From Bacteroidia bacterium (GTDB lineage: Bacteria; Bacteroidota; Bacteroidia; Chitinophagales; Chitinophagaceae): DNA of 64,000 nucleotides. The notes under the pieces were generated by a model. That model saw only the letters and a list, made by a program, of their open reading frames with translations. It was not told the origin of the DNA and did no database searches. This document shows, in pieces, positions 1 to 64,000 of the stretch. The translations under genes were made by a program, and so were the position numbers. The first letter of the stretch is position 1, and each line of letters starts with the position of its first letter. Location: contig JAUIBA010000004.1 of the NCBI GenBank assembly GCA_030427635.1, positions 124,001 through 188,000 of the forward strand. The letters run 5' to 3'.

Positions 1-2
1 TA

Positions 3-890
3 ATAACACCGTCATTCACATACATAGCTACAGTAGAAGTAGTACTGCTGCTGGGGCTGAAACCGGTTTTCGTTGATGTGCTGCCAGATGCATTTACTAT
101 GGACCCGGTATCACTGGAAGGCGCTATTACGCCAAACACCAAAGCTATTATACCGGTACACCTGTATGGCCAGTCGGCCGATATGGCTCCTATACTGGAA
201 ATTGCATCAAAACATGGCATACCTGTCATTGAGGACAATGCACAGGCTATAGGAGGCAGTTATACGTTCCCTGACGGGCGCATTGTAAAAACAGGCGCTA
301 TGGGTACTATCAGCTGCACCTCTTTCTTCCCGTCCAAAAACCTTGGGTGCTACGGTGATGGTGGCGCTATCTTTACTAATGATGATGACCTGGCAGTGAA
401 AATGAAAATGATTGCTAATCATGGTCAGAAGGTACGCTACTACCATGAGATGGTAGGCTGCAACAGTCGTCTTGATTCTATTCAGGCTGCTGTACTGCGC
501 ATAAAACTGCCACTTCTGGATGAGTACTGTGATGCCAGAAGAGCTGCAGCCGATTATTATGACAATACATTCAGCAGCCATCCTATGCTCACGGTACCAT
601 ACCGTGCACCTTATGCACACCATGTATATCATCAGTATACCCTTATTGTAGAGGGCTTTGACCGGGACACACTCCACACCAGGCTGGCAGAAAAGGGTAT
701 TCCTTCTATGATATACTATCCGGTACCCTGCCATAAGCAGGAAATGCTGAAACCATACGGTACACATGATGCGGTACTACCTGTTACCAATGCACTGAAT
801 GCATGCGTTATATCACTGCCTATGCATACAGAGCTCACAGAAGAGGAGCTGAAATACATTACTACTTCATTGTTGGAAATATTAGGATAA
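3..890 (+). CDS. DegT/DnrJ/EryC1/StrS family PLP-dependent aminotransferase (5' truncated by window edge)
   Basis: Reading frame continues upstream to the window edge (ITPSFTYIATVEVVLLLGLKPVFVDV...); contains SFFPSKNLGCYGDGGAIFTND, the PLP-lysine region typical of sugar aminotransferases. Confidence 0.93.
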   Translation: MTPSFTYIATVEVVLLLGLKPVFVDVLPDAFTMDPVSLEGAITPNTKAIIPVHLYGQSADMAPILEIASKHGIPVIEDNAQAIGGSYTFPDGRIVKTGAMGTISCTSFFPSKNLGCYGDGGAIFTNDDDLAVKMKMIANHGQKVRYYHEMVGCNSRLDSIQAAVLRIKLPLLDEYCDARRAAADYYDNTFSSHPMLTVPYRAPYAHHVYHQYTLIVEGFDRDTLHTRLAEKGIPSMIYYPVPCHKQEMLKPYGTHDAVLPVTNALNACVISLPMHTELTEEELKYITTSLLEILG

Positions 891-900
891 ATACGGTAAC

Positions 901-1452
901 ATGAATATTACAAAAACACCTCTGGAAGGTCTGCTGATAATAGAACCTAAAGTACATGGCGACGACCGAGGCTATTTCTTTGAAAGCTACAATATGCGTC
1001 AGCTTCAGGAATTGACCGGCTACAGCACTCCCTTCGTACAGGACAATCAGGCACGGTCTGTAAAGAACGTACTAAGAGGGCTGCACTATCAGAATCCCCC
1101 CACGCCACAGGCCAAACTCATAAGAGTACTGGAAGGCGCTATATGGGATGTGGCTGTAGATATACGTAAAAACAGCCCTACCTACGGCCAGTGGTATGGC
1201 ATAGAGCTTAATGCAGAGAACAAACTGCAGTTCCTTATTCCTCATGGATTTGCACATGGTTATGCCGTACTGTCCGATACTGCCGAAGTATTCTACAAAT
1301 GCGACAACTTCTATGATAAGTCTGCTGAAGGTGGGCTTTTCTTCAACGACCCTGCACTCAATATAGACTGGAAGATAGATAAGACATTAGCCATCATTTC
1401 AGAAAAAGACAAGAACCAGCCAATGATGGCTGATGCAAACAACCTTTTCTGA
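901..1452 (+). CDS. rfbC: dTDP-4-dehydrorhamnose 3,5-epimerase-like
   Basis: GDDRGYFFESYN, VLRGLHYQNPP, GFAHGYAVLSD motifs of the RmlC cupin family. Confidence 0.92.
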   Translation: MNITKTPLEGLLIIEPKVHGDDRGYFFESYNMRQLQELTGYSTPFVQDNQARSVKNVLRGLHYQNPPTPQAKLIRVLEGAIWDVAVDIRKNSPTYGQWYGIELNAENKLQFLIPHGFAHGYAVLSDTAEVFYKCDNFYDKSAEGGLFFNDPALNIDWKIDKTLAIISEKDKNQPMMADANNLF

Positions 1453-1566
1453 TAGATGCCAGAAAAAAATCAATGATAATTATACAATGGAGGCCGGGCA
1501 TATATCCGGCCTCTTTTATTATACGCACCCGGTACACCATGTAATGGCATTCAGTAAATTTGAGGT

Positions 1567-2187
1567 ATGAGCACATATGATCCCCGCATAGATGCCTATA
1601 TCGAAAAGTCAGCCGACTTTGCCCGTCCGGTATTGATTCATCTGCGTGAACTGCTACACGCCACTTGTCCCGATATAGAAGAAACATGGAAATGGAGCTT
1701 TCCTAACTTCAGCTATCGTGGTCAGGCAATGTGCAGCATGGCAGCCTTCAAAGAGCACTGTGCATTCAGCTTCTGGAAAGCGTCATTAATGCCAGATACT
1801 GACAATATACTGGAGCTGACCGAGCGCGAAGCAATGGGGCAGCTGGGACGTATTACCAGCCTGAAAGACCTGCCTAAAGACAGTGTGCTGAAGCGATACA
1901 TAAAAGCTGCTATGAAGCTCAATGAAGATGGCGTAAAAAAGCCTGCACCAGCTAAAAAAACAGAAAAGGAAAAATCAACGCTGGAAACACCTGCCGACTT
2001 TGCAGCATTCCTGAAAGCCAATGAAGCTGCCGACAGTGTTTTTCAGCAATTCAGCTACAGCAACCGGAAAGAATACATAGAGTGGTTTAACGAAGCTAAA
2101 ACTGAAGCTACCCGCATCAAGCGAATGAACCAGGCTATAGAATGGATAGCGGAAGGGAAAAGCCGCCATTGGAAATACAAGAAGTAA
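1567..2187 (+). CDS. YdeI/OmpD-associated, DUF1801-containing protein
   Basis: DUF1801-like N-terminus (IHLRELLHATCPDIEETWKWSFPNFSYRG) and YdeI-like C-terminus (SYSNRKEYIEWFNEAKTEATRIKRMNQAIEWIAEGK). Confidence 0.8.
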   Translation: MSTYDPRIDAYIEKSADFARPVLIHLRELLHATCPDIEETWKWSFPNFSYRGQAMCSMAAFKEHCAFSFWKASLMPDTDNILELTEREAMGQLGRITSLKDLPKDSVLKRYIKAAMKLNEDGVKKPAPAKKTEKEKSTLETPADFAAFLKANEAADSVFQQFSYSNRKEYIEWFNEAKTEATRIKRMNQAIEWIAEGKSRHWKYKK

Positions 2188-2213
2188 CCGCTGTAGTCTG
2201 GCCTGTATAAAAG

Positions 2214-3200
2214 CTACTTTGTTACTGCATCCCTGTTATACCGGCTACGGTATGCCAATGGAGCCATGCCCGTTATTTTTCTGAATACCTCACGAAAAGC
2301 CTTCATGTCAGAATACCCTGCATCATACATTACCTCACTTACATTTCTGCGGGTATTCTCAAAGGCTTTCTTGGCATACTCTATCCGCACCCGCTGCTGA
2401 TATACCAGCGGAGTATTGCCAGTCGCCTTTATAAACCTCCTGTCAAAGTTCCTGCGACTCAGTGCATATCTGGCGGCAAGCTGCGCTACAGATATCCGCT
2501 CCTGCCAGTGCTGCTCTATAAAGAGTTGTGCCGCCCGCACCTGCTCGTCCTCATGCTGTTTCTGCCCGGTGAAAATGATAAATGCCGACTGGCTTTCTCT
2601 GTCCATATCTATCTGAAACACCTTAGCGCAGTATATGGCAGTGGCTCGGTCATAGTACTTTTCTATAAGGTATATAATGAGATTCAGAAACGAGTAAGCA
2701 CCACCATTGGTATATATCCCATGCTCATCTGTTATCAGTCTGTCCGTTTCCAGTTTCACTCCGGGATGCTTTTTCCTGAAAGTATCGGCCGCCCCCCAGT
2801 GAGTAGAGCAGCTTTTTCCTTCCAGTAGTCCCGCGGCTGCCAGTATAAACGCACCTGTACATATTCCCGCTATTGCAGCCCCATTGGCATATTGTTCTTT
2901 TACCCATCTTACCAGTCGTTCATTGCCGCTGGTCGTTGCCAGCTCATAATTATGATTGAGCGATGGTACTATTACCAGATCGGTATGTACTATATCATCT
3001 ATATGCACATGCGGCCTTACTGCAAACAGCCCCCCATGAAACTCCACTGATGATGACATGCCAGCAAGCACTATCTCAAAACAAACATCCCTACCCTGTT
3101 GCTTCTGGTATTCATTGGCACGCATCAGTATCTTATAGGCCCCCGTTATACTGCTGATATTTGCGCCTCCTTCTGGCACCAGTATCGTAAGATGTTTCAT
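2214..3200 (-). CDS. GlxA-family AraC-type transcriptional regulator (DJ-1/PfpI-like N-terminus)
   Basis: DJ-1-like ICTGAFILAAAGLLEGKSCSTHW plus C-terminal AraC HTH (LAARYALSRRNFDRRFIKATGNTP); start chosen at MKHLTILVPEGG. Confidence 0.88.
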   Translation of the reverse strand: MKHLTILVPEGGANISSITGAYKILMRANEYQKQQGRDVCFEIVLAGMSSSVEFHGGLFAVRPHVHIDDIVHTDLVIVPSLNHNYELATTSGNERLVRWVKEQYANGAAIAGICTGAFILAAAGLLEGKSCSTHWGAADTFRKKHPGVKLETDRLITDEHGIYTNGGAYSFLNLIIYLIEKYYDRATAIYCAKVFQIDMDRESQSAFIIFTGQKQHEDEQVRAAQLFIEQHWQERISVAQLAARYALSRRNFDRRFIKATGNTPLVYQQRVRIEYAKKAFENTRRNVSEVMYDAGYSDMKAFREVFRKITGMAPLAYRSRYNRDAVTK

Positions 3201-3339
3201 ACCCACTTGGTTTCCCTGCAAAAATACATGCTTTCACTTGTCCATATCGCCCCCATACATTGTCTCATTTACACTACCTCATGTTTATACTTCACGCCTA
3301 CTTTTGTCACACATTGTTCATTACATCACACGCATCCAT

Positions 3340-3804
3340 ATGGCAAACTCAGATTTTACTACCAGCTTTCATACTACAGCCACACCACAGCAGGCATATG
3401 ATACCATCTGCAATGTAGCCGCATGGTGGTGTCCTGAATTCAGCGGTAAAGCGCAGAATGAAGGCGATGCTTTCTCAGTGCGTTTCGGTGACCTCCATTA
3501 TTCCGTTCAGCAGCTTACTGAGGTCTTACCTGGCAGGCGTATTGTATGGGAAGTAACAGAAAGTAACCTTACATTCCTTTCTCAGCCTGACGAATGGACC
3601 GGTTCCAGAATTCAGTTCGACATCTCTGCACATGATGGTAATACCATCATACACTTCACCCATCTGGGCCTTCGCCCGGGTATAGAATGTTATGATGCCT
3701 GCTCAGGTGCATGGGGGCAGTATATAGCATACAGCCTCATCAGTATGCTCAATGGAGGTAAAGGCCAGCCAGGCTTCCCGCCCGCAGGCCCATTAGCTAA
3801 ATAA
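3340..3804 (+). CDS. SRPBCC (START/AHSA1-like) domain protein
   Basis: FTTSFHTTATPQQAYDTICNVAAWWCPEFSG...HFTHLGLRP; start refined to MANSDFTTS. Confidence 0.75.
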   Translation: MANSDFTTSFHTTATPQQAYDTICNVAAWWCPEFSGKAQNEGDAFSVRFGDLHYSVQQLTEVLPGRRIVWEVTESNLTFLSQPDEWTGSRIQFDISAHDGNTIIHFTHLGLRPGIECYDACSGAWGQYIAYSLISMLNGGKGQPGFPPAGPLAK

Positions 3805-3830
3805 ACTACATCCTGATAAAACAACATAAA

Positions 3831-4277
3831 ATGCAGCAAAGCTTCTCTATTTCATTTATTGTGAATAACACACCACAGGAAATCGCAAATGCTATCCTCA
3901 ATATTCAAAACTGGTGGTCGGAAGAAATAACCGGAAGCACCAATGCTATTGGCGATGAATTCCGATACCACTACCGCGATGTGCACAGCTGTGTTATGAT
4001 ACTTACTGAATCTACTTACGAACGTATTCAATGGCGTGTAACAGAAAACTATTTCAACTTCGTTACAGACCAGACCGAATGGGATAATACAGATATCTGC
4101 TTTGAAATGATTCCCGTAAGTAATGGTATTATGGTACGGTTTACCCACATAGGCCTGAAACCTGAATTTGAGTGCTATGCTGTCTGTTCCGATGCATGGA
4201 CACGTTACATAAAAACCAGTCTTTATAATCTAATAACCACCGGAACAGGAAACCCTAACCCAAAAGAAACCTTATAA
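3831..4277 (+). CDS. SRPBCC domain protein, tandem paralogue of the preceding gene
   Basis: Same IxxNIQNWWSEE...RFTHIGLKPEFECYAVCSDAWTRYI pattern as the upstream ORF. Confidence 0.75.
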   Translation: MQQSFSISFIVNNTPQEIANAILNIQNWWSEEITGSTNAIGDEFRYHYRDVHSCVMILTESTYERIQWRVTENYFNFVTDQTEWDNTDICFEMIPVSNGIMVRFTHIGLKPEFECYAVCSDAWTRYIKTSLYNLITTGTGNPNPKETL

Positions 4278-4519
4278 CCCAGTCATCGCAATCTCATTCA
4301 TTGCTACACACTGGGGAATTCTTCCCACACTATACAACAGTTTACTGACACCGGAACATCATACATATACACACCACACCCGGGCAAACAGCTACAAACA
4401 CCACGCACAACACACTGAAATACAATAAAATACAACACACCCAACTTCTTTAAAGGAAGCTTTAACCATTCATGGTATCATCTTTGGCACGCTATAATCT
4501 GAATCAAACGGAACATGCC

Positions 4520-5293
4520 ATGAGAACCAGAATGCTGATATTACTCACCGCTTTTATAGGCCTGATTGTAAGCGTATCGTCCTGCAAAAAAGAAAAAAAT
4601 GAAAACAACAATGCCCAGCTCACTATGCGCCTCACAGACGCACCTGCCAATTATGATGCTGTATATGTAGACATACAGCAGATAGAGTTTAAAATGGAAG
4701 GCCGCAGCTCTGTGATGATATCCCCTGCCCGCACAGGAGTATATAATCTGCTCAGCTTCCGCAATGGAGTCGATACACTGCTGGTGAACACATCCGTACC
4801 TGCAGGAAAAGTAGAACAGATAAGACTTATACTGGGCAGCAACAATACAGTAGTTGTAAATGGAGATTCCTACGCACTCAGCACACCATCCGGTCAAACC
4901 AGTGGCATCAAGCTCAATCTGCATACACAGCTCGATGCCGGAGTGTCTTATACCTTCTGGCTCGATTTTGATGCAGGCAAGTCTATCAATGAAACAGGCA
5001 ATGGCAAGTTCCAGCTGAAACCCGTTATCAGGGCATACTCGTCCCTTACTAACGGGAAGATAGAAGGCTATATACTACCTACTACCGCTTTTGCCACTGT
5101 TTACGTTACAAATGGAGTTGATACAGTATCTGCCATCCCTGCTGCAGATGGACACTTTGTAATAAGCGGCCTGTCTGAAGGCACATGGACACTGAGTGTA
5201 CAACCATCAGTATTGCTCTTTGCTACATTCACTACCGACGTAACTGTATCTTACGGGCTTATAGCGAATGTGGGCGTTATCACACTCACATAA
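4520..5293 (+). CDS. DUF4382-like lipoprotein
   Basis: Lipobox SVSSC; LTMRLTDAPANYDAVYVDIQQIEF is the characteristic DUF4382 opening. Confidence 0.82.
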   Translation: MRTRMLILLTAFIGLIVSVSSCKKEKNENNNAQLTMRLTDAPANYDAVYVDIQQIEFKMEGRSSVMISPARTGVYNLLSFRNGVDTLLVNTSVPAGKVEQIRLILGSNNTVVVNGDSYALSTPSGQTSGIKLNLHTQLDAGVSYTFWLDFDAGKSINETGNGKFQLKPVIRAYSSLTNGKIEGYILPTTAFATVYVTNGVDTVSAIPAADGHFVISGLSEGTWTLSVQPSVLLFATFTTDVTVSYGLIANVGVITLT

Positions 5294-5325
5294 TCACCTT
5301 ACATAACTAATCACTCCTGCACAAT

Positions 5326-5362
5326 AAGAAAGGCTACTTCTTTTCCGGAAGTAGCCTTTCTT
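5326..5362. terminator. Bidirectional hairpin between convergent genes
   Basis: AAGAAAGGCTACTTC / GAAGTAGCCTTTCTT, 15-bp perfect stem. Confidence 0.85.
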
Positions 5363-5381
5363 AATAAGATGGGTGATTGCC

Positions 5382-6185
5382 TTATGGCTGATAATAGGTC
5401 ATAGCCGTAGGCATCAGGTCCTTTATATGCTGTATGCGCTCATCATCGCTGGGGTGAGTACTCAGGAACACCGGCACCGAAGATCCGCCACTGTTTGCTT
5501 TCATCCGCTCCCAGAAGGGAACCGCCATATTAGGGTCATACCCTGCTGTAGCCATTACATAGAGGCCCGCTTCATCGGCTTCATTCTCCTGCTTGCGCGA
5601 AAATGCCAGTACACCGAGAGTACTGCTTACACCATAGGCACTGTTGAAAATAGTCCTTGTTTCTTCCGGCTTTGACGACATCAGTACAGACAATGCCTGC
5701 CCGCCATAATCTACAAGCAGTTGCTGGCTCATACGCTCACTGCCATGTTTCAGAAAGGCATGGGCTATTTCATGTCCCAGTACTGTAGCAAGGTCCTCAT
5801 CAGTAGGCATGAGTGGCATTATACCACTGTACACAACTATCTTACCACCTGGCAGGCACCATGCGTTTACCTCTGGATTGCTTACCAGATTAAACTCCCA
5901 CTGATAGTCTTTTATCAGATCTGTCTGCCCTTTGGTAGCCAGATAATTGGTTACCGCCGCCTTTAGTTTTATACCTACACGCTGCACCATTTCTGCCTCA
6001 GGGGTACCTGTTATAGGCGGGTTGGTAGATATGAATGTAGAATACTCCTGCGATGATAGCGAAAGCACCGTTGCATCATCTACCAGCGATAGTGTGTTGC
6101 GGCCATTTGCATTCTTCTTACAGGAATATATGGTCGTACCACACACACCCAGCAGCACTAATAACGGCAGTAAAAGCTTTTTCAT
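5382..6185 (-). CDS. M48 family metallopeptidase (lipoprotein)
   Basis: HEIAHAFLKHGSERMS zinc motif, NEADEAGLYVMATAGYDP. Confidence 0.88.
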   Translation of the reverse strand: MKKLLLPLLVLLGVCGTTIYSCKKNANGRNTLSLVDDATVLSLSSQEYSTFISTNPPITGTPEAEMVQRVGIKLKAAVTNYLATKGQTDLIKDYQWEFNLVSNPEVNAWCLPGGKIVVYSGIMPLMPTDEDLATVLGHEIAHAFLKHGSERMSQQLLVDYGGQALSVLMSSKPEETRTIFNSAYGVSSTLGVLAFSRKQENEADEAGLYVMATAGYDPNMAVPFWERMKANSGGSSVPVFLSTHPSDDERIQHIKDLMPTAMTYYQP

Positions 6186-6214
6186 AATCCGGCTGTTTAT
6201 TGTTTAAAATGTTG

Positions 6215-7612
6215 TTATCCCGATTGCAGCATAGAAATAGCCGCAGTTACATCCACCAGTTCCTGCTTACCCGTCTCAAAGTTCTTCACACTTATTTTAC
6301 CCGCAGCACGCTCATCATCACCTGGCAGCAGTACATACTTTATGCTGCGCTTGTTGGCATACTTCATCTGCTTATCAAACTTTACTGCTTCAGGATATAT
6401 CTCTGCAGCAATACCATTTTCCCTGCAGCGGCGCAGTACATCCAGCGCATACCTTTCATTGTCTCCACCAAAGTTCAGAATAAGCACATCGGCACCCTGT
6501 GCCACCTGCTGCGGAAACAGATTCAGCTCTTCCAGTACATCATAGATACGGTCTATCCCGAATGATACACCTACCCCCGACAAGCCTTTCAGCCCAAAGA
6601 GTCCTGTAAGGTCGTCATAACGGCCACCACCGCCTATACTGCCCATCTTCACATCAGGATGTGTACATACCACTTCCACTATCACACCTGTATAGTAGTT
6701 CAGGCCACGCGCCAGGCTTATATCTACCTGCACAGCTACATCCGCATTTACGCCACTGCACAGGGTACTGTAATAACTCAGTGTATGCTGCAACTCAGCT
6801 ATTCCTGCCATGCCAGCCTCACTTCCGCTCATAATACCTGCCAGTGCCGCCAGCTGCTCATCATTGCTTCCACTTATAGCTATCACATCTTTCAGCCTGC
6901 CTATGCCTTCCTCACTTATTCCTCTTGCAGTCAGTTCTTTAGCTACACCATCCCAGCCTATTTTATCCAGCTTGTCCAGAGCTATGGTTATGTCTGTCAT
7001 CAAATCGGGATGCCCGCATATTTCCGACATTCCCTGCAGCAGTTTCCTGCTATTCACTTTTATAGCTACCGGCACACCCAGCTTCCCGAATGCCTGACTG
7101 TATATACACAGCAACTCGGCCTCGTTAATAAGCGATGTACTGCCTACCACATCTGCATCACACTGCCAGAATTCTCTGTAGCGTCCCTTCTGAGGTCGGT
7201 CGGCACGCCATACAGGCTGCATCTGATACCTGCGGAATGGTAATGCCAGTTCATGATGATGCATCACTACATAGCGGGCAAAAGGTATGGTCAGATCATA
7301 ACGCAGAGCACGCTCAGTCACTACAGGTGATGAATACGGTTTGCTCAGCACTTTAGCCCACTCATCATTCATTTTAGCTTTATAGTCATCATTCTGTGCA
7401 TGGAGGCCATTATTCAGTATTTTAAAAATAAGCCGGTCCCCCTCCTCACCGTACTTCCCGGTAAGGGTTGTAAGATTTTCCATTGCCGGTGTTTCCAGTG
7501 GCTGAAAGCCGTAAAGCTCAAAAATGCTCCGCAGCGTATCAAAAATATACTGACGCTTCCGTACTACTTCAGGAGAGAAGTCACGCGTTCCCTGTGGTAT
7601 TGATGGTTTCAT
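6215..7612 (-). CDS. hisS: Histidyl-tRNA synthetase
   Basis: PSIPQGTRDFSPE, RYDLTIPFARYV, GGGGRYDDLTGLFG, GVGVSFGIDRI. Confidence 0.97.
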   Translation of the reverse strand: MKPSIPQGTRDFSPEVVRKRQYIFDTLRSIFELYGFQPLETPAMENLTTLTGKYGEEGDRLIFKILNNGLHAQNDDYKAKMNDEWAKVLSKPYSSPVVTERALRYDLTIPFARYVVMHHHELALPFRRYQMQPVWRADRPQKGRYREFWQCDADVVGSTSLINEAELLCIYSQAFGKLGVPVAIKVNSRKLLQGMSEICGHPDLMTDITIALDKLDKIGWDGVAKELTARGISEEGIGRLKDVIAISGSNDEQLAALAGIMSGSEAGMAGIAELQHTLSYYSTLCSGVNADVAVQVDISLARGLNYYTGVIVEVVCTHPDVKMGSIGGGGRYDDLTGLFGLKGLSGVGVSFGIDRIYDVLEELNLFPQQVAQGADVLILNFGGDNERYALDVLRRCRENGIAAEIYPEAVKFDKQMKYANKRSIKYVLLPGDDERAAGKISVKNFETGKQELVDVTAAISMLQSG

Positions 7613-7667
7613 TTATTCGTAATCTGATGTCAAAAATACTATCTGCGGCACAAAACATCCGCTATAG

Positions 7668-8141
7668 TTATGCATTGGTGTTATTATCAGTACCATGCCG
7701 GGCTATGATAGCATCGCAGGTGCGGGCTATCATATCATACACAGGACCGTATCCGTCCTCATCTCCATACCATGGGTCTGGTACTGAGCCGTTACTTCCC
7801 GGCTCCAGCTCGTTCATAAAGTAATGTACATTACTCATATCTGCACCACCGCTTATGCGGCTTATATCCCGGTACACATCCCCTGCCAGTGCATATATAA
7901 AATCATATCTGCCCAGGTCGGCAGCGGTGAATGTCCGGGCCCGCTGTCCCGATATATCTATACCATGTGCCCTGCACACCTTCTGTGAAAACCGGTGAGG
8001 AGCCTCACCTGTATGATAGGAGTTAGTCCCTGCCGACTCTATTTCCCAATCCAGTCCGTTTTGTTTTGCCTTTTGCTGCAGCACACCCTCAGCTATAGGA
8101 GAGCGGCATATATTACCAAGACACACCATTAATATGCGCAT
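7668..8141 (-). CDS. Low-molecular-weight protein tyrosine phosphatase
   Basis: MVCLGNICRSPIAEG (CX5R) and VPDPWYGDEDGY. Confidence 0.93.
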   Translation of the reverse strand: MRILMVCLGNICRSPIAEGVLQQKAKQNGLDWEIESAGTNSYHTGEAPHRFSQKVCRAHGIDISGQRARTFTAADLGRYDFIYALAGDVYRDISRISGGADMSNVHYFMNELEPGSNGSVPDPWYGDEDGYGPVYDMIARTCDAIIARHGTDNNTNA

Positions 8142-8175
8142 GCTGCAAAACTACATCACGCCAGCCACAACATGG

Positions 8176-8661
8176 TTACAACCACTTTTCATAAAGTACA
8201 CGGGTAGCCATGTACCCCTCCTGCTCCAGGAGTTTACGCATACCACTGTTGGCACACAGAGTAAAGCGGTATATTCTGCGTATGCCACGACTTGTATAAT
8301 GTTTTTCTATTGTCCGGTTCAGCATTCGGTACACACCCATACGCCTGTACTCCGGCTTTACATATCCGTCCGAAATATAGAGCATATCACCCGCCGGTTC
8401 CTCAAAGCGGCTATCATCCTCCTCCTCTACATAACCCATTATTACGCCTGCTGGTTTTCCATCAGCATAAGCTACTATGCACAGGCCATCATATTCTTCC
8501 TGCATGGCAATGATATGCCGCATATATGCTACCTCTATATCATCCCACAATGCAGTACGGCTGTTCAGCTCTCTTTCAGACTCATGCAGCCCTCGCATAA
8601 ATGCCGATATAAGTGCATACTCATCCCTGATACTTACCGTTAACAGCGTTACATTTTCCAT
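8176..8661 (-). CDS. GNAT-family N-acetyltransferase
   Basis: ISDGYVKPEYRRMGVYRMLNRTIEKH acetyl-CoA-binding-like motif. Confidence 0.7.
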   Translation of the reverse strand: MENVTLLTVSIRDEYALISAFMRGLHESERELNSRTALWDDIEVAYMRHIIAMQEEYDGLCIVAYADGKPAGVIMGYVEEEDDSRFEEPAGDMLYISDGYVKPEYRRMGVYRMLNRTIEKHYTSRGIRRIYRFTLCANSGMRKLLEQEGYMATRVLYEKWL

Positions 8662-8736
8662 AAGTCTGGTATTGGAAATATTATTCTGCCTGGTGCAGAA
8701 AGGGATTACAATATGGGGGAGGTACTTTCCCTGAAG

Positions 8737-8982
8737 CTATTTAAGCTTACAATTCACATATGTATAGGAAAGCGTATCCAGCTCATATGCCTTACGCTCA
8801 CATGCCGACACCGCATTCAACCTATTGCTGTACACGTTTCTGGATACCACGGTCACAACATTCTCGTTACGGTAAGGGTCATTGGTGGTAACGGTACACT
8901 CACAGTTATAATCCTTTTTGCAGGCCACCGCCAGCAATGCCAGCAATACTATTCCCGCGCCCGCTTTTCCTGGTGTTTTCAT
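8737..8982 (-). CDS. Small Cys-rich lipoprotein
   Basis: Signal peptide with lipobox (LLAVAC) followed by CKKDYNCEC. Confidence 0.6.
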   Translation of the reverse strand: MKTPGKAGAGIVLLALLAVACKKDYNCECTVTTNDPYRNENVVTVVSRNVYSNRLNAVSACERKAYELDTLSYTYVNCKLK

Positions 8983-9085
8983 GCATCAAATATAGTACAC
9001 TCCCGTATATTATCCGTTGCCTTGTTCCCCATACCCACATTATGCCGGTACACTATATCTTTAAGTCTGGCAAAACACGGTACAT

Positions 9086-9673
9086 ATGTCACTTGATATC
9101 CTACAGCAGTCTCTGGCAGCATTCAGCGGCATGTCTGCATCCGCATTTGAACTATCAGCCTCATGCTGGCAACAGAAACACTATAAAAAAGGAGAGTTTT
9201 ACAACGAATATAAAAACGTTTGCAAGCACCTTGGCTTCATACTGGATGGCGTATTCCGTACCTACTATACACATGCCGATACCGGACAGGAGAAAAATAT
9301 GTTCTTCTTCACACCGCATCAGGTCATTGTTTCATATAAGAGTTTTGTAACCCAGACCCCGTGCAATTATTACACTGAGTCTATGACAGATGCTACTGTT
9401 ATCTACATTACCTATCAGCAGCTTAGCCAGCTTTATACCGAGTCAAAAGAATGGGAGCACTTTGGCCGGCTCATTGCCGAAACCGCTTTCAGCCTGGCCA
9501 TGACCCGTGCCGAGGATTTTGTATTCCTTACCCCGGAAGAGCGTTACACGGCTATGATAGCATCTCACCCTGATATATTTAACCACGTACCGCTATACCA
9601 CATTGCATCATACCTCAATATTCAGGGGCCATCCCTCAGCCGCATAAGAAAAAGGATGATGGAACGTAAATGA
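9086..9673 (+). CDS. Crp/Fnr-family transcriptional regulator
   Basis: cNMP-binding-like N-terminus (HYKKGEFYNEYKNVCKHLGFILDGVFRTYY) and degenerate C-terminal HTH (YHIASYLNIQGPSLSRIRKRM). Confidence 0.82.
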   Translation: MSLDILQQSLAAFSGMSASAFELSASCWQQKHYKKGEFYNEYKNVCKHLGFILDGVFRTYYTHADTGQEKNMFFFTPHQVIVSYKSFVTQTPCNYYTESMTDATVIYITYQQLSQLYTESKEWEHFGRLIAETAFSLAMTRAEDFVFLTPEERYTAMIASHPDIFNHVPLYHIASYLNIQGPSLSRIRKRMMERK

Positions 9674-9693
9674 TTTTAACCTGGGTTAAAATC
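9672..9693. promoter_or_regulatory. Perfect 22-nt inverted repeat, candidate operator
   Basis: GATTTTAACC-TG-GGTTAAAATC. Confidence 0.6.
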
Positions 9694-9744
9694 TCCCTCC
9701 TGAATGCGGCGGACCTTTGGGTTGTCAATAAAAACGACACTTTT

Positions 9745-10536
9745 ATGAACAACATCACATCAAAAACCATCGTATTCATTACAGGCGCATTCGTATCTCA
9801 TCATGGTTGGGACAAATGGCAGGAGTATTTTCAGGGACTTGGCTACCACACCATTGCGCCACCATGGCTACACAAAGAAGGCACTGCTGCCGAAGTCAGG
9901 AACCGTCGCCCCAATGACAAACCTCTGGCCCGGCTTACACTTGACGCACTCGTAAATCACTATGCCGGTATAGTAAAGGCTCTGCCAGAAAAGCCTATAC
10001 TCATTGGTCATTCACTGGGCGGTCTTATATCTCAGATATTACTTAACAGAGGTCTGGCACAGGCTGCTGCTGTAGTGCATCCCGTTCCTCCGCAGGGCAT
10101 CATCCCTTACGAATTTTCATTCCTTAAAAGCGCATGGCGTGCATTGGGTCTTTTTACTCCGGTCGACAAAACTTACCTTATGTCATTCACTACCTGGCAG
10201 TATGCCTTCGTCAATGGAATGAGCTATGAAGATCAGATGAAAGCCTATGAGGAAAATATCATCCCCGAATCAAAAAGAGTAACCCGCGGCGGACTCACAT
10301 CTGCAGCACGGGTCGACTTCAACAAGCCTCATGGCCCATTACTAATCATTTCCGGTACCGCCGATAATATCATACCCGCCAGCCTCAACCGGAGAAACTA
10401 CAAGGCATACAGGCATGCAGACTCTATAACAGACTACAAGGAATTTCCCGGCAGGAATCATTATGTATTATCATTGCCATCATGGCAGGAAGAAGCTGGC
10501 TATATTGCCACATGGATTAACAGCCACAGGTCATAA
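9745..10536 (+). CDS. Alpha/beta hydrolase
   Basis: LIGHSLGGLISQ nucleophile elbow; GRNHYVL catalytic His region; start refined to MNNITSKT. Confidence 0.87.
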   Translation: MNNITSKTIVFITGAFVSHHGWDKWQEYFQGLGYHTIAPPWLHKEGTAAEVRNRRPNDKPLARLTLDALVNHYAGIVKALPEKPILIGHSLGGLISQILLNRGLAQAAAVVHPVPPQGIIPYEFSFLKSAWRALGLFTPVDKTYLMSFTTWQYAFVNGMSYEDQMKAYEENIIPESKRVTRGGLTSAARVDFNKPHGPLLIISGTADNIIPASLNRRNYKAYRHADSITDYKEFPGRNHYVLSLPSWQEEAGYIATWINSHRS

Positions 10537-10550
10537 CCTGTGGCTGTTAA
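10517..10550. terminator. Bidirectional hairpin shared by convergent genes
   Basis: TTAACAGCCACAGGT-CATA-ACCTGTGGCTGTTAA, 15-bp perfect stem containing both stop codons. Confidence 0.8.
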
Positions 10551-12412
10551 TCGCCACATTGCTCCTGCAGTGCAGCAGCAGCATTACGATAGCCATACTG
10601 TAGCGCCATTCTCAGGTCTGCACATGGCGGCTGGCCACGCCCGGCATTTATCATAGCTTTCCAGTAGTAGCACTCACCCATTTGTGGTGCCATAGCTATT
10701 GCATTACTGATGTCTGCCTGCGCAGCATCATACCGTTTCAGCTTACATAGCGTTGCCGCGCGCCTCATAAAGAAAAGCGGCTCATGTGCATCTGTTTTTA
10801 TAGCAGTACTATAGCTTGCCATTGCTGCACTCAAGTGACCGGTATACTCCTCGCTGGCCCCCTTTATATAATAGGCACGGGCATTATATGGCTGCACCCG
10901 TAGTACGGCATCTGCATCTGCCAGCGCCAGCTCAGGATGGCCGGTAGAAAGGTGCAGCATTGCCCGGGAAAAGTGAGCCTTCGTATAGTCATTGATGGCT
11001 ATACTCTTATCAAAAGCTTCCAGCGCCTCCCCTGCCCTGCCTTGCCGGGCATGCATCAGCCCCTTATTATACCAGGCCTTTGCATTGGCAGGCTCCAGCA
11101 TCACAGCCCGGTTCAGATGCTCTTCCGCCATTGCCAGGTCACCCTGCTTCATGTATAATCCCCCCATGCTGTACTGCGCCACTCCCGACTCCGGAAAACG
11201 GTCTAACAGTGCCTTGAAAAAGTTCATATCAGAAAGCCACACACCGTTACGCACCCAGGTAAGTCCTGTAAGCACAGCCACCGGTATCGCCGCCATATAC
11301 ATAAACCGTTTTGCCGCCTGGCGCCTGCGCAGCACCTGTGCCATACTATGCACAGCCGGGTATATAATGCCAATACAGGGTATATACATATACCTGTCTG
11401 CAGTAAGCGCCTCACCAAACGGAATGAGTTGTAATACCGGCAATACACCTGCAGTAAAGAACAGGATACCACCACTTATCATATACCATCGTTTTCTTAA
11501 TGATATAAAAAACAGTACGGCCATACCTGCGGCTACAGCAAAGCCAGCCATTTGCACTATTTCTACTGTTTGGGGATGAGGATACATAGCCGACAGCCCT
11601 ACAGGCCATATAAATCGCAGCAGGTATTGTGCATATCCATAGCCGGCATATATCAGCCGCTCACCGGGTCCGTATGCAGCTGCCTGCTGCATAAAGTGAC
11701 CACTTCCCTGTGCAGCTATCGCTACATAGCCCACTATACCAGCCAGCAGTATTACAGGTAGTTTCTCCAGCCATACTATCCGGTCTCGCATATCGCGTTC
11801 CAGCCACAGGTCGGTGGCTATAAACAATACAGGCAGTACTACAGCCGTAGCTTTCGATAAAAAAGCCATGATGCAGAAAAGGAGTAGCAACACCGCACGG
11901 CCAGCTACCGGTCGCCGCACCCATGCCTGATACTGCAGCAGTGCCAGTAAAGAGAAGGTACCGGAAAGTACAGTTTTACGCTCCGCCACCCACGATACAG
12001 CCTCTGTCTGCATCGGGTGCAGGGCAAAGAGCAATGCCGCCGCCAGCGCTACCGTTTTCTGTGCCTGCAGTTTACTCACAAATGCATATAAAATGCAAGC
12101 GTTGGCCGCATGAAGCAGTATATTGGTAAAGTGATATATAAATGGTTTCACCCCACCTATCCCATAATCTATAGCATAGGAAAACATAGTAAGTGGATGA
12201 TAGTTCCCTACATAAAAACGGGAAAACCATGCACCTATGTGTGCAGGACTGAAAGACCTGATATCTCCATTTGCCAACACGTACTCAGCATCATCCCACG
12301 CCAGAAATCCAGCACCCAATACCCGTCCGTACGCTACCAGCACTGCTGCTATTATTATGCTCAGATGCAGTAACAGGTGCCTGCGCTCACCATCTGTTTT
12401 TGCCTTACTCAT
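10547..12412 (-). CDS. Polytopic membrane protein with C-terminal TPR repeats (TMTC/GT39-like)
   Basis: ALHPMQTEAVSWVAERK-type motif, many TM segments, then TPR repeats (AKAWYNKGLMHARQGRAGEALEAFDKSIAIN). Confidence 0.8.
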   Translation of the reverse strand: MSKAKTDGERRHLLLHLSIIIAAVLVAYGRVLGAGFLAWDDAEYVLANGDIRSFSPAHIGAWFSRFYVGNYHPLTMFSYAIDYGIGGVKPFIYHFTNILLHAANACILYAFVSKLQAQKTVALAAALLFALHPMQTEAVSWVAERKTVLSGTFSLLALLQYQAWVRRPVAGRAVLLLLFCIMAFLSKATAVVLPVLFIATDLWLERDMRDRIVWLEKLPVILLAGIVGYVAIAAQGSGHFMQQAAAYGPGERLIYAGYGYAQYLLRFIWPVGLSAMYPHPQTVEIVQMAGFAVAAGMAVLFFISLRKRWYMISGGILFFTAGVLPVLQLIPFGEALTADRYMYIPCIGIIYPAVHSMAQVLRRRQAAKRFMYMAAIPVAVLTGLTWVRNGVWLSDMNFFKALLDRFPESGVAQYSMGGLYMKQGDLAMAEEHLNRAVMLEPANAKAWYNKGLMHARQGRAGEALEAFDKSIAINDYTKAHFSRAMLHLSTGHPELALADADAVLRVQPYNARAYYIKGASEEYTGHLSAAMASYSTAIKTDAHEPLFFMRRAATLCKLKRYDAAQADISNAIAMAPQMGECYYWKAMINAGRGQPPCADLRMALQYGYRNAAAALQEQCGD

Positions 12413-12428
12413 GTAGTTGATATGTGTG

Positions 12429-13103
12429 CTACAATATCCAGTTTACAGGCTGCAGTCCTTTCTCTGCCAGCCATGCATTAGCCTTACTGAAATGACGACA
12501 GCCAAAAAATCCGCTATGAACTGAAAATGGCGACGGATGCGCCGCTTTCAGCACCAGATGTTTTGAGCCATCTATCAGTGTTTCTTTATTCTGAGCAAAC
12601 CTTCCCCACAACATAAATACCACATGCTCCCGCTCTGCCGATATCTTTCTGATTACAGCATCGGTAAACTGATGCCAGCCTATCTGTGCATGTGAGTTGG
12701 GTGTATTTGCCTGCACTGTAAGTGATGCATTCAGCAGCATTACGCCCTGCTTTGCCCACGGCTCCAGGTTTCCGGTACCACTACGCATGGTTAGTTCCAG
12801 GTCGCTTTGTATCTCCTTGAAAATATTTACCAGCGAAGGTGGCGGTGCTACCCCATCAGGCACAGAGAAACTAAGCCCATGAGCCTGCCCATGTCCATGA
12901 TAGGGGTCCTGCCCTATTACTACTACCTTCACATTATCAAACGGGGTACAACTGAATGCATTGAATATTTTATTACCAGGCGGATAAATTGTCTTCCCAG
13001 TCAGCTTTTCCTGTTTCAGAAAATTTACAATACCGGAAAAGTAAGGTTGCTCAAATTCATCTTTCAGTCGCTCTTTCCAGCTGGTTTCTATTTGCACCTC
13101 CAT
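12429..13103 (-). CDS. ung: Uracil-DNA glycosylase
   Basis: VVVIGQDPYHGHGQAHGLSFSV and HPSPFSVHSGFFGCRHFSKAN; start refined to MEVQIETSW. Confidence 0.96.
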   Translation of the reverse strand: MEVQIETSWKERLKDEFEQPYFSGIVNFLKQEKLTGKTIYPPGNKIFNAFSCTPFDNVKVVVIGQDPYHGHGQAHGLSFSVPDGVAPPPSLVNIFKEIQSDLELTMRSGTGNLEPWAKQGVMLLNASLTVQANTPNSHAQIGWHQFTDAVIRKISAEREHVVFMLWGRFAQNKETLIDGSKHLVLKAAHPSPFSVHSGFFGCRHFSKANAWLAEKGLQPVNWIL

Positions 13104-13258
13104 ATTCTTATCTGTTACTTTCTGTAAAAATAACATTCGCAGAATGATTATCCCACTCATATACCGGCATATCCGCTTTCGGCATTCAGCGCTTTTATAA
13201 AACTGCTCATAGTTATATATTTGTTATTGAAACGAATAATAGCGAGAGATAATAGCAT

Positions 13259-14470
13259 ATGATTTTCCCCTCTATACCAGAAAACGAAACAGACCGCCTG
13301 CGGGAATTATACAGGTATGAATTGCTGGACTCTGCCTATGAGCGGGAGTTTGATGAAATCGTGCAGCTGGCGTCCCGCCTGTGCAATGTACCCATGTCCC
13401 TCATCACACTTATTGATTCAGACAGGCAGTGGTACAAAGCACGCACAGGTATTGACGGCTCTCAAACGGAACGCGGCCTGTCATTCTGTGCCCATACCAT
13501 ACTGGACGATAAGCTGCTGGAAGTAGGAGACGCATCTACCGATGAGCGCTTTCACGATAACCCTTATGTTACCGGAGATCCATATGTACGCTACTATGCA
13601 GGGATGCCGCTCATTACACCTAATGGCTACAGACTGGGGGCATTATGTGTTCTGGACCGTGAGCCACGCCATCTTGACGAAGAGCAAACATTTGCACTCA
13701 GCGTACTCAGCAATCAGGTAGTTAAGCTATTTGAGCTTAGAATACGTAATCGCCAGCTACAGAAGATAGTAGATGTACAGCACCGTATGATGGCAATAAT
13801 GGCGCACGATATCCGGGGACCTTTATCATCACTCAAAATGTCTTATGAGCTTAAAAACTCTGGCATCATCACCGGCGAAGAAGCAGCAGAAATAGACCTT
13901 ATGGTTCCTGCCCAGCTTGAGGCCACCATCGGCCTGCTGAACAATGTTGTGGACTGGGGTACACTGCTGCTGGGGCAAATATCAGCCATCGAAGAGCCGG
14001 TACATCTGCATAAAGTAGCAGCCGATGCCATAGAAACATATGCCCTCGCGGCCAGAAGTAAAGGCAACAAGCTAAAAAACAATATTCAGGCCGGACTAAT
14101 GGCAGGAACTAAAAAACGGGGCATTACTTTCATTCTTCAAAACCTGATTGCCAATGCGAATAAGTACACACCAGGAGGAGAGATAAACATTGATGCCCAT
14201 GCAAGTGACACCACGCTTACACTCTCTGTTACCGATACAGGTATAGGCATGTCGCCCGATGTGGTAAAGGCTATGAATGAGCGTACATGGGCAGGAACAA
14301 TGCCGGGAACAGAGGGAGAGAAAGGTAGCGGATTAGGTCTGAAGCTGCTTTTTGAATACCTGGATGCAGAAAAGGGCAAAATAAAAATAGCCAGTCAGGA
14401 AGGTGTAGGCACTGCAATAACGGTGACACTGCCTCATACCGGGATATCAATGCAGACTCCAGCCAAGTAA
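13259..14470 (+). CDS. GAF domain sensor histidine kinase (no TM segment)
   Basis: GAF N-terminus; IMAHDIRGPLSSL H-box; NLIANANKYTPGG N-box; DTGIGM and GSGLGL G-boxes. Confidence 0.92.
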   Translation: MIFPSIPENETDRLRELYRYELLDSAYEREFDEIVQLASRLCNVPMSLITLIDSDRQWYKARTGIDGSQTERGLSFCAHTILDDKLLEVGDASTDERFHDNPYVTGDPYVRYYAGMPLITPNGYRLGALCVLDREPRHLDEEQTFALSVLSNQVVKLFELRIRNRQLQKIVDVQHRMMAIMAHDIRGPLSSLKMSYELKNSGIITGEEAAEIDLMVPAQLEATIGLLNNVVDWGTLLLGQISAIEEPVHLHKVAADAIETYALAARSKGNKLKNNIQAGLMAGTKKRGITFILQNLIANANKYTPGGEINIDAHASDTTLTLSVTDTGIGMSPDVVKAMNERTWAGTMPGTEGEKGSGLGLKLLFEYLDAEKGKIKIASQEGVGTAITVTLPHTGISMQTPAK

Positions 14471-15682
14471 CAACCAGCCTACTACAATGAATGGAGACGG
14501 TATACGGGTATAAGACAGCAGAGAGAAGGTGATAATTACCACCACCAGATTACTCCACTGAAAATCCAGTACTGCATCAAATGCTATGGAGCGAAACAGG
14601 AATATACCGGAAGCCCACATAATACCTACTATGGCAGAATTGATACCCTCCAGTGCCCGATATATCTTCACATGATGCTTCAGATTCTCATATACGGGAA
14701 AAAGGAAAAACAATAACAATGTACTGGGCAAAAACACAGCTACGGTAGCCACCAGGCAGCCTATAGCCTGCCATAGCCCACCATAATGACTCATAGCCAG
14801 CCCACCCACGTAAGCACATACTGAAAATACCGGCCCCGGCAATGCCTGCACCATGCCATACCCTGTAAGCAACTGAGCCGCAGTTAGCGCCTGCCCACCC
14901 GTGCGGCTTACAAACTGAATGTACATCATAGGTACCAGCGCCTGACCACCCCCAAAAACGATAGACCCAAAACGATAGAAGTTCTCAAAAATGTTGAAAA
15001 TACGCCCATGTACCCAGCTCTCGGTCCTCGCCAACTCACTCAATACACCGGCTACGATGAATATACCCGCAAAAGCCCCCAGATGTATCCAGTTGATACG
15101 CTTGGGAGACTGCATAGGAGCTGGTATCCTTTTATTACTGAAGTTGCTGATAACGCCCGACACAAGCAGCAACACAGGAAATACCCATGGAGAGTTAATG
15201 AAAAGCGTAGCCACCAATGCCCCCAGCATTATTACCGCTGTTGCCACATGCTTTACACTTTTCTGCATCATCTTCATGGCAGCAAAAAATACAAATCCTA
15301 CCGACATAGGCTGCACATACGAAAACAGGTGCAGTGGCAACCCTTTACCACCTTCTATTGTGGTTATATGATAACTGTATATAACAAAAGAGAACAGTGC
15401 CATCAGCACAGTAGCAGGAAATACCCATAGCAGCAGTGTAATAAGCGCCAGCGGTATACCTCCCCGCTTCATGGCTATCAGCATCACCGTTTGTGTGGAA
15501 GATGGGCCGGGTAGCATCTGGCAAAAGGAATTATACTCCAGGAGCTCCTCCTCTGTCACATCTTTCCGCTTCTGCACAAAAGTGCGCATCATCATACCAA
15601 TATGTCCCTGAGGTCCACCAAAAGCGGTAAAGGAGTAAAGAAATACCGCCTTCAGAAATGGTATGTGACGCAGCAGCATCAT
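14447..15682 (-). CDS. chrA: Chromate transporter family, two-domain ChrA-like
   Basis: FTAFGGPQGHIGMM, CQMLPGPSSTQ and second-half FGGGQALVPMM, VQALPGPVFSVCAYVG repeats. Confidence 0.9.
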   Translation of the reverse strand: MMLLRHIPFLKAVFLYSFTAFGGPQGHIGMMMRTFVQKRKDVTEEELLEYNSFCQMLPGPSSTQTVMLIAMKRGGIPLALITLLLWVFPATVLMALFSFVIYSYHITTIEGGKGLPLHLFSYVQPMSVGFVFFAAMKMMQKSVKHVATAVIMLGALVATLFINSPWVFPVLLLVSGVISNFSNKRIPAPMQSPKRINWIHLGAFAGIFIVAGVLSELARTESWVHGRIFNIFENFYRFGSIVFGGGQALVPMMYIQFVSRTGGQALTAAQLLTGYGMVQALPGPVFSVCAYVGGLAMSHYGGLWQAIGCLVATVAVFLPSTLLLFFLFPVYENLKHHVKIYRALEGINSAIVGIMWASGIFLFRSIAFDAVLDFQWSNLVVVIITFSLLSYTRIPSPFIVVGWLLLGWSLH

Positions 15683-15891
15683 TTATGGCAAAACGGTTTG
15701 AAGATAATAAAAACAGCGACCAATGCGAAATATCACTCAAAACCTCATGTTGCTGTCCTTCTCGCTGCAAAAAACACTTGCGTACACACTTTGCAATTTC
15801 ATATTGATAGCCAGGTAAAACAAATATAATTTTTATTCACTAAATATCATCCTTTATTGTTTTGTTTCTTTCTTACAGCATCATATGGCCG

Positions 15892-17091
15892 TTATCTCTT
15901 AACATCCATCTTACCTTTTTGAAAAAAATACACATACCCTAATACTAATGACAATAATATCGGGCTCAGTTCTACCATAGGCGCAGAGGCAATACCGGCA
16001 AAACACAATACAAAAAATACCACAACAAGACCAGCTGCCAATATTGCATATAACCGCTTCAGAGCCGGCTTCAGGAACGGTACTAACACTCCGGTAGGGA
16101 GCGCCCATAATATATTCATATTTCCTTCAGTGCCTGCATAATGGCTCCGCAACCACATAAACAGGATAATTACACCCAGTATACCCGACAGAAACAAGAC
16201 CGTATTCGTCAGCCACTTCATCATAATTACTGCGCGTGACCATAACAGCCCCATCAGCGATAATATCATAATAAACCACGCTAGCATCATAGGCTGGTTC
16301 ATACCATTATCCCGCACCAGAGTGTCTGGCTGCAGCACCGTTGCCGCATCTGTAAGCTGCCTGCCCTCTATAGTGGCCCCTGCCACAACCCATAGTAATC
16401 CATCTGGTAGAAACGTACGCTCCACTACAGAAACCGGTTTGCTCATCTGCCCGGCAAAAATAATTTGCCCCCCTACCCGCTCCCAGTGGCGATGGCGGTA
16501 ATAAGGGAGGCACATATCATAGTATGTAAGTGTGTTGTTCCCATTTTTATCGCTGCTTACCTGCAAAGCGTCGCCCCATGCGGTGCGAAATGCCTGATAT
16601 ATTCGTGTTGCACAGTCGTCATGAAAAAAGTCATACCGGTAATACTTGTTTTCATCTTTTGCATTCCATTCCAGGTGCCGCAAAAGACTGTACTTCTGCT
16701 CCTGCGATAAGTTAAGCACCTGCTCCGTCACACTTCTTTCCGGTGCCACAAACAGTTTCTGAAATGAATCAAACCTGAATACAGAGAGATAATAATCCAG
16801 CTCACCTGTTATCATTTTATACCCAAAAGATGGGTCAAATGCATCAAATGTTCCGTAGTTAAACACCACATCATGCCAGTCGCCCTCACGGGAGCTGTCC
16901 ACTACCCTTATACAGGTATGCCCCAGCGCCTCAAACATTCGCTCCCCCGGGCCTACCGTTACAAGGCTTATCCTTACCGGCAGGTATCTTATTGCTGTAG
17001 ACGTGGGCTCACCGGCAGCACAACGGCCACCATTAATACCCCATGCAGCAAGTATTACAATAAATATTTGCAGAAATACCCTCACTACCAA
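15892..17091 (-). CDS. DUF4105 (Lnb-like N-terminal) membrane protein
   Basis: VTVGPGERMFEALGHTCIRV...VFNYGTFDAFDPSFGYKMITGELDYYLS. Confidence 0.85.
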   Translation of the reverse strand: MVVRVFLQIFIVILAAWGINGGRCAAGEPTSTAIRYLPVRISLVTVGPGERMFEALGHTCIRVVDSSREGDWHDVVFNYGTFDAFDPSFGYKMITGELDYYLSVFRFDSFQKLFVAPERSVTEQVLNLSQEQKYSLLRHLEWNAKDENKYYRYDFFHDDCATRIYQAFRTAWGDALQVSSDKNGNNTLTYYDMCLPYYRHRHWERVGGQIIFAGQMSKPVSVVERTFLPDGLLWVVAGATIEGRQLTDAATVLQPDTLVRDNGMNQPMMLAWFIMILSLMGLLWSRAVIMMKWLTNTVLFLSGILGVIILFMWLRSHYAGTEGNMNILWALPTGVLVPFLKPALKRLYAILAAGLVVVFFVLCFAGIASAPMVELSPILLSLVLGYVYFFQKGKMDVKR

Positions 17092-17137
17092 TAAATATAA
17101 GAAAAACGTACCACTCAGGATGTTGCAGCATTGGCAC

Positions 17138-18142
17138 CTACCACACCTGCACTTCCCGCTCCAGCGTTATACCAAAGCGCTCCTGCACCGATGCTACAAT
17201 ATCACCTGAAAGCTGCCATACCTCGCCCCCCGATGCTCCTCCATAATTTACCAGCACCAGTGCCTGCCGATTATGTACACCGGCATCACCACGCCGGTAT
17301 CCTTTCCAGCCACACTGTTCTATAAGCCAGGCCGCAGGCACCTTCACCATACCTTCTCCGGCAGGAAAGTGCGGCATACCCTCATGTTCTGTCACTAACT
17401 GCTCATACTGAGCTGTCGTAATCGTAGGATTTTTAAAGAAGCTACCCGCATTACCCGTCACTTTCGGGTCTGGTAGTTTACTGCTGCGTATATTCATTAC
17501 AGCCTGTGCTATCGCTGCTACAGTGAGCTCCTGCACACCCATTGCCTGCAGTTCCTGCTCTATAGCACCATAAGAGGTATTAAAAACAGGCTTTTTCGTA
17601 AGCATCAGCGTCACCGCCGTTATAAACACCTTACCCCTCAGCTCGTTTTTGAATATGCTGTCGCGATAGCCAAACCTACACGCTTCGGCAGGTAGTGTTA
17701 CAAATGCCTTATTCTCTAAGTGGTAAAAGGAAACTTCTGTAAGCACATCTTTTACCTCCACACCATATGCACCTATGTTCTGTATAGGTGCTGCCCCCAC
17801 AGTGCCCGGTATCAGCGCCAGGTTTTCCACGCCGCCCCAGCCATTGGCTACCACATACATCACCAGCTCGTGCCACACCTCGCCGGCGCTCACCTGCAGC
17901 CATATGTGCGTATCATTTTCGGCTGTTTTTGCTATGCCTTTCAGGCAGTTGCGCACTACGGTACCATGTACCGGTGCCGATAGCAATATATTACTGCCAC
18001 CTCCCAGTACATGTACAGGCTGTTGCAATGTGGCCAGAGCCTCAATATCTTCAGGCTTTGTCACCTCGGTAAAATATGCAGCAGGCATATCTATACCGAA
18101 TGTGTTGTATGATTTCAGGGATATTTGTTGCTGTACGTGCAT
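17138..18142 (-). CDS. murB: UDP-N-acetylmuramate dehydrogenase
   Basis: SLKSYNTFGID, VLGGGSNILLS, IPGTVGAAPIQNIGAYGVE, GNAGSFFKNP. Confidence 0.95.
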   Translation of the reverse strand: MHVQQQISLKSYNTFGIDMPAAYFTEVTKPEDIEALATLQQPVHVLGGGSNILLSAPVHGTVVRNCLKGIAKTAENDTHIWLQVSAGEVWHELVMYVVANGWGGVENLALIPGTVGAAPIQNIGAYGVEVKDVLTEVSFYHLENKAFVTLPAEACRFGYRDSIFKNELRGKVFITAVTLMLTKKPVFNTSYGAIEQELQAMGVQELTVAAIAQAVMNIRSSKLPDPKVTGNAGSFFKNPTITTAQYEQLVTEHEGMPHFPAGEGMVKVPAAWLIEQCGWKGYRRGDAGVHNRQALVLVNYGGASGGEVWQLSGDIVASVQERFGITLEREVQVW

Positions 18143-18143
18143 A

Positions 18144-19283
18144 CTACAACAACTCTGCCAGCTTCTCTACTACAGCATCTACCTGCTCTTTGGTATTATG
18201 ACGACAGAAGGAAAACCTTATAGGCACCATTCCAGCCGACTGACCGTTATAGATTGCTTTTATCACATGACTTACAGAGTTGGCGCCACTTGTGCAGGCA
18301 CTGCCGCCACTCACGCATATACCGTTCATATCCAGATTGAACAGCAGGAGCTCAGAACGGTCTGTCATTGGGAAGGATACATTCAGTACCGTGTACAAAC
18401 TGCTGCCAAAAGTATCTCCGTTAAATATTACACCCGGAAACTTCTCTTTCAGCCTTTCTGCCATGTACATTTTCAGCCCTTTCACATGCTCACTATCCTG
18501 CTCATAGCGTTCTGTAGCCAGCTCCAGCGCTTTGGCAAAACCTACTATGCCATATATGTTTTCAGTACCGGCACGCATATTGCGCTCCTGTGCACCTCCG
18601 TTCAGGTATGGCTTTATCTGTATATTTTCATTCACATACAGGATGCCCACACCTTTAGGTCCGTGAAACTTATGTGCAGCTCCGTTCAGGAAATGCACTT
18701 TCAGTCCCTTTACATCTATAGGATAGTGTCCTACGGTCTGCACCGTATCTGAATGAAAAATTGCATTGTATTTCTCACACAGGTCGCCTACTGCTTTTAT
18801 TTTCAGCAGGTTACCCACCTCATTATTGGCATGCATCAGCGTCACCAGACTACGCTCACTGCTTCCGGCCAGCAGCTCTTCCAGGTGCTGCAGGTCTATG
18901 TGTCCGTTATCTGTAAGCTTTACAAAGCTCAGCTTTGCCTGCCCTGTATGTGCCAGAAACTCTACAGTATGCAGGGTAGCATGGTGCTCCAGTGGCGATG
19001 ATATGATATGCCTGCACCCCAGGTCACGTACCGCACAGTTGATGGCTGTATTGGTACTTTCCGTACCACCTGATGTAAAGAATATCTCGCCGGGATTGGC
19101 ATTGAGTATCTTAGCTACCGACTTACGTGCATTTTCTATCGCTATTTTCGTTTCCCTGCCATAAGAATAAACCGATGAAGGATTACCGAATTTTTCCGAT
19201 AAAAAAGGCATCATTGCATCCAGCACTTCAGGATCCATAGAAGTGGTAGCTGCATTGTCAAAGTAAATACGATTCATTGCCAT
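18144..19283 (-). CDS. Cysteine desulfurase (NifS/IscS family)
   Basis: IYFDNAATTSMDPEV, SGGTESTN, GAAHKFHGPKGVGILYV, SGGSACTSG. Confidence 0.95.
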   Translation of the reverse strand: MAMNRIYFDNAATTSMDPEVLDAMMPFLSEKFGNPSSVYSYGRETKIAIENARKSVAKILNANPGEIFFTSGGTESTNTAINCAVRDLGCRHIISSPLEHHATLHTVEFLAHTGQAKLSFVKLTDNGHIDLQHLEELLAGSSERSLVTLMHANNEVGNLLKIKAVGDLCEKYNAIFHSDTVQTVGHYPIDVKGLKVHFLNGAAHKFHGPKGVGILYVNENIQIKPYLNGGAQERNMRAGTENIYGIVGFAKALELATERYEQDSEHVKGLKMYMAERLKEKFPGVIFNGDTFGSSLYTVLNVSFPMTDRSELLLFNLDMNGICVSGGSACTSGANSVSHVIKAIYNGQSAGMVPIRFSFCRHNTKEQVDAVVEKLAELL

Positions 19284-19347
19284 TAGAATTTTAAGAGGGC
19301 AAAATTAACCTAAATAAATTTTACAGGGTATTCCTGGCACAAGAGAA

Positions 19348-20076
19348 TTAAAAACGACGCATTTTCCATACGCCATACATCGCCTCTTTGATGATGTTGC
19401 CCGACATTTTAGACACGCCTTCCTTACGATCTTTGAACGTGATAGGCACTTCCTTTATTTTGAAGCCCAGCTTCCATGCACGGTATTTCATTTCTATCTG
19501 AAATGCATAACCTACAAAGTGTACCTCATCCAGCGGTATCGCCCTTAATACCCTTGCCGAATAACATAAAAAGCCTGCCGTAGGGTCATCTACCGGCATC
19601 CAGGTTATCAGCCTTGTGTACATTGCCCCACCTTTTGAGATAAAGATTCTGTCCCACGGCCAGTTTACTACCTTGCCGCCACGGGTATAGCGCGAGCCTA
19701 CTACCAGATCTGCACCACCGGCACAGGCTTCATACAGCCGGTCCAGGTCGTCAGGATTATGCGAAAAATCCGCATCCATCTCAAATATGTAGTCATATTC
19801 ATGAGCCAGAGCCCACTTGAAACCTGCTATATATGCACGCCCCAGACCTGACTTTTCAGAACGCTCCATCAGGTGCAGGTTATCACCATATTCCCGCTGT
19901 AGTGTTTTCACAATAGCGCCGGTACCATCAGGTGAGCCATCATCTACTATCAGTATATGATAACCTCCTGACAAAGAGAATACCTTCCGGATTATCTTTT
20001 CAATATTCTCCTTTTCGTTATACGTTGGTATGATAACAAGTTTCCTCAAGAGGGCATGTGCTGAATCAGGCGGCAA
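19348..20076 (-). CDS. Polyprenol monophosphomannose synthase-like GT2 glycosyltransferase
   Basis: IIPTYNEKENIEKII, LIVDDGSPDGTG, EMDADFSHNPDDL. Confidence 0.92.
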   Translation of the reverse strand: MPPDSAHALLRKLVIIPTYNEKENIEKIIRKVFSLSGGYHILIVDDGSPDGTGAIVKTLQREYGDNLHLMERSEKSGLGRAYIAGFKWALAHEYDYIFEMDADFSHNPDDLDRLYEACAGGADLVVGSRYTRGGKVVNWPWDRIFISKGGAMYTRLITWMPVDDPTAGFLCYSARVLRAIPLDEVHFVGYAFQIEMKYRAWKLGFKIKEVPITFKDRKEGVSKMSGNIIKEAMYGVWKMRRF

Positions 20077-20115
20077 AATAATGATTAACTAAGGATTTAC
20101 GGCTAAAAAAAAATG

Positions 20116-20907
20116 CTAAACTTTCAGACCAGACTTTCTAAGCTTCATTCTGTTAAGTATCTCAGATATTTTCTGCTTCGTATGCAGGGCAAAATCTGCC
20201 TGCATCATCCAGTCATAATACTGGGGCTCCTCTGTGAAAACATCCTCTACCTTTCTGCCCTTATGCTTCCCGAAATTGAATACCGGATGCCCGTCCTTCA
20301 TCACTATGCGGCGTGCATAGTCCACATACTCATCATTATTGGTGAATTTGTGCAGCGCAGGCACATCATGCCCCAGATTATCATAGCGTTCCAGTTGTGC
20401 CTCCAGCACCTCTATGGTAGCCTCTATATCAGCTTCTGCACTATGTGCATTAGTCAGCTCCTTGCTACAGTAAAATGCATAAGCCGCACTCAGTGTACGT
20501 GCTTCCATCTTAAAGAATATCTGCTGCACATCTATCATCTGCCGCTCGGTAAAGTCCACATTGATACCCACCCGCAGAAACTCCTCTGCCAGCAACGGCA
20601 GGTCAAATTTGCTGGAGTTATACCCGCCCAGGTCACACCCGCGCATCCAGTCATAAAGGTTATGCGCTATCTGGCGAAAGGTAGGACTGTTAGCCACGTC
20701 CTCATCCTTTATCCCGTGTATAGCAGTGCTTTCTGCAGGTATAGGTATTCCGGGGTTTACCCGCTTCACATATTTATCACGTTTTCCGTCAGGCGATATC
20801 TTTACCAGGGCCAGCTCTATGATACGGTCGCGGGCATTATCTGTACCCGTCGTTTCCAGATCAAAGAATATTATAGGTCTTTTAAGCGTCAGTTTGGGCA
20901 TTTGCAT
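20116..20907 (-). CDS. 3'-5' exonuclease (DnaQ-like DEDD)
   Basis: IFFDLETTGTDNARDRIIELA, AHSAEADIEATIEVL. Confidence 0.92.
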   Translation of the reverse strand: MQMPKLTLKRPIIFFDLETTGTDNARDRIIELALVKISPDGKRDKYVKRVNPGIPIPAESTAIHGIKDEDVANSPTFRQIAHNLYDWMRGCDLGGYNSSKFDLPLLAEEFLRVGINVDFTERQMIDVQQIFFKMEARTLSAAYAFYCSKELTNAHSAEADIEATIEVLEAQLERYDNLGHDVPALHKFTNNDEYVDYARRIVMKDGHPVFNFGKHKGRKVEDVFTEEPQYYDWMMQADFALHTKQKISEILNRMKLRKSGLKV

Positions 20908-22271
20908 TATTTCTGATGCGAACTTACGCTATTCCAGTCAATTCCGTCAAAAGTACCAGAGCTCATCAGCAGCAGGAATACAGGCTTTTCACGTCCGCTT
21001 ATACCCTCCTCTACCGTCTGCTTCAGCTCCGCAGCATTATGTATCACATGCATATCTTCCCTGCCAAAGTAGCTGCGCACCACATCAGGCACCAGCATAG
21101 GCAGCCCCTTCAGCTGCAGCGCATGATGGCTGAAAAATACAATAGCCTCATCGGCCCCCTTCATACTACCATCATACTCTTTCAGAAACTGCTCATTAAG
21201 ACTGCTGTAGGTGTGCAGCTCAAAACAGGCCACGAGATAATGCTCCGGCCATGCCTCACGCACCGCATCCAGCGTAGCCTTCAGCTTTGATGGCGCATGT
21301 GCAAAATCCCGGTACACTATCAGCCCCGGCTCTTCCTTCACCTTTTCCAGTCTGCGGGCAGCACCGGTAAAGGTGGCTGCAGCCTCATAGCACGCCTGCT
21401 CACTCACCCCCAGCTCCATACACACATCTATAGCTGCACGCATATTCAGAATATTGTGCCGGCCAAATACAGACACTTTCATATTGCCATATGCGGTTTC
21501 CAGTACCGGATAGCCATCCTCATAATGGAAAGGCGGTGTTACATAAGCACGCTTCACCAGCTTATCGGCACTGGTAGCTATAGCCCTTATCACTTCTGCA
21601 TCCTCACCATTATAAAACACACTGTTACCCTCCTCTATATGACCCAGATAATACTGAAACTGCCAGAAATAGTTATCGTAAGTAGGAAACACATTTATAT
21701 GGTCCCATGCTATACCGCTCAGCACCGTTATATCCGGGTGGTAAAAGAAGATTTTGGGGCGCTTCTCCTCTGCCGAAGCCGGATATTCATCCCCTTCCAG
21801 AATGATGAGCGGAGCATCCGTAAGCTTTACCGACTGCTCAAAACCCGGCACCCGCGCCCCTACCAGATAGTCAAAGTCCATACCCTGCGCCCGCAGTATA
21901 TGCATTATCATAGAGGTAATGGTAGTCTTGCCATGGCTACCAGCCACCACTACCCGCTTCTTGGTCTTACTCACCTCATATACATACTGCGGAAAAGAAT
22001 AAACCGGTATACCTGCCGCCTTCGCCGCCAGCAGCTCAGGATTATCAGCCTTTGCATGCATACCCAGCACTACCGCATCCAGCCCCGGCACTATCTTCTC
22101 AGGATACCAGCCATACACCTGCGGCAGTATACCGGCCGCAGCCAGATTACTCTTTGCCGGATCGGTTATTTCATCATCACTGCCTGTTACCATATAGCCC
22201 TTCCGGTGAAGCGCCAGCGCCAGTTGGTGCATGATAGCGCCCCCTATGGCTATGAAGTGTATATGCTGCAT
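20907..22271 (-). CDS. mpl: Mpl-like UDP-N-acetylmuramate--peptide ligase (Mur ligase family)
   Basis: HFIAIGGAIMHQLALALHRKGYMVTGSDDEI, GSHGKTTITSMI, EGDEYPAS; start refined to MQHIHFIAIGG. Confidence 0.92.
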   Translation of the reverse strand: MQHIHFIAIGGAIMHQLALALHRKGYMVTGSDDEITDPAKSNLAAAGILPQVYGWYPEKIVPGLDAVVLGMHAKADNPELLAAKAAGIPVYSFPQYVYEVSKTKKRVVVAGSHGKTTITSMIMHILRAQGMDFDYLVGARVPGFEQSVKLTDAPLIILEGDEYPASAEEKRPKIFFYHPDITVLSGIAWDHINVFPTYDNYFWQFQYYLGHIEEGNSVFYNGEDAEVIRAIATSADKLVKRAYVTPPFHYEDGYPVLETAYGNMKVSVFGRHNILNMRAAIDVCMELGVSEQACYEAAATFTGAARRLEKVKEEPGLIVYRDFAHAPSKLKATLDAVREAWPEHYLVACFELHTYSSLNEQFLKEYDGSMKGADEAIVFFSHHALQLKGLPMLVPDVVRSYFGREDMHVIHNAAELKQTVEEGISGREKPVFLLLMSSGTFDGIDWNSVSSHQK

Positions 22272-22344
22272 TTTTGTTTTTCGTTTTTTTGTATCTTCGT
22301 ACAAAGTTAACTTAGCTTTTTACTATTTAATAATCGAACAAGGT

Positions 22345-22482
22345 ATGCAACTCTTTTACAAGATAAGTCGCGTATGCTCACTCATAGCTATCGCAATAGT
22401 ACTCACCATGTCGTCCTGCGGCACTAAAAAGTATGGCTGTCCGGGTCACATGTTTACGCCTCCGGCAGAAATGTTACCATAA
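22345..22482 (+). CDS. 45-aa putative lipoprotein
   Basis: MQLFYKISRVCSLIAIAIVLTMSSCGTKKYGCPGH: signal peptide and lipobox, immediately upstream of tRNA-Ser. Confidence 0.6.
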   Translation: MQLFYKISRVCSLIAIAIVLTMSSCGTKKYGCPGHMFTPPAEMLP

Positions 22483-22572
22483 TACCTCGTTTTTTATTGC
22501 CCCTGCCATCCATGGCAGGGAACATTACTTTTATTCCCGGCACAGATACTGTTACTGCACACAAAATTCTGT

Positions 22573-22602
22573 TTTGTCTGTTGCACACATTTATTACCTT
22601 TG
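22573..22602 (+). promoter_or_regulatory. Predicted Bacteroidota sigma-A promoter for tRNA-Ser
   Basis: TTTG-N18-TACCTTTG, ending 22 nt upstream of the tRNA 5' end. Confidence 0.65.
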
Positions 22603-22624
22603 CCGCCCCCTCGCAAGAGGAATC

Positions 22625-22713
22625 GGAGAGATGCTCGAGTGGTTGAAGAGGCACGCCTGGAAAGTGTGTATATCTGTCAAAGGGTATCCAGGGTTCGAAT
22701 CCCTGTCTCTCCG
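22625..22713 (+). tRNA. tRNA-Ser (anticodon GGA)
   Basis: Acceptor GGAGAGA/TCTCTCC, anticodon arm CCTGGAAAG, long variable arm, T-arm CAGGGTTCGAATCCCTG; CCA not encoded. Confidence 0.93.
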
Positions 22714-22730
22714 CCTTCGCCCGCCGAAGC
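22706..22730 (+). repeat. Left copy of tRNA-tail direct repeat
   Basis: TCTCTCCGCCTTCGCCCGCCGAAGC, 22/25 identical to 27117..27141. Confidence 0.75.
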
Positions 22731-22753
22731 GGGCTACGGCGGACAAAGTCCGC
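22719..22753 (+). other. GC-rich tandem hairpins downstream of tRNA-Ser
   Basis: GCCCGC-CGAA-GCGGGC followed by GCGGAC-AAA-GTCCGC. Confidence 0.7.
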
Positions 22754-22791
22754 AAGTAGTGCCGCGAAGGAGGGCCGCCCGAAATGGGCCT

Positions 22792-22823
22792 ATACCCAAC
22801 AGAGATTAAATCTTTGTTGGGTA
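22792..22823 (+). terminator. Probable tRNA-Ser transcript terminator
   Basis: ATACCCAACA...TGTTGGGTAT followed by TTTTATTT. Confidence 0.7.
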
Positions 22824-22857
22824 TTTTATTTGTACTTTCAGAGATATTTCTATCCCG

Positions 22858-23097
22858 GTGTGGTACAACGTTTATATCCTGGAACTCAGCAATGGCAAAC
22901 ATTACGTAGGCTGCACAATCAACGTAAAGGAAAGATTCATACGACATACAAAAGGCTATGTACCAGCTACCAGATTACATTTACCTGTAAGACTTTTATG
23001 GTGCTGCTCCTTCCCTGATAGATATAAAGCTTACGATTTTGAGCGGTATTTGAAATCTGGTTCCGGAAGAGCGTTTGCTTCGAAGCATCTCTACTAA
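22858..23097 (+). CDS. Small GIY-YIG nuclease domain protein (GTG start)
   Basis: YNVYILELSNGKHYVGCTINVKERFIRHTKG...AYDFERYLKSGSGRAFASKHL. Confidence 0.88.
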   Translation: MWYNVYILELSNGKHYVGCTINVKERFIRHTKGYVPATRLHLPVRLLWCCSFPDRYKAYDFERYLKSGSGRAFASKHLY

Positions 23098-23130
23098 AAA
23101 TCAGCAGCACTCGCTAATCTTCTATAAAAA

Positions 23131-23220
23131 TTCGAAAATTGTCCCTTACAGCCCGCAGAAATGTAAAACCCGCGCTTTTCGTGGGTTTTGTCGTTCGAAC
23201 TGTCCCACCTCCTCATTTTA
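23131..23220 (+). repeat. Degenerate punctuation repeat A
   Basis: TTCGAAAATTGTCCCTTACAGCCCGCAGAAATGTAAA...CACCTCCT; resembles the repeat at 25621. Confidence 0.55.
23165..23189 (+). terminator. Rho-independent-like hairpin
   Basis: AAAACCCGCG-CTTTT-CGTGGGTTTT. Confidence 0.65.
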
Positions 23221-23341
23221 TTGGACAATATAAAAATATTCTTCAGGTAAAAAAACGTGTTTTTCACGTTTTTCCCAAATTACTTTGATAATACATTTGA
23301 TAGTAAGCATTGCAGTCTTTCACACTTAAAACAAAAAATGT

Positions 23342-23761
23342 ATGCTGAATAAGATTTTTCAGAAAAGCACAAAGAAGAAAGGTGCAATACCCACATCGCT
23401 TGTCGAGACAAATGGCCTATGCACTTACTCATTTTCAGTCGTATGGACTAACAATGGTAGCAGCCTCTCCCTATACTCGTTAAACGCCAAACTGTCATCA
23501 AGTGGCAATTGGGTGAAATTGATTAGCATAGTCATTACCGATGATGATGGGGAAATTACCATCCAGATCGGCAACTTTGCAAAGGGTACTAGTATAGATA
23601 TGTTATTCGGAGTTTATCCTATGCAGGATATTCCCGAAGCGGCTATTTATGTGACTAATATGACGGAAGGCACTTCACAACAAACAGCTCCAGCAAATGG
23701 TACGCAGAAGCTCACCAAAGCTACAGCTTGGAATGGTCAATTCACAATAATATTATTTTAA
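23342..23761 (+). CDS. Hypothetical protein, predicted beta-rich; first gene of three-gene operon
   Basis: 139-aa ORF, stop 1 nt from next start; no family recognised. Confidence 0.7.
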   Translation: MLNKIFQKSTKKKGAIPTSLVETNGLCTYSFSVVWTNNGSSLSLYSLNAKLSSSGNWVKLISIVITDDDGEITIQIGNFAKGTSIDMLFGVYPMQDIPEAAIYVTNMTEGTSQQTAPANGTQKLTKATAWNGQFTIILF

Positions 23762-23762
23762 C

Positions 23763-24929
23763 ATGAAACATATCATTATTATATCGGGATTCTTATTTTT
23801 GAGCAGTGTTGCAATGGGCCAGCTTCAGGGTGGTTTTATTGCCGATGTGATACTTAACAATCCAAGTGATTATAGAAAACATGTCAAGCCATTAATTACT
23901 TCAGCAGCGGACCATCATTTATCTGACAGAGCAAGCTCGTTTACAGGTTCTAGCTATTTGTTTAGCTCAATAGACCTTTCGTCATATGAGTTGCTGTCGG
24001 CCAATCTATCGTTCACCAATGAGCAAAATAATGCTAAAGTAGTTTTCGCTCCTTACAAATTAAATAACCGGCCAGTAAGCGCATTAGCAGAAGGCATTAA
24101 ATTCAACTTGGCGTTACAAGATAATGTCGCCACGATTGGTGCCGCATTTGGTCATGACAATTCTTCATACCGATCAAAGAAATCCATAAAGCTCAGAAAG
24201 AAATTCTTTGACGATAATCCTATCCCCACACCTGAGGCATGGGAAGTTACCAAACATGGGTCCTTTAGCGAGTATGAGGCCCATGTGCTTAATCCGTTTA
24301 CACGAAAAATGATGGACAGCCTCCTCCTTGCTTTTGACGAAAGTCGAGCGAAAAGTGTTTTCAAATGGTCAGCCGGTTACAATATACAGTTGTTCCCGAA
24401 CCTTTTTGCTCAAGGAAGCGTTTCTAGTTTTGACAGCCTAAATGCGTTCAATATGAAATCACATAATTTTTCAGCAACATGTACATACAGCTGGGATAAT
24501 GCGAGATTTACGGCACGGTCATCTTATAATCAAATTTGGTCTCGTGCCATAGCAGCAGAGGGCCAAAAATTAGTGCCCTATTACGGTCCGTCAATTGCAA
24601 TCAGTGCTCGTCTATTCAGTTTTATGAAAAAAGAGCAACTCCGCAAGTCGGAAAATTATAAGAAAAGCCTGTTCATACCTTCATTGATTTTTGGGGTATC
24701 ATGGGATGGTAAATATGCGGATGGCAGCAAGCAGTACGTACCCTACTATCAGGATAAGATAATGAACAAGACAGTAACAATGCCATATTTTGACATTTTA
24801 ATAACGCCAGCTGCACAATTCAGGATAGGCTTGCCAATTACCAATTCAGTCTACCCTAGTAAAACTAATGAAGTTGCTGGCGGCACAAATATTCAGTATA
24901 ATCTGAAGATATCCGATTTGTCAAAATGA
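23763..24929 (+). CDS. Hypothetical secreted/outer-membrane-like protein
   Basis: Signal peptide MKHIIIISGFLFLSSVAMGQ; alternating aromatic/polar beta-strand-like segments. Confidence 0.72.
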   Translation: MKHIIIISGFLFLSSVAMGQLQGGFIADVILNNPSDYRKHVKPLITSAADHHLSDRASSFTGSSYLFSSIDLSSYELLSANLSFTNEQNNAKVVFAPYKLNNRPVSALAEGIKFNLALQDNVATIGAAFGHDNSSYRSKKSIKLRKKFFDDNPIPTPEAWEVTKHGSFSEYEAHVLNPFTRKMMDSLLLAFDESRAKSVFKWSAGYNIQLFPNLFAQGSVSSFDSLNAFNMKSHNFSATCTYSWDNARFTARSSYNQIWSRAIAAEGQKLVPYYGPSIAISARLFSFMKKEQLRKSENYKKSLFIPSLIFGVSWDGKYADGSKQYVPYYQDKIMNKTVTMPYFDILITPAAQFRIGLPITNSVYPSKTNEVAGGTNIQYNLKISDLSK

Positions 24930-25483
24930 TGAATCTAAACATCAAAAGGAAACCCATGAGAACATTCAGAAGCATATTCATTTTAATAGGAGCATTCGCA
25001 TACGGCTGGCTTTTATGTATACTTACCAAAAATGGCATGCCTGATATTATGGCCCTTGCCGTTAGCATCGTAACACCTATTGCAACAGGTGCAGTGATTG
25101 GCAGGCCCATTATAAACAGCATTCGGAGAATGAACAACGAGGACGATAAGGAAAAGTTGATTACCACGATGGCCTCTTTTTTTTGCTTGCTCGCTGTCGG
25201 CATTGCTATCGGATCTACTACTGGAACAATATTTCAAAAGCATGTATTAGCAAATTGGGACAAGGGTGCCGAAAAAGAGGTATGGCAAACTGAAGTTGAA
25301 GGATGGAAACAGATATTGTCGGACCCAAAGGATAAAAACGGTATTGGAATGAAATTGTTCGAGAAGTATCTTGGGAAACCGGTAAATAACCCTAGTCAAA
25401 ATCAGTTGCATTTAACTTCACAGCAAAATTCTCAGCAGGGGTTCACTGCCCCAGCGTCGAAGGATATGCAGAGAACTCAATGA
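24926..25483 (+). CDS. Hypothetical membrane protein
   Basis: Several hydrophobic segments; ATGA overlap with upstream ORF (alternative start at the internal Met, MRTFRS). Confidence 0.72.
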   Translation: MMNLNIKRKPMRTFRSIFILIGAFAYGWLLCILTKNGMPDIMALAVSIVTPIATGAVIGRPIINSIRRMNNEDDKEKLITTMASFFCLLAVGIAIGSTTGTIFQKHVLANWDKGAEKEVWQTEVEGWKQILSDPKDKNGIGMKLFEKYLGKPVNNPSQNQLHLTSQQNSQQGFTAPASKDMQRTQ

Positions 25484-25620
25484 TGGTGGTTGGGACTCAG
25501 TAAATTATATTGCAAATAATTGCCGGCTGGTACGTTCTGGGGGAATTTTTGAACAACTGCGATCTTTATCAAGCGCTCGTATGGGAATCCAACACTGCGT
25601 TCAAATCCTCAACAAAGAAG

Positions 25621-25693
25621 TTCGAAAGTTGTCCCCTTCCCTCCGCAAGAAGCTCCGCAGAAATGTAGAGCTTTATTGTTTATGCTCACCTCC
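25621..25693 (+). repeat. Degenerate punctuation repeat B
   Basis: TTCGAAAGTTGTCCCCTTCCCTCCGC...CCGCAGAAATGTAGA...CACCTCCT. Confidence 0.55.
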
Positions 25694-25801
25694 TATCTCG
25701 CCATACTATTTGATAATGTTGTATTTTAAAACAATCAAATATTGTGTACAAAAAACAGTTTATACAATTATTTACGCAATGCAAATATCATGTAGGTTCA
25801 A

Positions 25802-27007
25802 TTAAAATGGTAAATCGTCAAAACTATCAGGAAGTGTACGGATTATTTCTTCAAGCTCTTCTTTCGTTATCTGCCTTTTAGTAACTTCAATATCCATTTG
25901 ACAATGCAACTCTATTTGCTGCAATATATTCTCCGAAAATAAATTTATTTTGAACTTTACGTTCATTGATGTCTTGGGATACAGCAGCAAAACTGTTTCT
26001 AATACTTTAATTTTGTTTGGTAGTAGCGAAAATTGCTGTGAGCTAAACTCCCACACATTTGATGATGTCTTAGTCAATGTATCTTTAAATAATCTTCTTA
26101 TTTGCAACTCAGTTTCCAAAGGTAAATCCGAATTATATGATCGCCTGTGAATACCCCCACGTTCAGCAGACATATTTTGTATTATTAACTCATCTCCTCC
26201 AATAGATGAGTTTATTGCGAGTTCCACGATTACGTTTCCAAAAATCCTACCAGTGTTGTTTTGAAGCCCCAATAATACCGGAATAACATTTTTGCTATTC
26301 ACATAAGAATGCAACGCATTTTCAAATAGCCAACTACGTTTTTCTGAAACTCGCTTGTCTTTTTTAGCAATATTTTGGATACGTGTATTATCAAATTCAA
26401 CTCGCTCAATACTGATTTTCTCATGAGTACTAAAAAGTAGCTCAGTTTCTCTATTGATAAATGAGAAAGCTATTATTTCTTTTATTGATTCTTTTCTTTC
26501 CTGAAGCTCCCTAATTTTCATTTCAAGTTGCCTTGATATTTTATCCCTGAATTCTACAATAGAATTAAAGTGTTCTACGAGAGCCACTTTATAGATATCT
26601 TCCCTAAACCTGTTTAATGCTTCAAGTTGAGTTAAATTAATTTGAGAAGGATCTTTACCTCGTTTTGAGAAATATAACATTACAGGTTTACCTGCTTTAG
26701 ATACTCGTTTTATCTCTTCTATTGTACCGCTTAAATCTTCGCCTGTAGGAGAGCCTACCTTTGTCCAAAAAAAACCTATTAAAAGATCGCAATCGTCAAC
26801 AATTTGCTTGTTTATTATCTCTTGAGGTCTATTCCCATACGTGGGTGATGAGTGCGTCTCCCATCTGATTGGTAACAGAACAATTTTCTTGCTAAAAGAA
26901 TTTAAATCATTCCAATCTTGAATCACCCTTGCCGCGACTTCTCGTTCTTCATCAACATCGGAAGGGGATGCAATCAATATTCTATATACAGTAGATTCGT
27001 AAGACAT
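25802..27007 (-). CDS. DUF4062 domain protein with unknown C-terminal region
   Basis: YRILIASPSDVDEEREVAARVIQDWNDLNS...DLLIGFFWTKVGSPTGE is the DUF4062 signature; start refined to MSYESTVYR. Confidence 0.85.
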   Translation of the reverse strand: MSYESTVYRILIASPSDVDEEREVAARVIQDWNDLNSFSKKIVLLPIRWETHSSPTYGNRPQEIINKQIVDDCDLLIGFFWTKVGSPTGEDLSGTIEEIKRVSKAGKPVMLYFSKRGKDPSQINLTQLEALNRFREDIYKVALVEHFNSIVEFRDKISRQLEMKIRELQERKESIKEIIAFSFINRETELLFSTHEKISIERVEFDNTRIQNIAKKDKRVSEKRSWLFENALHSYVNSKNVIPVLLGLQNNTGRIFGNVIVELAINSSIGGDELIIQNMSAERGGIHRRSYNSDLPLETELQIRRLFKDTLTKTSSNVWEFSSQQFSLLPNKIKVLETVLLLYPKTSMNVKFKINLFSENILQQIELHCQMDIEVTKRQITKEELEEIIRTLPDSFDDLPF

Positions 27008-27100
27008 GTCCCTTGACTTTATAATCAACTTACAAAATACAAATGATTTATACTTTTCTACTATTAAGTCATTGTGCTAAATTGTAATCTCTAAAAAAAA

Positions 27101-27125
27101 TCGAAATTTGTCACCTTCTCTCCGC
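27101..27125 (+). repeat. Degenerate punctuation repeat C
   Basis: TCGAAATTTGTCACCTTCTCTCCGC, 22/25 identical to 25622..25646. Confidence 0.65.
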
Positions 27126-27141
27126 CTTCACCGGCCTAAGC
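27117..27141 (+). repeat. Right copy of tRNA-tail direct repeat
   Basis: TCTCTCCGCCTTCACCGGCCTAAGC, 22/25 identical to 22706..22730. Confidence 0.75.
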
Positions 27142-27264
27142 CTTTCAACAAAGGCGGTCAGCTCATCGATTAGCACTTAGCTTATCGAAAAACAAAATTC
27201 ATCAGTCAGGCTTCGGCGAGTCATGTCCACTTTTTTGCTTAGTTCAGCTCGTTATTTAGCTAAT

Positions 27265-27360
27265 ATGGCACACGTCTGTATCCTTGAACTATCAAACAGC
27301 AAACACTATATTGGGAAGGATATAGCATACACCCACTATTCCATAGCTTCATTATATTAG
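27265..27360 (+). pseudogene. Truncated GIY-YIG N-terminal remnant
   Basis: MAHVCILELSNSKHYIGK... aligns with VYILELSNGKHYVGCT of the intact copy, then diverges to a stop. Confidence 0.7.
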
Positions 27361-27444
27361 CACATTATGTACGCACTAATATATACCTCACATACTACCA
27401 CTTATCTGCATTAAGCAAAACTCATGCAATACACCGCACACACC

Positions 27445-28191
27445 ATGAAGAAAATATTCCCGGCATTGTTGCTGCTGTTCATAGGCATTAACGCTTCTGC
27501 CCAAACGACCGTTACCATCACTAACCGTATCCGCCACAAGCCTAAAAGCCTGTCAGTTATTGAAAAATATCAGTCTCTGAAAAGTGACAAAACAGTAAAG
27601 CATGGCCTATATCAGCGGTTCACCAATAATATGCGACTCCTGGAGTCCGGCTATTATAACCAGGGAAAAAAAGACAGTGTATGGATTCAGTACAATAACT
27701 GGAACCAATTTCCTGAAATAACCGGACAATATAAGAATGATAAAAAGGTAGGTATCTGGACTTATTACAAAGAAAAAGACACGGTAGAGTTCCTGTATGA
27801 TTTTGACAACAATAAAGTATCCGGCATCACATCTGACACGTCTAAAGAATATCAGGTACTCATCGGTACCGACACAGTCAAAACAAAACTTGCACAACCA
27901 CCACTTTACCTGGGAGGAAAAAGTACTATTCAAAAAACACTCGTTGACAATGTCAACTACCCCAATGAAGCACGGGAAAACAATATACAGGGCCGTGTGT
28001 TAGTTGCGTTTACCATCATGCCGGATGGGCAGGCCAGCGCTCCCTGGATAATGAGAGGCATTCATCCCTCAATCGACAAAGAAGCATTAAGAGCGCTGGC
28101 TCACCTCCCTGCCTTGTGGTCTGCTGCCATATATAAGGGGCAGCCCGTCACATCCATTTATGTTGTGCCTGTTATTTTCCATCTGGAATAG
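27445..28191 (+). CDS. TonB C-terminal domain-containing protein
   Basis: Signal peptide; VDNVNYPNEARENNIQGRVLVAFTIMPDGQASAPWIMRGIHPSIDKEALRALAHLP. Confidence 0.85.
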   Translation: MKKIFPALLLLFIGINASAQTTVTITNRIRHKPKSLSVIEKYQSLKSDKTVKHGLYQRFTNNMRLLESGYYNQGKKDSVWIQYNNWNQFPEITGQYKNDKKVGIWTYYKEKDTVEFLYDFDNNKVSGITSDTSKEYQVLIGTDTVKTKLAQPPLYLGGKSTIQKTLVDNVNYPNEARENNIQGRVLVAFTIMPDGQASAPWIMRGIHPSIDKEALRALAHLPALWSAAIYKGQPVTSIYVVPVIFHLE

Positions 28192-28336
28192 TAAATGTTG
28201 CCCCGGCACATGACTTTGTAAAAGTGCATGTTGATTTCACTGCTGTAGCTTCATTGCATTACAGATTATGCTATCATTACCCCATGATAGTAAATTATGG
28301 ATACAAGGGTACAATATGCAGTTACGGTCCCTTATA

Positions 28337-29464
28337 TCATCTGTCCAGCACCTTCATTCTGAAAATTTTCCGCTCATTGCCTGCAGATATCGTTACAGAA
28401 TCAGCAAACAGCCTTGCATAGGGTTCATACTGTCCGCTGCTATGCAATGCAGCCACATTTGACTGAAAAACCTCCTTATAATAGTATTTAAACAGCTCAT
28501 CCCCCATTCCCCCTTCATTCAGTAAATAAGACAATGAGGTATTTACCACAGCATTCTCTTCAGCCATATTAAACACACCTACATTTCTGTTTCTTCTTAT
28601 ATCAGATAGCATCTTGTCATGCGGATACAGGTAGTCTATATACCGGTGTATCATTTCATGTATCAGCGTCTCTATAAGACCTTCCTTCATATACAGAGTA
28701 TAGTTTTCATCTGCTGTACTCCTTTTGTATATAGGTCGGCTCCCTTTCGATGTTTCATTACCCAGTATATTCTTCGCATGTATATCTATCACCACTACAT
28801 TACGAAATCTGCTTACATTCCCCGCACCATCCACATCAGGAAAGTAGCCCTCACCCAAAAAGGAAGTATAGGACTTGGCTATATAATCCGGGGTCTCATT
28901 AAACGCTATCCAGTAACACTTATTCATGTTTGAAAACAGTTCCAGCTTTGGCCTGTCGCTGGGATAGCGCTCTGTATCGGTAAACAATCTTTCGAAAGCC
29001 AGCCAATACTTAGCCCTTAGTATCTCCACAGCCCTCGCTGCATAGTAGACATTTTTCTGGCTCTGGATATTATCAGTCTCAGTAGAAAAATAGAAATTAT
29101 CATATCTGTATATGTATAGTTTTTTGTTTATTGATGCCGAGTTATCACTCCTTACCGGATTTGCGCTGAATATCCCTATGTCATTAGGATGCAGATACCC
29201 TACATACTCCAACTTTATTACGTTTATAGGTAGTTCTATATCCCGTATAGCTATTCCCTGGTTATCTGCACTTTTTATCACATACCGTATCTCACTTTCC
29301 ATTGCGGCAGCAGTCATTCCTGTACGCTCTATATCATTCCTGTACTTTATCCAGCGCAGGTCATGTGCCTGTAGCGCCTGCGTGCCGGCATTGAACTCCT
29401 GGGCATGGCATATTTTGGTCAGGCATAATAGTATTATTGTTGCATAGGCTAATCTTCGTTTCAT
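28337..29464 (-). CDS. Secreted putative zincin-like protein
   Basis: Signal peptide MKRRLAYATIILLCLTKICHAQ and ETLIHEMIHRYIDYLYPHD (HExxH). Confidence 0.6.
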   Translation of the reverse strand: MKRRLAYATIILLCLTKICHAQEFNAGTQALQAHDLRWIKYRNDIERTGMTAAAMESEIRYVIKSADNQGIAIRDIELPINVIKLEYVGYLHPNDIGIFSANPVRSDNSASINKKLYIYRYDNFYFSTETDNIQSQKNVYYAARAVEILRAKYWLAFERLFTDTERYPSDRPKLELFSNMNKCYWIAFNETPDYIAKSYTSFLGEGYFPDVDGAGNVSRFRNVVVIDIHAKNILGNETSKGSRPIYKRSTADENYTLYMKEGLIETLIHEMIHRYIDYLYPHDKMLSDIRRNRNVGVFNMAEENAVVNTSLSYLLNEGGMGDELFKYYYKEVFQSNVAALHSSGQYEPYARLFADSVTISAGNERKIFRMKVLDR

Positions 29465-29480
29465 AAACTATCTGTATCTG

Positions 29481-30293
29481 TTATGTATTTAAAAAGTCTT
29501 CGGCCTGTTTCTTCTGCTCCCTGGTAGGCTCAGCCTGCTCATCCAGTATCTGAAACCGGGCATATACCGCCTTTATAGTTGATATATTATACCTGTTCTG
29601 ACTATTCTGAATGGCGGTTGCCATTTTGTTTCGCGATACTATGTTCCGCATCGCATATATTATCGCTCGGCTGTCTGTGAATATATCACGCGTGCTATCG
29701 TCCGATATAAATACCTGAAACGGCCGTGGCTGTAATTCTGTCGGGCTATTGGCCATATACTCCTTTATGGTATCTACAGCATCCAGTATCTTCTTATAGT
29801 TTGCAAAGTTGAAGTCTCCGGGTCCTGGCAGTATTGCCAGTATATCCGGCTTATTTATGCCTATTCCGTTTATCTCATACTCTACCCTTGCCATTCCCAG
29901 CTCTGTACTGGCAGCTATTGCACCAAAGTTGAAATTGACGTTCGATTTTATCTCTGATACCTTCAGCACTACCCGCAATCCTGCCCCCCAACGGGTGCCA
30001 TATATTTTGCCTCCTATAGGCACCTCTGATATTTTTTCAGTAAATGCCATCGCCTCATACGATAGCACAAAAGCATTATAGTTACCTCCTATAGTGCCTA
30101 CACCTACCCCCAGGTCGGCAGCTACCTGAATGTTAAATGAGCTTTGCAATACCCGAAACTGCGAAAACGGGTCTGCCCCGGCATCCAGCGGAATTGGTTT
30201 TAAGTCCCTCGCATTTGTATCATACGAGAATGCAGAAAATGCACCGGCATCTGTTAATGTCGGGCTTATCGGGAACCAGCTTAAGTTTGCCAT
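29481..30293 (-). CDS. Hypothetical protein, 270 aa
   Basis: Long ORF 16 nt upstream of the zincin-like gene on the same strand; no recognised family. Confidence 0.7.
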   Translation of the reverse strand: MANLSWFPISPTLTDAGAFSAFSYDTNARDLKPIPLDAGADPFSQFRVLQSSFNIQVAADLGVGVGTIGGNYNAFVLSYEAMAFTEKISEVPIGGKIYGTRWGAGLRVVLKVSEIKSNVNFNFGAIAASTELGMARVEYEINGIGINKPDILAILPGPGDFNFANYKKILDAVDTIKEYMANSPTELQPRPFQVFISDDSTRDIFTDSRAIIYAMRNIVSRNKMATAIQNSQNRYNISTIKAVYARFQILDEQAEPTREQKKQAEDFLNT

Positions 30294-30492
30294 AGTGAAT
30301 ATTTTTTATGCCTACTCTGATGCAGATTTTCGGCTACCTCTGTCTTATATTTTGTAGGTGTTTTGCATTGCTTCCTGCATATCCTCTTTGCTCAGAAACA
30401 ACAATATCAAAAGTAGGTTTGTATATCACCGGCATCAACTGCGAAAAGTCGCAGGTTGCACTAAATTTGTTATCTTGTAAAAAATATCTGAT

Positions 30493-31221
30493 ATGAATAC
30501 CCCAGGAGATTTTTCCCGCTCTATGATATCTGATATCCCGGCTAACCTTGACAGCGAAGAGGCCCGTCATTTCAGAAATACAATAGTCCGCTTTCCTGAA
30601 GAAGCAATTTATATTTACTCATTCCTGCAAAATCGCATGATATATGCCGATGGCTGGTCCGAAATTCTCGGATATGACGACCGTGAAATAAACATGCTCA
30701 CAATTGTCAATATCACCGCCCCGGAATACGCCCCCTTTGCCAACGAACTAAATGACAAAGCGCTCTTGTTCCTGCTTGGTAAAACTGAAAATCTGGAGAA
30801 ATACAGTTTCACTATTGAGCTGAAAAAAATACACCGGCAGGGGCATCATGTCCCGCTCATAGTTCGTGTAGGTGTTTTCAGGGCACAGAATGGTCGGGTC
30901 ACAGAAATAATAGGCCGCAATCAGATAAACCATAGTATCACTCTGGGAAAGGTGATGCGCTATGCGGCCTATGGCCCCGAAAAGTCAGAATTTGAAGAAG
31001 AGCTGAATAAGAATCTGTTTCAGCATTTTGCCATATCCCGTAAGGAAAAAGAAGCCCTTGCACTTGTGGCAAAGGGCTACTCATTCAAAGAAATTGCAGG
31101 AAGGCTGGATATATCACAGTCTGCCGTAGAAAAAAGACTGCTTCCTCTTTATAAGCGATTCGATGTAAAAAGTCTGTCTCACCTGCTTACATTCTCTTAC
31201 GAAAATCATATCCTGCCATAA
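30493..31221 (+). CDS. PAS-like plus LuxR-type HTH regulator
   Basis: PAS-like N-terminus (YADGWSEILGYDDREIN) and SRKEKEALALVAKGYSFKEIAGRLDISQSAVEKRL. Confidence 0.82.
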   Translation: MNTPGDFSRSMISDIPANLDSEEARHFRNTIVRFPEEAIYIYSFLQNRMIYADGWSEILGYDDREINMLTIVNITAPEYAPFANELNDKALLFLLGKTENLEKYSFTIELKKIHRQGHHVPLIVRVGVFRAQNGRVTEIIGRNQINHSITLGKVMRYAAYGPEKSEFEEELNKNLFQHFAISRKEKEALALVAKGYSFKEIAGRLDISQSAVEKRLLPLYKRFDVKSLSHLLTFSYENHILP

Positions 31222-31227
31222 GCCACG

Positions 31228-32298
31228 CTATGCTGGCGACAATAACCCTACCGACAAAATATCTTCCCTGCTTACACCCAGGTCTGTGAGCATTTTTTCC
31301 CATGAAGCATAGTTCTCTGCCACACTTCCTGTCTGTTCTCCCATTACCCATACTATCTTTCTGTTGCGCATGGCCTCCATATTTATTGTGCGTACCTCAT
31401 CGGTATCAGTAAGTAGTTTCATGAAGTATGCTGCCGTTACCAGCTCACCATGTCCTGCAGTTCCGGGATTTATATCATCTATCACCAGTAATGCCGATGT
31501 ACGCCATGTCCATAATGATTTTTCCTGCTCCTTAAGCTGATCATCTTTTACTGAAAACATGTCAAATAGCTTCATGCCGGTTGTGTAGCTACATGCCACA
31601 TGTCTGAAACAATGCTCTGTGCCTATACCCACACTCAGGCTTGTCCGGCCACTACCCTTCTCCCCAAAAATCAGCAAATGTTTTTCCTGGCCCTCGTCCT
31701 CCATAAATTTCAGCACCTGTTTCCTGTCCTCCTCGCTTATATTCAGATTCCATTGGCTCAGCCGCATCTGGTACGGATATTTTGCATACTGCAGATACAT
31801 CTTTGTCAGAAACCAATACCTGCAGGGATACACAAGTATGAATAGAACCGCAGCTATTACATATCCCATTAAGGGGATATAGAGAATTAATGCCCCCGAT
31901 GCAAAAGCTCCCAGCCAGAAAAAACACAAGTCCGTAAATGTATCAAATGCAACATTGCCCCATGCCGGCCTGAATACATATGGCTTCTGTGATGGCACAT
32001 ACATAGCTTTAGAGCTCGTTTGCTTTTTTAGTAACAGCGGTCCCAGAAAGTTGTATAACTCAAATGCCAGCCACATAACCGAAATGATAACAGCACTCCA
32101 CAATTCAGGATTGTTAATTGAGCTGTATTTCAACAATAGTTTATGTACAATAAGTGTCGGAATAAAACCAAGAGAGAAATGCCCAAACTGATTAGCCATC
32201 CACGCATAGGTAAGTGTTACACCCCGGTATGAGTCCTTACCTATCAGGTCTTCCTTTAATTGATGTAAAACATCTTTCAGGGTCAAACGTCCTTTCAT
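31228..32298 (-). CDS. Membrane protein with P-loop ATPase-like domain
   Basis: N-terminal TM segments; Walker A-like GEKGSGRTSL and Walker B-like ALLVIDD. Confidence 0.68.
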   Translation of the reverse strand: MKGRLTLKDVLHQLKEDLIGKDSYRGVTLTYAWMANQFGHFSLGFIPTLIVHKLLLKYSSINNPELWSAVIISVMWLAFELYNFLGPLLLKKQTSSKAMYVPSQKPYVFRPAWGNVAFDTFTDLCFFWLGAFASGALILYIPLMGYVIAAVLFILVYPCRYWFLTKMYLQYAKYPYQMRLSQWNLNISEEDRKQVLKFMEDEGQEKHLLIFGEKGSGRTSLSVGIGTEHCFRHVACSYTTGMKLFDMFSVKDDQLKEQEKSLWTWRTSALLVIDDINPGTAGHGELVTAAYFMKLLTDTDEVRTINMEAMRNRKIVWVMGEQTGSVAENYASWEKMLTDLGVSREDILSVGLLSPA

Positions 32299-32926
32299 AG
32301 TGTCTTTTTTACAATATACAACTTAATTGCACATTGTACATACCCTCCATCACATTATAGCGCTATTGCCCTGTGATGGGATTTCCATAGCGGCATAGCT
32401 ATTCGGGATTCACACTACAATCCAGAGGTAAATGGATGCCGCCATTCATCCCATTATCTTCATCCATATTCTCATCTTAAAAACAGAAATTTCCCCTTAA
32501 TAACACATCCTGCTGCAAACTATTTTACATCATATGCACCATAGCCCATATGCTGCGCACATAACTGCATAACATTATACATCTGCTTTTCTATCCCCGG
32601 CTATGGTGTCATCTTTACACCAGAATACAAAACCTGAAGCCCTATGCATATGAAAGCAAATAGCAACAGCCTGCGACATAACTATATTTTCACTACTCAC
32701 TTCTCTGCTAAGCAAACACTCTCAACAGCTGGTAGCCCTTAAACACATTACATTTTTCACGCGAGCAATTTTTGTGAACTTTTTGCGCAGAAACATAATA
32801 AAACCACCCTCCCCAAATTCACACAAAAACTTAATTATCAATCAATTATGTTAACGAAACAAAATAAATAGCCGAAAGAAAATAAAAACTGCGCACTGAG
32901 CAATTTGCGCCACCATATCAGCAAAG

Positions 32927-32968
32927 AAAAAAGCTACCTTATTGTGTTTGCAATAAGGTAGCTTTTTT
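32927..32968. terminator. Strong bidirectional hairpin terminator
   Basis: AAAAAAGCTACCTTATTG...CAATAAGGTAGCTTTTTT. Confidence 0.88.
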
Positions 32969-32989
32969 CAGGCCCTCAGAGATGCTTTC

Positions 32990-35900
32990 TTATTCTTCAT
33001 CGTCACCACCGCCACGGTAGGCTGGCTGACGCGCTTCAAGCAGCTCTCTTATCTTAGGTTTGGTTTCTACTATTGTCTTCAGTCGCGACATTATTGTATT
33101 GGCCATCACAGTATCCTTCGCACTTGCCGCAGACTGTGCCAGATTCTGCAGTATGCTTATGTGCTGTGTCACACCATCAGCCATAGCGTAGCGGCTGTTG
33201 TCGTTCAGGCTTGCTACCCATTCCATATGCTGCACCGCGCTTGCCATTATCTTATTTACTATCACTGATGCCTTCTTTGGCTCTCCTGCATAGTAATAAG
33301 CATTAGCCATCAGATAACCAGAATAGTCATAACCATAAGGATACGAATGCTCCGTAATATTTTTAAATACTTTATCCAGCAGCTTCACTGCCATTTCGCG
33401 TTTGCCTTCTGCTACCAGCTGGCTGGCTATAAAAGCAGAGTTCATACGGTACGATATCAGCTCATGACGGTTAGGCTCATCAAAGTAAACGTCTTCACGC
33501 TCTGCACCACCCCATACAAACTTATTCATGAACATGTCATAAGATTTTGCAGAGTTTACGGTACCCAGTACACCCTGTGGCGGGCGGGCGTCATCTATCA
33601 CCTTGAATGGCATCAGACGGTACACCATACCCTCCAGGCGCATATACTCACCGGTACCCACATAGTCGCTCTGGCGCAGCCCTGCATCAAAGTACAGTGG
33701 GCGCTTCCAGCCGTCACGGGCCACAGCAGCTATAATATTCATCACCGCCAGGTCGCTCTTGGTAGCAGCATTTTTAGGGAATATGAAGCGCATGTCTGTT
33801 TCCACTCTTGCAGTATCTGCCTCGCCTATCAGCCCACGAGCTACAAGCTCTTCCTTGCTCGGTGTAGGCACTGTAAAGTTCTTCACAGGCATATAGTTTA
33901 TATACTCCTGGTTGCCTCTCATAGCCATCTTATCCCTGTCATTACTGTTCATAAATGCACAGATGTCTATCAGGTTAAAGAATTTGTCCTTCGGTATCTT
34001 CACAGAGGGGTTTTCATAATACTGCAGGTAGTTATGTTTATCACCCAGGTAGTCACTCTTCGTCCAGGTCATAGGTACCGCAGGCGCATCATTTATCCTG
34101 TAGTTAAGCTGGTCTATATACCAGTCTATACCCAGCAGGCTGGTATTGATTACACGCACATCCCTGCGGAAACCCTCTATCTCCTGTATATACCACAGCG
34201 GATAGGTCTGGTTGTCACCATAGGTAAAGAGAACCGCATTGGGCGCACAGCAGGAAAGCGTATTATAAGCAGTAGCATTACCCAGTGTTTTCCGGGAGCG
34301 GTCATGATCATCCCACTCTTCTTTTGCCATAAGTACAGGAGCTGCCAGCATAGCTATACCGGTAGCTATTGTGGCGGCACTCATGGTATTACCCATAGTT
34401 TTCCGCAGCCAGTCATATATCAGCAGCACACCCAGCCCTATCCATATGGTAAAAGTATAGGTACAGCCGGCAAATGCATAGTCACGCTCACGTGGCTGCA
34501 ACGGTGTCATATTCAGGAATATACCAATAGCAGCACCGGTGAAGAAGAAAAGGGTAAGCACGGCCACACCATCACGCTTGTTACGGTCAAACTGGAACAG
34601 AAGTCCCATAATACCCAGAATGAAAGGCAGGAAGTACAGTTTGTTATGCGCCTGGTTTTTACTCAGGTCGCCCATTTTATCTGTATTACCCAGTCCGCGA
34701 ATGCCGTCTATGAACGATATACCAGATATCCAGTTACCCCTTTCAGGGTCGCCCTGACCTTCTACGTCATTCTGCCTTCCGGCAAAGTTCCACATAAAGT
34801 AGCGCCACCACATCCAGTTCATCTGATAACGGAAGAAGAACGCGAAGTTATCTCTGGCTGTTGGGTCATCATTCTCTGCTATGTTCAGATAGCTACGGTA
34901 AAAGCTCTTATGGCTTCCGCTGTTATAGTCCCATATGCGGGGGAAGAAATGGCTCTGATTCTCACCGGTACGCGGGTCTTTACCAAATATCGGCTCCGTT
35001 TTGGTACCTACTATTTCATAATAGTCTTTGCCATCTTTCTTTACAGGTGCATATGTTTTCTTGGAGTCATCAAGGTCTGTCCATACACTGGTAAAATAAG
35101 GACCGCTAAACAGTGGCTGCTGGCCAAACTGCTCACGGTTTACATAATCCAGAAAGCTCATAGGGTTATCCGGATTGGTCATATCTATAGGCACATCGGC
35201 ACGGGAGCGGATGATGGCCGTAAAGTAGCAGGAGTAACCTATTATCACAAATATGATACACAGCATACCTGTGTGCAGGAGATAGCGCCCTTTCTTCTTT
35301 GCAAACAGCAACAGAAATACCAGCAATGCCACCAGCAGTGTAAGGAAAAACATGGCACCTGTATCGAACGGCATCCCGAAATCATTGGTAAACATACGGT
35401 CAAACCAGGATGCAATGCGTGGTATATACTGGATAATGCCAAATTGTATAAAGCCCAGTATCACACCACCTACTATAAATGCTATGAATGTACCCATCGG
35501 CGTTGGCTTGTAACGCTTGAAGTAATATATCATGGCAAGAGCAGGTATAGTAAGGAGGTTCAGCAGGTGCACACACACAGAAAGGCCTATCAGAAACGAT
35601 ATCAGCACTATCCACCTGTCAGCATAAGGCTCATCAGCCGCCTCTTCCCACTTCAGCATAGCCCAGAAGGTAAAAGCAGTAAACAGAGAAGATGTGGCAT
35701 ACACCTCCGCCTCCACTGCCGAGAACCAGAATGTATCAGAGAAGGTACAGGCAAGTGCACCCACTACACCGGCTCCCATTACAGCTACGGTTTGCCCCAT
35801 GTCAGGAGCATTACCGCTGGCTATCATCTTTTTGCCAAAGTGCGTAATGGTCCAGAACAGGAACAGGATACTGAACGAGCTGGCAAATACAGAAAGTGAG

Positions 35901-36154
35901 TTTATGAAAAATGCAGCTGTAGTAGAGGGCGCACCTGTAAGTGCAGCGCTACCCGAAAACAGTGCAAAAATGCGCTGAAGTATCATGAAGAAAGGCGCAC
36001 CAGGCGAGTGACCCACCTCCAGTTTATAGGCACATGACAGGAACTCTCCGCAATCCCAGAAACTGGTTACACGCTCCATAGTCATCAGGTAAACGGCAGT
36101 AGCTATACCCCACACAATCCACCCGGTAAGGTTATTAATTTTCTTAAAATTCAT
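32990..36154 (-). CDS. DUF2723 family membrane protein (protein O-mannosyltransferase-like)
   Basis: SFWDCGEFLSCAYKLEVGHSPGAPFFMILQRIFALF and N-terminal polytopic region. Confidence 0.9.
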   Translation of the reverse strand: MNFKKINNLTGWIVWGIATAVYLMTMERVTSFWDCGEFLSCAYKLEVGHSPGAPFFMILQRIFALFSGSAALTGAPSTTAAFFINSLSVFASSFSILFLFWTITHFGKKMIASGNAPDMGQTVAVMGAGVVGALACTFSDTFWFSAVEAEVYATSSLFTAFTFWAMLKWEEAADEPYADRWIVLISFLIGLSVCVHLLNLLTIPALAMIYYFKRYKPTPMGTFIAFIVGGVILGFIQFGIIQYIPRIASWFDRMFTNDFGMPFDTGAMFFLTLLVALLVFLLLFAKKKGRYLLHTGMLCIIFVIIGYSCYFTAIIRSRADVPIDMTNPDNPMSFLDYVNREQFGQQPLFSGPYFTSVWTDLDDSKKTYAPVKKDGKDYYEIVGTKTEPIFGKDPRTGENQSHFFPRIWDYNSGSHKSFYRSYLNIAENDDPTARDNFAFFFRYQMNWMWWRYFMWNFAGRQNDVEGQGDPERGNWISGISFIDGIRGLGNTDKMGDLSKNQAHNKLYFLPFILGIMGLLFQFDRNKRDGVAVLTLFFFTGAAIGIFLNMTPLQPRERDYAFAGCTYTFTIWIGLGVLLIYDWLRKTMGNTMSAATIATGIAMLAAPVLMAKEEWDDHDRSRKTLGNATAYNTLSCCAPNAVLFTYGDNQTYPLWYIQEIEGFRRDVRVINTSLLGIDWYIDQLNYRINDAPAVPMTWTKSDYLGDKHNYLQYYENPSVKIPKDKFFNLIDICAFMNSNDRDKMAMRGNQEYINYMPVKNFTVPTPSKEELVARGLIGEADTARVETDMRFIFPKNAATKSDLAVMNIIAAVARDGWKRPLYFDAGLRQSDYVGTGEYMRLEGMVYRLMPFKVIDDARPPQGVLGTVNSAKSYDMFMNKFVWGGAEREDVYFDEPNRHELISYRMNSAFIASQLVAEGKREMAVKLLDKVFKNITEHSYPYGYDYSGYLMANAYYYAGEPKKASVIVNKIMASAVQHMEWVASLNDNSRYAMADGVTQHISILQNLAQSAASAKDTVMANTIMSRLKTIVETKPKIRELLEARQPAYRGGGDDEE

Positions 36155-36522
36155 GACTCGTTTTTAGAGAGCGACAAAAATAACAAAAGTTGTCAGTTAT
36201 CAATTATCCGGCAATCATTAGCTTCCACACTGTTTTCACGCCCCGTCACCATATGTTCCGGGAGCATGGGTTGTCTCCTCTACATGATGGGAGTTCTGAG
36301 TTTCACATTCAGTTCCCCCTACCCTCCTATGATTGCATTTAATCGCAAAATCAGTTAAAGACGTTACTAATCACTGTTTACGTGTGTTAATGCTATCCTA
36401 ATTTTATTTGGGTCGCATTGTCTATAACATTAACTTCGCTGCACATTGCACTTATTATTGCCGCAATATGTTGTGAGTTAACTTTTTTTCTAAAAAAACA
36501 CTACAATTCATCGCCTATGTCA

Positions 36523-37392
36523 ATGCGTCAACTCAAGATCACGAAATCAATTACGAACCGTGAAAGCCAGTCCCTTGAAAAATACCTTCAGGAAATAGGC
36601 AAAGTTGATTTGATTACCCCGGAAGAAGAAGTACAGCTCGCTATCCGTATCAAGCAGGGAGACCAGTATGCACTGGAAAAGCTTACTAAAGCTAACCTTC
36701 GCTTCGTCGTATCCGTTGCTAAACAATATCAGAACCAGGGTCTTTCTCTCAGCGATCTTATTAATGAAGGAAACCTTGGTCTTATTAAAGCCGCTCAGCG
36801 CTTTGATGAAACAAGGGGTTTCAAATTCATCTCTTATGCCGTTTGGTGGATTCGTCAATCCATTCTTCAGGCACTGGCCGAGCAGTCCCGTATCGTTCGC
36901 CTGCCATTGAACAAGGTAGGACTGAGCAACAAAATAAGCAAAGCATACTCCCAGCTGGAACAGGAATACGAGCGAGAGCCGTCTACTGAAGAGCTGGCAG
37001 AGCTGCTGGATATAGGTACAGAGGAAGTGGAAACTACCCTGGGTGTAGCCGCAAGGCACGTATCTGTTGACGCTCCTTTCGTGGACAGCGAAGACAATAC
37101 GCTGCTGGATATCCTGGAAAATCCCAATTCTGACTCTGCCGACGCAGACCTCTATCACGGAGAGTCGCTTCGCTGCGAGATAGAGCGCTCACTCAGCACA
37201 CTTACCGACCGTCAGCGTGATGTTATCAAACTTTACTTTGGCATTGGTGTAGCAAACCCCATGAGCCTTGAAGATATAGGTGAGAAATTTTCACTTACCC
37301 GTGAGCGTGTTCGCCAGATAAAGGATAAAGCTATTACCAAACTGCGCACTGCCAGCAGATGCCAGCTGTTAAAGACCTATCTGGGTAACTAA
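36523..37392 (+). CDS. rpoD: Primary-type RNA polymerase sigma-70 factor
   Basis: [64 protein letters not shown]; region 4 HTH. Confidence 0.94.
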
Positions 37393-37414
37393 TCACTGAC
37401 TTGATAATATTTAT

Positions 37415-37451
37415 GAGAAAAGCCGTCTGTTTATTCAGTATGGCTTTTCTC
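37415..37451 (+). terminator. Hairpin terminator after sigma factor
   Basis: GAGAAAAGCC...GGCTTTTCTC followed by TTTC. Confidence 0.65.
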
Positions 37452-37528
37452 TTTCTTATCATTATTGCCTCTGATTCAAGGCCCCTGTTACCTGATTTAT
37501 AGACTGGCTCCTTATATTTGACGGGAAG

Positions 37529-38785
37529 ATGGGAAAAACTATCGAAACTGATGTTGTAATCATAGGGGCAGGACCAGCTGGTGCAGGAGCTTCATTCTTT
37601 CTCAGCAAGTATGGCATCAGACATATAATTATTGACAAAGCCCGGTTCCCACGCGACAAAGTATGTGGTGATGCATGCAGCGGCAAAACGGCACTGGTCA
37701 TTAACCGTGCCAATGAAGAGTGGCTGAGTGAGATACTCAATACCCCGGCAGAGTATACCCCATCATGGGGCATAAAGTTTGTAGCCCCCAACGGGAAAAG
37801 CCTGGATATACCCTTTTCACCACACCGAACACCTGAAACAAAAGCCCCTGGCTTCACCGTTACCAGAATGGTATTTGATAACTTTCTGTTTCAGAAAATC
37901 AACTCGACCTATAATACAGTTTACGAAAATGCTACAGTAAGTAACATAACACGTGCCACAGATAAGGTAAGCGTTGATGTTACTACTGCTGATGGTTCTG
38001 AAGTAAGGATAAACGCCCCGGTAATAATAGGTGCCGATGGCGACAAGAGTATAGTAAGAAAGACATTTGTAAATAGTGGAGAAAATCCCAAAGCTTATGC
38101 AGTAGGACTCAGAGCCTATTACAAAGGTGTTACAGGCATGCACCCGGATAACTTTATCGAATTGCATTTCCTCCCCGAGGTACTACCCGGCTATCTATGG
38201 ATATTTCCCCTGCCCAACGGTATGGCCAATGTAGGAGTAGGGCTGCTGAGTGAAATAGTACGGGACAAGAAAATAAACCTGCGGGAGCAGATGCTGCATG
38301 CCATAAAAACCAACCCCGACATATCGCCTCGTTTTGCCAATGCTACTCTGGTAGATAAAATTCAGGGATGGGGTCTTCCGCTGGCCATGGATCGGCAGCC
38401 ACTCTCAGGAGACAGATATATACTATGTGGCGATGCGGCCAGCCTGGTAGACCCATTTAGTGGTGAGGGCATAGGCAATGCATTATATAGCGGTATGCTT
38501 GCGGCAATGGCTATAAAAGAAATAGCCCCTGAAAGGGACTATAGTAGCAGCATCCTGCGAAAGGCGTATGACGATGTTGTGTATAAACGACTTGGAGACG
38601 AATTCCGCATCAGCGCCACCTTGCAGCGCCTGAGTAAATATCCTTGGCTATTTAACTATGTAGTGAACAAAGCCTATAAAAGCCAGTCATTACGTGATAC
38701 TATCAGCTGCATGTTCACTGATATGGACCTCAGGGAGCAATTAAGCAAACCTTCTTTTTACCTGAAAATACTGTTTAATAAATAA
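37529..38785 (+). CDS. Geranylgeranyl reductase family FAD-dependent oxidoreductase
   Basis: DVVIIGAGPAGAGASFFLSKYGI, RDKVCGDACSGK, LCGDAASLVDPFSGEGIGNAL. Confidence 0.92.
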   Translation: MGKTIETDVVIIGAGPAGAGASFFLSKYGIRHIIIDKARFPRDKVCGDACSGKTALVINRANEEWLSEILNTPAEYTPSWGIKFVAPNGKSLDIPFSPHRTPETKAPGFTVTRMVFDNFLFQKINSTYNTVYENATVSNITRATDKVSVDVTTADGSEVRINAPVIIGADGDKSIVRKTFVNSGENPKAYAVGLRAYYKGVTGMHPDNFIELHFLPEVLPGYLWIFPLPNGMANVGVGLLSEIVRDKKINLREQMLHAIKTNPDISPRFANATLVDKIQGWGLPLAMDRQPLSGDRYILCGDAASLVDPFSGEGIGNALYSGMLAAMAIKEIAPERDYSSSILRKAYDDVVYKRLGDEFRISATLQRLSKYPWLFNYVVNKAYKSQSLRDTISCMFTDMDLREQLSKPSFYLKILFNK

Positions 38786-38791
38786 TGGACA

Positions 38792-39061
38792 CTATCTGAT
38801 ACTACAAGTAATATCATTTACTCCATTTGGCGAAGAGTAGTTTCTGGTGTTACAAAGCATTTTGGCATACTTCTTATTCTTCTCCATTATTTCGTACGTA
38901 TAAACACCTTTTTCCACTGTACTGTGTTTTCTGTGTGTAACACAACGACATATGTAAATTCTTTTACAGGAAACACTTCCTGTAACTATCATTGCAAATG
39001 CGACAAATAAACCAGCTCTTTTCATAATAATTATATTATTACATTGCTTACAAACACACAA
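38792..39061 (-). CDS. Small Cys-rich lipoprotein
   Basis: MKRAGLFVAFAMIVTGSVSCKRIYICRC... Confidence 0.6.
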   Translation of the reverse strand: MCVCKQCNNIIIMKRAGLFVAFAMIVTGSVSCKRIYICRCVTHRKHSTVEKGVYTYEIMEKNKKYAKMLCNTRNYSSPNGVNDITCSIR

Positions 39062-39072
39062 ACAGTTTTATA

Positions 39073-39294
39073 TCATCTTGTAAGGCTACATTTCAGCTCT
39101 ACTGTAGTTGTTCCACTCACCGTAGTACCACTTAAAGCCTGACATTCAGCTTTTGCATCCTTCTTTTTTTGCTTATCCAGCGTCCTTTCATACTTCACAT
39201 TTGCCCCATCACTACAGGTACACGTATATACCTTCTTACAAGAGACAGACCCTATTACCAACAGTAATAATGCAACCGAAACAACATGCTTCAT
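39073..39294 (-). CDS. Small Cys-rich lipoprotein
   Basis: MKHVVSVALLLLVIGSVSCKKVYTCTC... Confidence 0.62.
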   Translation of the reverse strand: MKHVVSVALLLLVIGSVSCKKVYTCTCSDGANVKYERTLDKQKKKDAKAECQALSGTTVSGTTTVELKCSLTR

Positions 39295-39362
39295 ACAGTA
39301 TCTCAGAATTTAACGTTGTAAATATACAGGTTTTAAAAAATTTCTATAATAGTTCGTGTCTC

Positions 39363-40841
39363 TTAATATGCTCTTGCAAACAACACACGCTGAGATGATG
39401 GCTTACCTGTAAGGATACAGCTACCCTCTTCAGCCGGGTTATTCAATGGAATACAGCGAATTGTAGCTTTGGTAAGTTCTTTTATCTTTTCCTCAGTTTC
39501 TCCGGTACCATCCCAGTGAGCAGCTATAAAGCCAGCTTTTTCATCAAGAACCTTTACAAATTCATCCCATGTATCCACACGGTGTGTATTCGTGGTTCTG
39601 AACTCTAATGCGCGCCTGTACAGTTCGCTTTGGATATCATCCAGCAAGGTGACAATGTGGTCACCCAAACCATCCAACTGCACACTCGATTTAACACCAG
39701 TATCACGTCTTGCTACTTCCGCCACATTATTCTCAAGGTCACGGGCACCCAGCGCTACCCGAACTGGAATTCCTTTCATTTCGTACTCGGCAAACTTCCA
39801 TCCCGGACGGGTAGTATCATCATTATCATATTTCACAGTTACACCTTTAGCCCTCAATTCAGCAGTCAGCTTATCAGCTACCTCATTGATACGGGCCTGG
39901 GCAGCGGGGTCCTTGCTCATAATAGGAACAATTACTACCTGTAGCGGTGCAATGCGAGGTGGGAGTACCAGCCCCTGATCATCACTATGTGCCATTACCA
40001 AAGCACCTATAAGGCGGGTAGATACCCCCCAGGATGTAGCCCATACATAATCCAGATTATTCTGCTTATCTCTGAACTGTACATCAAATGCCTTTGCAAA
40101 GTTCTGCCCCAGGAAATGAGATGTACCAGCCTGTAATGCTTTACCATCCTGCATAAGTGCTTCTATACAATAAGTATCTTCAGCCCCTGCAAAACGTTCA
40201 TTGGCTGTTTTTACACCACGTATCACCGGCACAGCCATGTACTCCTCGGCAAAGCGTGCATACACTTCCAGCATCTGCCGTGTTTCTTCTATGGCCTCAT
40301 CGCGGGTGGCATGTGCCGTATGTCCTTCCTGCCACAGAAACTCTGTGGTACGCAAAAACAAACGGGTGCGCATTTCCCAGCGTACCACATTAGCCCATTG
40401 ATTTACCAGAATAGGCAAATCGCGATAGGACTGTATCCAGTCTTTATAGGTATTCCAGATTATGGTCTCTGAAGTAGGCCTTACAATCAGCTCTTCTTCC
40501 AGCTTTGCCTCAGGATCTACTACTACCCCACCACCATTAGGGTCATTCTTTAACCGGTAATGAGTCACCACTGCACATTCCTTGGCAAAGCCCTCTACAT
40601 GGGCCGCCTCACGGCTCAGAAAGCTTTTAGGTATAAACAATGGGAAATAGGCATTCTGATGTCCGGTATCCTTAAACATACGGTCCAGAACATCGCGCAT
40701 ATTTTCCCACAAAGCAAAACCATGTGGTTTTATTACCATGCAACCCTTTACCGCAGAATAATCTGCAAGACCGGACTTAAGTACTATATCATTGTACCAT
40801 TGGGAGTAATCTGTAGCTCTTGAAGTAATTTCCTTAGACAT
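39363..40841 (-). CDS. proS: Prolyl-tRNA synthetase (archaeal/eukaryotic-like type)
   Basis: Class II motifs; [59 protein letters not shown]. Confidence 0.96.
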
Positions 40842-41004
40842 AAAAAATCTGGCACACTTTTAGCAATGAATATTTCTGTCAGGACACCGTACCAGCCATG
40901 GAAACTGATTTGTTAAATTTGGCTTTAGCGCCTGTCGGAATGGCGCAAAAGTACTAATTTCACTATGTAAAGGCTAAGTATTTTTTATTTAAAATCAATT
41001 CATA

Positions 41005-42162
41005 ATGAGACGTTTTGCATTAATCACACTCGCGGCTGCACTTATGGCTCCTGCTGCATTTGCACAGACAGACGACATTTATGCCACTGGCAGTGACATG
41101 AGTGCCGGCAATACAGATGTGAAGGAAAACCGGCGCGATAATAACCGCAGGCAGGATGTCTCAAATCCTGACCCTAACAGGTTTGATAATTACAGCTATA
41201 ACAACAATCAGAATAACCCTGATAATTATGGTGGTTATGATAACGGAGAAGATTATGTAGACTATGATGATGACTACAGTTATTCTACCCGCCTTAACAG
41301 GTTTGATAACGACTTCTACAATATGGGCTATTACAGCTCATTTTACAATCCATTCTGGTACAACCGTTTCTGGTATGACCCATACTGGGGATATAACCCA
41401 TGGAGACCAGGAATAACACTTTCATTCGGTACAGGTCCATACTGGACATCATCATGGGGCTGGAGTGCATGGTATGGATATGGAGCATGGGGTAGCTACT
41501 GGAACTACCCATATATGGGCTGGGGTTATTCATCTCCATATTACTGGGGAGGTTACTGTGGCTATTATGGTGGATACTGGAACAACTACTATGGAGGCGG
41601 CTATGATAATGGTTACCATAATAACCGGGCTACTCGTTATGGTCCCAGATATACCGGCTACAGATCTAATTCTTCAAACGGCTACCGTACAGCGACTGTT
41701 AACCAGCTGGGGCTTAGGAATACCACCGGACGCAACAATGTAAGTGCCTACCGTGGTACTAATAATACCGGTAATCGCACAAACGGATGGTTTGGAAACA
41801 GAAGTGCTGTAAGGCAAAACGAAGGTAACCGCAGATACAACAGTTACAATAATACCAGCCGCAACCGCTGGGCGGGCAATAACGGACAGGCATCACAAAA
41901 TGGCAACACTTCCCGCCCTGCACGTGGCATGTTTGGTAGTGGCAGAGGAAACGTGGCAAATAATGGCGGACGTTCACAGTCGGGCTACAGGCCCAGTCAG
42001 CAAGCAAGGCAGAGTACACCTTCTGCTCCCCGCTGGAATAGCGGCAGCAGTTTTGGCAGTGGTAGCAGGGGCGGCAGTATAGGTGGTGGCAGTCACAGTG
42101 GTGGCGGTAGCCGTGGAGGTGGCGGTAGTAGTCGCGGTGGCTCTGCCGGTGGCCGCAGATAA
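41005..42162 (+). CDS. Secreted Tyr/Gly/Asn-rich low-complexity protein
   Basis: Signal peptide then YNNNQNNPDNYGGYDNGEDY, FYNPFWYNRFWYDPYWGYNPW, C-terminal GGGSRGGGGSSRGG. Confidence 0.8.
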   Translation: MRRFALITLAAALMAPAAFAQTDDIYATGSDMSAGNTDVKENRRDNNRRQDVSNPDPNRFDNYSYNNNQNNPDNYGGYDNGEDYVDYDDDYSYSTRLNRFDNDFYNMGYYSSFYNPFWYNRFWYDPYWGYNPWRPGITLSFGTGPYWTSSWGWSAWYGYGAWGSYWNYPYMGWGYSSPYYWGGYCGYYGGYWNNYYGGGYDNGYHNNRATRYGPRYTGYRSNSSNGYRTATVNQLGLRNTTGRNNVSAYRGTNNTGNRTNGWFGNRSAVRQNEGNRRYNSYNNTSRNRWAGNNGQASQNGNTSRPARGMFGSGRGNVANNGGRSQSGYRPSQQARQSTPSAPRWNSGSSFGSGSRGGSIGGGSHSGGGSRGGGGSSRGGSAGGRR

Positions 42163-42318
42163 CCTATACGATTGCGCACAGGTTAATAAAAAGCTAAAAG
42201 AGGCATAGTCGCACCTGCGAGTGTGCCTTTTTACTTTTACAGGTATGGTTTTTGCTTTTCGTATCACATACGTCGGCCCGACAAACTGACGGGGATATTA
42301 TAACAACAACACACACAT

Positions 42319-43866
42319 ATGAATACTTCAAAACTTCTACTACTGGCACCGGCAACATGGGCAGTAATAGGCACAGCAAATGCTCAGGATATTACCTCTG
42401 CTTATTTCCTGTCTAACCTTACGACTCAGGGTACTGCCCGCTCTATGGGCTTTGGCAATGCATTAGGCTCCATAGGTGGAGACTACAGTTCAGCAAGTGT
42501 CAACCCTGCCGGGCTTGGTATTTACAGAAGCTCAGAAATGAGTATTACCCCTACACTCAGAATGAATGGTACAAGATCGGCCTACTCCGGTACTGAAACT
42601 CTTGATAACAATGTCCGTTTCAACTTCAATAGTTTCAGCATGGTATTTACCGATGCGCCGCGTGGCAAGCGATACGAAAGGCGAAACTGGAAAGCTGTCT
42701 CATTTGCTTTTGGTATGAACCGGGTAGCCGACCTGAACAGAAATTACACGTATTCCGGTGTCAATTATAATAACTCCATTACGCAGGTATTCGAGTCTGA
42801 TGCCAATCAATACCCCGGAGATGCTACAAGTGGTGTAGCCAGTAATTATCCGGGACATCTGGGTTGGGAAAGTTATCTGATAGATAAGATAGGACAGGAT
42901 TCCTTCCGTACAATAGTACCATTCGGAGGTGGTATAGCACAAACAAAAACAGTAGAAGAAAGAGGCAGAGTCAATGAATATACATTATCATTAGGTGGTA
43001 ATTATAAAGAAGAGCTGATGCTGGGAGTAACCCTGGGCATTCCTTCGGTTCGCTATTCACTTACTTCTGAGTACACTGAAACACTGGCACCTGGTAATAA
43101 TGAGCCCAATACTGCCGGCTTTTCTTCTCTACGCCAAACTCACAAAATAGACATCAAAGGTGTAGGTGTAAACCTGAAAGTGGGAGCTATATATAAAGTA
43201 AACAATAACGTGCGGGTAGGGGCAGCAATTCACTCACCCAGCTATTATGCACTTAACGATACGTACTCACCCTCACTCTTCTCTACCGTAAATGGCACCA
43301 ACCATCAATTGACACCCGGCAATCAGATGACACAGTATAACGAGTTCAACTATGGCCTCGTAACTCCATGGCGTGGCATACTGAGTGCATCTTATATAAT
43401 GAAAGGTATAGGGTTCATTACCGCCGATTATGAATATGCCAACTATGGTTTTATGCGCTTTGACTACCCTCTTGCTTCTGATGGCACAAACAGCTATCAG
43501 GCAGAACAAACAGCTATAAACCAGTCTATAAAAAACAGCTATCAGAGTACCTCTAACTTTCGCCTGGGTGCAGAAGCATTACTTACAAAATACTTCATGG
43601 CCAGAGCTGGATTTGGGTACTACAGTAATCCGTTCAAAGGCACTGGCTTATCCGGACAAAGGATGGACTTTAGTGCCGGTCTTGGGTTCAGAAGTAATGG
43701 ATTTTTCACAGATATTGCTTTCGTACACAGTGCGTACTCTATCGTTAACCAACCATATGATATAGACTACAACTATGTGCTAAGCTCAGCTCCTACGGCC
43801 ATACCTACAGCTACGACTGACTTTAGCCTGAACAATGTTGCAATTACATTTGGGGTTAAGTTTTAA
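42319..43866 (+). CDS. OmpP1/FadL/TodX-like outer membrane beta-barrel
   Basis: GTARSMGFGNALGSIGGDYSSASVNPAGLGIYRSSEMSITP; C-terminal NNVAITFGVKF. Confidence 0.85.
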   Translation: MNTSKLLLLAPATWAVIGTANAQDITSAYFLSNLTTQGTARSMGFGNALGSIGGDYSSASVNPAGLGIYRSSEMSITPTLRMNGTRSAYSGTETLDNNVRFNFNSFSMVFTDAPRGKRYERRNWKAVSFAFGMNRVADLNRNYTYSGVNYNNSITQVFESDANQYPGDATSGVASNYPGHLGWESYLIDKIGQDSFRTIVPFGGGIAQTKTVEERGRVNEYTLSLGGNYKEELMLGVTLGIPSVRYSLTSEYTETLAPGNNEPNTAGFSSLRQTHKIDIKGVGVNLKVGAIYKVNNNVRVGAAIHSPSYYALNDTYSPSLFSTVNGTNHQLTPGNQMTQYNEFNYGLVTPWRGILSASYIMKGIGFITADYEYANYGFMRFDYPLASDGTNSYQAEQTAINQSIKNSYQSTSNFRLGAEALLTKYFMARAGFGYYSNPFKGTGLSGQRMDFSAGLGFRSNGFFTDIAFVHSAYSIVNQPYDIDYNYVLSSAPTAIPTATTDFSLNNVAITFGVKF

Positions 43867-44003
43867 GCAAGCACCTGTAAATCAACGCACAACATTTCTA
43901 ATGAATTGATTTGTGTTTTTATTAACGGCTCTATGTGCCGTAAATAAATAGATTTGCAGTTGGATTCTATATCAACATCCATTTATTTACTAACAATCGA
44001 TTT

Positions 44004-44855
44004 ATGAAGCTGACAAACATGCTGTTCCTTGGGGCCGCTGCATCTGCCATGATGTTTTCATGCGCTGCTCCTAAAAAACTCAAGAAATGCGGGGAAAACT
44101 ACACGAAACTGGATAGTGTTTACCGCCAACTGATGATAGAACATGCCAAATCCCAGGCACAACACAACGCAGATCTGGACAAAATAAAATCACTTGAAGC
44201 ACAGCTGGCAGACAGCAAAGCAAATAGCAGCCAGGTATTGAATCAACTGAAAGACCTTTCTGTAATATCAGGAGCACAGGCAGAGAGCATCAAAAAATCT
44301 ATGGATAACATAGGTGTGAAAGATGCTTACATAAAAGAACTACAGGGCGCAATAAACAGAAAAGACTCTATGAATATGGCGCTTGTTATTAACCTTAAAG
44401 GCGCTATCGGAAATCTCAACGACGATGATGTAAACGTAAAAGTGGATAAAGGCGTAGTTTATGTTGACATTTCTGACAAGATGCTGTTCAAGAGTGGCAG
44501 CTATGACATAACAGAGCGTGCCAGCGAAGTACTGGGCAAGGTAGCAAAAGTTATTACCAGCCAGCCAGACATTGAGTTTCTGGTAGAAGGTCATACCGAC
44601 GACAAGCCTTACAAAAACGGCGTACTTGTAGACAACTGGGACCTGAGTGTGAAGCGTGCCACATCAGTAGTTCGTGTACTTCAGGATAAGTATCATGTAC
44701 CACCAAGCCGCATGACAGCAGCAGGCCGTGCAGAATATGTGCCACTGGCATCTAACAGTACCAAAGAAGGTAATGCTATGAACCGCCGTACACGTATCGT
44801 GATACTGCCACAGCTCGACCAGTTCTTCAAACTTCTGGAAAAACCGGCAAACTAA
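44004..44855 (+). CDS. OmpA-family lipoprotein
   Basis: Lipobox; coiled coil; FLVEGHTDDKPYK, NWDLSVKRATSVVRVLQ, NRRTRIVILP. Confidence 0.92.
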   Translation: MKLTNMLFLGAAASAMMFSCAAPKKLKKCGENYTKLDSVYRQLMIEHAKSQAQHNADLDKIKSLEAQLADSKANSSQVLNQLKDLSVISGAQAESIKKSMDNIGVKDAYIKELQGAINRKDSMNMALVINLKGAIGNLNDDDVNVKVDKGVVYVDISDKMLFKSGSYDITERASEVLGKVAKVITSQPDIEFLVEGHTDDKPYKNGVLVDNWDLSVKRATSVVRVLQDKYHVPPSRMTAAGRAEYVPLASNSTKEGNAMNRRTRIVILPQLDQFFKLLEKPAN

Positions 44856-44874
44856 CTGAAATCCATATATCAAT

Positions 44875-44912
44875 AAACCCGAAGCCCCACATATTGTGGG
44901 ACTTCGGGTTTT
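44875..44912. terminator. Hairpin terminator after OmpA-like gene
   Basis: AAACCCGAAG..CCCAC-ATATT-GTGGG.CTTCGGGTTT. Confidence 0.8.
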
Positions 44913-44974
44913 ATGTAACTGCGGAACAGCCTATACTACCAGAGTAGTAAACTCAATATTTCCTTTGCCCAAAC

Positions 44975-45009
44975 TAATAATGCCGCCCCGATAAGGAGCG
45001 GCATTATTA
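44975..45009. terminator. Hairpin terminator after L25 gene (minus strand)
   Basis: TAATAATGCCGC...GCGGCATTATTA. Confidence 0.75.
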
Positions 45010-45031
45010 CATTTATACTACTGTAAAATAA

Positions 45032-45628
45032 TTACTTCTTGGCACCTTTAGCCGCGGCAGCAGCTTCGCTGTCGGCCTGGCGCAGAGCACGTGTAGTAAC
45101 AACTGATGCTACAGGGATACGTGGAGAGTTAAGTATCTCCATGTTATCGGCCTTTACATCTTCTACACGGATATTACCGTGCAGCTGCAGATTGTCTATA
45201 GGCACTTCAATGCTCTCCTGCAGATACTTAGGATAAGTACGTACTCTCAGTGATTTGATTTTCAGCAGCAGACGACCACCATCTTTCACACCCTGCGACT
45301 GGCCTGTGAAGTTGATAGGCAGGTTTGCGATAACCTTACGGTCATCAACAAGCTCCAGAAAGTCAACGTGTGTCAGCTCATCAGTAATAACATCAAACTG
45401 AATATCTTTAACGATAGCGCGGTAGTTCTTGCCGTCTATTACGAGGTCAGCCAGCTGAAACTCTGGTGTGTACACGATAGAACGGAACACCATCAGCGGT
45501 GCACTGAAATGTATGGTTTCATTACCTCCGTAAAGTACAGCAGGTACCATACCCTGAGAACGAAGCTGGCGTGATGATTTTTTGCCATAATCGCTTCTCC
45601 TTGCTCCTTCAATTTTTACACTTTTCAT
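45032..45628 (-). CDS. rplY: 50S ribosomal protein L25/general stress protein Ctc
   Basis: MKSVKIEGARRSDYGKKSSRQLRSQGMVPAVLYG...HVDFLEL. Confidence 0.93.
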   Translation of the reverse strand: MKSVKIEGARRSDYGKKSSRQLRSQGMVPAVLYGGNETIHFSAPLMVFRSIVYTPEFQLADLVIDGKNYRAIVKDIQFDVITDELTHVDFLELVDDRKVIANLPINFTGQSQGVKDGGRLLLKIKSLRVRTYPKYLQESIEVPIDNLQLHGNIRVEDVKADNMEILNSPRIPVASVVTTRALRQADSEAAAAAKGAKK

Positions 45629-45805
45629 TTTTAAGTGTTTTGTCCTTTCAAAGCCGGGCGAGAGTCCGCCAAACATCCGGTCTTTGAAAAATTTGTTTTA
45701 AATAAGGAACCCTACATCCTGCAGGGAGCGGATTTTTTTGTATAAACAGTCTTGAAATTTCTTATATCAGTGTCCCGAGAAAGAAAATCCGGGCGCAAAG
45801 GTACG

Positions 45806-46756
45806 TTACTTTCTGTTACTATGTATAAACAGCGAACTTATTGATTTATTTTCAAAGGTGTTGCGAATCGCTACTGCAAACAGGTCGGCTGTAGGCAACA
45901 CTTTTATTTTATCAATATGCTGCTTCAACGGTATTGTATCGCACACTACCAGCTCTTCCAGCTGAGAGTTTGCAATATTGCTGTAAGCATTACCACTCAG
46001 TACAGGATGTGTACAGAATGCCCTTACCGACAATGCACCGCGCTCTTTTAGTATACCTGCAGATTTGCTCAGAGTACCGGCAGTATCGCATATATCATCT
46101 ATAAGCACTACATTTTTACCGGTAACATCTCCTATTACAGTCATGGCGGCCACTTCATTGGCACGCTTGCGCTGCTTGTCGCAGATAACCATATCTACTT
46201 CAAAGTATTTGGCTACTTCACGAACCCTGTTTGTGCTGCCTACATCGGGCGACGCAAATATCAGATTAGTCCTGTCCAATTGCAGGGACTCAATGTAGGG
46301 TATAAATATTGCCGAAGAATCCAGATGATCTACCGGTATATCAAAGAAGCCCTGTATCTGTGGAGCGTGAAGGTCCATTGTCATTACCCTGTTGGCACCG
46401 GCTGTAGTTAACAGGTTTGCCACCAGCTTAGACGCAATGGAAACACGTGGTTTATCCTTACGGTCCTGACGGGCAAAACCAAAATAAGGTATTACTGCAG
46501 TGATATAGCCTGCTGACGCCCTGCGGGCCGCATCTATCATCATAAGCAATTCCATAAGATTATCTGACGGTGCAGATGTGGACTGAACCAGAAAAACATA
46601 ATCTCCGCGAACAGACTCCTGAAACACTGGCTGAAATTCACCATCGCTGAATTTCTGTATAGTCAGTGCCCCCAGAGTGGTGCCATAGCTGTGAGCAATT
46701 TTTTCCGCAAGATAAGTGGATCCGGTTCCCGAAAAGATCTTTACTGAAGGTTCCAT
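45806..46756 (-). CDS. prs: Ribose-phosphate pyrophosphokinase
   Basis: KIFSGTGSTYLAEKIA, VIPYFGFARQDRKDKPR, VLIDDICDTAGT; start refined to MEPSVKIF. Confidence 0.95.
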   Translation of the reverse strand: MEPSVKIFSGTGSTYLAEKIAHSYGTTLGALTIQKFSDGEFQPVFQESVRGDYVFLVQSTSAPSDNLMELLMMIDAARRASAGYITAVIPYFGFARQDRKDKPRVSIASKLVANLLTTAGANRVMTMDLHAPQIQGFFDIPVDHLDSSAIFIPYIESLQLDRTNLIFASPDVGSTNRVREVAKYFEVDMVICDKQRKRANEVAAMTVIGDVTGKNVVLIDDICDTAGTLSKSAGILKERGALSVRAFCTHPVLSGNAYSNIANSQLEELVVCDTIPLKQHIDKIKVLPTADLFAVAIRNTFENKSISSLFIHSNRK

Positions 46757-46912
46757 GACGCTGTAAAATGGAGTGCAAAGGTATGGAAACATTGCGATAA
46801 TATTGGACGACTTATGAGTTATCTGTGTCCCTGCTATAACTGTAAAAATTGTCAGATATTTTCTCAATGTCACCCATTGCCTCAACAAAATATTTATCTA
46901 TTTTTCGATACA

Positions 46913-47836
46913 ATGAACTACAAAAAAATTATTCAGTTTATCCTGCTCTCTTTCTGTATCAGCTGGGCATCTGCACTTGCAATGAAGCTATGCAACATCC
47001 CCTATGGGAGTATGACATCACTTGTCATTATTGCCATATGCTATATGGGAGGACCAGCAATTGCCACATTTTTCCTGCAGAAATTCGTTTATAAAGAATC
47101 CTTCGCTGGCTATGGCTGGACCATTGCTCATCGTAAAAAAATATGGTTTTTAAATACACCGCTTACATTCATAGCACTCATCGGCACCACACTGGGAGTG
47201 ATAGCATTGCTGGGAAATACAGGCATAGTAACTCAATTTGGCAGAATAGATATGAGTTATGAGCATTTTTCAAAACAGCTAACTACACTATACCTTGAAA
47301 GTAACGGGATGTCTGACATCAAAATCCCAGCTGTAAGTCCTGCACTTATTCTGATAATAATATTACTGGGTGGCATTATAGGTGGCAGCACGCTTAATCT
47401 TCCTGTAATGTTCGGTGAAGAGTTTGGATGGCGGGGGCTGATGCTTGCTGAGACCAGAAAAATGGGGTTTCTGAAATCGAACATGTTGATAGGTTTTGTA
47501 TGGGGAATATGGCATGCCCCTATAATAATGATGGGCCACAATTACCCTCACCACCCTATCACAGGCATCGCAATGATGTGTATGATGACTATGGCTATAG
47601 CTCCGGTATTTGCATGGCTGCGCATCAGGTCGCGCTCTATTCTTGATGTATGCATGCTACATGGCATGATAAACAGTACTGCTACTGTTTTCAGCCTGTA
47701 TATAGCTGACGGTCATGAGATGTATGCCTCCATTGCCGGCTGGGCCGGTGTACTGGCAGGAGCGGTGCTCACTGTATGCATATGCATCTTTGATAAACCC
47801 TTTGTAAAAAACTATGCTGTTCCCGAATACATGTAA
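46913..47836 (+). CDS. CPBP (Abi-like) intramembrane metalloprotease
   Basis: FGEEFGWRGLML and WGIWHAPIIMMGHNYPHH motifs; start refined to MNYKKIIQ. Confidence 0.85.
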   Translation: MNYKKIIQFILLSFCISWASALAMKLCNIPYGSMTSLVIIAICYMGGPAIATFFLQKFVYKESFAGYGWTIAHRKKIWFLNTPLTFIALIGTTLGVIALLGNTGIVTQFGRIDMSYEHFSKQLTTLYLESNGMSDIKIPAVSPALILIIILLGGIIGGSTLNLPVMFGEEFGWRGLMLAETRKMGFLKSNMLIGFVWGIWHAPIIMMGHNYPHHPITGIAMMCMMTMAIAPVFAWLRIRSRSILDVCMLHGMINSTATVFSLYIADGHEMYASIAGWAGVLAGAVLTVCICIFDKPFVKNYAVPEYM

Positions 47837-47890
47837 GTATATACCGCCTGCATAAAATTACATTTACATAACTGTAATTATCTTTGCGCC

Positions 47891-49240
47891 ATGGAACTGA
47901 ACGCACTCACGGCAATAAGCCCGGTAGATGGCCGATACCGTAGTCAACTGGCAGCATTAGCCCCTTTTTTCTCAGAGTTTGGTCTTATCCGCTATCGGGT
48001 AAGAGTAGAAGTAGAATATTTTCTCTATCTGGCAGAAAAAAAGATATTTAAACTACCTGCAGGTGTGAAAGCTGCTAAGTTGCGCTCCATTTATGAGCAA
48101 TTCTCTGAAGCTGACGCAGCACAGATAAAGCAGACAGAAAAAATCACCAATCACGACGTAAAAGCCGTAGAGTACTTTCTGAAAGAAAAGCTGGCTGCAC
48201 TTGGTGCCGGTGATAGTGTAGAATGGGTTCACTTTGGCCTTACATCGCAAGACGTAAACAATACAGCTGTGCCCCTGCTATGGAAAGAAGCTATGGAGCT
48301 GGAATTCCTTCCTGCATTGCTAAACATGCATCTGCACCTGTATCACCTGGCGCAGGAATGGAAAGGTATACCTATGCTGGCGCGCACACACGGGCAACCA
48401 GCCTCCCCTACTACACTGGGCAAAGAACTGATGGTGTTTGTAGAAAGACTGGAAGGACAGATAGACCAATTGCTCAACATTCCGTTTGCGGCAAAGTTTG
48501 GCGGTGCTACCGGCAACTTTAATGCACATCATGTAGCATTCCCTGATATGGACTGGGTAAAATTTGGCAACGACTTTGTAGAGAAAAAGCTGGGACTGGA
48601 ACGCATGCAGTTTACCACCCAGATAGAGCACTACGATAACCTGGCAGCACAGTTCGATACGCTGAAACGGATAAATACCATCCTTATAGACCTGTGCAGA
48701 GATATATGGCAGTATATAAGCATGGAATATTTCAGGCAGAAAGTAAAAGAAGGAGAAGTAGGCAGCAGTGCCATGCCACATAAAGTAAACCCTATAGATT
48801 TTGAGAATGCAGAAGGTAACCTGGGTATAGCAAATGCATTATATGAGCACCTCAGTGCTAAACTACCCATAAGCCGCCTGCAGCGGGATCTTACAGACAG
48901 CACTGTACTGCGTAATATAGGGGTACCGATGAGCCACGGTTTTCTGGCACTCAGGTCTATAGAAAAAGGTCTTGGAAAACTCCTGCTAAACAAGGCTAAA
49001 ATGGAAGAAGATCTGGAACGTAACTGGGCTGTAGTGGCAGAAGCAATACAAACCGTACTGAGAAGGGAAAACTATCCTAAACCTTATGAGGCACTGAAAG
49101 AACTTACACGAGGCAAATCAAGCATTACCAAAGAAGACATACATGCTTTTATCGGTACATTGAAAGTATCTGCCAAAGTAAAAAAGGAATTGAAGGCTAT
49201 TACTCCTTATAACTATACTGGTGTGGATTTTGATTACTAG
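47891..49240 (+). CDS. purB: Adenylosuccinate lyase
   Basis: ISPVDGRYRSQL, WVHFGLTSQDVNNTA, GSSAMPHKVNPIDFENAEGN. Confidence 0.96.
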   Translation: MELNALTAISPVDGRYRSQLAALAPFFSEFGLIRYRVRVEVEYFLYLAEKKIFKLPAGVKAAKLRSIYEQFSEADAAQIKQTEKITNHDVKAVEYFLKEKLAALGAGDSVEWVHFGLTSQDVNNTAVPLLWKEAMELEFLPALLNMHLHLYHLAQEWKGIPMLARTHGQPASPTTLGKELMVFVERLEGQIDQLLNIPFAAKFGGATGNFNAHHVAFPDMDWVKFGNDFVEKKLGLERMQFTTQIEHYDNLAAQFDTLKRINTILIDLCRDIWQYISMEYFRQKVKEGEVGSSAMPHKVNPIDFENAEGNLGIANALYEHLSAKLPISRLQRDLTDSTVLRNIGVPMSHGFLALRSIEKGLGKLLLNKAKMEEDLERNWAVVAEAIQTVLRRENYPKPYEALKELTRGKSSITKEDIHAFIGTLKVSAKVKKELKAITPYNYTGVDFDY

Positions 49241-49278
49241 TTCTCTCCACCGGCATTAGTCTTCACATATAACATTTG

Positions 49279-49308
49279 ATAAATCAGGACCAGATGGTCC
49301 TGATTTAT
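49279..49308. terminator. Hairpin terminator after purB
   Basis: ATAAATCAGGACCA-GA-TGGTCCTGATTTAT. Confidence 0.85.
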
Positions 49309-49494
49309 ATTTTGTACCAATTTGAGAACCATACTATTACGTGGTTTTATAAAATGGCATGCTCATTACTTTTACTGAATAATACTGAGTGGCACTTTTT
49401 TTGTTAACAAACAATCAATAAAAGGAAACAATATGTATATTGCACTAATCATAAATAATTCATGTAACTACATTTAAAATTCAGACTGCAAAAA

Positions 49495-51825
49495 ATGAAA
49501 AGATTAGCACGCTATCTGTTACCCGCTTTTTTGATTCTTACGGCATCATTTAATGCACTAGCAACAACGCCAATAGAAGCTTTTGTAGCCAGGATGAAAG
49601 CAACAAGCCAGTTTGCACCGGTAAGCAACATATGGCAAACTGACAACAATTACGACTATGCTAAAATGCAGCAGTATGTGGAAGAAGGTCAGGCACTTAC
49701 AGTAAGCTATGATAACCTGGGCAGATTTATGCAGCAAAAAAACACTTCCTTCAGCCTAATATTACCTGACGGGGCTGGTAGCTCCTACACTATTGAACTG
49801 GCACGCTATGATTACTTCTCTAACGACTTTGAAGTACACACAAAAGGTGCTAATGGTGAAGATATAAGAGTGAACTATACTCCGGGGCTTTATTACAGTG
49901 GAATAGTAAAAGGATATCCGGGTTCGATTGCATCTTTCTCATTTTTCAAAAATGAAGTATATGGTATCTTCTCTATACCAAACGTGGGAAACTTTGTACT
50001 GGCTCCTAATACACTGGAGGGTAACTCTTACGACTACAATCCCAGCTATGTGCTATACAACGATGCCTTGCTGAAAATAAAACATCAGGCCCCCGGATGC
50101 GCTACAGATCAACTGCCTGAACTATTTGGTGATGAAAACAACTTTGCAGCCCATAAAACAACCACTTTCCTCAACAATAAAGTATATAATAATTGCACCT
50201 ATCTGCGTGTGTATGAAGTAGTAGATTATGACATGTACACACAAAAAGGTTCTAATGTCACTACAGCTACCAACTATGTTACCGCTTTATTCAATAATCA
50301 GGCTACTATATACCGCAATGAAGGTGTACCAATAGTGCTAAAACATCTGCAGATAAATACTGCAACAGATGAATATATGTCAATTACCAGTGCACAGTCT
50401 GTACGGTTTCTCCGCAAATTCGGCTGGGTTACTAAAAATGTCATGCACGGTTGTGATGTAGCGTTACTGCTATCTACCCGTTTTGGCACACTGGGAGGCA
50501 TTGCATGGGTAAAGGCTATATGCAAATCGTACTCCAACAGTGACTCCAGTGGCTCATATGGTTTTGCCAATGTAAACAATGTGGGTATCACCAACTTCCC
50601 CACATACAGCTGGAATGTGGAAGTACTGAGCCATGAAATGGGTCATATGGTGGGCTCTCCACACACACACAGATGCTGCTGGAACCCACCTGCGCGCAAC
50701 ACTGCTATAGATGGCTGCTATACTATAGAGGGTTCATGTCCGGTACCTTCGCCCGCACTTCCTGCCGGTGGCGGTACGATTATGAGTTACTGCCATCTTA
50801 CTTCTGTAAATATCAACTTTTCAAAGGGTTTCGGCCCTCAGCCCGGAGATACTATCAGAAGGTTTATACGCCAGCGCTTAGGCACTACATCCACGGCATT
50901 CCCTACCTGCGGAGAAAAATACAAACCTAATGTAACGCTACCCGTATCTAACCGCAGAATTGTAGCAAACAGAGAATGTACCGACATCAGCGGAACAGAT
51001 ACTACTACCTACTTCTGGTATGATAAAAATACTGCCGCGTATGAAGATGATACGCTGGTAATGGTCATGAAAAAGAATAGCAATTTCATCGGCACGCTGG
51101 ACTCTGCGGGCTTTAGTGTAGAGACCGGCACCTCGCCACTATATGGTTCAGGAAGAGCCGATACAATGGCATTCCCTCCCGGCACTGCTACAGCATCACC
51201 TATTGGGCTGGCTATGCGCCGGTACTGGAAAATAACCGCAACTGCTGTACCTGCATCACCGGTGACACTCATGCTACCCTTCACTGCTCAGGACACCACA
51301 GATATAGACGGCAGCGTACCTGGCCCTACAAGCGTCAATAATCTGAAACTCTACTGGGTAAATAACCCTACCAACCCCAGCCCTTATGCTGATAGCGTTT
51401 ACTTCACTACGGCTGCCAATGTAAAAGTATATACCAAAGCAGCTACACCATCGGCATCAGAATGGAGTCTTAGTAATGATGGCAGTACACTATTTGCTAC
51501 TATCAACACTACTAATCTGAAAGCAGGAGGATCTGCATTCTATAACAGTACACTTGTTTCTGTGAAGGATATAAATAGCATAGCCGGAAACATACGCATA
51601 TTCCCCAACCCTACCCGTAGTGCATGGTATATCTCTATGGAAAATGCCGGGAATAACCCAATGGATATACATATATACAGTGCTGATGGCAGGCAGATGT
51701 TGCAGCAACTGCTAACCCCAACAGCAACCAATATGATAGATGCAACCAAACTACCAGCAGGTATATACTACTACCGCATCATAAACGGTAATGAAGTGCT
51801 TACCGGTACACTGAGCCGAGAATAG
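49495..51825 (+). CDS. Secreted zinc metalloprotease with T9SS C-terminal sorting domain
   Basis: VLSHEMGHMVGSPHTH (HExxHxxGxxH) and IRIFPNPTRSAWYISMEN...LPAGIYYYRI type A sorting domain. Confidence 0.9.
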   Translation: MKRLARYLLPAFLILTASFNALATTPIEAFVARMKATSQFAPVSNIWQTDNNYDYAKMQQYVEEGQALTVSYDNLGRFMQQKNTSFSLILPDGAGSSYTIELARYDYFSNDFEVHTKGANGEDIRVNYTPGLYYSGIVKGYPGSIASFSFFKNEVYGIFSIPNVGNFVLAPNTLEGNSYDYNPSYVLYNDALLKIKHQAPGCATDQLPELFGDENNFAAHKTTTFLNNKVYNNCTYLRVYEVVDYDMYTQKGSNVTTATNYVTALFNNQATIYRNEGVPIVLKHLQINTATDEYMSITSAQSVRFLRKFGWVTKNVMHGCDVALLLSTRFGTLGGIAWVKAICKSYSNSDSSGSYGFANVNNVGITNFPTYSWNVEVLSHEMGHMVGSPHTHRCCWNPPARNTAIDGCYTIEGSCPVPSPALPAGGGTIMSYCHLTSVNINFSKGFGPQPGDTIRRFIRQRLGTTSTAFPTCGEKYKPNVTLPVSNRRIVANRECTDISGTDTTTYFWYDKNTAAYEDDTLVMVMKKNSNFIGTLDSAGFSVETGTSPLYGSGRADTMAFPPGTATASPIGLAMRRYWKITATAVPASPVTLMLPFTAQDTTDIDGSVPGPTSVNNLKLYWVNNPTNPSPYADSVYFTTAANVKVYTKAATPSASEWSLSNDGSTLFATINTTNLKAGGSAFYNSTLVSVKDINSIAGNIRIFPNPTRSAWYISMENAGNNPMDIHIYSADGRQMLQQLLTPTATNMIDATKLPAGIYYYRIINGNEVLTGTLSRE

Positions 51826-51849
51826 TACGACATACTCATCCAATATCTG

Positions 51850-51878
51850 AAAAGAGCGGGCTAAACACCCGCTCTTTT
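51850..51878. terminator. Bidirectional hairpin terminator
   Basis: AAAAGAGCGGG-CTAAACA-CCCGCTCTTTT. Confidence 0.85.
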
Positions 51879-51883
51879 ACTAT

Positions 51884-53620
51884 CTATCTGGAGAAATCCA
51901 TTTCAAACCGCGACTCATTACCATTTTCATCCTCTGCTTTAAACATCAGATGATGTTTTCCCCTCAGGCAGTGCTCATCAAACTCATAAAAAAATGAATT
52001 ACGATGCTGCTCAAAGCATACCCATACATCATCTATATAACCGCTGAACTTATGCACAGATGTCATAGCATCTTTTACCGTCAGCAATATGCGTCCTGTT
52101 TTACTAAGGCTTGCGCCATCCTTATGCAGAGTAGTTATTACCGGAGCCGTAGTATCCAGCGCCAGCCAGTAAGAGCCAAAGTTTCTTACTCTTGCTTTAT
52201 ACCATCCCTGATCAGACAATGATGCATCACGCCCGTCCTCGTCCTTACCATCACTATACATAAGCACCACCTTACTTTTAAGCTCAATGGGAATTGTTTT
52301 GTTAGGCTTCAGTTTAAGGTCAAAATAACTATGCACCGGCACATATGGATAGTGTACCTGAAAACGATCAGAGAGTGCGTCCGGTGCAGGCTGTGTCTTT
52401 ACATCCATACAAATATCATCATACAGATGCCCGCTACTCAATGTAAATGAGATAGCAGGCGCGCGATATTCATACAACTTGTCATAGGGCACTTTACTAT
52501 TACAATCATCCGGGGCTTCTACTGTAGTAGTATCCCCTCTCTGTGGGTCCAGTATCATAGATGCTTCCGATACATTGCCGTTATTATCTTCAATCTCTAC
52601 CCTAAGCTCATGAAATGTAGTATCACTCCCCAGCAACACACGTCCATCATCTTTATTCAACTCTGAATAAATGCTGCGCAGCTTGTTGCCCGGCAACCTA
52701 AAAAAACACTGAACCCATTTATGATTCTCCTCATGCATCTTATAGTCGGTATACGCATGCATGTAGCGCGATACACTATAGGAAATATTATCCAGCGTCA
52801 CTTCTGACTGTAATGCACCATCAATAAACAACCTTGCCTGATAAAAAGTAATAGTATTACTACTGCCATTCATGTAGTCATCTACGCTTACCCCTATTCC
52901 CGTCATACCTGAGGGCACCTGTACATTCTCTCCCTTTATTTTATAACTACTGTTGCTGGTACGTGCCGGTTTGTATTGACTCCCCTTTTTTACCATACTT
53001 ACTACCAGCTTTTCATCTTCATATACATTCCCGGTATAAAGGACAATATCATGAATTACAGGCGACACATCATCTGCTACCGTAAGGCCAAATAGCTGTG
53101 GGTTGAGCGGGTGCTCAGTTTCACTGTCCCTTATCTCAAAATGCAGATGTGGTGCAGATGACCCACCTGTATTGCCCGACCATGCTATCTGCTGCCCTTT
53201 CTTCACGGGAAACTGTGCCGGCGAGAGTGGCAGGTCCAGATCCCAACGACTGCGTTGATACTGCTGCTTGCGCAGGTACGTCTGCAGATATGGAGTAAAC
53301 TTATTAAGATGGGCATATACTGTAGTATACCCGTTAGGGTGTGTTATGTATATAGCATGACCAAAGCCTCCCTTTTCTGTCTTGATACGGGAAATGTATC
53401 CTTCAGCAGCAGCGTAAACCGGCAGGTTTTCTTTTCCCTGAGTTTTGATATCAAGCCCACTGTGAAAATGCCCGGAACGACACTCACCGAAGTTGCCTGC
53501 CAGCAGAATAGGAATATTCAGCGGATTCCGGAAATAGTTGCGCGGATATTCTTTTTTACCGGTTTGCGCCATACCGGCAAATGGTAGCAGTGCTGCTACC
53601 AGACATATAGTTCGCCGCAT
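51884..53620 (-). CDS. M23 family metallopeptidase
   Basis: FHSGLDIKTQGKENLPVYAAAEGYISRI, SAPHLHFEIRD. Confidence 0.9.
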   Translation of the reverse strand: MRRTICLVAALLPFAGMAQTGKKEYPRNYFRNPLNIPILLAGNFGECRSGHFHSGLDIKTQGKENLPVYAAAEGYISRIKTEKGGFGHAIYITHPNGYTTVYAHLNKFTPYLQTYLRKQQYQRSRWDLDLPLSPAQFPVKKGQQIAWSGNTGGSSAPHLHFEIRDSETEHPLNPQLFGLTVADDVSPVIHDIVLYTGNVYEDEKLVVSMVKKGSQYKPARTSNSSYKIKGENVQVPSGMTGIGVSVDDYMNGSSNTITFYQARLFIDGALQSEVTLDNISYSVSRYMHAYTDYKMHEENHKWVQCFFRLPGNKLRSIYSELNKDDGRVLLGSDTTFHELRVEIEDNNGNVSEASMILDPQRGDTTTVEAPDDCNSKVPYDKLYEYRAPAISFTLSSGHLYDDICMDVKTQPAPDALSDRFQVHYPYVPVHSYFDLKLKPNKTIPIELKSKVVLMYSDGKDEDGRDASLSDQGWYKARVRNFGSYWLALDTTAPVITTLHKDGASLSKTGRILLTVKDAMTSVHKFSGYIDDVWVCFEQHRNSFFYEFDEHCLRGKHHLMFKAEDENGNESRFEMDFSR

Positions 53621-53689
53621 TATAATAGTATTTTCCTGCCTTGTAAAACGTGTACTAAGGTACGTATTATTTCAGGGGTATGCCTTTCA

Positions 53690-54790
53690 TCAGGCTAGAG
53701 CATCGGGGAAGGTAACCTTCATACGCACTGCCAGTGCTGCCAGGTCTTCTGCCACTGATGCTACCAGCGGTATACCTTCAGTTTTTCTTACAGCCTCCGT
53801 TTCCCGCTCAGGGTCACCGGGTATCAGCACTCTGTCATGCCCGGGTGCGGGCTGTGCATTTCTGAACCTGCCTATCCAGTTGTCCATGTGTTCCAGAAAC
53901 TCATCTGCAGGCCTGAATGCATCAATACGCATTGCTCCGAAAAAATGTCCCAGTCCTTTACCTGGCATATTTTCCGGCATAGGAACATATGCCGGAAATG
54001 GCGGAGCCCATGGGCCATACCCTGCCCCACTGAATACTGCCGAAAAAATATCTACTATACTACCCAGTGCGTAACCTTTATGGCTGCCATGCTCCCTGTC
54101 ACTACCCAGCGGCAGCAATGCACCTTGCTTTTTCAAAGCATTGGCATCTGTAGTTGCCTCACCTTCCTGTGTTTGTACCCAGCCCAGCGGAGCATCCGCA
54201 TTTTTGCGCTGCAATATCTCCAGCTTACCATTTGCAGCTGTAGTAGTAGCAAAATCTGCTACAAACGGAGGCTGCTTACCTGCCGGTATGGCTACTGCTA
54301 TGGGATTTGTACCCAGCATACGCTCTATGGAATAAGTAGGTGCTACCAGTGCACTGGCATTGGTCATAGCAATACCAGTCATATTGTGCCTTAGCGCCAT
54401 CATGGCATGGTAGCCCGCTATACCAAAATGATTACTGTTGCGCACACTCACCCACCCTGATCCTGCAATACCGGCTTTACTGACTGCCACATTCATAGCC
54501 CATGGCGCTACCACCAGACCAAGACCTGCATCACCATCTACCACTGCAGTGGAGGGGGTTTCATGAACCACTTTTATATCCGGACGGGGGTTAATACGTC
54601 CAGCTTCCCACAGGCGTACATATCCTGACAGCCTGGCTACACCATGGCTATCTATCCCCCGCATATCTGCTGCTACCAGTACCTGTGCGGCCAGCTCAGC
54701 ATCGGCCACACTGCAGCCCATGGCCAGAAACACATCGGCAGAAAGCCGGAATAAACTATCGTAAGAATAAAGATGGTCCATAACTGTCAA
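53690..54790 (-). CDS. Ldh family (malate/L-lactate dehydrogenase type) oxidoreductase
   Basis: DMRGIDSHGVARLSGYV, NSNHFGIAGYHAMMA, GSHKGYALGSIVDIFSAVFSGA. Confidence 0.92.
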   Translation of the reverse strand: MTVMDHLYSYDSLFRLSADVFLAMGCSVADAELAAQVLVAADMRGIDSHGVARLSGYVRLWEAGRINPRPDIKVVHETPSTAVVDGDAGLGLVVAPWAMNVAVSKAGIAGSGWVSVRNSNHFGIAGYHAMMALRHNMTGIAMTNASALVAPTYSIERMLGTNPIAVAIPAGKQPPFVADFATTTAANGKLEILQRKNADAPLGWVQTQEGEATTDANALKKQGALLPLGSDREHGSHKGYALGSIVDIFSAVFSGAGYGPWAPPFPAYVPMPENMPGKGLGHFFGAMRIDAFRPADEFLEHMDNWIGRFRNAQPAPGHDRVLIPGDPERETEAVRKTEGIPLVASVAEDLAALAVRMKVTFPDALA

Positions 54791-54832
54791 TTCAGAAACG
54801 GTGAGGATAATACAACCTGATAAGGCTGAGTC

Positions 54833-56356
54833 TTAATTGTTGTTCTTCCGCACATAAGCAAGCATTTCTTCTATGTACTTACGCTCATTGCTCAGACGTG
54901 GTACTTTGTGCTGCCCACCCAGCTTACCTTTATCTTTCAGCCACTGTATAAATCCACCAGCGGGCATTTCATGTACTATTGGCATGCGCAAGGCCATGTC
55001 TTTATGACGCTTGGCTTCATAATCAGAATTTATTGCCTGAAGCGATTTATCAAGAAGTGTAGTAAATGTTTCTATAGGCACAGGCAAATGCTCGAACTCT
55101 ATAATCCATTCATGAGCACCACAGCTTTCCCCTGTCATATAAACAGGCGCTGCCGAGTAATCTACTACTACTGCTCCCGTCTCGGCACATGCTGCTGCTA
55201 TGGCATTATCGGCATTATCCACAATCACTTCCTCACCAAATGCATTAATGTAATGCTTCAATCTGCCCGTAACCTTTATACGGAATGGCTTTAGTGAAGT
55301 AAACTGTATGGTATCACCCACCACATAGCGCCACAGGCCACCATTAGTACTTATAACCAGTGCATAATTCTTATACAGCTCCACCTCTTTCAGTGACAGT
55401 GTACGGGGGCTCTCTTTACCATACTCCTCCACCGGCATGAACTCATAAAATATGCCATGATTCAGAAACAGCAACATGCCTTCCTCATCCTCTCTGTCCT
55501 GTGCAGCAAAGAAGCCTTCTGATGCATTGTAGGTTTCCCTGTAATACATGCGTGGCGATGGTATCAACTGTTCAAACTGGCGGCGGTATGGTGTAAAGTT
55601 GACTCCCCCATGTATATACAGCTCCAGATTTGGCCATATATCCAGAAGGTTGTTCTTACCTGTTATTTCAAATATGCGTTTTATCAATACTACTGTCCAT
55701 GTAGGCACACCAGCTATATAGGTAACATTCTCACGAATAGTACTATGTGCCATCCGCTCTATCTTCTCCTCCCACTCCGTCATCAGTGCTATGGACAGCT
55801 CCGGCAAGCGGAATAACTGCCCTGCAAACGGCATATTCTGCAACATAACTGCGGAAAGATCACCGAAAAAAGAAGCAGCATTTAACTGATTTATCTGATG
55901 ACTACCTCCCAGTATCAGACATTTGCCTGATGTTACATTATTTCCCGGACTATGGCGCAGATATAAAGCAAGCACATCCTTGCTACCTCTGAAATGATTA
56001 TCGTCCAGAGACTCTTTACTTACCGGTATGAACTTACTCTTATCGCTGGTAGTACCGCTGGATTTTGCAAACCATGTTATAGGAGACGGCCACAATATAT
56101 TCTGATTCCCTTCCAGTATGCGCTGTATGTAAGGCTTCAGGGTTTCATAATCGTTTACAGGTACACGCTTTCTAAAGTCGGCAATATTATCAATATCCTC
56201 AAAGCGGTACTTCTTCCCATATTCTGTAAACTGTGCAGAACCTACCAGTTCATTAAAGACCTGCTGTTGTGTATCTATGGGGTTATGCATAAAGTTATCG
56301 ATTGCGCCCTGGCGCAATCTGATATAACCCCTGAATGCAGGACTGATAATGCTCAT
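54833..56356 (-). CDS. GH3 auxin-responsive promoter family (acyl-adenylate-forming-like) protein
   Basis: WFAKSSGTTSDKSKFIPVS, YRETYNASEGFFAAQDR, LWRYVVGDTIQFTS. Confidence 0.92.
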   Translation of the reverse strand: MSIISPAFRGYIRLRQGAIDNFMHNPIDTQQQVFNELVGSAQFTEYGKKYRFEDIDNIADFRKRVPVNDYETLKPYIQRILEGNQNILWPSPITWFAKSSGTTSDKSKFIPVSKESLDDNHFRGSKDVLALYLRHSPGNNVTSGKCLILGGSHQINQLNAASFFGDLSAVMLQNMPFAGQLFRLPELSIALMTEWEEKIERMAHSTIRENVTYIAGVPTWTVVLIKRIFEITGKNNLLDIWPNLELYIHGGVNFTPYRRQFEQLIPSPRMYYRETYNASEGFFAAQDREDEEGMLLFLNHGIFYEFMPVEEYGKESPRTLSLKEVELYKNYALVISTNGGLWRYVVGDTIQFTSLKPFRIKVTGRLKHYINAFGEEVIVDNADNAIAAACAETGAVVVDYSAAPVYMTGESCGAHEWIIEFEHLPVPIETFTTLLDKSLQAINSDYEAKRHKDMALRMPIVHEMPAGGFIQWLKDKGKLGGQHKVPRLSNERKYIEEMLAYVRKNNN

Positions 56357-56418
56357 TCTTTGTTTTTGTTTTTACTTTCCGGCTCTTCTTCCTATATAAT
56401 ACCTACAGATATTATCTC

Positions 56419-57180
56419 CTATCTATTTTCCTCTGCTGCTTTCTTTAAGTAGTCTTTTCTCCGTAGCTCAAAATTCTGTCCCAGATATACCTTACGCACC
56501 TGCTCATCAGCTGCAAGGTCCTCTGCTACCCCTGCCTTGAGTATCTTTCCTTCAAACAACAGATATGCCCTGTCTGTAATTGAAAGTGTCTCCTGTACAT
56601 TGTGATCTGTAATGAGGATACCAATATTCTTATATTTTAAAGTAGCTACAATACTCTGTATATCCTCTACGGCTATAGGGTCTATACCTGCAAATGGCTC
56701 ATCCAGCAATATAAAGCTGGGATTTACAGCCAGCGCTCTGGCTATCTCTGTTCGCCTCTTCTCGCCACCACTCAATACATCTCCGGGACTCTTTCGCACA
56801 TGCTGCAGACGGAACTCGTCCAGCAGGTCTTCCAGCTTTTTGCGCTGCTCGCCACGGGTGAGCTTTGTCATCTCCAGCACTGAGGATATATTATCAGCTA
56901 CCGATAATTTACGAAATATTGATGTTTCCTGAGGAAGATAACCAATACCCATCTTTGCCCGCTTATACATGGGCAGCTGGGTTATATCCTGCCCATCCAT
57001 GTAAACGCTTCCCAAATCTGGTTTTACAAGCCCCACAACCATGTAAAACGACGTGGTTTTGCCAGCACCATTAGGACCCAGCAGCCCCACTATTTCGCCC
57101 TGGCTTACCTCAAACGATACGTTATTAACAACGGTTCGCTTGCCGTACTGTTTTACAAGACCTTGTGTATGTATTTTCAA
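56419..57180 (-). CDS. lptB: LPS export ABC transporter ATP-binding protein
   Basis: [47 protein letters not shown]. Confidence 0.95.
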
Positions 57181-57281
57181 CTCAGGTATTTTGGTGGCAA
57201 AAATAACAAAACGGCAGGTAGTTGCAGACTACAGGAGTAGCAATAACGTTAAATCCGTCTCAAAATCGCAACAACATACAC

Positions 57282-58208
57282 TTAATTGTCAGCATATGTC
57301 TTGGGTACTTTGGGGTCTGTAATGATGATGTAATCACCATTTCTTTCATGAGTATCCATGTCCACATCCGGGAATGATGCTTCAGACCCTGAAGAAATAA
57401 CCAGGACTTTAAGCTTATCGTTATAGTTAGCCAGCTGCTCTACTACAGCAAAGCGGCCATCACTGTGAAAACGTCCGTTTACATGTACTATTTTCTTGTC
57501 CCTGTTAGCTTTCTTTTTCAGGTATTCTGTAATAGAATAAGCCATTGTAGCATCCCATGTAGATTGTGCCAGTACCAGATTAAACGCGCCACCCATCATT
57601 GGTGGTGGTGCATGTTTAGTCGTATCATCGTCGCCATCGTCATGGGTAACCCCCAGCAGCTTATCCCGGTACTCACCTTTTGCGGTATCAAATGGTATAG
57701 GCGCCACGTAAGGTCTGGATTCATCAGGTAATATATTCAGTGCCCGGAATCCCATACGGCCTGCGAGATTGGCATAACGTGCGGGTGCATTGGCACAGAT
57801 AACGTCCAGCTGTTTTTTACGGGCAAAGGTTACCATAGGCTTGTAATCTCTGTAATTACTCCATGCCCGTGCATCTTTTTTGAAGTGTTTTTCCCGTATA
57901 TACCCCTGCAGATACTCATTCATTACAGGCTGCACATCACGGTCAAACATTTCCAATGATAATGCCAGATCATTGCCGAACTTCAGATGCATGAGTTCCA
58001 GCAGCGATGCTTCCAGAAAATGGCCTACACTATCATTATGCTCCTCTCCGAATATCACTATATCATAGTTCTCCATATCTGACACTACATCTTTCAGGGT
58101 CACTTTCTTCCCTGTTTTGGATGAGTAGATGCGGTAATTCGTTTCATTAAGCTTCTGCGCATGTACCATGGCAGGAAACAACATCAATGCTATCAATAGC
58201 TTTTTCAT
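57282..58208 (-). CDS. ChaN-like haem-binding uptake family protein
   Basis: DIVIFGEEHNDSVGHFLEASLLELMH...LALSLEMFDRDVQPVMNEYLQG. Confidence 0.87.
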   Translation of the reverse strand: MKKLLIALMLFPAMVHAQKLNETNYRIYSSKTGKKVTLKDVVSDMENYDIVIFGEEHNDSVGHFLEASLLELMHLKFGNDLALSLEMFDRDVQPVMNEYLQGYIREKHFKKDARAWSNYRDYKPMVTFARKKQLDVICANAPARYANLAGRMGFRALNILPDESRPYVAPIPFDTAKGEYRDKLLGVTHDDGDDDTTKHAPPPMMGGAFNLVLAQSTWDATMAYSITEYLKKKANRDKKIVHVNGRFHSDGRFAVVEQLANYNDKLKVLVISSGSEASFPDVDMDTHERNGDYIIITDPKVPKTYADN

Positions 58209-58210
58209 AT

Positions 58211-58894
58211 TCAGAAATGGATTTTATTCAGCTCTTTAAGTAAGTTCTTTATTTCATCTTCACTGGCGGTATACCCGTCAGTAGTATTAAGTATTGCCGA
58301 GCTGTGAAACTCACCTGCCCCCGTTGCCCGTGCAATAGCTGCGATATTGGAGGAGCGCACACCTCCTCCCGGCATAATTGTTATCTTCCCCCTTGCCTGT
58401 GTAACGAGGGTTTTCAGTAATTCCGCGCCCTCCAATGCACTGCGTTTCAGCCCTGAGGTCAGCACGCGGGTATATCCTGCATCTATCAGTAAATCCAGTG
58501 CTGCTGAAGCATCAGGCACACCATCAAACACCTTATGACATGTTACCTGCATAGGGTAAGCCCATTCTGCAAAACGCCTCATTTTGTCCGCATCAAGACT
58601 ACCATCCTGCTGCGCAGCCCCTACTACTATACCCGTACACCCCATCTCTCTGCACTGTAGTATATCACGCCGGCATATTTCCATCTCATCACTATCATAA
58701 ACAAAATCACCGCCCCGGGGCCTTATCATTACAGATACCGGAATACTTACTACTTCCTGTACATAATTGATGATGCCAAAGCCGGGCGTTACACCGCCCT
58801 GCACAGGGTCAGAACACAGTTCTATACGGCCTGCACCTGTACTGGCAGCACGTATGCATGACTGAATATTATATGCACAAATTTCGAGTAACAT
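58211..58894 (-). CDS. cutC: CutC family protein
   Basis: LEICAYNIQSCIRAASTGAGRIELCSDPVQGGVTPGFG, SVMIRPRGGDFVYD. Confidence 0.94.
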   Translation of the reverse strand: MLLEICAYNIQSCIRAASTGAGRIELCSDPVQGGVTPGFGIINYVQEVVSIPVSVMIRPRGGDFVYDSDEMEICRRDILQCREMGCTGIVVGAAQQDGSLDADKMRRFAEWAYPMQVTCHKVFDGVPDASAALDLLIDAGYTRVLTSGLKRSALEGAELLKTLVTQARGKITIMPGGGVRSSNIAAIARATGAGEFHSSAILNTTDGYTASEDEIKNLLKELNKIHF

Positions 58895-58946
58895 ATATCC
58901 GGTTCAGTAAAGTTAACATCCGGCACGGCAAATACAAATCTGAAAA

Positions 58947-60761
58947 TCAGCGCTCTCCTTCCTGATGAAAATATTGCCATACAACGGCAGCTTTGGAAGC
59001 TCCAATCACTCTTGTTAATTCCCGTTCGGTAAGTGTTTTAATATTCTTTACCGAGCGGAACTCTTTCAGCAATTCAGTGGCTGTCTTCTCACCTATACCC
59101 GGTATTGTTTCCAGCTCATTCTTAATGGTCCCCTTACTACGTGTCTGCCGGTGAAAGGTAATACCAAAGCGATGCACCTCATCCCTTATACGCCTTACCA
59201 GCAAATGTGCCGGGCTATCAAATGGCAGCTGTATAGGGTCTGTGTCTCCCGGAAAGAATATGGACTCCTCCCTCTTTGCCAACCCTACCAGTGCCATACG
59301 TCCTGTAAGTCCCAGTTTTTCTATACTTTCCAGCGCTGCCCCCAACTGCCCCTTTCCACCATCTATTATCACCAGTTGTGGTAATTGTTTTTTCTCATCA
59401 GTGAGCCTCTTATATCTGCGGTATACCACTTCACTCATTGAGGCAAAGTCATTGATACCTTCTACTGTTTTTATATGGTAATGCCTGTAATCCTTATTGG
59501 ACGGCTGCCCATCTCTGAAACATACCATTGCAGCCACCGGAAAAGCACCCTGAAAGTTTGAGTTATCAAAACACTCTATATGCACGGGCAGGTCTGGCAG
59601 CTGCAATGAATCCTGCAGTTCCTCCAGTACCGCTATATAATCATCCCTTGTCTTTTCTGCCAGCAGCAATGTTTTCTTCTTACGGATATCGTCCCGGAAA
59701 ATTTCTGCATTCCTGCGGCTCATTTCCAGTAGCTTCAGTTTATCGCCGGCTTTAGGTACAGTTACTTTCACATCAGGCTCCGCTACATCTACCTCTATAG
59801 GTACAATTACTTCCTTAGCATTGCTGTGAAAGGTATTGCGCATATCATCCATCACCAGAGATAATATATCCTCTTCCGGCTCGTCCAGCACTTTTTCTGC
59901 CACTATTGTTTTTACATGTATAATAGCGCCTGCGGCTACCATCATATAGTTCACATAGTAGTTTTCTCCATCGTCTATTATTGTACCCACATCTGCATTC
60001 TGCATTCTGGGATTCACAACCACCGATCTGCTGCTGTAGCCCTGCAGCCACTCTATTTTATGCTTCAGTATCTGTGCCTTCTCAAATTCCAGTGCGGCGG
60101 CATGTTCTGCCATTTCCTGTTTCAGGTGGCGCACTACTTCTCCTGTATTCCCTCTCAATATATGCCGTACATGCTGCAGCCCGTTATCATACTCGTCTTT
60201 TGTCTGTAATCCTTCACACGGGCCCTTACAGTTTCCGAGATGATATTCCAGACATACCCTGTACTTTCCTCTGGCTATATTGGCAGCAGAAAGATTCAGG
60301 TTACAGGTACGCAGCGGTACACTCTGCTTAACCATTTCCAGCAGTTCCCGCACCTGCAGCACACCGGTAAATGGTCCCAGATATTCAGAGCCATCCCTTA
60401 TGAGTCGACGTGTTAGGAATACCCTGGGAAACGGCTCATTCTTAATTACTATATAAGGGTAAGTTTTATCGTCTTTGAGTGCAATGTTGAACCGGGGCTG
60501 ATGATGTTTTATCAGTGAATTTTCCAGCAGAAATGCATCTCTTTCCGTATCAGTTACCGTAAAGTCTATGCTATGTATAAGCAGCACCAGCTTTCTGGTC
60601 TTCAGATTATCTACAGTCTTGTTGAAGTAAGACGATACTCTCTTCCTCAGATTTTTTGCCTTACCTACATACAGCAACTCATTATGCTCATCATAGTACT
60701 TGTAGCAGCCCGGCTTTCCCGGTATGGAAGAAGCTATATCACTAAACTGTTCCTTTGTCAT
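58947..60761 (-). CDS. uvrC: Excinuclease ABC subunit C
   Basis: GIY-YIG N-terminus (PGCYKYYDEHNELLYVGKAKNLRKRVSSYF), ECFDNSNFQGAFPVAAMVCF, C-terminal HhH. Confidence 0.96.
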   Translation of the reverse strand: MTKEQFSDIASSIPGKPGCYKYYDEHNELLYVGKAKNLRKRVSSYFNKTVDNLKTRKLVLLIHSIDFTVTDTERDAFLLENSLIKHHQPRFNIALKDDKTYPYIVIKNEPFPRVFLTRRLIRDGSEYLGPFTGVLQVRELLEMVKQSVPLRTCNLNLSAANIARGKYRVCLEYHLGNCKGPCEGLQTKDEYDNGLQHVRHILRGNTGEVVRHLKQEMAEHAAALEFEKAQILKHKIEWLQGYSSRSVVVNPRMQNADVGTIIDDGENYYVNYMMVAAGAIIHVKTIVAEKVLDEPEEDILSLVMDDMRNTFHSNAKEVIVPIEVDVAEPDVKVTVPKAGDKLKLLEMSRRNAEIFRDDIRKKKTLLLAEKTRDDYIAVLEELQDSLQLPDLPVHIECFDNSNFQGAFPVAAMVCFRDGQPSNKDYRHYHIKTVEGINDFASMSEVVYRRYKRLTDEKKQLPQLVIIDGGKGQLGAALESIEKLGLTGRMALVGLAKREESIFFPGDTDPIQLPFDSPAHLLVRRIRDEVHRFGITFHRQTRSKGTIKNELETIPGIGEKTATELLKEFRSVKNIKTLTERELTRVIGASKAAVVWQYFHQEGER

Positions 60762-60818
60762 TTCTTTCCCTGTTCACCCGGTGCGGGCCATAATAAAGCA
60801 CTTTATGCCTGGCACCAC

Positions 60819-61403
60819 CTATCTAATAAACTCATACTCGGTCACTACATGCTTCTTTTTGCCAAACAAAGGCTTATCTGTAACCTGTATCTGTATACGC
60901 TTCATTGGTTTGTAGTAGAGCTTTACAATTTTATCATTAAATGGCGTCTTTTCAGATGCTTCTATGTAAATGCCTCTGATAAGCTTGTTCTCCTGACTGG
61001 CTGTAACCAAAAATTTCTTTGTATAAAGGTCTTCATCCAATGCTTCGTAAAAAACATCATAGGTATCCTGCTCCTCATCTTCGAAGAAGGAATATTTGTA
61101 TTTACCCAGAAATGAAGGATCACTTATATCGCACTGAAAAAACAAATCAAAAATATGTCCCCAATTCAACGTATCAGAATTAGTATAGCTACTATCTACC
61201 TTACCGCCATTTACCCGCACCGTTTTCAGAATAACAAAAGGAGCTCCCATGTTATAATTCCACTGGTCCTGTGCAAACTGACGAATAGAATAATATGTTC
61301 CTTCATCTGCATTTACACTCTTGTTTTCATCTTCTTTACAGGAGAAAAGAAATATAGTTGCTGACAGCAACATCATAGCCGGGAGACGCAATTGTTTTAT
61401 CAC
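60819..61403 (-). CDS. Hypothetical lipoprotein
   Basis: Signal peptide with lipobox FLFSCKED; no recognised family. Confidence 0.65.
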   Translation of the reverse strand: MIKQLRLPAMMLLSATIFLFSCKEDENKSVNADEGTYYSIRQFAQDQWNYNMGAPFVILKTVRVNGGKVDSSYTNSDTLNWGHIFDLFFQCDISDPSFLGKYKYSFFEDEEQDTYDVFYEALDEDLYTKKFLVTASQENKLIRGIYIEASEKTPFNDKIVKLYYKPMKRIQIQVTDKPLFGKKKHVVTEYEFIR

Positions 61404-61478
61404 ACCTTAAAAATACAAAAGGATTGAAATTCCACAGGGCAAAACTGAATAATTACCTACTGGGTGTCCTACAAAAAA

Positions 61479-61503
61479 GCCAGACGCACTTTGTACGTCT
61501 GGC
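61479..61503. terminator. Hairpin terminator after sdhB (minus strand)
   Basis: GCCAGACG-CACTTTGTA-CGTCTGGC flanked by A-tract on the minus-strand downstream side. Confidence 0.75.
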
Positions 61504-61530
61504 AATACAATAAATAAATAGTAATTAATA

Positions 61531-62301
61531 TTACCCCTGAGCGCTGCCTGAGAATACAGCACCGATATATTCACGGTTCAGACGTGCTATATTTTCCAGA
61601 GAAATGCCTTTTGGACATTCCGCCTCACAGGCACCAATGTTGGTACAGCTACCGAAACCTTCAGCATCCATCTGCTTTATCATATTCACAGCACGTGTTT
61701 TACGCTCTGGTTCGCCCTGTGGCAGTAATGCCAGATGCGATACCTTAGCAGATACGAACAGCATAGCAGATGCATTAGGACATGCCGCAACGCATGCGCC
61801 ACAACCTATACATGTAGCAGCAGCAAATGACTCATCAGCCTTTTGCTTTTCTATCGGAAGCGCATTGGCATCAACAGCATTACCTGTGTTTACCGATACA
61901 TAACCACCAGATGCTATAATCCTGTCAAATGATGTACGGTCTACTACCAGATCTTTGATAACAGGGAATGCCTGTGCACGCCATGGCTCTACAACAATGG
62001 TATCGCCATCCTTGTACTCACGCATATGTAGCTGGCAGGTAGTAGTTTCATGCCATGGACCATGAGCACGACCATTGATGTACATGCTGCACATACCACA
62101 TATACCTTCACGGCAATCATGGTCAAATGCTATAGGCTCTTTACCCTCTGCCACAAGCTGCTCGTTAAGCACATCGAACATCTCCAGAAACGACATTTCA
62201 GACGATACGTCTTTCACCTGAAACGTTTCGAAATGCCCTTTCACCTTGTTATTCTTCTGACGCCACACTTTAAGCGTGAGGTTCATGTTATAATGCTGCA
62301 T
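61531..62301 (-). CDS. sdhB: Succinate dehydrogenase/fumarate reductase iron-sulfur subunit
   Basis: [46 protein letters not shown]. Confidence 0.95.
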
Positions 62302-62403
62302 AGCTTATTATGTTTGACATTTCCGCAACCGGCAGTTCGTTCCTCCTGTGTCAGCTGCTTCTGTTTTACTGTTATTTTTTCTTATAATCTGTTTCTCCGG
62401 CTA

Positions 62404-63999
62404 TTACTTATAACTACGCTGACTTGGGTGTACCACATCATACTTCAGATCTTCCTTATGCAGTTCAAACTGGCCTTCGCTTTTACACTCCCACGCAGCT
62501 ACATACATAAAGTTCTCATCGTCGCGTCTTGCTTCACCATCCTCAGTCTGTGACTCCTCACGGAAGTGACCACCACAGCTTTCCGTACGGTTCAGTGCGT
62601 CTATACACATCAGTTCGCCCAGCTCCAGAAAATCTGCCACGCGGCCTGCCTTATCCAGCTCAGGGTTGTACTCTCCTACCTCACCCGGTATGCGTACATT
62701 CTCCCAGAACTCTTTGCGCAGAGCGCGTATTTCCTGAATGGCCTGTGTAAGTCCTTCAGCATTACGGCCCATACCGCATTTATCCCACATAATCTTTCCA
62801 AGACGCTTGTGGAAGCTTTCTACACTCTCCTTACCCTTGATGCCCATGAGGCGATTAATGCGGTCGCTCACTTCCTTCTCAGCTGCTACGAATGCAGGAT
62901 GGTCTGTTGGTATTGCTTTGGTACGGATATCATCGGCCAGATTATTACCGATAGTATATGGTATTACAAAGTAACCGTCGGCCAGTCCCTGCATGAGCGC
63001 AGATGCACCCAGACGGTTGGCACCGTGGTCGCTAAAGTTTGCCTCACCCAATGCATACAGATTAGGCACTGTAGTCATGAGCTCATAATCTACCCACAGG
63101 CCACCCATTGTATAGTGTACCGCAGGATATATACGCATAGGCACCTCGTAAGGATTCTCACCGGTAATCTTCGCATACATGTCAAAGAGGTTACCATATT
63201 TCTCTTTCACCACATCTTTACCCAATGCTATAATTGTAGCTTTATTGGCATCATGCTTACCCTGCTTGTTAGCCTCGGTTTTACCATAACGCTCTATTGC
63301 CGAAGCAAAATCCAGATACACGGCCATTTTTGACGAACCCACACCATAACCTGCATCACAACGCTCTTTCGCAGCACGGCTGGCTACGTCGCGCGGCACA
63401 AGGTTACCGAATGCCGGATAACGGCGCTCCAGATAATAATCTCTTTCTTCTTCAGGAATATCTGTTGGCTTGCGGCTGTCACCCTGCTTTTTAGGCACCC
63501 ATATACGACCATCATTTCGCAGCGACTCTGACATCAGTGTCAGTTTCGACTGATGGTCACCACTTACAGGAATACAGGTAGGGTGTATCTGGGTAAAACA
63601 TGGATTACCAAAAAATGCGCCCTTACGATGTGCCTTCCATGCTGCAGTTACGTTACTGCCCATCGCATTGGTTGACAGATAGAAAACGTTACCATAACCG
63701 CCGGTACACAGCAGCACCGCATGACCGAAATGACGCTCCAGCTCTCCGGTTACCAGGTTACGGGCGATTATGCCACGTGCCTTACCGTCAATGATTACCA
63801 GATCCAGCATTTCATGGCGGGAATACTGGGTTACAGTACCCAGCGCTACCTGACGCTCCAATGCCTGATATGCACCTATGAGCAGCTGCTGGCCTGTCTG
63901 GCCGGCAGCATAGAACGTACGCTGTACCTGAGTACCACCGAAGGAACGGTTGCTAAGCAGACCACCATACTCACGGGCAAATGGTACACCCTGTGCCAC
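62404..63999 (-). CDS. sdhA: Succinate dehydrogenase/fumarate reductase flavoprotein subunit (N-terminus beyond window)
   Basis: [70 protein letters not shown]. Confidence 0.95.
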
Positions 64000-64000
64000 A

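Follow-up and report, generated by a model that had tools for sequence, protein, structure and literature searches.

SCC elements are islands of large serine recombinases (LSRs) that can occur without recombinase genes, as in a 26.6-kb pseudo-SCC, and whose composite forms carry restriction-modification genes (PMC10581047). CIMEs are integrase-less elements that keep their attL and attR ends, and further elements integrate with them in tandem (PMC5704250). For fGI-2 of Ca. Methylopumilus, repeats that copy the final 20 nt of a tRNA gene are described together with islands of variable content, ranging from 330 bp to 42 kb (PMC10872708). As to the sites of serine integrases, attP has the zinc-ribbon motif at bp 16–24 of the half-site and attB at bp 11–19, an outward shift of 5 bp in attP (PMC3783163). 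Here, we describe a stack of cassettes behind a tRNA-Ser gene in a 64-kb stretch of DNA (the window, i.e., the whole stretch analysed) from a freshwater Chitinophagaceae bacterium. We propose, with a probability of roughly 0.78, that this stack grew by accretion into a composite island behind the 3' end of tRNA-Ser(GGA), through successive site-specific integrations at attachment sites of an LSR family. On its left, each cassette would be bounded by the tRNA 3' end or by the preceding cassette's tail, and on its right by a right-end site of its own; this right-end site would be the P-arm of an LSR-family attachment site, and integration by the LSR family would take place exactly behind the CCGC that terminates tRNA-Ser genes.

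Table 1. The tRNA gene, cassettes, putative right-end sites and open reading frames of the island (positions in the window)
Feature	Position	Strand	Evidence and remarks
tRNA-Ser(GGA)	22625..22715	+	ARAGORN; 3' end GGGTTCGAATCCCTGTCTCTCCGC, putative attB half-site
Cassette 1, GIY-YIG type	22716..23156	+	Left end CTTCGCCCGCCGAAGC directly 3' of the tRNA; closed by site 1
Small GIY-YIG domain protein, 79 aa, GTG start	22858..23097	+	PF01541, E 8.4e-12
Right-end (attR-type) site 1	23104..23156	+	Ends ATTCGAAAATTGTCCCTTACAGCCCGC; matrix score 18.5; 2 mismatches to the 27-nt core
Cassette 2	23157..25646	+	Limits set by the sites ending at 23156 and 25646
Cassette 2 left end	23157..23206	+	Terminator-like hairpin and GTCGTTCGAAnnGTCCC; exact LEFT-pattern match at 23183-23206
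Cargo ORF, 139 aa, function unknown	23342..23761	+	No Pfam match
Cargo ORF, 388 aa, function unknown, hydrophobic N-terminus	23763..24929	+	Homology search
Cargo ORF, 185 aa, predicted membrane protein	24926..25483	+	By inspection; no Pfam match above cut-off
Right-end (attR-type) site 2	25594..25646	+	CAAATCCTCAACAAAGAAGTTCGAAAGTTGTCCCCTTCCCTCCGC; matrix score 64.4, inside the range of other genomes (12.6-86.9)
Cassette 3	25647..27125	+	Between sites 2 and 3; GC 0.33
DUF4062-like protein, 401 aa, candidate defence gene	25802..27007	-	PF13271, E 1.3e-4, just under cut-off
Right-end (attR-type) site 3, degenerate	27073..27125	+	Matrix score 12.4, third best in the window, above all null maxima
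Truncated cassette 4, GIY-YIG-type left end and GIY-YIG 5' fragment	27126..27360 (end approximate)	+	70-82% to G028 L115 and G031 L064

The region had been read in an initial annotation as an integrase-less modular island at a tRNA 3' end, with cargo bracketed by two GIY-YIG modules and with loss of the integrase as one of two options. The loss of the integrase is supported, but a single block of cargo is not: at least three integrated cassettes and a truncated fourth are found instead, and the first three all end in the same 53-nt site. This conserved integration-site motif, three copies of which divide the island into stacked cassettes, had gone unnoticed. The underlying observations were reproduced, among them the tRNA-Ser(GGA) gene upstream of the island, the intact GIY-YIG gene on the left, the lower GC content (0.40 in cassette 2 and 0.33 in cassette 3 versus 0.467 and 0.447 in the flanks) and the 25-nt repeat, of which 22 positions are identical between 22706–22730 and 27117–27141. 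In the repeat, the tail CTCTCCGC, common to the tRNA and the third site, leads into the left end of a GIY-YIG-type cassette; a chance origin is not borne out. The 25-mer at 22708–22732 has no second match at ≤3 mismatches in the window, with 0 expected by chance. The GIY-YIG copy on the right, described as truncated, corresponds to a degenerate version of this left end, homologous to it, with a GIY-YIG 5' fragment (27090–27310), and it aligns to GIY-YIG modules of two relatives, at 74% over 140 nt, with two additional pieces, in genome G028 (locus L115) and at 70% over 162 nt in G031 (L064).

Homologues of cassette 1 were found in G034 (L037, 76% over 402 nt) and G002 (L038, 74% over 330 nt). 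Among 60 relatives, the 388-aa protein of cassette 2 has a homologue only in G002 (46%), where it is paired with a homologue of the 139-aa protein (39%); a cassette end was sought near this pair in G002, and none was found. The DUF4062-like protein of cassette 3 matches PDC-S60 of PADLOC (E 4e-28, residues 7–220) and has weak partial matches in only two of the 60 relatives.

A position matrix for the 53-nt site was trained only on other genomes, and both strands of the window were scanned with it. The three highest scores fall on the three island sites, all on the + strand, followed by a next best of −13.5, while the maximum across 60 simulated 128-kb sets was 4.5; sites 1 and 3 are degenerate. 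The 27-nt core of the site occurs in 24 copies in 13 of 35 congeneric genomes (0 for a reversed-pattern control) and, at ≤3 mismatches, in one copy in the source genome; the comparison genomes include MAGs. When 84,980 species genomes were scanned for the exact motif, 13 stretches were retrieved, all from environmental Bacteroidetes MAGs, several of them named Chitinophagaceae and one Sphingobacteriales; none was found in viral contigs. One array (L163) has five sites within 6 kb, and several arrays are distant from any intact tRNA and start at a short tRNA-tail-like sequence.

The same right-end site is common to elements of two sister species, G009 and G031, that carry a large serine integrase of ~530 aa with Resolvase and Recombinase domains at their left end. 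These LSR-bearing left ends adjoin either tRNA-Ser(GGA), as in G009:C11 (tRNA, LSR, ~30 kb, site and then housekeeping genes) and G031 (tRNA, LSR, IS3, site), or tRNA-Ser(TGA), as in G009:C31 (tRNA, LSR, defence genes, site; 28 kb). The point of insertion is identical on the two tRNA genes, the element start AGAAAGGGACAAAC directly following ...CTCTCCGC, and the LSR gene, antisense to the tRNA, extends with its C-terminus into the tRNA 3' end. The LSRs at tRNA-Ser form one clade with 95% amino acid identity (90–91% in DNA versus 74% for nuoN) and are distant from plasmid and phage recombinases (<60% identity; 23–28% to phage proteins among the best matches listed). At the level of sequence, then, the three window sites and their order are established, as is the same site at the ends of LSR elements on tRNA-Ser(GGA) and tRNA-Ser(TGA) elsewhere.

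No such LSR gene is present in the window. The absence of a local recombinase, as initially noted, was confirmed and extended: PF07508 is found nowhere in the source genome (99.5% complete) at E ≤ 0.001, and no PF00589 lies on this contig among the matches listed. Because the source genome is without an LSR, the window would hold integrase-less relatives of the LSR elements, and the array is probably immobile at present. The occurrence of a large serine integrase at tRNA-Ser genes in two sister species, with the same right end as the window cassettes, supports the view that the missing integrase was probably of this kind.

The geometry of the junctions also fits a serine integrase, as judged from the spacing of the motifs. 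From GTTCGAA to the junction, 27 nt were counted in all 32 scorable cassette copies versus 22 nt in the tRNAs, and the right ends thus differ from the tRNA by the 5-bp outward shift expected of attP versus attB. In the reconstructed attP (CAAATCCTCCATAAAAAAGTTCGAAAGTTGTCCCTTACAGCCCGC joined to AGAAAGGGACAAACATGC), furthermore, the inverted repeat was equalled by only 3–4 of 1000 shuffles. When the window was plainly searched for copies of the tRNA-Ser 3' half, the tRNA gene was the sole match in the island, because the module ends resemble attP and not the tRNA. The LSR would, we infer, recognise the right-end site.

Cassettes without an LSR, 0.6–2.5 kb in size, are shared between species at 91–95% DNA identity versus 75–77% for the housekeeping gene nuoN, and the homology stops at the end motifs. 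For example, a cassette encoding a 209-aa protein is 95% identical between G007 and G012, starts exactly at the LEFT motif and ends 11 nt past the GTCCC of the RIGHT motif; a HicAB cassette is 91% identical between G009 and G028. As far as sequence comparison goes, this demonstrates that LSR-less cassettes, their ends at the motifs, have recently passed between species. The cargo of same-end cassettes includes HicAB, HEC-01, a ThsB-like TIR protein and DUF4062, and defence genes in sister species are bordered by the same ends. The left end of cassette 2 (hairpin and GTCGTTCGAAnnGTCCC) recurs in G001, G007, G009, G012, G019 and G028. In most LSR-less cassettes, this left end differs from that of the LSR elements, and the two would therefore not necessarily use the same integrase. 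Such cassettes may have been inserted in trans by a resident LSR or have entered as fuller elements that later lost the LSR.

What follows tRNA-Ser(GGA) varies in gene content from one congener to the next almost without exception, which speaks against a conserved gene order, and the right-flank gene at 28337–29464 is absent from 34 of 34 congeners. Empty sites were sought across related genomes, as the initial annotation had envisaged, but a clean allele, either empty or with alternative cargo, could not be recovered at any single site among the congeners, gene order being scrambled throughout this deep genus. For the 579-aa/727-aa flank of the G019 and G026 arrays, gene orientation differs elsewhere, with no synteny; for nuoN beside the G012 array, the right flank is not syntenic; and for gluQ beside tRNA-Ser, an RND-type efflux set is among the genes in between in G033, with no cassette end.

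Each cassette might simply have entered as a full LSR element that later lost its integrase and most cargo by deletion, as in CIME accretion, with no mobilisation in trans. Such accretion is an established route (PMC5704250), a degenerate site is present in the window, and left-end remnants of LSR elements without the LSR ORF occur in G012 (L058) and G015 (L044). We nonetheless consider pure decay unlikely, given that compact cassettes nearly identical between species, with homology confined to LEFT–RIGHT, are hard to explain by independent decay of each, and that LSR-less cassettes have a common left end of their own. It is distinctly improbable, furthermore, that the arrays owe their assembly to another recombinase or to homologous recombination at the short repeats GTTCGAA...GTCCC and that LSR elements merely share the end. 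LEFT-type cassettes are indeed unlike the LSR left end, and one junction (L108, 9336–9354) looks like a deletion between two GTTCGAA repeats; however, no common non-LSR recombinase gene was found in or beside the cassettes, and an array cassette shares the 240-nt right end of a G009 LSR element at 89% identity.

The core consensus of attC sites is GTTRRRY. In an alignment of 33 copies, the core of the present site is instead GTTCGAA, and attC-like integron sites were rejected on this ground, although tandem cassettes of one to three genes with a conserved 3' site recall attC arrays. Together with a tyrosine-recombinase tycheposon, to which the tRNA-bounded islands bear some likeness (PMC10872708), an integron or CALIN array has hardly any probability: the listed PF00589 (Phage_integrase) matches of the source genome are on other contigs, no tyrosine integrase near tRNA-Ser is among them, and in autonomous copies it is a serine recombinase that adjoins the tRNA. 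Equally remote is the earlier suggestion that cargo is acquired and spread through the action of a GIY-YIG nuclease beside the tRNA. GIY-YIG genes do lie directly 3' of tRNA-Ser in G000, G034 and G002 and after right-end sites in G031 and G028, but these are only some of the tRNA-Ser or cassette positions; most same-end cassettes have no GIY-YIG, the autonomous elements carry LSRs that hold the same tRNA junction, and the junction geometry fits a serine integrase. GIY-YIG is one passenger and not the motor.

An island accreted at LSR attachment sites would provide a concrete mechanism, with att sites, enzyme and target, by which small genes for defence and toxin-antitoxin functions pass from one freshwater Bacteroidota member to another with no recombinase of their own, and the 53-nt motif is a means of finding such cassettes. 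Stacking of cassettes looks like a little-described route for the spread of defence genes. Beyond this, we infer trans-mobilisation of the cassettes and put forward tentatively, at clearly less than even odds, a serine-integrase counterpart of the integron, in which mostly single-gene LSR-less cassettes with standard ends are captured, stacked and exchanged in arrays at tRNA-Ser tails and elsewhere and are moved in trans by the tRNA-Ser LSR of other resident elements. Many cargo genes in such a system would be defence or toxin-antitoxin genes. If the LSR acts in trans, cassette arrays are no longer confined to tyrosine-recombinase integrons; LSRs and their attB sites at tRNA ends may also serve as integration tools in freshwater Bacteroidota.

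Compared with the described systems, the island shares with SCC and pseudo-SCC of staphylococci (ccr) the LSR-type islands, the recombinase-less forms and the composite organization. The target here is, however, the tRNA-Ser 3' end and not that of rlmH, the cassettes are 0.6–2.5 kb with one to three genes, the host belongs to a different phylum, and in place of ccrA/B/C no PF07508 protein is found in the source genome. Additive islands with repeated tRNA tails in freshwater bacteria are a likeness to fGI-2 of Ca. Methylopumilus, where the tRNA is tRNA-Lys and, in the part of PMC10872708 considered, no recombinase or attP-type site is named. Tycheposons are likewise tRNA-bounded cargo islands (PMC10872708) but with a XerD-like tyrosine recombinase within the element, whereas no such recombinase is among the matches listed for this contig and the integrase of the autonomous copies is of the serine type. 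With phage-type serine integrases of the A118/phiC31 kind, the LSRs have in common the domain pair and the 5-bp shift between attP and attB (PMC3783163), and they differ in the antisense course of the gene into the tRNA and in the low identity among the best matches listed. CIME-type accretion is matched by tandem elements, retained att ends and lack of an integrase, as seen in the three ordered right-end sites; in contrast to CIME and ICE/IME accretion, the present island would be the work of a serine integrase at a tRNA gene, with much smaller cassettes whose conserved ends are shared across species.

Downstream of tRNA-Ser(GGA) in the window (G000:C39:124001-188000; genome of 4.25 Mb in 49 contigs, 99.5% complete), the initial annotation had proposed one integrase-less cargo island bracketed by two tRNA-tail and GIY-YIG modules. 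Its 25-nt repeat was confirmed (22/25 identical) and, as tested within the window, is not attributable to chance. Also, the left GIY-YIG gene (22858-23097) has a genuine PF01541 domain, the right-hand module (27090-27310) repeats this GIY-YIG-type left end in degraded form and matches modules in the relatives G028 and G031, and GC between the repeats drops to 0.40 and 0.33. The single block, however, did not hold; three right-end sites, missed in that annotation, split it into cassettes. In other species, comparison of tRNA-Ser loci revealed this right-end motif, namely TCAAATCCTCnACAAAAAAGTTCGAAAGTTGTCCC plus an 11-nt tail that is mostly TTACAGCCCGC and sometimes TCTCTCCGC; in most cases a terminator-like hairpin comes next. 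A matrix built from 31 copies, all in other genomes, has three matches in the window (see table), where the next-best score is -13.5, and the maximum across 60 simulated 128-kb sets was 4.5. The island therefore consists of cassettes 1, 2 and 3 and a truncated, GIY-YIG-type cassette 4.

Cassettes at tRNA-Ser(GGA) in the window and large serine recombinase (LSR) elements of the congener G009
Feature	Location	Right-end site (score)	Content or order
tRNA-Ser(GGA)	22625-22715
Cassette 1	22716-23156	23104-23156 (18.5)	GIY-YIG
Cassette 2	23157-25646	25594-25646 (64.4)	139-, 388- and 185-aa genes
Cassette 3	25647-27125	27073-27125 (12.4)	DUF4062 protein
Cassette 4			truncated, GIY-YIG-type
LSR element (L113, L170, L054)	G009:C11:136421-168400 (32 kb)		tRNA-Ser(GGA), LSR, ~30 kb cargo, right-end motif
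LSR element (L173, L174)	G009:C31:13502-42031 (28 kb)		tRNA-Ser(TGA), LSR, cargo, exact motif 28 kb on

Across relatives, the content downstream of tRNA-Ser(GGA) differs in almost every congener, and its upstream neighbours, Mpl and a small lipoprotein, also flank tRNA-Ser in G018 and G029. The 139- and 388-aa proteins of cassette 2 have adjacent homologues (39% and 45%) without cassette ends in G002 (L081, G002:C1:933000-934200). Right of the island (27424-33000), the genes also look lineage-specific, and a 375-aa SprT-like protein there has no homologue among 34 congeners. A second small GIY-YIG gene of G000 (L003, G000:C1:135250-135540) lies ~20 nt upstream of tRNA-Arg(TCT), on the opposite tRNA side from the one at tRNA-Ser.

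Reading inwards, GTTCGAA lies 27 nt from the junction in 32/32 right ends that could be scored; in the tRNAs this distance is 22 nt, so that the two always differ by 5 bp. In serine integrases, the zinc-ribbon motif occupies half-site bp 16-24 in attP and 11-19 in attB, a 5-bp shift (PMC3783163); if position 24, where the reconstructed attP has its axis of symmetry, is taken as the centre, GTTCGAA occupies 18-24 and 13-19. This attP, reconstructed from three LSR elements, contains an inverted repeat with 14/24 pairs, a level reached by 3-4/1000 shuffles. From sequence, we infer that the right-end motif would be a serine-integrase attachment site. Its 27-nt core (≤3 mismatches) has 24 copies in 13/35 congeneric genomes (none for a reversed-pattern control), and arrays occur with five sites in 6 kb (L163), three (G009:C15), and two or more each in G007, G012, G028 and G019. 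Among 84,980 species genomes, furthermore, the exact motif was found in 13 stretches, all in environmental Bacteroidetes MAGs (several from Chitinophagaceae, one labelled Sphingobacteriales), and none was found in viral contigs.

LSRs are present in 27/35 genomes of the genus, and a genome-wide search found none in G000. The C-terminal end of many LSR genes overlaps, in antisense, the 3' end of a gene for tRNA-Gln, -Arg, -Ala, -Met or -Ser, and the integrase C-terminus is therefore encoded across the att site. Such frames were seen at various tRNA genes (L138-L140, L148, L150, L152, L156, L173, L064, L054), and several LSR clades are each confined to one or a few tRNAs. One clade, with 95% protein identity, sits at tRNA-Ser(GGA) (G009, G031) and tRNA-Ser(TGA) (G009). 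LSR elements on these two different tRNA genes both open with AGAAAGGGACAAAC directly after CTCTCCGC, so that their left boundary is fixed. In G009:C11 the right-end motif has 2 mismatches and is followed by chromosomal genes including, by inspection, RimM- and TrmD-like ORFs; in G031 the motif lies 4.7 kb from tRNA-Ser. The 28-kb element carries, also by inspection, type I restriction-modification, several TIR-like and patatin-like genes, and is an apparent defence island. The 32-kb element encodes 3507- and 2463-aa proteins with companions. A 47.6-kb contig filed as viral (L250, IMGVR_UViG_2609459644_000003) encodes an LSR that shares 65% identity with the one at tRNA-Ser, hinting that this clade also serves phage-like elements.

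Cassettes evidently move without an LSR gene, as judged from their comparison between genomes. A cassette with a 209-aa gene is 95% identical between G007 and G012 in unrelated flanks, versus 77% for nuoN of the same species pair, and its homology begins exactly at the left-end motif and ends 11 nt past GTCCC of the right-end site. A HicAB cassette is 91% identical between G009 and G028 (nuoN, 75%) and 77% similar beside tRNA-Ser in G010; a G019 cassette matches L163 at 81%, and an array cassette shares 89% with the rightmost 285 nt of the 32-kb LSR element. The cargo includes HEC-01 (AAA and DUF4276), a ThsB-like TIR protein, HicA, a DNA cytosine methyltransferase with a GHKL protein, a DUF1016 nuclease, an IetA-like ATPase, DUF4238, Sel1 repeats, and a flavin oxidoreductase with an HxlR regulator. 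Because LSR-less cassettes carry a left end of their own, their mobilisation in trans by an LSR is plausible but unproven; the main rival is that they are decayed full elements. Some arrays have no intact tRNA and begin at a short stretch resembling a tRNA tail, and no empty sites were obtained at the loci compared across relatives.

The intact tRNA-Ser(GGA) gene has tandem remnants of its 5' and 3' halves on its flanks in G026 (L062; repeat periods 209 and 92), G010 (L056), G012 (L058), G001 (L059), G019 (L060), G032 (L047) and G024 (L041). The remnants mostly have CTCTAAGGGT where intact genes have CTGTCAAAGGGT, and they overlap in GGAAAGTGTG... These remnants suggest that a second recombination process may act inside the anticodon/variable arm.

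Searches of the openly accessible literature turned up no account of serine-integrase cassette arrays at tRNA-Ser in Bacteroidota. The tRNA-Ser cassettes resemble SCC elements, which are serine-recombinase composite islands with recombinase-less members (PMC10581047), and the stack recalls the accretion of integrase-less elements in CIMEs (PMC5704250). The repeated tRNA tails are likewise shared with additive fGIs (PMC10872708).

What the first reader, a model, noticed from the sequence alone, without database searches (positions are those of the whole stretch)
23131..27125. Three degenerate direct repeats (TCGAAA-N-TTGTC..CTCCGC) separate the island into cassettes
Seen: 23132 TCGAAAATTGTCCCTTACAGCCCGC, 25622 TCGAAAGTTGTCCCCTTCCCTCCGC and 27101 TCGAAATTTGTCACCTTCTCTCCGC. 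B and C match at 22/25; A and B additionally share CCGCAGAAATGTARA and a downstream CACCTCCT. Cassette 1 (three genes, 23342-25483) lies between A and B; the DUF4062 gene lies between B and C. The repeats resemble a corrupted T-loop to acceptor 3' end of the tRNA (TTCGAATCCCTGTCTCTCCGCC). Inference: serial insertions at successive tRNA-tail-like sites (accretion array).
Basis: partly seen in the sequence, partly recalled or inferred. Interest (0 to 1): 0.7.

Follow-up and report, generated by a model that had tools for sequence, protein, structure and literature searches.

The report
Stacked mobile cassettes at a tRNA
The three repeats are scars left where small mobile DNA elements were inserted one after another next to a tRNA gene, and the scar DNA also appears to encode a detachable tail of the enzyme that inserts such elements, so that integrating would change the enzyme.

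Summary
The repeats are real. They belong to a family of ~54-bp element ends spread through Chitinophagaceae. An HMM trained without this genome ranks B, A and C as its three best window hits (1.3e-12, 4.7e-6, 0.16), all on one strand. The array, outward from tRNA-Ser(GGA): E1, a 0.44-kb GIY-YIG mini-element; E2, a three-gene cassette; E3, a DUF4062 cassette; E4, an older GIY-YIG remnant. Relatives show the same grammar, including a clean occupied/empty comparison (G031).

The accretion reading is supported, with a change: the sites are not corrupted tRNA ends used as successive targets, but attP arms of large-serine-recombinase (LSR) elements, left at the far end of each insertion at one tRNA. 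LSR genes in the genus lie at element left ends and read into the antisense tRNA. On the reverse strand the arm encodes a conserved peptide (GQLSNxFxxDLxxI) with protein-level constraint, in phase with the LSR across att in 6 of 6 two-ended elements (Ser, Pro, Asp, Glu). Inferred: the circular form makes a tailed LSR and integration swaps the tail. No circle was seen; what the tail does is untested. The window's own cassettes lack a recombinase, so their mobilisation by an LSR is inferred from shared arms.

The parts
22625..22714 (+). tRNA-Ser(GGA), the insertion target (attB is its 3' end)
   Evidence: ARAGORN; same tRNA followed by different cassettes in relatives
22715..23156 (+). Element E1: GIY-YIG mini-element of 0.44 kb, from tRNA tail to scar A
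   Evidence: GIY ORF PF01541 8.8e-12; same unit tRNA-Ser | GIY-YIG | site in L170
22858..23097 (+). GIY-YIG gene of E1 (GTG start assumed)
23115..23156 (+). Scar A (attP arm + old DNA)
   Evidence: HMM E=4.7e-6
23157..25646 (+). Element E2: left-end terminator, second GTTCGAA core (23193-23206), genes 23342-23761, 23763-24929, 24926-25483, scar B
   Evidence: genes without Pfam match
25596..25646 (+). Scar B
   Evidence: HMM E=1.3e-12
25569..25646 (-). Tail-coding frame of scar B: AEGRGQLSNFFVEDLNAVLDSHTSA*, no start codon
   Evidence: peptide profile hit 4.2e-10, the only one in this genome
25647..27125 (+). Element E3: cassette with the DUF4062 gene, ends in scar C
25802..27028 (-). DUF4062 gene (sub-threshold Pfam match 1.3e-4; PADLOC candidate family PDC-S60 4.2e-28)
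27101..27125 (+). Scar C (degenerate)
   Evidence: HMM E=0.16, flank homology
27126..27357 (+). Element E4: remnant of an older GIY-YIG unit (truncated ORF at 27265-27357)

Best explanation
23131-27125 is the middle of an accretion array: at least four small integrative elements stacked one behind another downstream of tRNA-Ser(GGA), newest next to the tRNA. Every insertion restores the tRNA tail and leaves at its far end a scar (attR): the element's own attP arm joined to the old DNA. Repeats A, B and C are these scars. The arms are of the type found at the far end of large-serine-recombinase (LSR) elements. In autonomous copies elsewhere the LSR gene lies at the left end and its 3' end reads into the antisense tRNA. 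In the circular form the same frame would run through attP into the arm and add a conserved tail of about 20-30 residues (GQLSNxFxxDLxxIxxF); integration replaces that tail by antisense-tRNA residues or a stop. The window's cassettes carry no recombinase and were probably moved in trans. Shown: scar family, array grammar, occupied/empty comparison, LSR position, frame agreement, coding constraint. Inferred: that an LSR moved these cassettes, that the tailed protein is made, and that tail loss affects direction or stability.
For: HMM ranks A, B, C as top window hits. Motif in 28/35 genus genomes and, with a stricter pattern, in 48 Bacteroidota stretches including Chitinophaga, Puia, Pseudobacter and Flavihumibacter. 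Sites in a locus always share one strand, neighbours 0.6-3.3 kb apart, target tRNA upstream on the same strand where seen. 60/74 sites followed by a terminator-like hairpin against 107/600 random windows. G031: removing the tRNA-to-site element restores the window arrangement. Recurrent tRNA-Ser | cassette | site, including the GIY unit. LSR with Resolvase and Recombinase domains at the left edge, stop inside the antisense tRNA. Tail frame similarity 1.085 against a column-shuffle null of 0.608 +/- 0.049; codon-position entropies 1.38/1.19/1.60. Six of six two-ended elements keep the LSR frame in phase with the tail. In G008 an older LSR really continues into a tail supplied by the newer element stacked in front.
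Against: No circular DNA seen. This genome has no LSR of the family now, so mobilisation of E1-E3 in trans is inferred. One phage-like contig has a 65% LSR without the tail. Three of the six element pairs span 32-42 kb, so their end assignment is less certain. Some relatives carry tyrosine recombinases directly after the same tail or after a site. No allelic copies of E2 or E3 cargo were found.
Confidence: 0.72

Rival explanations
1. The scars come from tyrosine-recombinase islands. A tyrosine integrase uses the tRNA-Ser 3' end as attB, and A, B and C are decayed displaced tRNA ends from tandem island insertions.
For: A tyrosine recombinase follows the tRNA-Ser tail in G021 (L025), and relatives of it follow a site in Puia and a related MAG. 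True tRNA-Ser 3' halves, each with a terminator, lie in tandem downstream of the tRNA in G010, G026, G032 and after a site in G001.
Against: A, B and C lack the upstream tRNA half; they carry a conserved non-tRNA arm with a 5-nt insertion shared by Ser- and Pro-type sites. The arm joins LSR elements in frame. Sites preceding a tyrosine integrase belong to the element before it.
Confidence: 0.15
2. Integron-like system: the sites are recombination sites at cassette ends, used by a dedicated integrase to capture and shuffle cassettes inside arrays.
For: Short head-to-tail cassettes with a site after each; many arrays have no tRNA within the 8-20 kb read.
Against: No significant single-strand folding of A, B or C (z 0.78 to -0.44), unlike attC. 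Where a proximal end is visible it is a tRNA tail. The joint is an arm also found at the far end of LSR elements.
Confidence: 0.08
3. Chance or homologous duplication: C is a chance match and A/B are a simple tandem duplication of a non-functional sequence.
For: C alone scores only E=0.16.
Against: A and B match a profile trained on other genomes, C has a homologous flank, and the family is widespread with conserved orientation.
Confidence: 0.02

Closest known systems
Staphylococcal cassette chromosome (SCC) composite islands (Ccr large serine recombinases at rlmH/orfX)
   Same: LSR-type elements stacked in tandem at the 3' end of one gene, with recombinase-less elements and att remnants between them; the LSR has a sub-threshold match to CcrB (2e-19, cut-off not reached). 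Tandem insertion of ACME with SCCmec is described in PMC5964201 (abstract).
   Different: Targets are tRNA 3' ends of many kinds, not rlmH; elements are as small as 0.44 kb; the arm encodes an LSR tail in phase; different LSR family.
Archaeal suicidal integrases (SSV, pTN3, pT26-2)
   Same: The attachment site lies inside the recombinase gene, so integration at a tRNA alters the gene (PMC8371274).
   Different: Those are tyrosine recombinases, cut into two inactive parts, and described as exclusively archaeal; here a bacterial serine recombinase would lose only its last ~20-30 residues.
Integration-dependent immunity of mycobacteriophage BPs
   Same: attP inside a gene; integration replaces the protein's C-terminus and changes its stability (PMC4557955).
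   Different: There the gene is the repressor; here the recombinase itself. No stability effect is known here.
Integrons and attC cassette arrays
   Same: Head-to-tail small cassettes with a site after each.
   Different: No attC-like folding, anchored at a tRNA where the proximal end is seen, different recombinase class.
tRNA-targeted genomic islands (Islander type)
   Same: The tRNA gene is restored by the element and a displaced fragment marks the far end (PMC4383910 abstract).
   Different: The far-end mark here is mainly the element's own arm, not a copy of the tRNA end.

Membership tests
Large serine recombinase (recombinase linked to the sites) | Resolvase + Recombinase (+ zinc ribbon) domains | tested here: met
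   PF00239 2.9e-25, PF07508 7.6e-11, PF13408 6.4e-4 below cut-off in L065
Large serine recombinase element | Recombinase acts on attP x attB | not testable with these tools
   Only boundaries and frames seen
Large serine recombinase element | Recombinase present in the window's own array | tested here: not met
   No LSR of the family in this genome at E<=1e-20; E1-E3 are at most non-autonomous
tRNA-targeted genomic island | Element starts at the restored tRNA 3' end and removal restores the empty site | tested here: met
   G031 against the window; L170 and others
tRNA-targeted genomic island | Displaced copy of the tRNA 3' end at the far edge | tested here: not met
   Far edge is a conserved arm sharing only the terminal GCGG-N8-GGA geometry
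SCC composite island | CcrA/B/C recombinase | tested here: not met
   CcrB model matched at 69.6 bits against a cut-off of 900
SCC composite island | Insertion at rlmH | tested here: not met
   Target is tRNA
Integron cassette array | attC sites that fold as single strands | tested here: not met
   z-scores 0.78 to -0.44 for A, B, C
Integron cassette array | IntI-type integrase at the array head | not tested
   No IntI search was made; the head of the window array is a tRNA and a GIY-YIG gene
Archaeal suicidal integrase | attP inside the recombinase gene | tested here: inconclusive
   Frames agree in 6/6 elements and a fused copy exists at a tandem junction, but no circle was seen
Archaeal suicidal integrase | Tyrosine recombinase | tested here: not met
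   The linked recombinase is a serine recombinase

The most novel reading that the evidence does not exclude
A bacterial serine recombinase whose gene spans its own attachment site: only the circular element makes the long, tailed enzyme, and integration at a tRNA replaces the tail by antisense-tRNA residues, locking the element in or altering the enzyme's stability. The same tail-coding arm serves as the attachment arm of recombinase-free cassettes that pile up at tRNAs, and stacking a cassette in front of an older element gives that element's LSR a tail again.
Probability: 0.5. Interest if true: 0.82.

Novelty: new variant of a known kind. Interest (0 to 1): 0.7.

Why it matters
It describes a dispersed cassette-capture system in Chitinophagaceae (tail profile in 56 of 200 family genomes and 39 of 104 genera) with readable insertion order and partly defence-like cargo. 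It also offers a bacterial candidate for a recombinase gene crossing its own att site, a trait that a 2021 review calls exclusively archaeal (PMC8371274). Direction control of LSRs is usually ascribed to a separate directionality factor (general knowledge); a tail swapped by integration would be a built-in switch and is directly testable. The LSRs together address many different tRNA 3' ends.

Tried and rejected
1) Sites as plain decayed tRNA-Ser tails: rejected, they share a 27-bp arm and a 5-nt insertion with tRNA-Pro-type sites. 2) The reverse-strand peptide as a free small protein: rejected, no consistent start codon. 3) Peptide as the end of a long chromosomal gene: nothing convincing in 200 family genomes; nearly all hits lie in short frames. 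4) attC-like folding: none. 5) Phages and plasmids as the free form: only distant serine recombinases; one IMG/VR contig with a 65% LSR but no tail; three more IMG/VR scans gave no close relative. 6) Allelic copies of E2/E3 cargo: only a 46% homologue of one E2 gene in G002, not near a site. 7) Structure of an LSR with a natural tail: low confidence (pTM 0.39); tail a helix after a disordered linker, nothing to read. 8) Exact 15-mer in 398 phylum genomes: chance level outside the family. 10) Literature searches for such arrays or LSR tails: nothing matching among the papers held.

Full report
Observation. The three repeats are present at the stated positions. B and C match at 22/25 and shuffles give none. 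A profile built from 81 sites in other genomes ranks B, A and C first, second and third in the window, all on +. C is weak as a motif, but its right flank is clearly homologous to what follows such sites, or the tRNA itself, in G028, G031 and G029.

A GIY-YIG gene (PF01541, 8.8e-12) fills the 0.44 kb between tRNA-Ser(GGA) and site A, and a truncated second GIY-YIG ORF follows site C. The array is therefore tRNA | E1 GIY | A | E2 three genes | B | E3 DUF4062 | C | E4 GIY remnant. The DUF4062 protein matches candidate defence family PDC-S60.

The site family. The motif occurs in 28 of 35 genus genomes with at most one mismatch. A stricter pattern found 48 stretches, all in Bacteroidota records, among them Chitinophaga, Puia, Pseudobacter and Flavihumibacter. 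It is absent from viral contigs and at chance level in a phylum-wide sample. The consensus is ..CCTTCAAATCCTCNACAAAAAAGTTCGAAAGTTGTCCC followed by NNNCNNNCCGC, or by a tail ending CATCCCGAC in a tRNA-Pro variant. In 77 of 112 sites the terminal GCGG/GTCGG sits 12 nt from GGA, exactly as in the real tRNAs, followed by CAACT that tRNAs lack. Sites in one locus always share a strand and neighbours are 0.6-3.3 kb apart. The target tRNA lies upstream on the same strand where both are seen. 81% of sites are followed by a terminator-like hairpin, against 18% of random windows, so each element seems to bring a tRNA terminator at its left end.

Boundaries in relatives. In G031 a 4725-bp element lies between the tRNA-Ser tail and a site, and after the site comes the GIY unit that directly abuts the tRNA tail in the window; removing the element restores that arrangement. 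In L170 the unit tRNA-Ser | GIY-YIG | site recurs with 412 bp from tRNA to site, and cassettes with one or a few genes fill the same interval in L178, L190, L181, L200 and L205. In G029, where the upstream Mpl gene is conserved, DNA like that at C follows the tRNA directly. These comparisons support accretion with the newest element next to the tRNA.

The recombinase. The G031 element, and one at the same tRNA in G009, carry a large serine recombinase at the left edge on the reverse strand, with its stop codon inside the antisense tRNA. Relatives occur in 29 of 35 genus genomes but not in this one. Most LSR 3' ends inspected run into antisense tRNAs for Ser, Asp, Leu, Met, Arg, Pro, Glu, Phe or Ala.

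The tail. Read on the reverse strand, the arm encodes GQLSNxFxxDLxxIxxF followed by a stop. Similarity in this frame (1.085) far exceeds that of column-shuffled alignments (0.608 +/- 0.049); codon position 2 is the most and position 3 the least conserved. There is no start codon, so the peptide must be joined to something. In six elements with both ends identified (tRNA Ser twice, Pro twice, Asp in Chitinophaga niastensis, Glu) the LSR frame and the tail frame agree across the junction core. In G008 the LSR of an older element does continue into such a tail, supplied by the right end of the newer element stacked in front of it. The inference is that circular elements make an LSR with this tail and that integration replaces it. 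What the tail does is unknown: loss of activity, change of direction and change of stability are all open. The predicted structure shows only a flexible linker and a low-confidence helix.

Limits. No circular DNA was seen. One phage-like LSR lacks the tail. Three of the six element pairs span 32-42 kb, so the end assignments there are less certain. Tyrosine recombinases also use this tRNA tail in some relatives, and a second class of scar, true tRNA-Ser 3' halves, occurs in several genomes. The cargo of E2 and E3 has no allelic copy that would date those insertions. The coding test uses sites selected for GGACAANTTTCGAAC, so only the residues after it are evidence.

Comparison. It works most like SCC composite islands, LSR-type stacking at the end of one gene, but fails SCC membership by recombinase family and target. 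The att-spanning gene resembles archaeal suicidal integrases, described as exclusively archaeal (PMC8371274), and the C-terminal swap resembles the BPs repressor (PMC4557955). It is not an integron by the folding test. Verdict: a new variant of a known kind, with the accretion reading largely confirmed and the tail-swap reading at about even odds.

Noticed in passing
L046 (G032), L055 (G010), L059 (G001), L063 (G026), downstream of tRNA-Ser: True tRNA-Ser 3' halves, from the anticodon loop to the tail, each followed by a terminator, in tandem; probably a second, tyrosine-recombinase-like class of scar.
   Followed up: partly
L042 (G004), L050 (G024), L055 (G010), L058 (G012), L059 (G001), L062 (G019), L063 (G026), upstream of tRNA-Ser: Partial 5' copies of the tRNA-Ser gene (positions 1 to about 43-70) lie upstream of the intact gene, twice with a 209-bp period in G026. 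Origin unexplained.
   Followed up: no
L321, L323, L330, L331 and other tRNA-Pro-type sites: Pro-type scars often come as pairs 119 or 128 bp apart; the second copy is partial (GTTCGAAAGTTGTCCAG..) and lacks the tail frame.
   Followed up: partly
L341 (G008:C354), 2.6-9.9 kb: The LSR element at tRNA-Glu carries a Fic-like protein and DrmA/DrmB-like proteins.
   Followed up: partly
L070 (G018:C100): The GIY-YIG unit also sits directly after a different tRNA-Ser (TGA anticodon by inspection).
   Followed up: no
L138 (G007:C61) 11328: A cassette end is fused directly to the next cassette start at GTTCGAA with the terminator unit missing, as if recombined between the two GTTCGAA copies.
   Followed up: no
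window 30309-30343 (-): DUF805b RNA element, 42.4 bits against a gathering score of 35.6.
   Followed up: no
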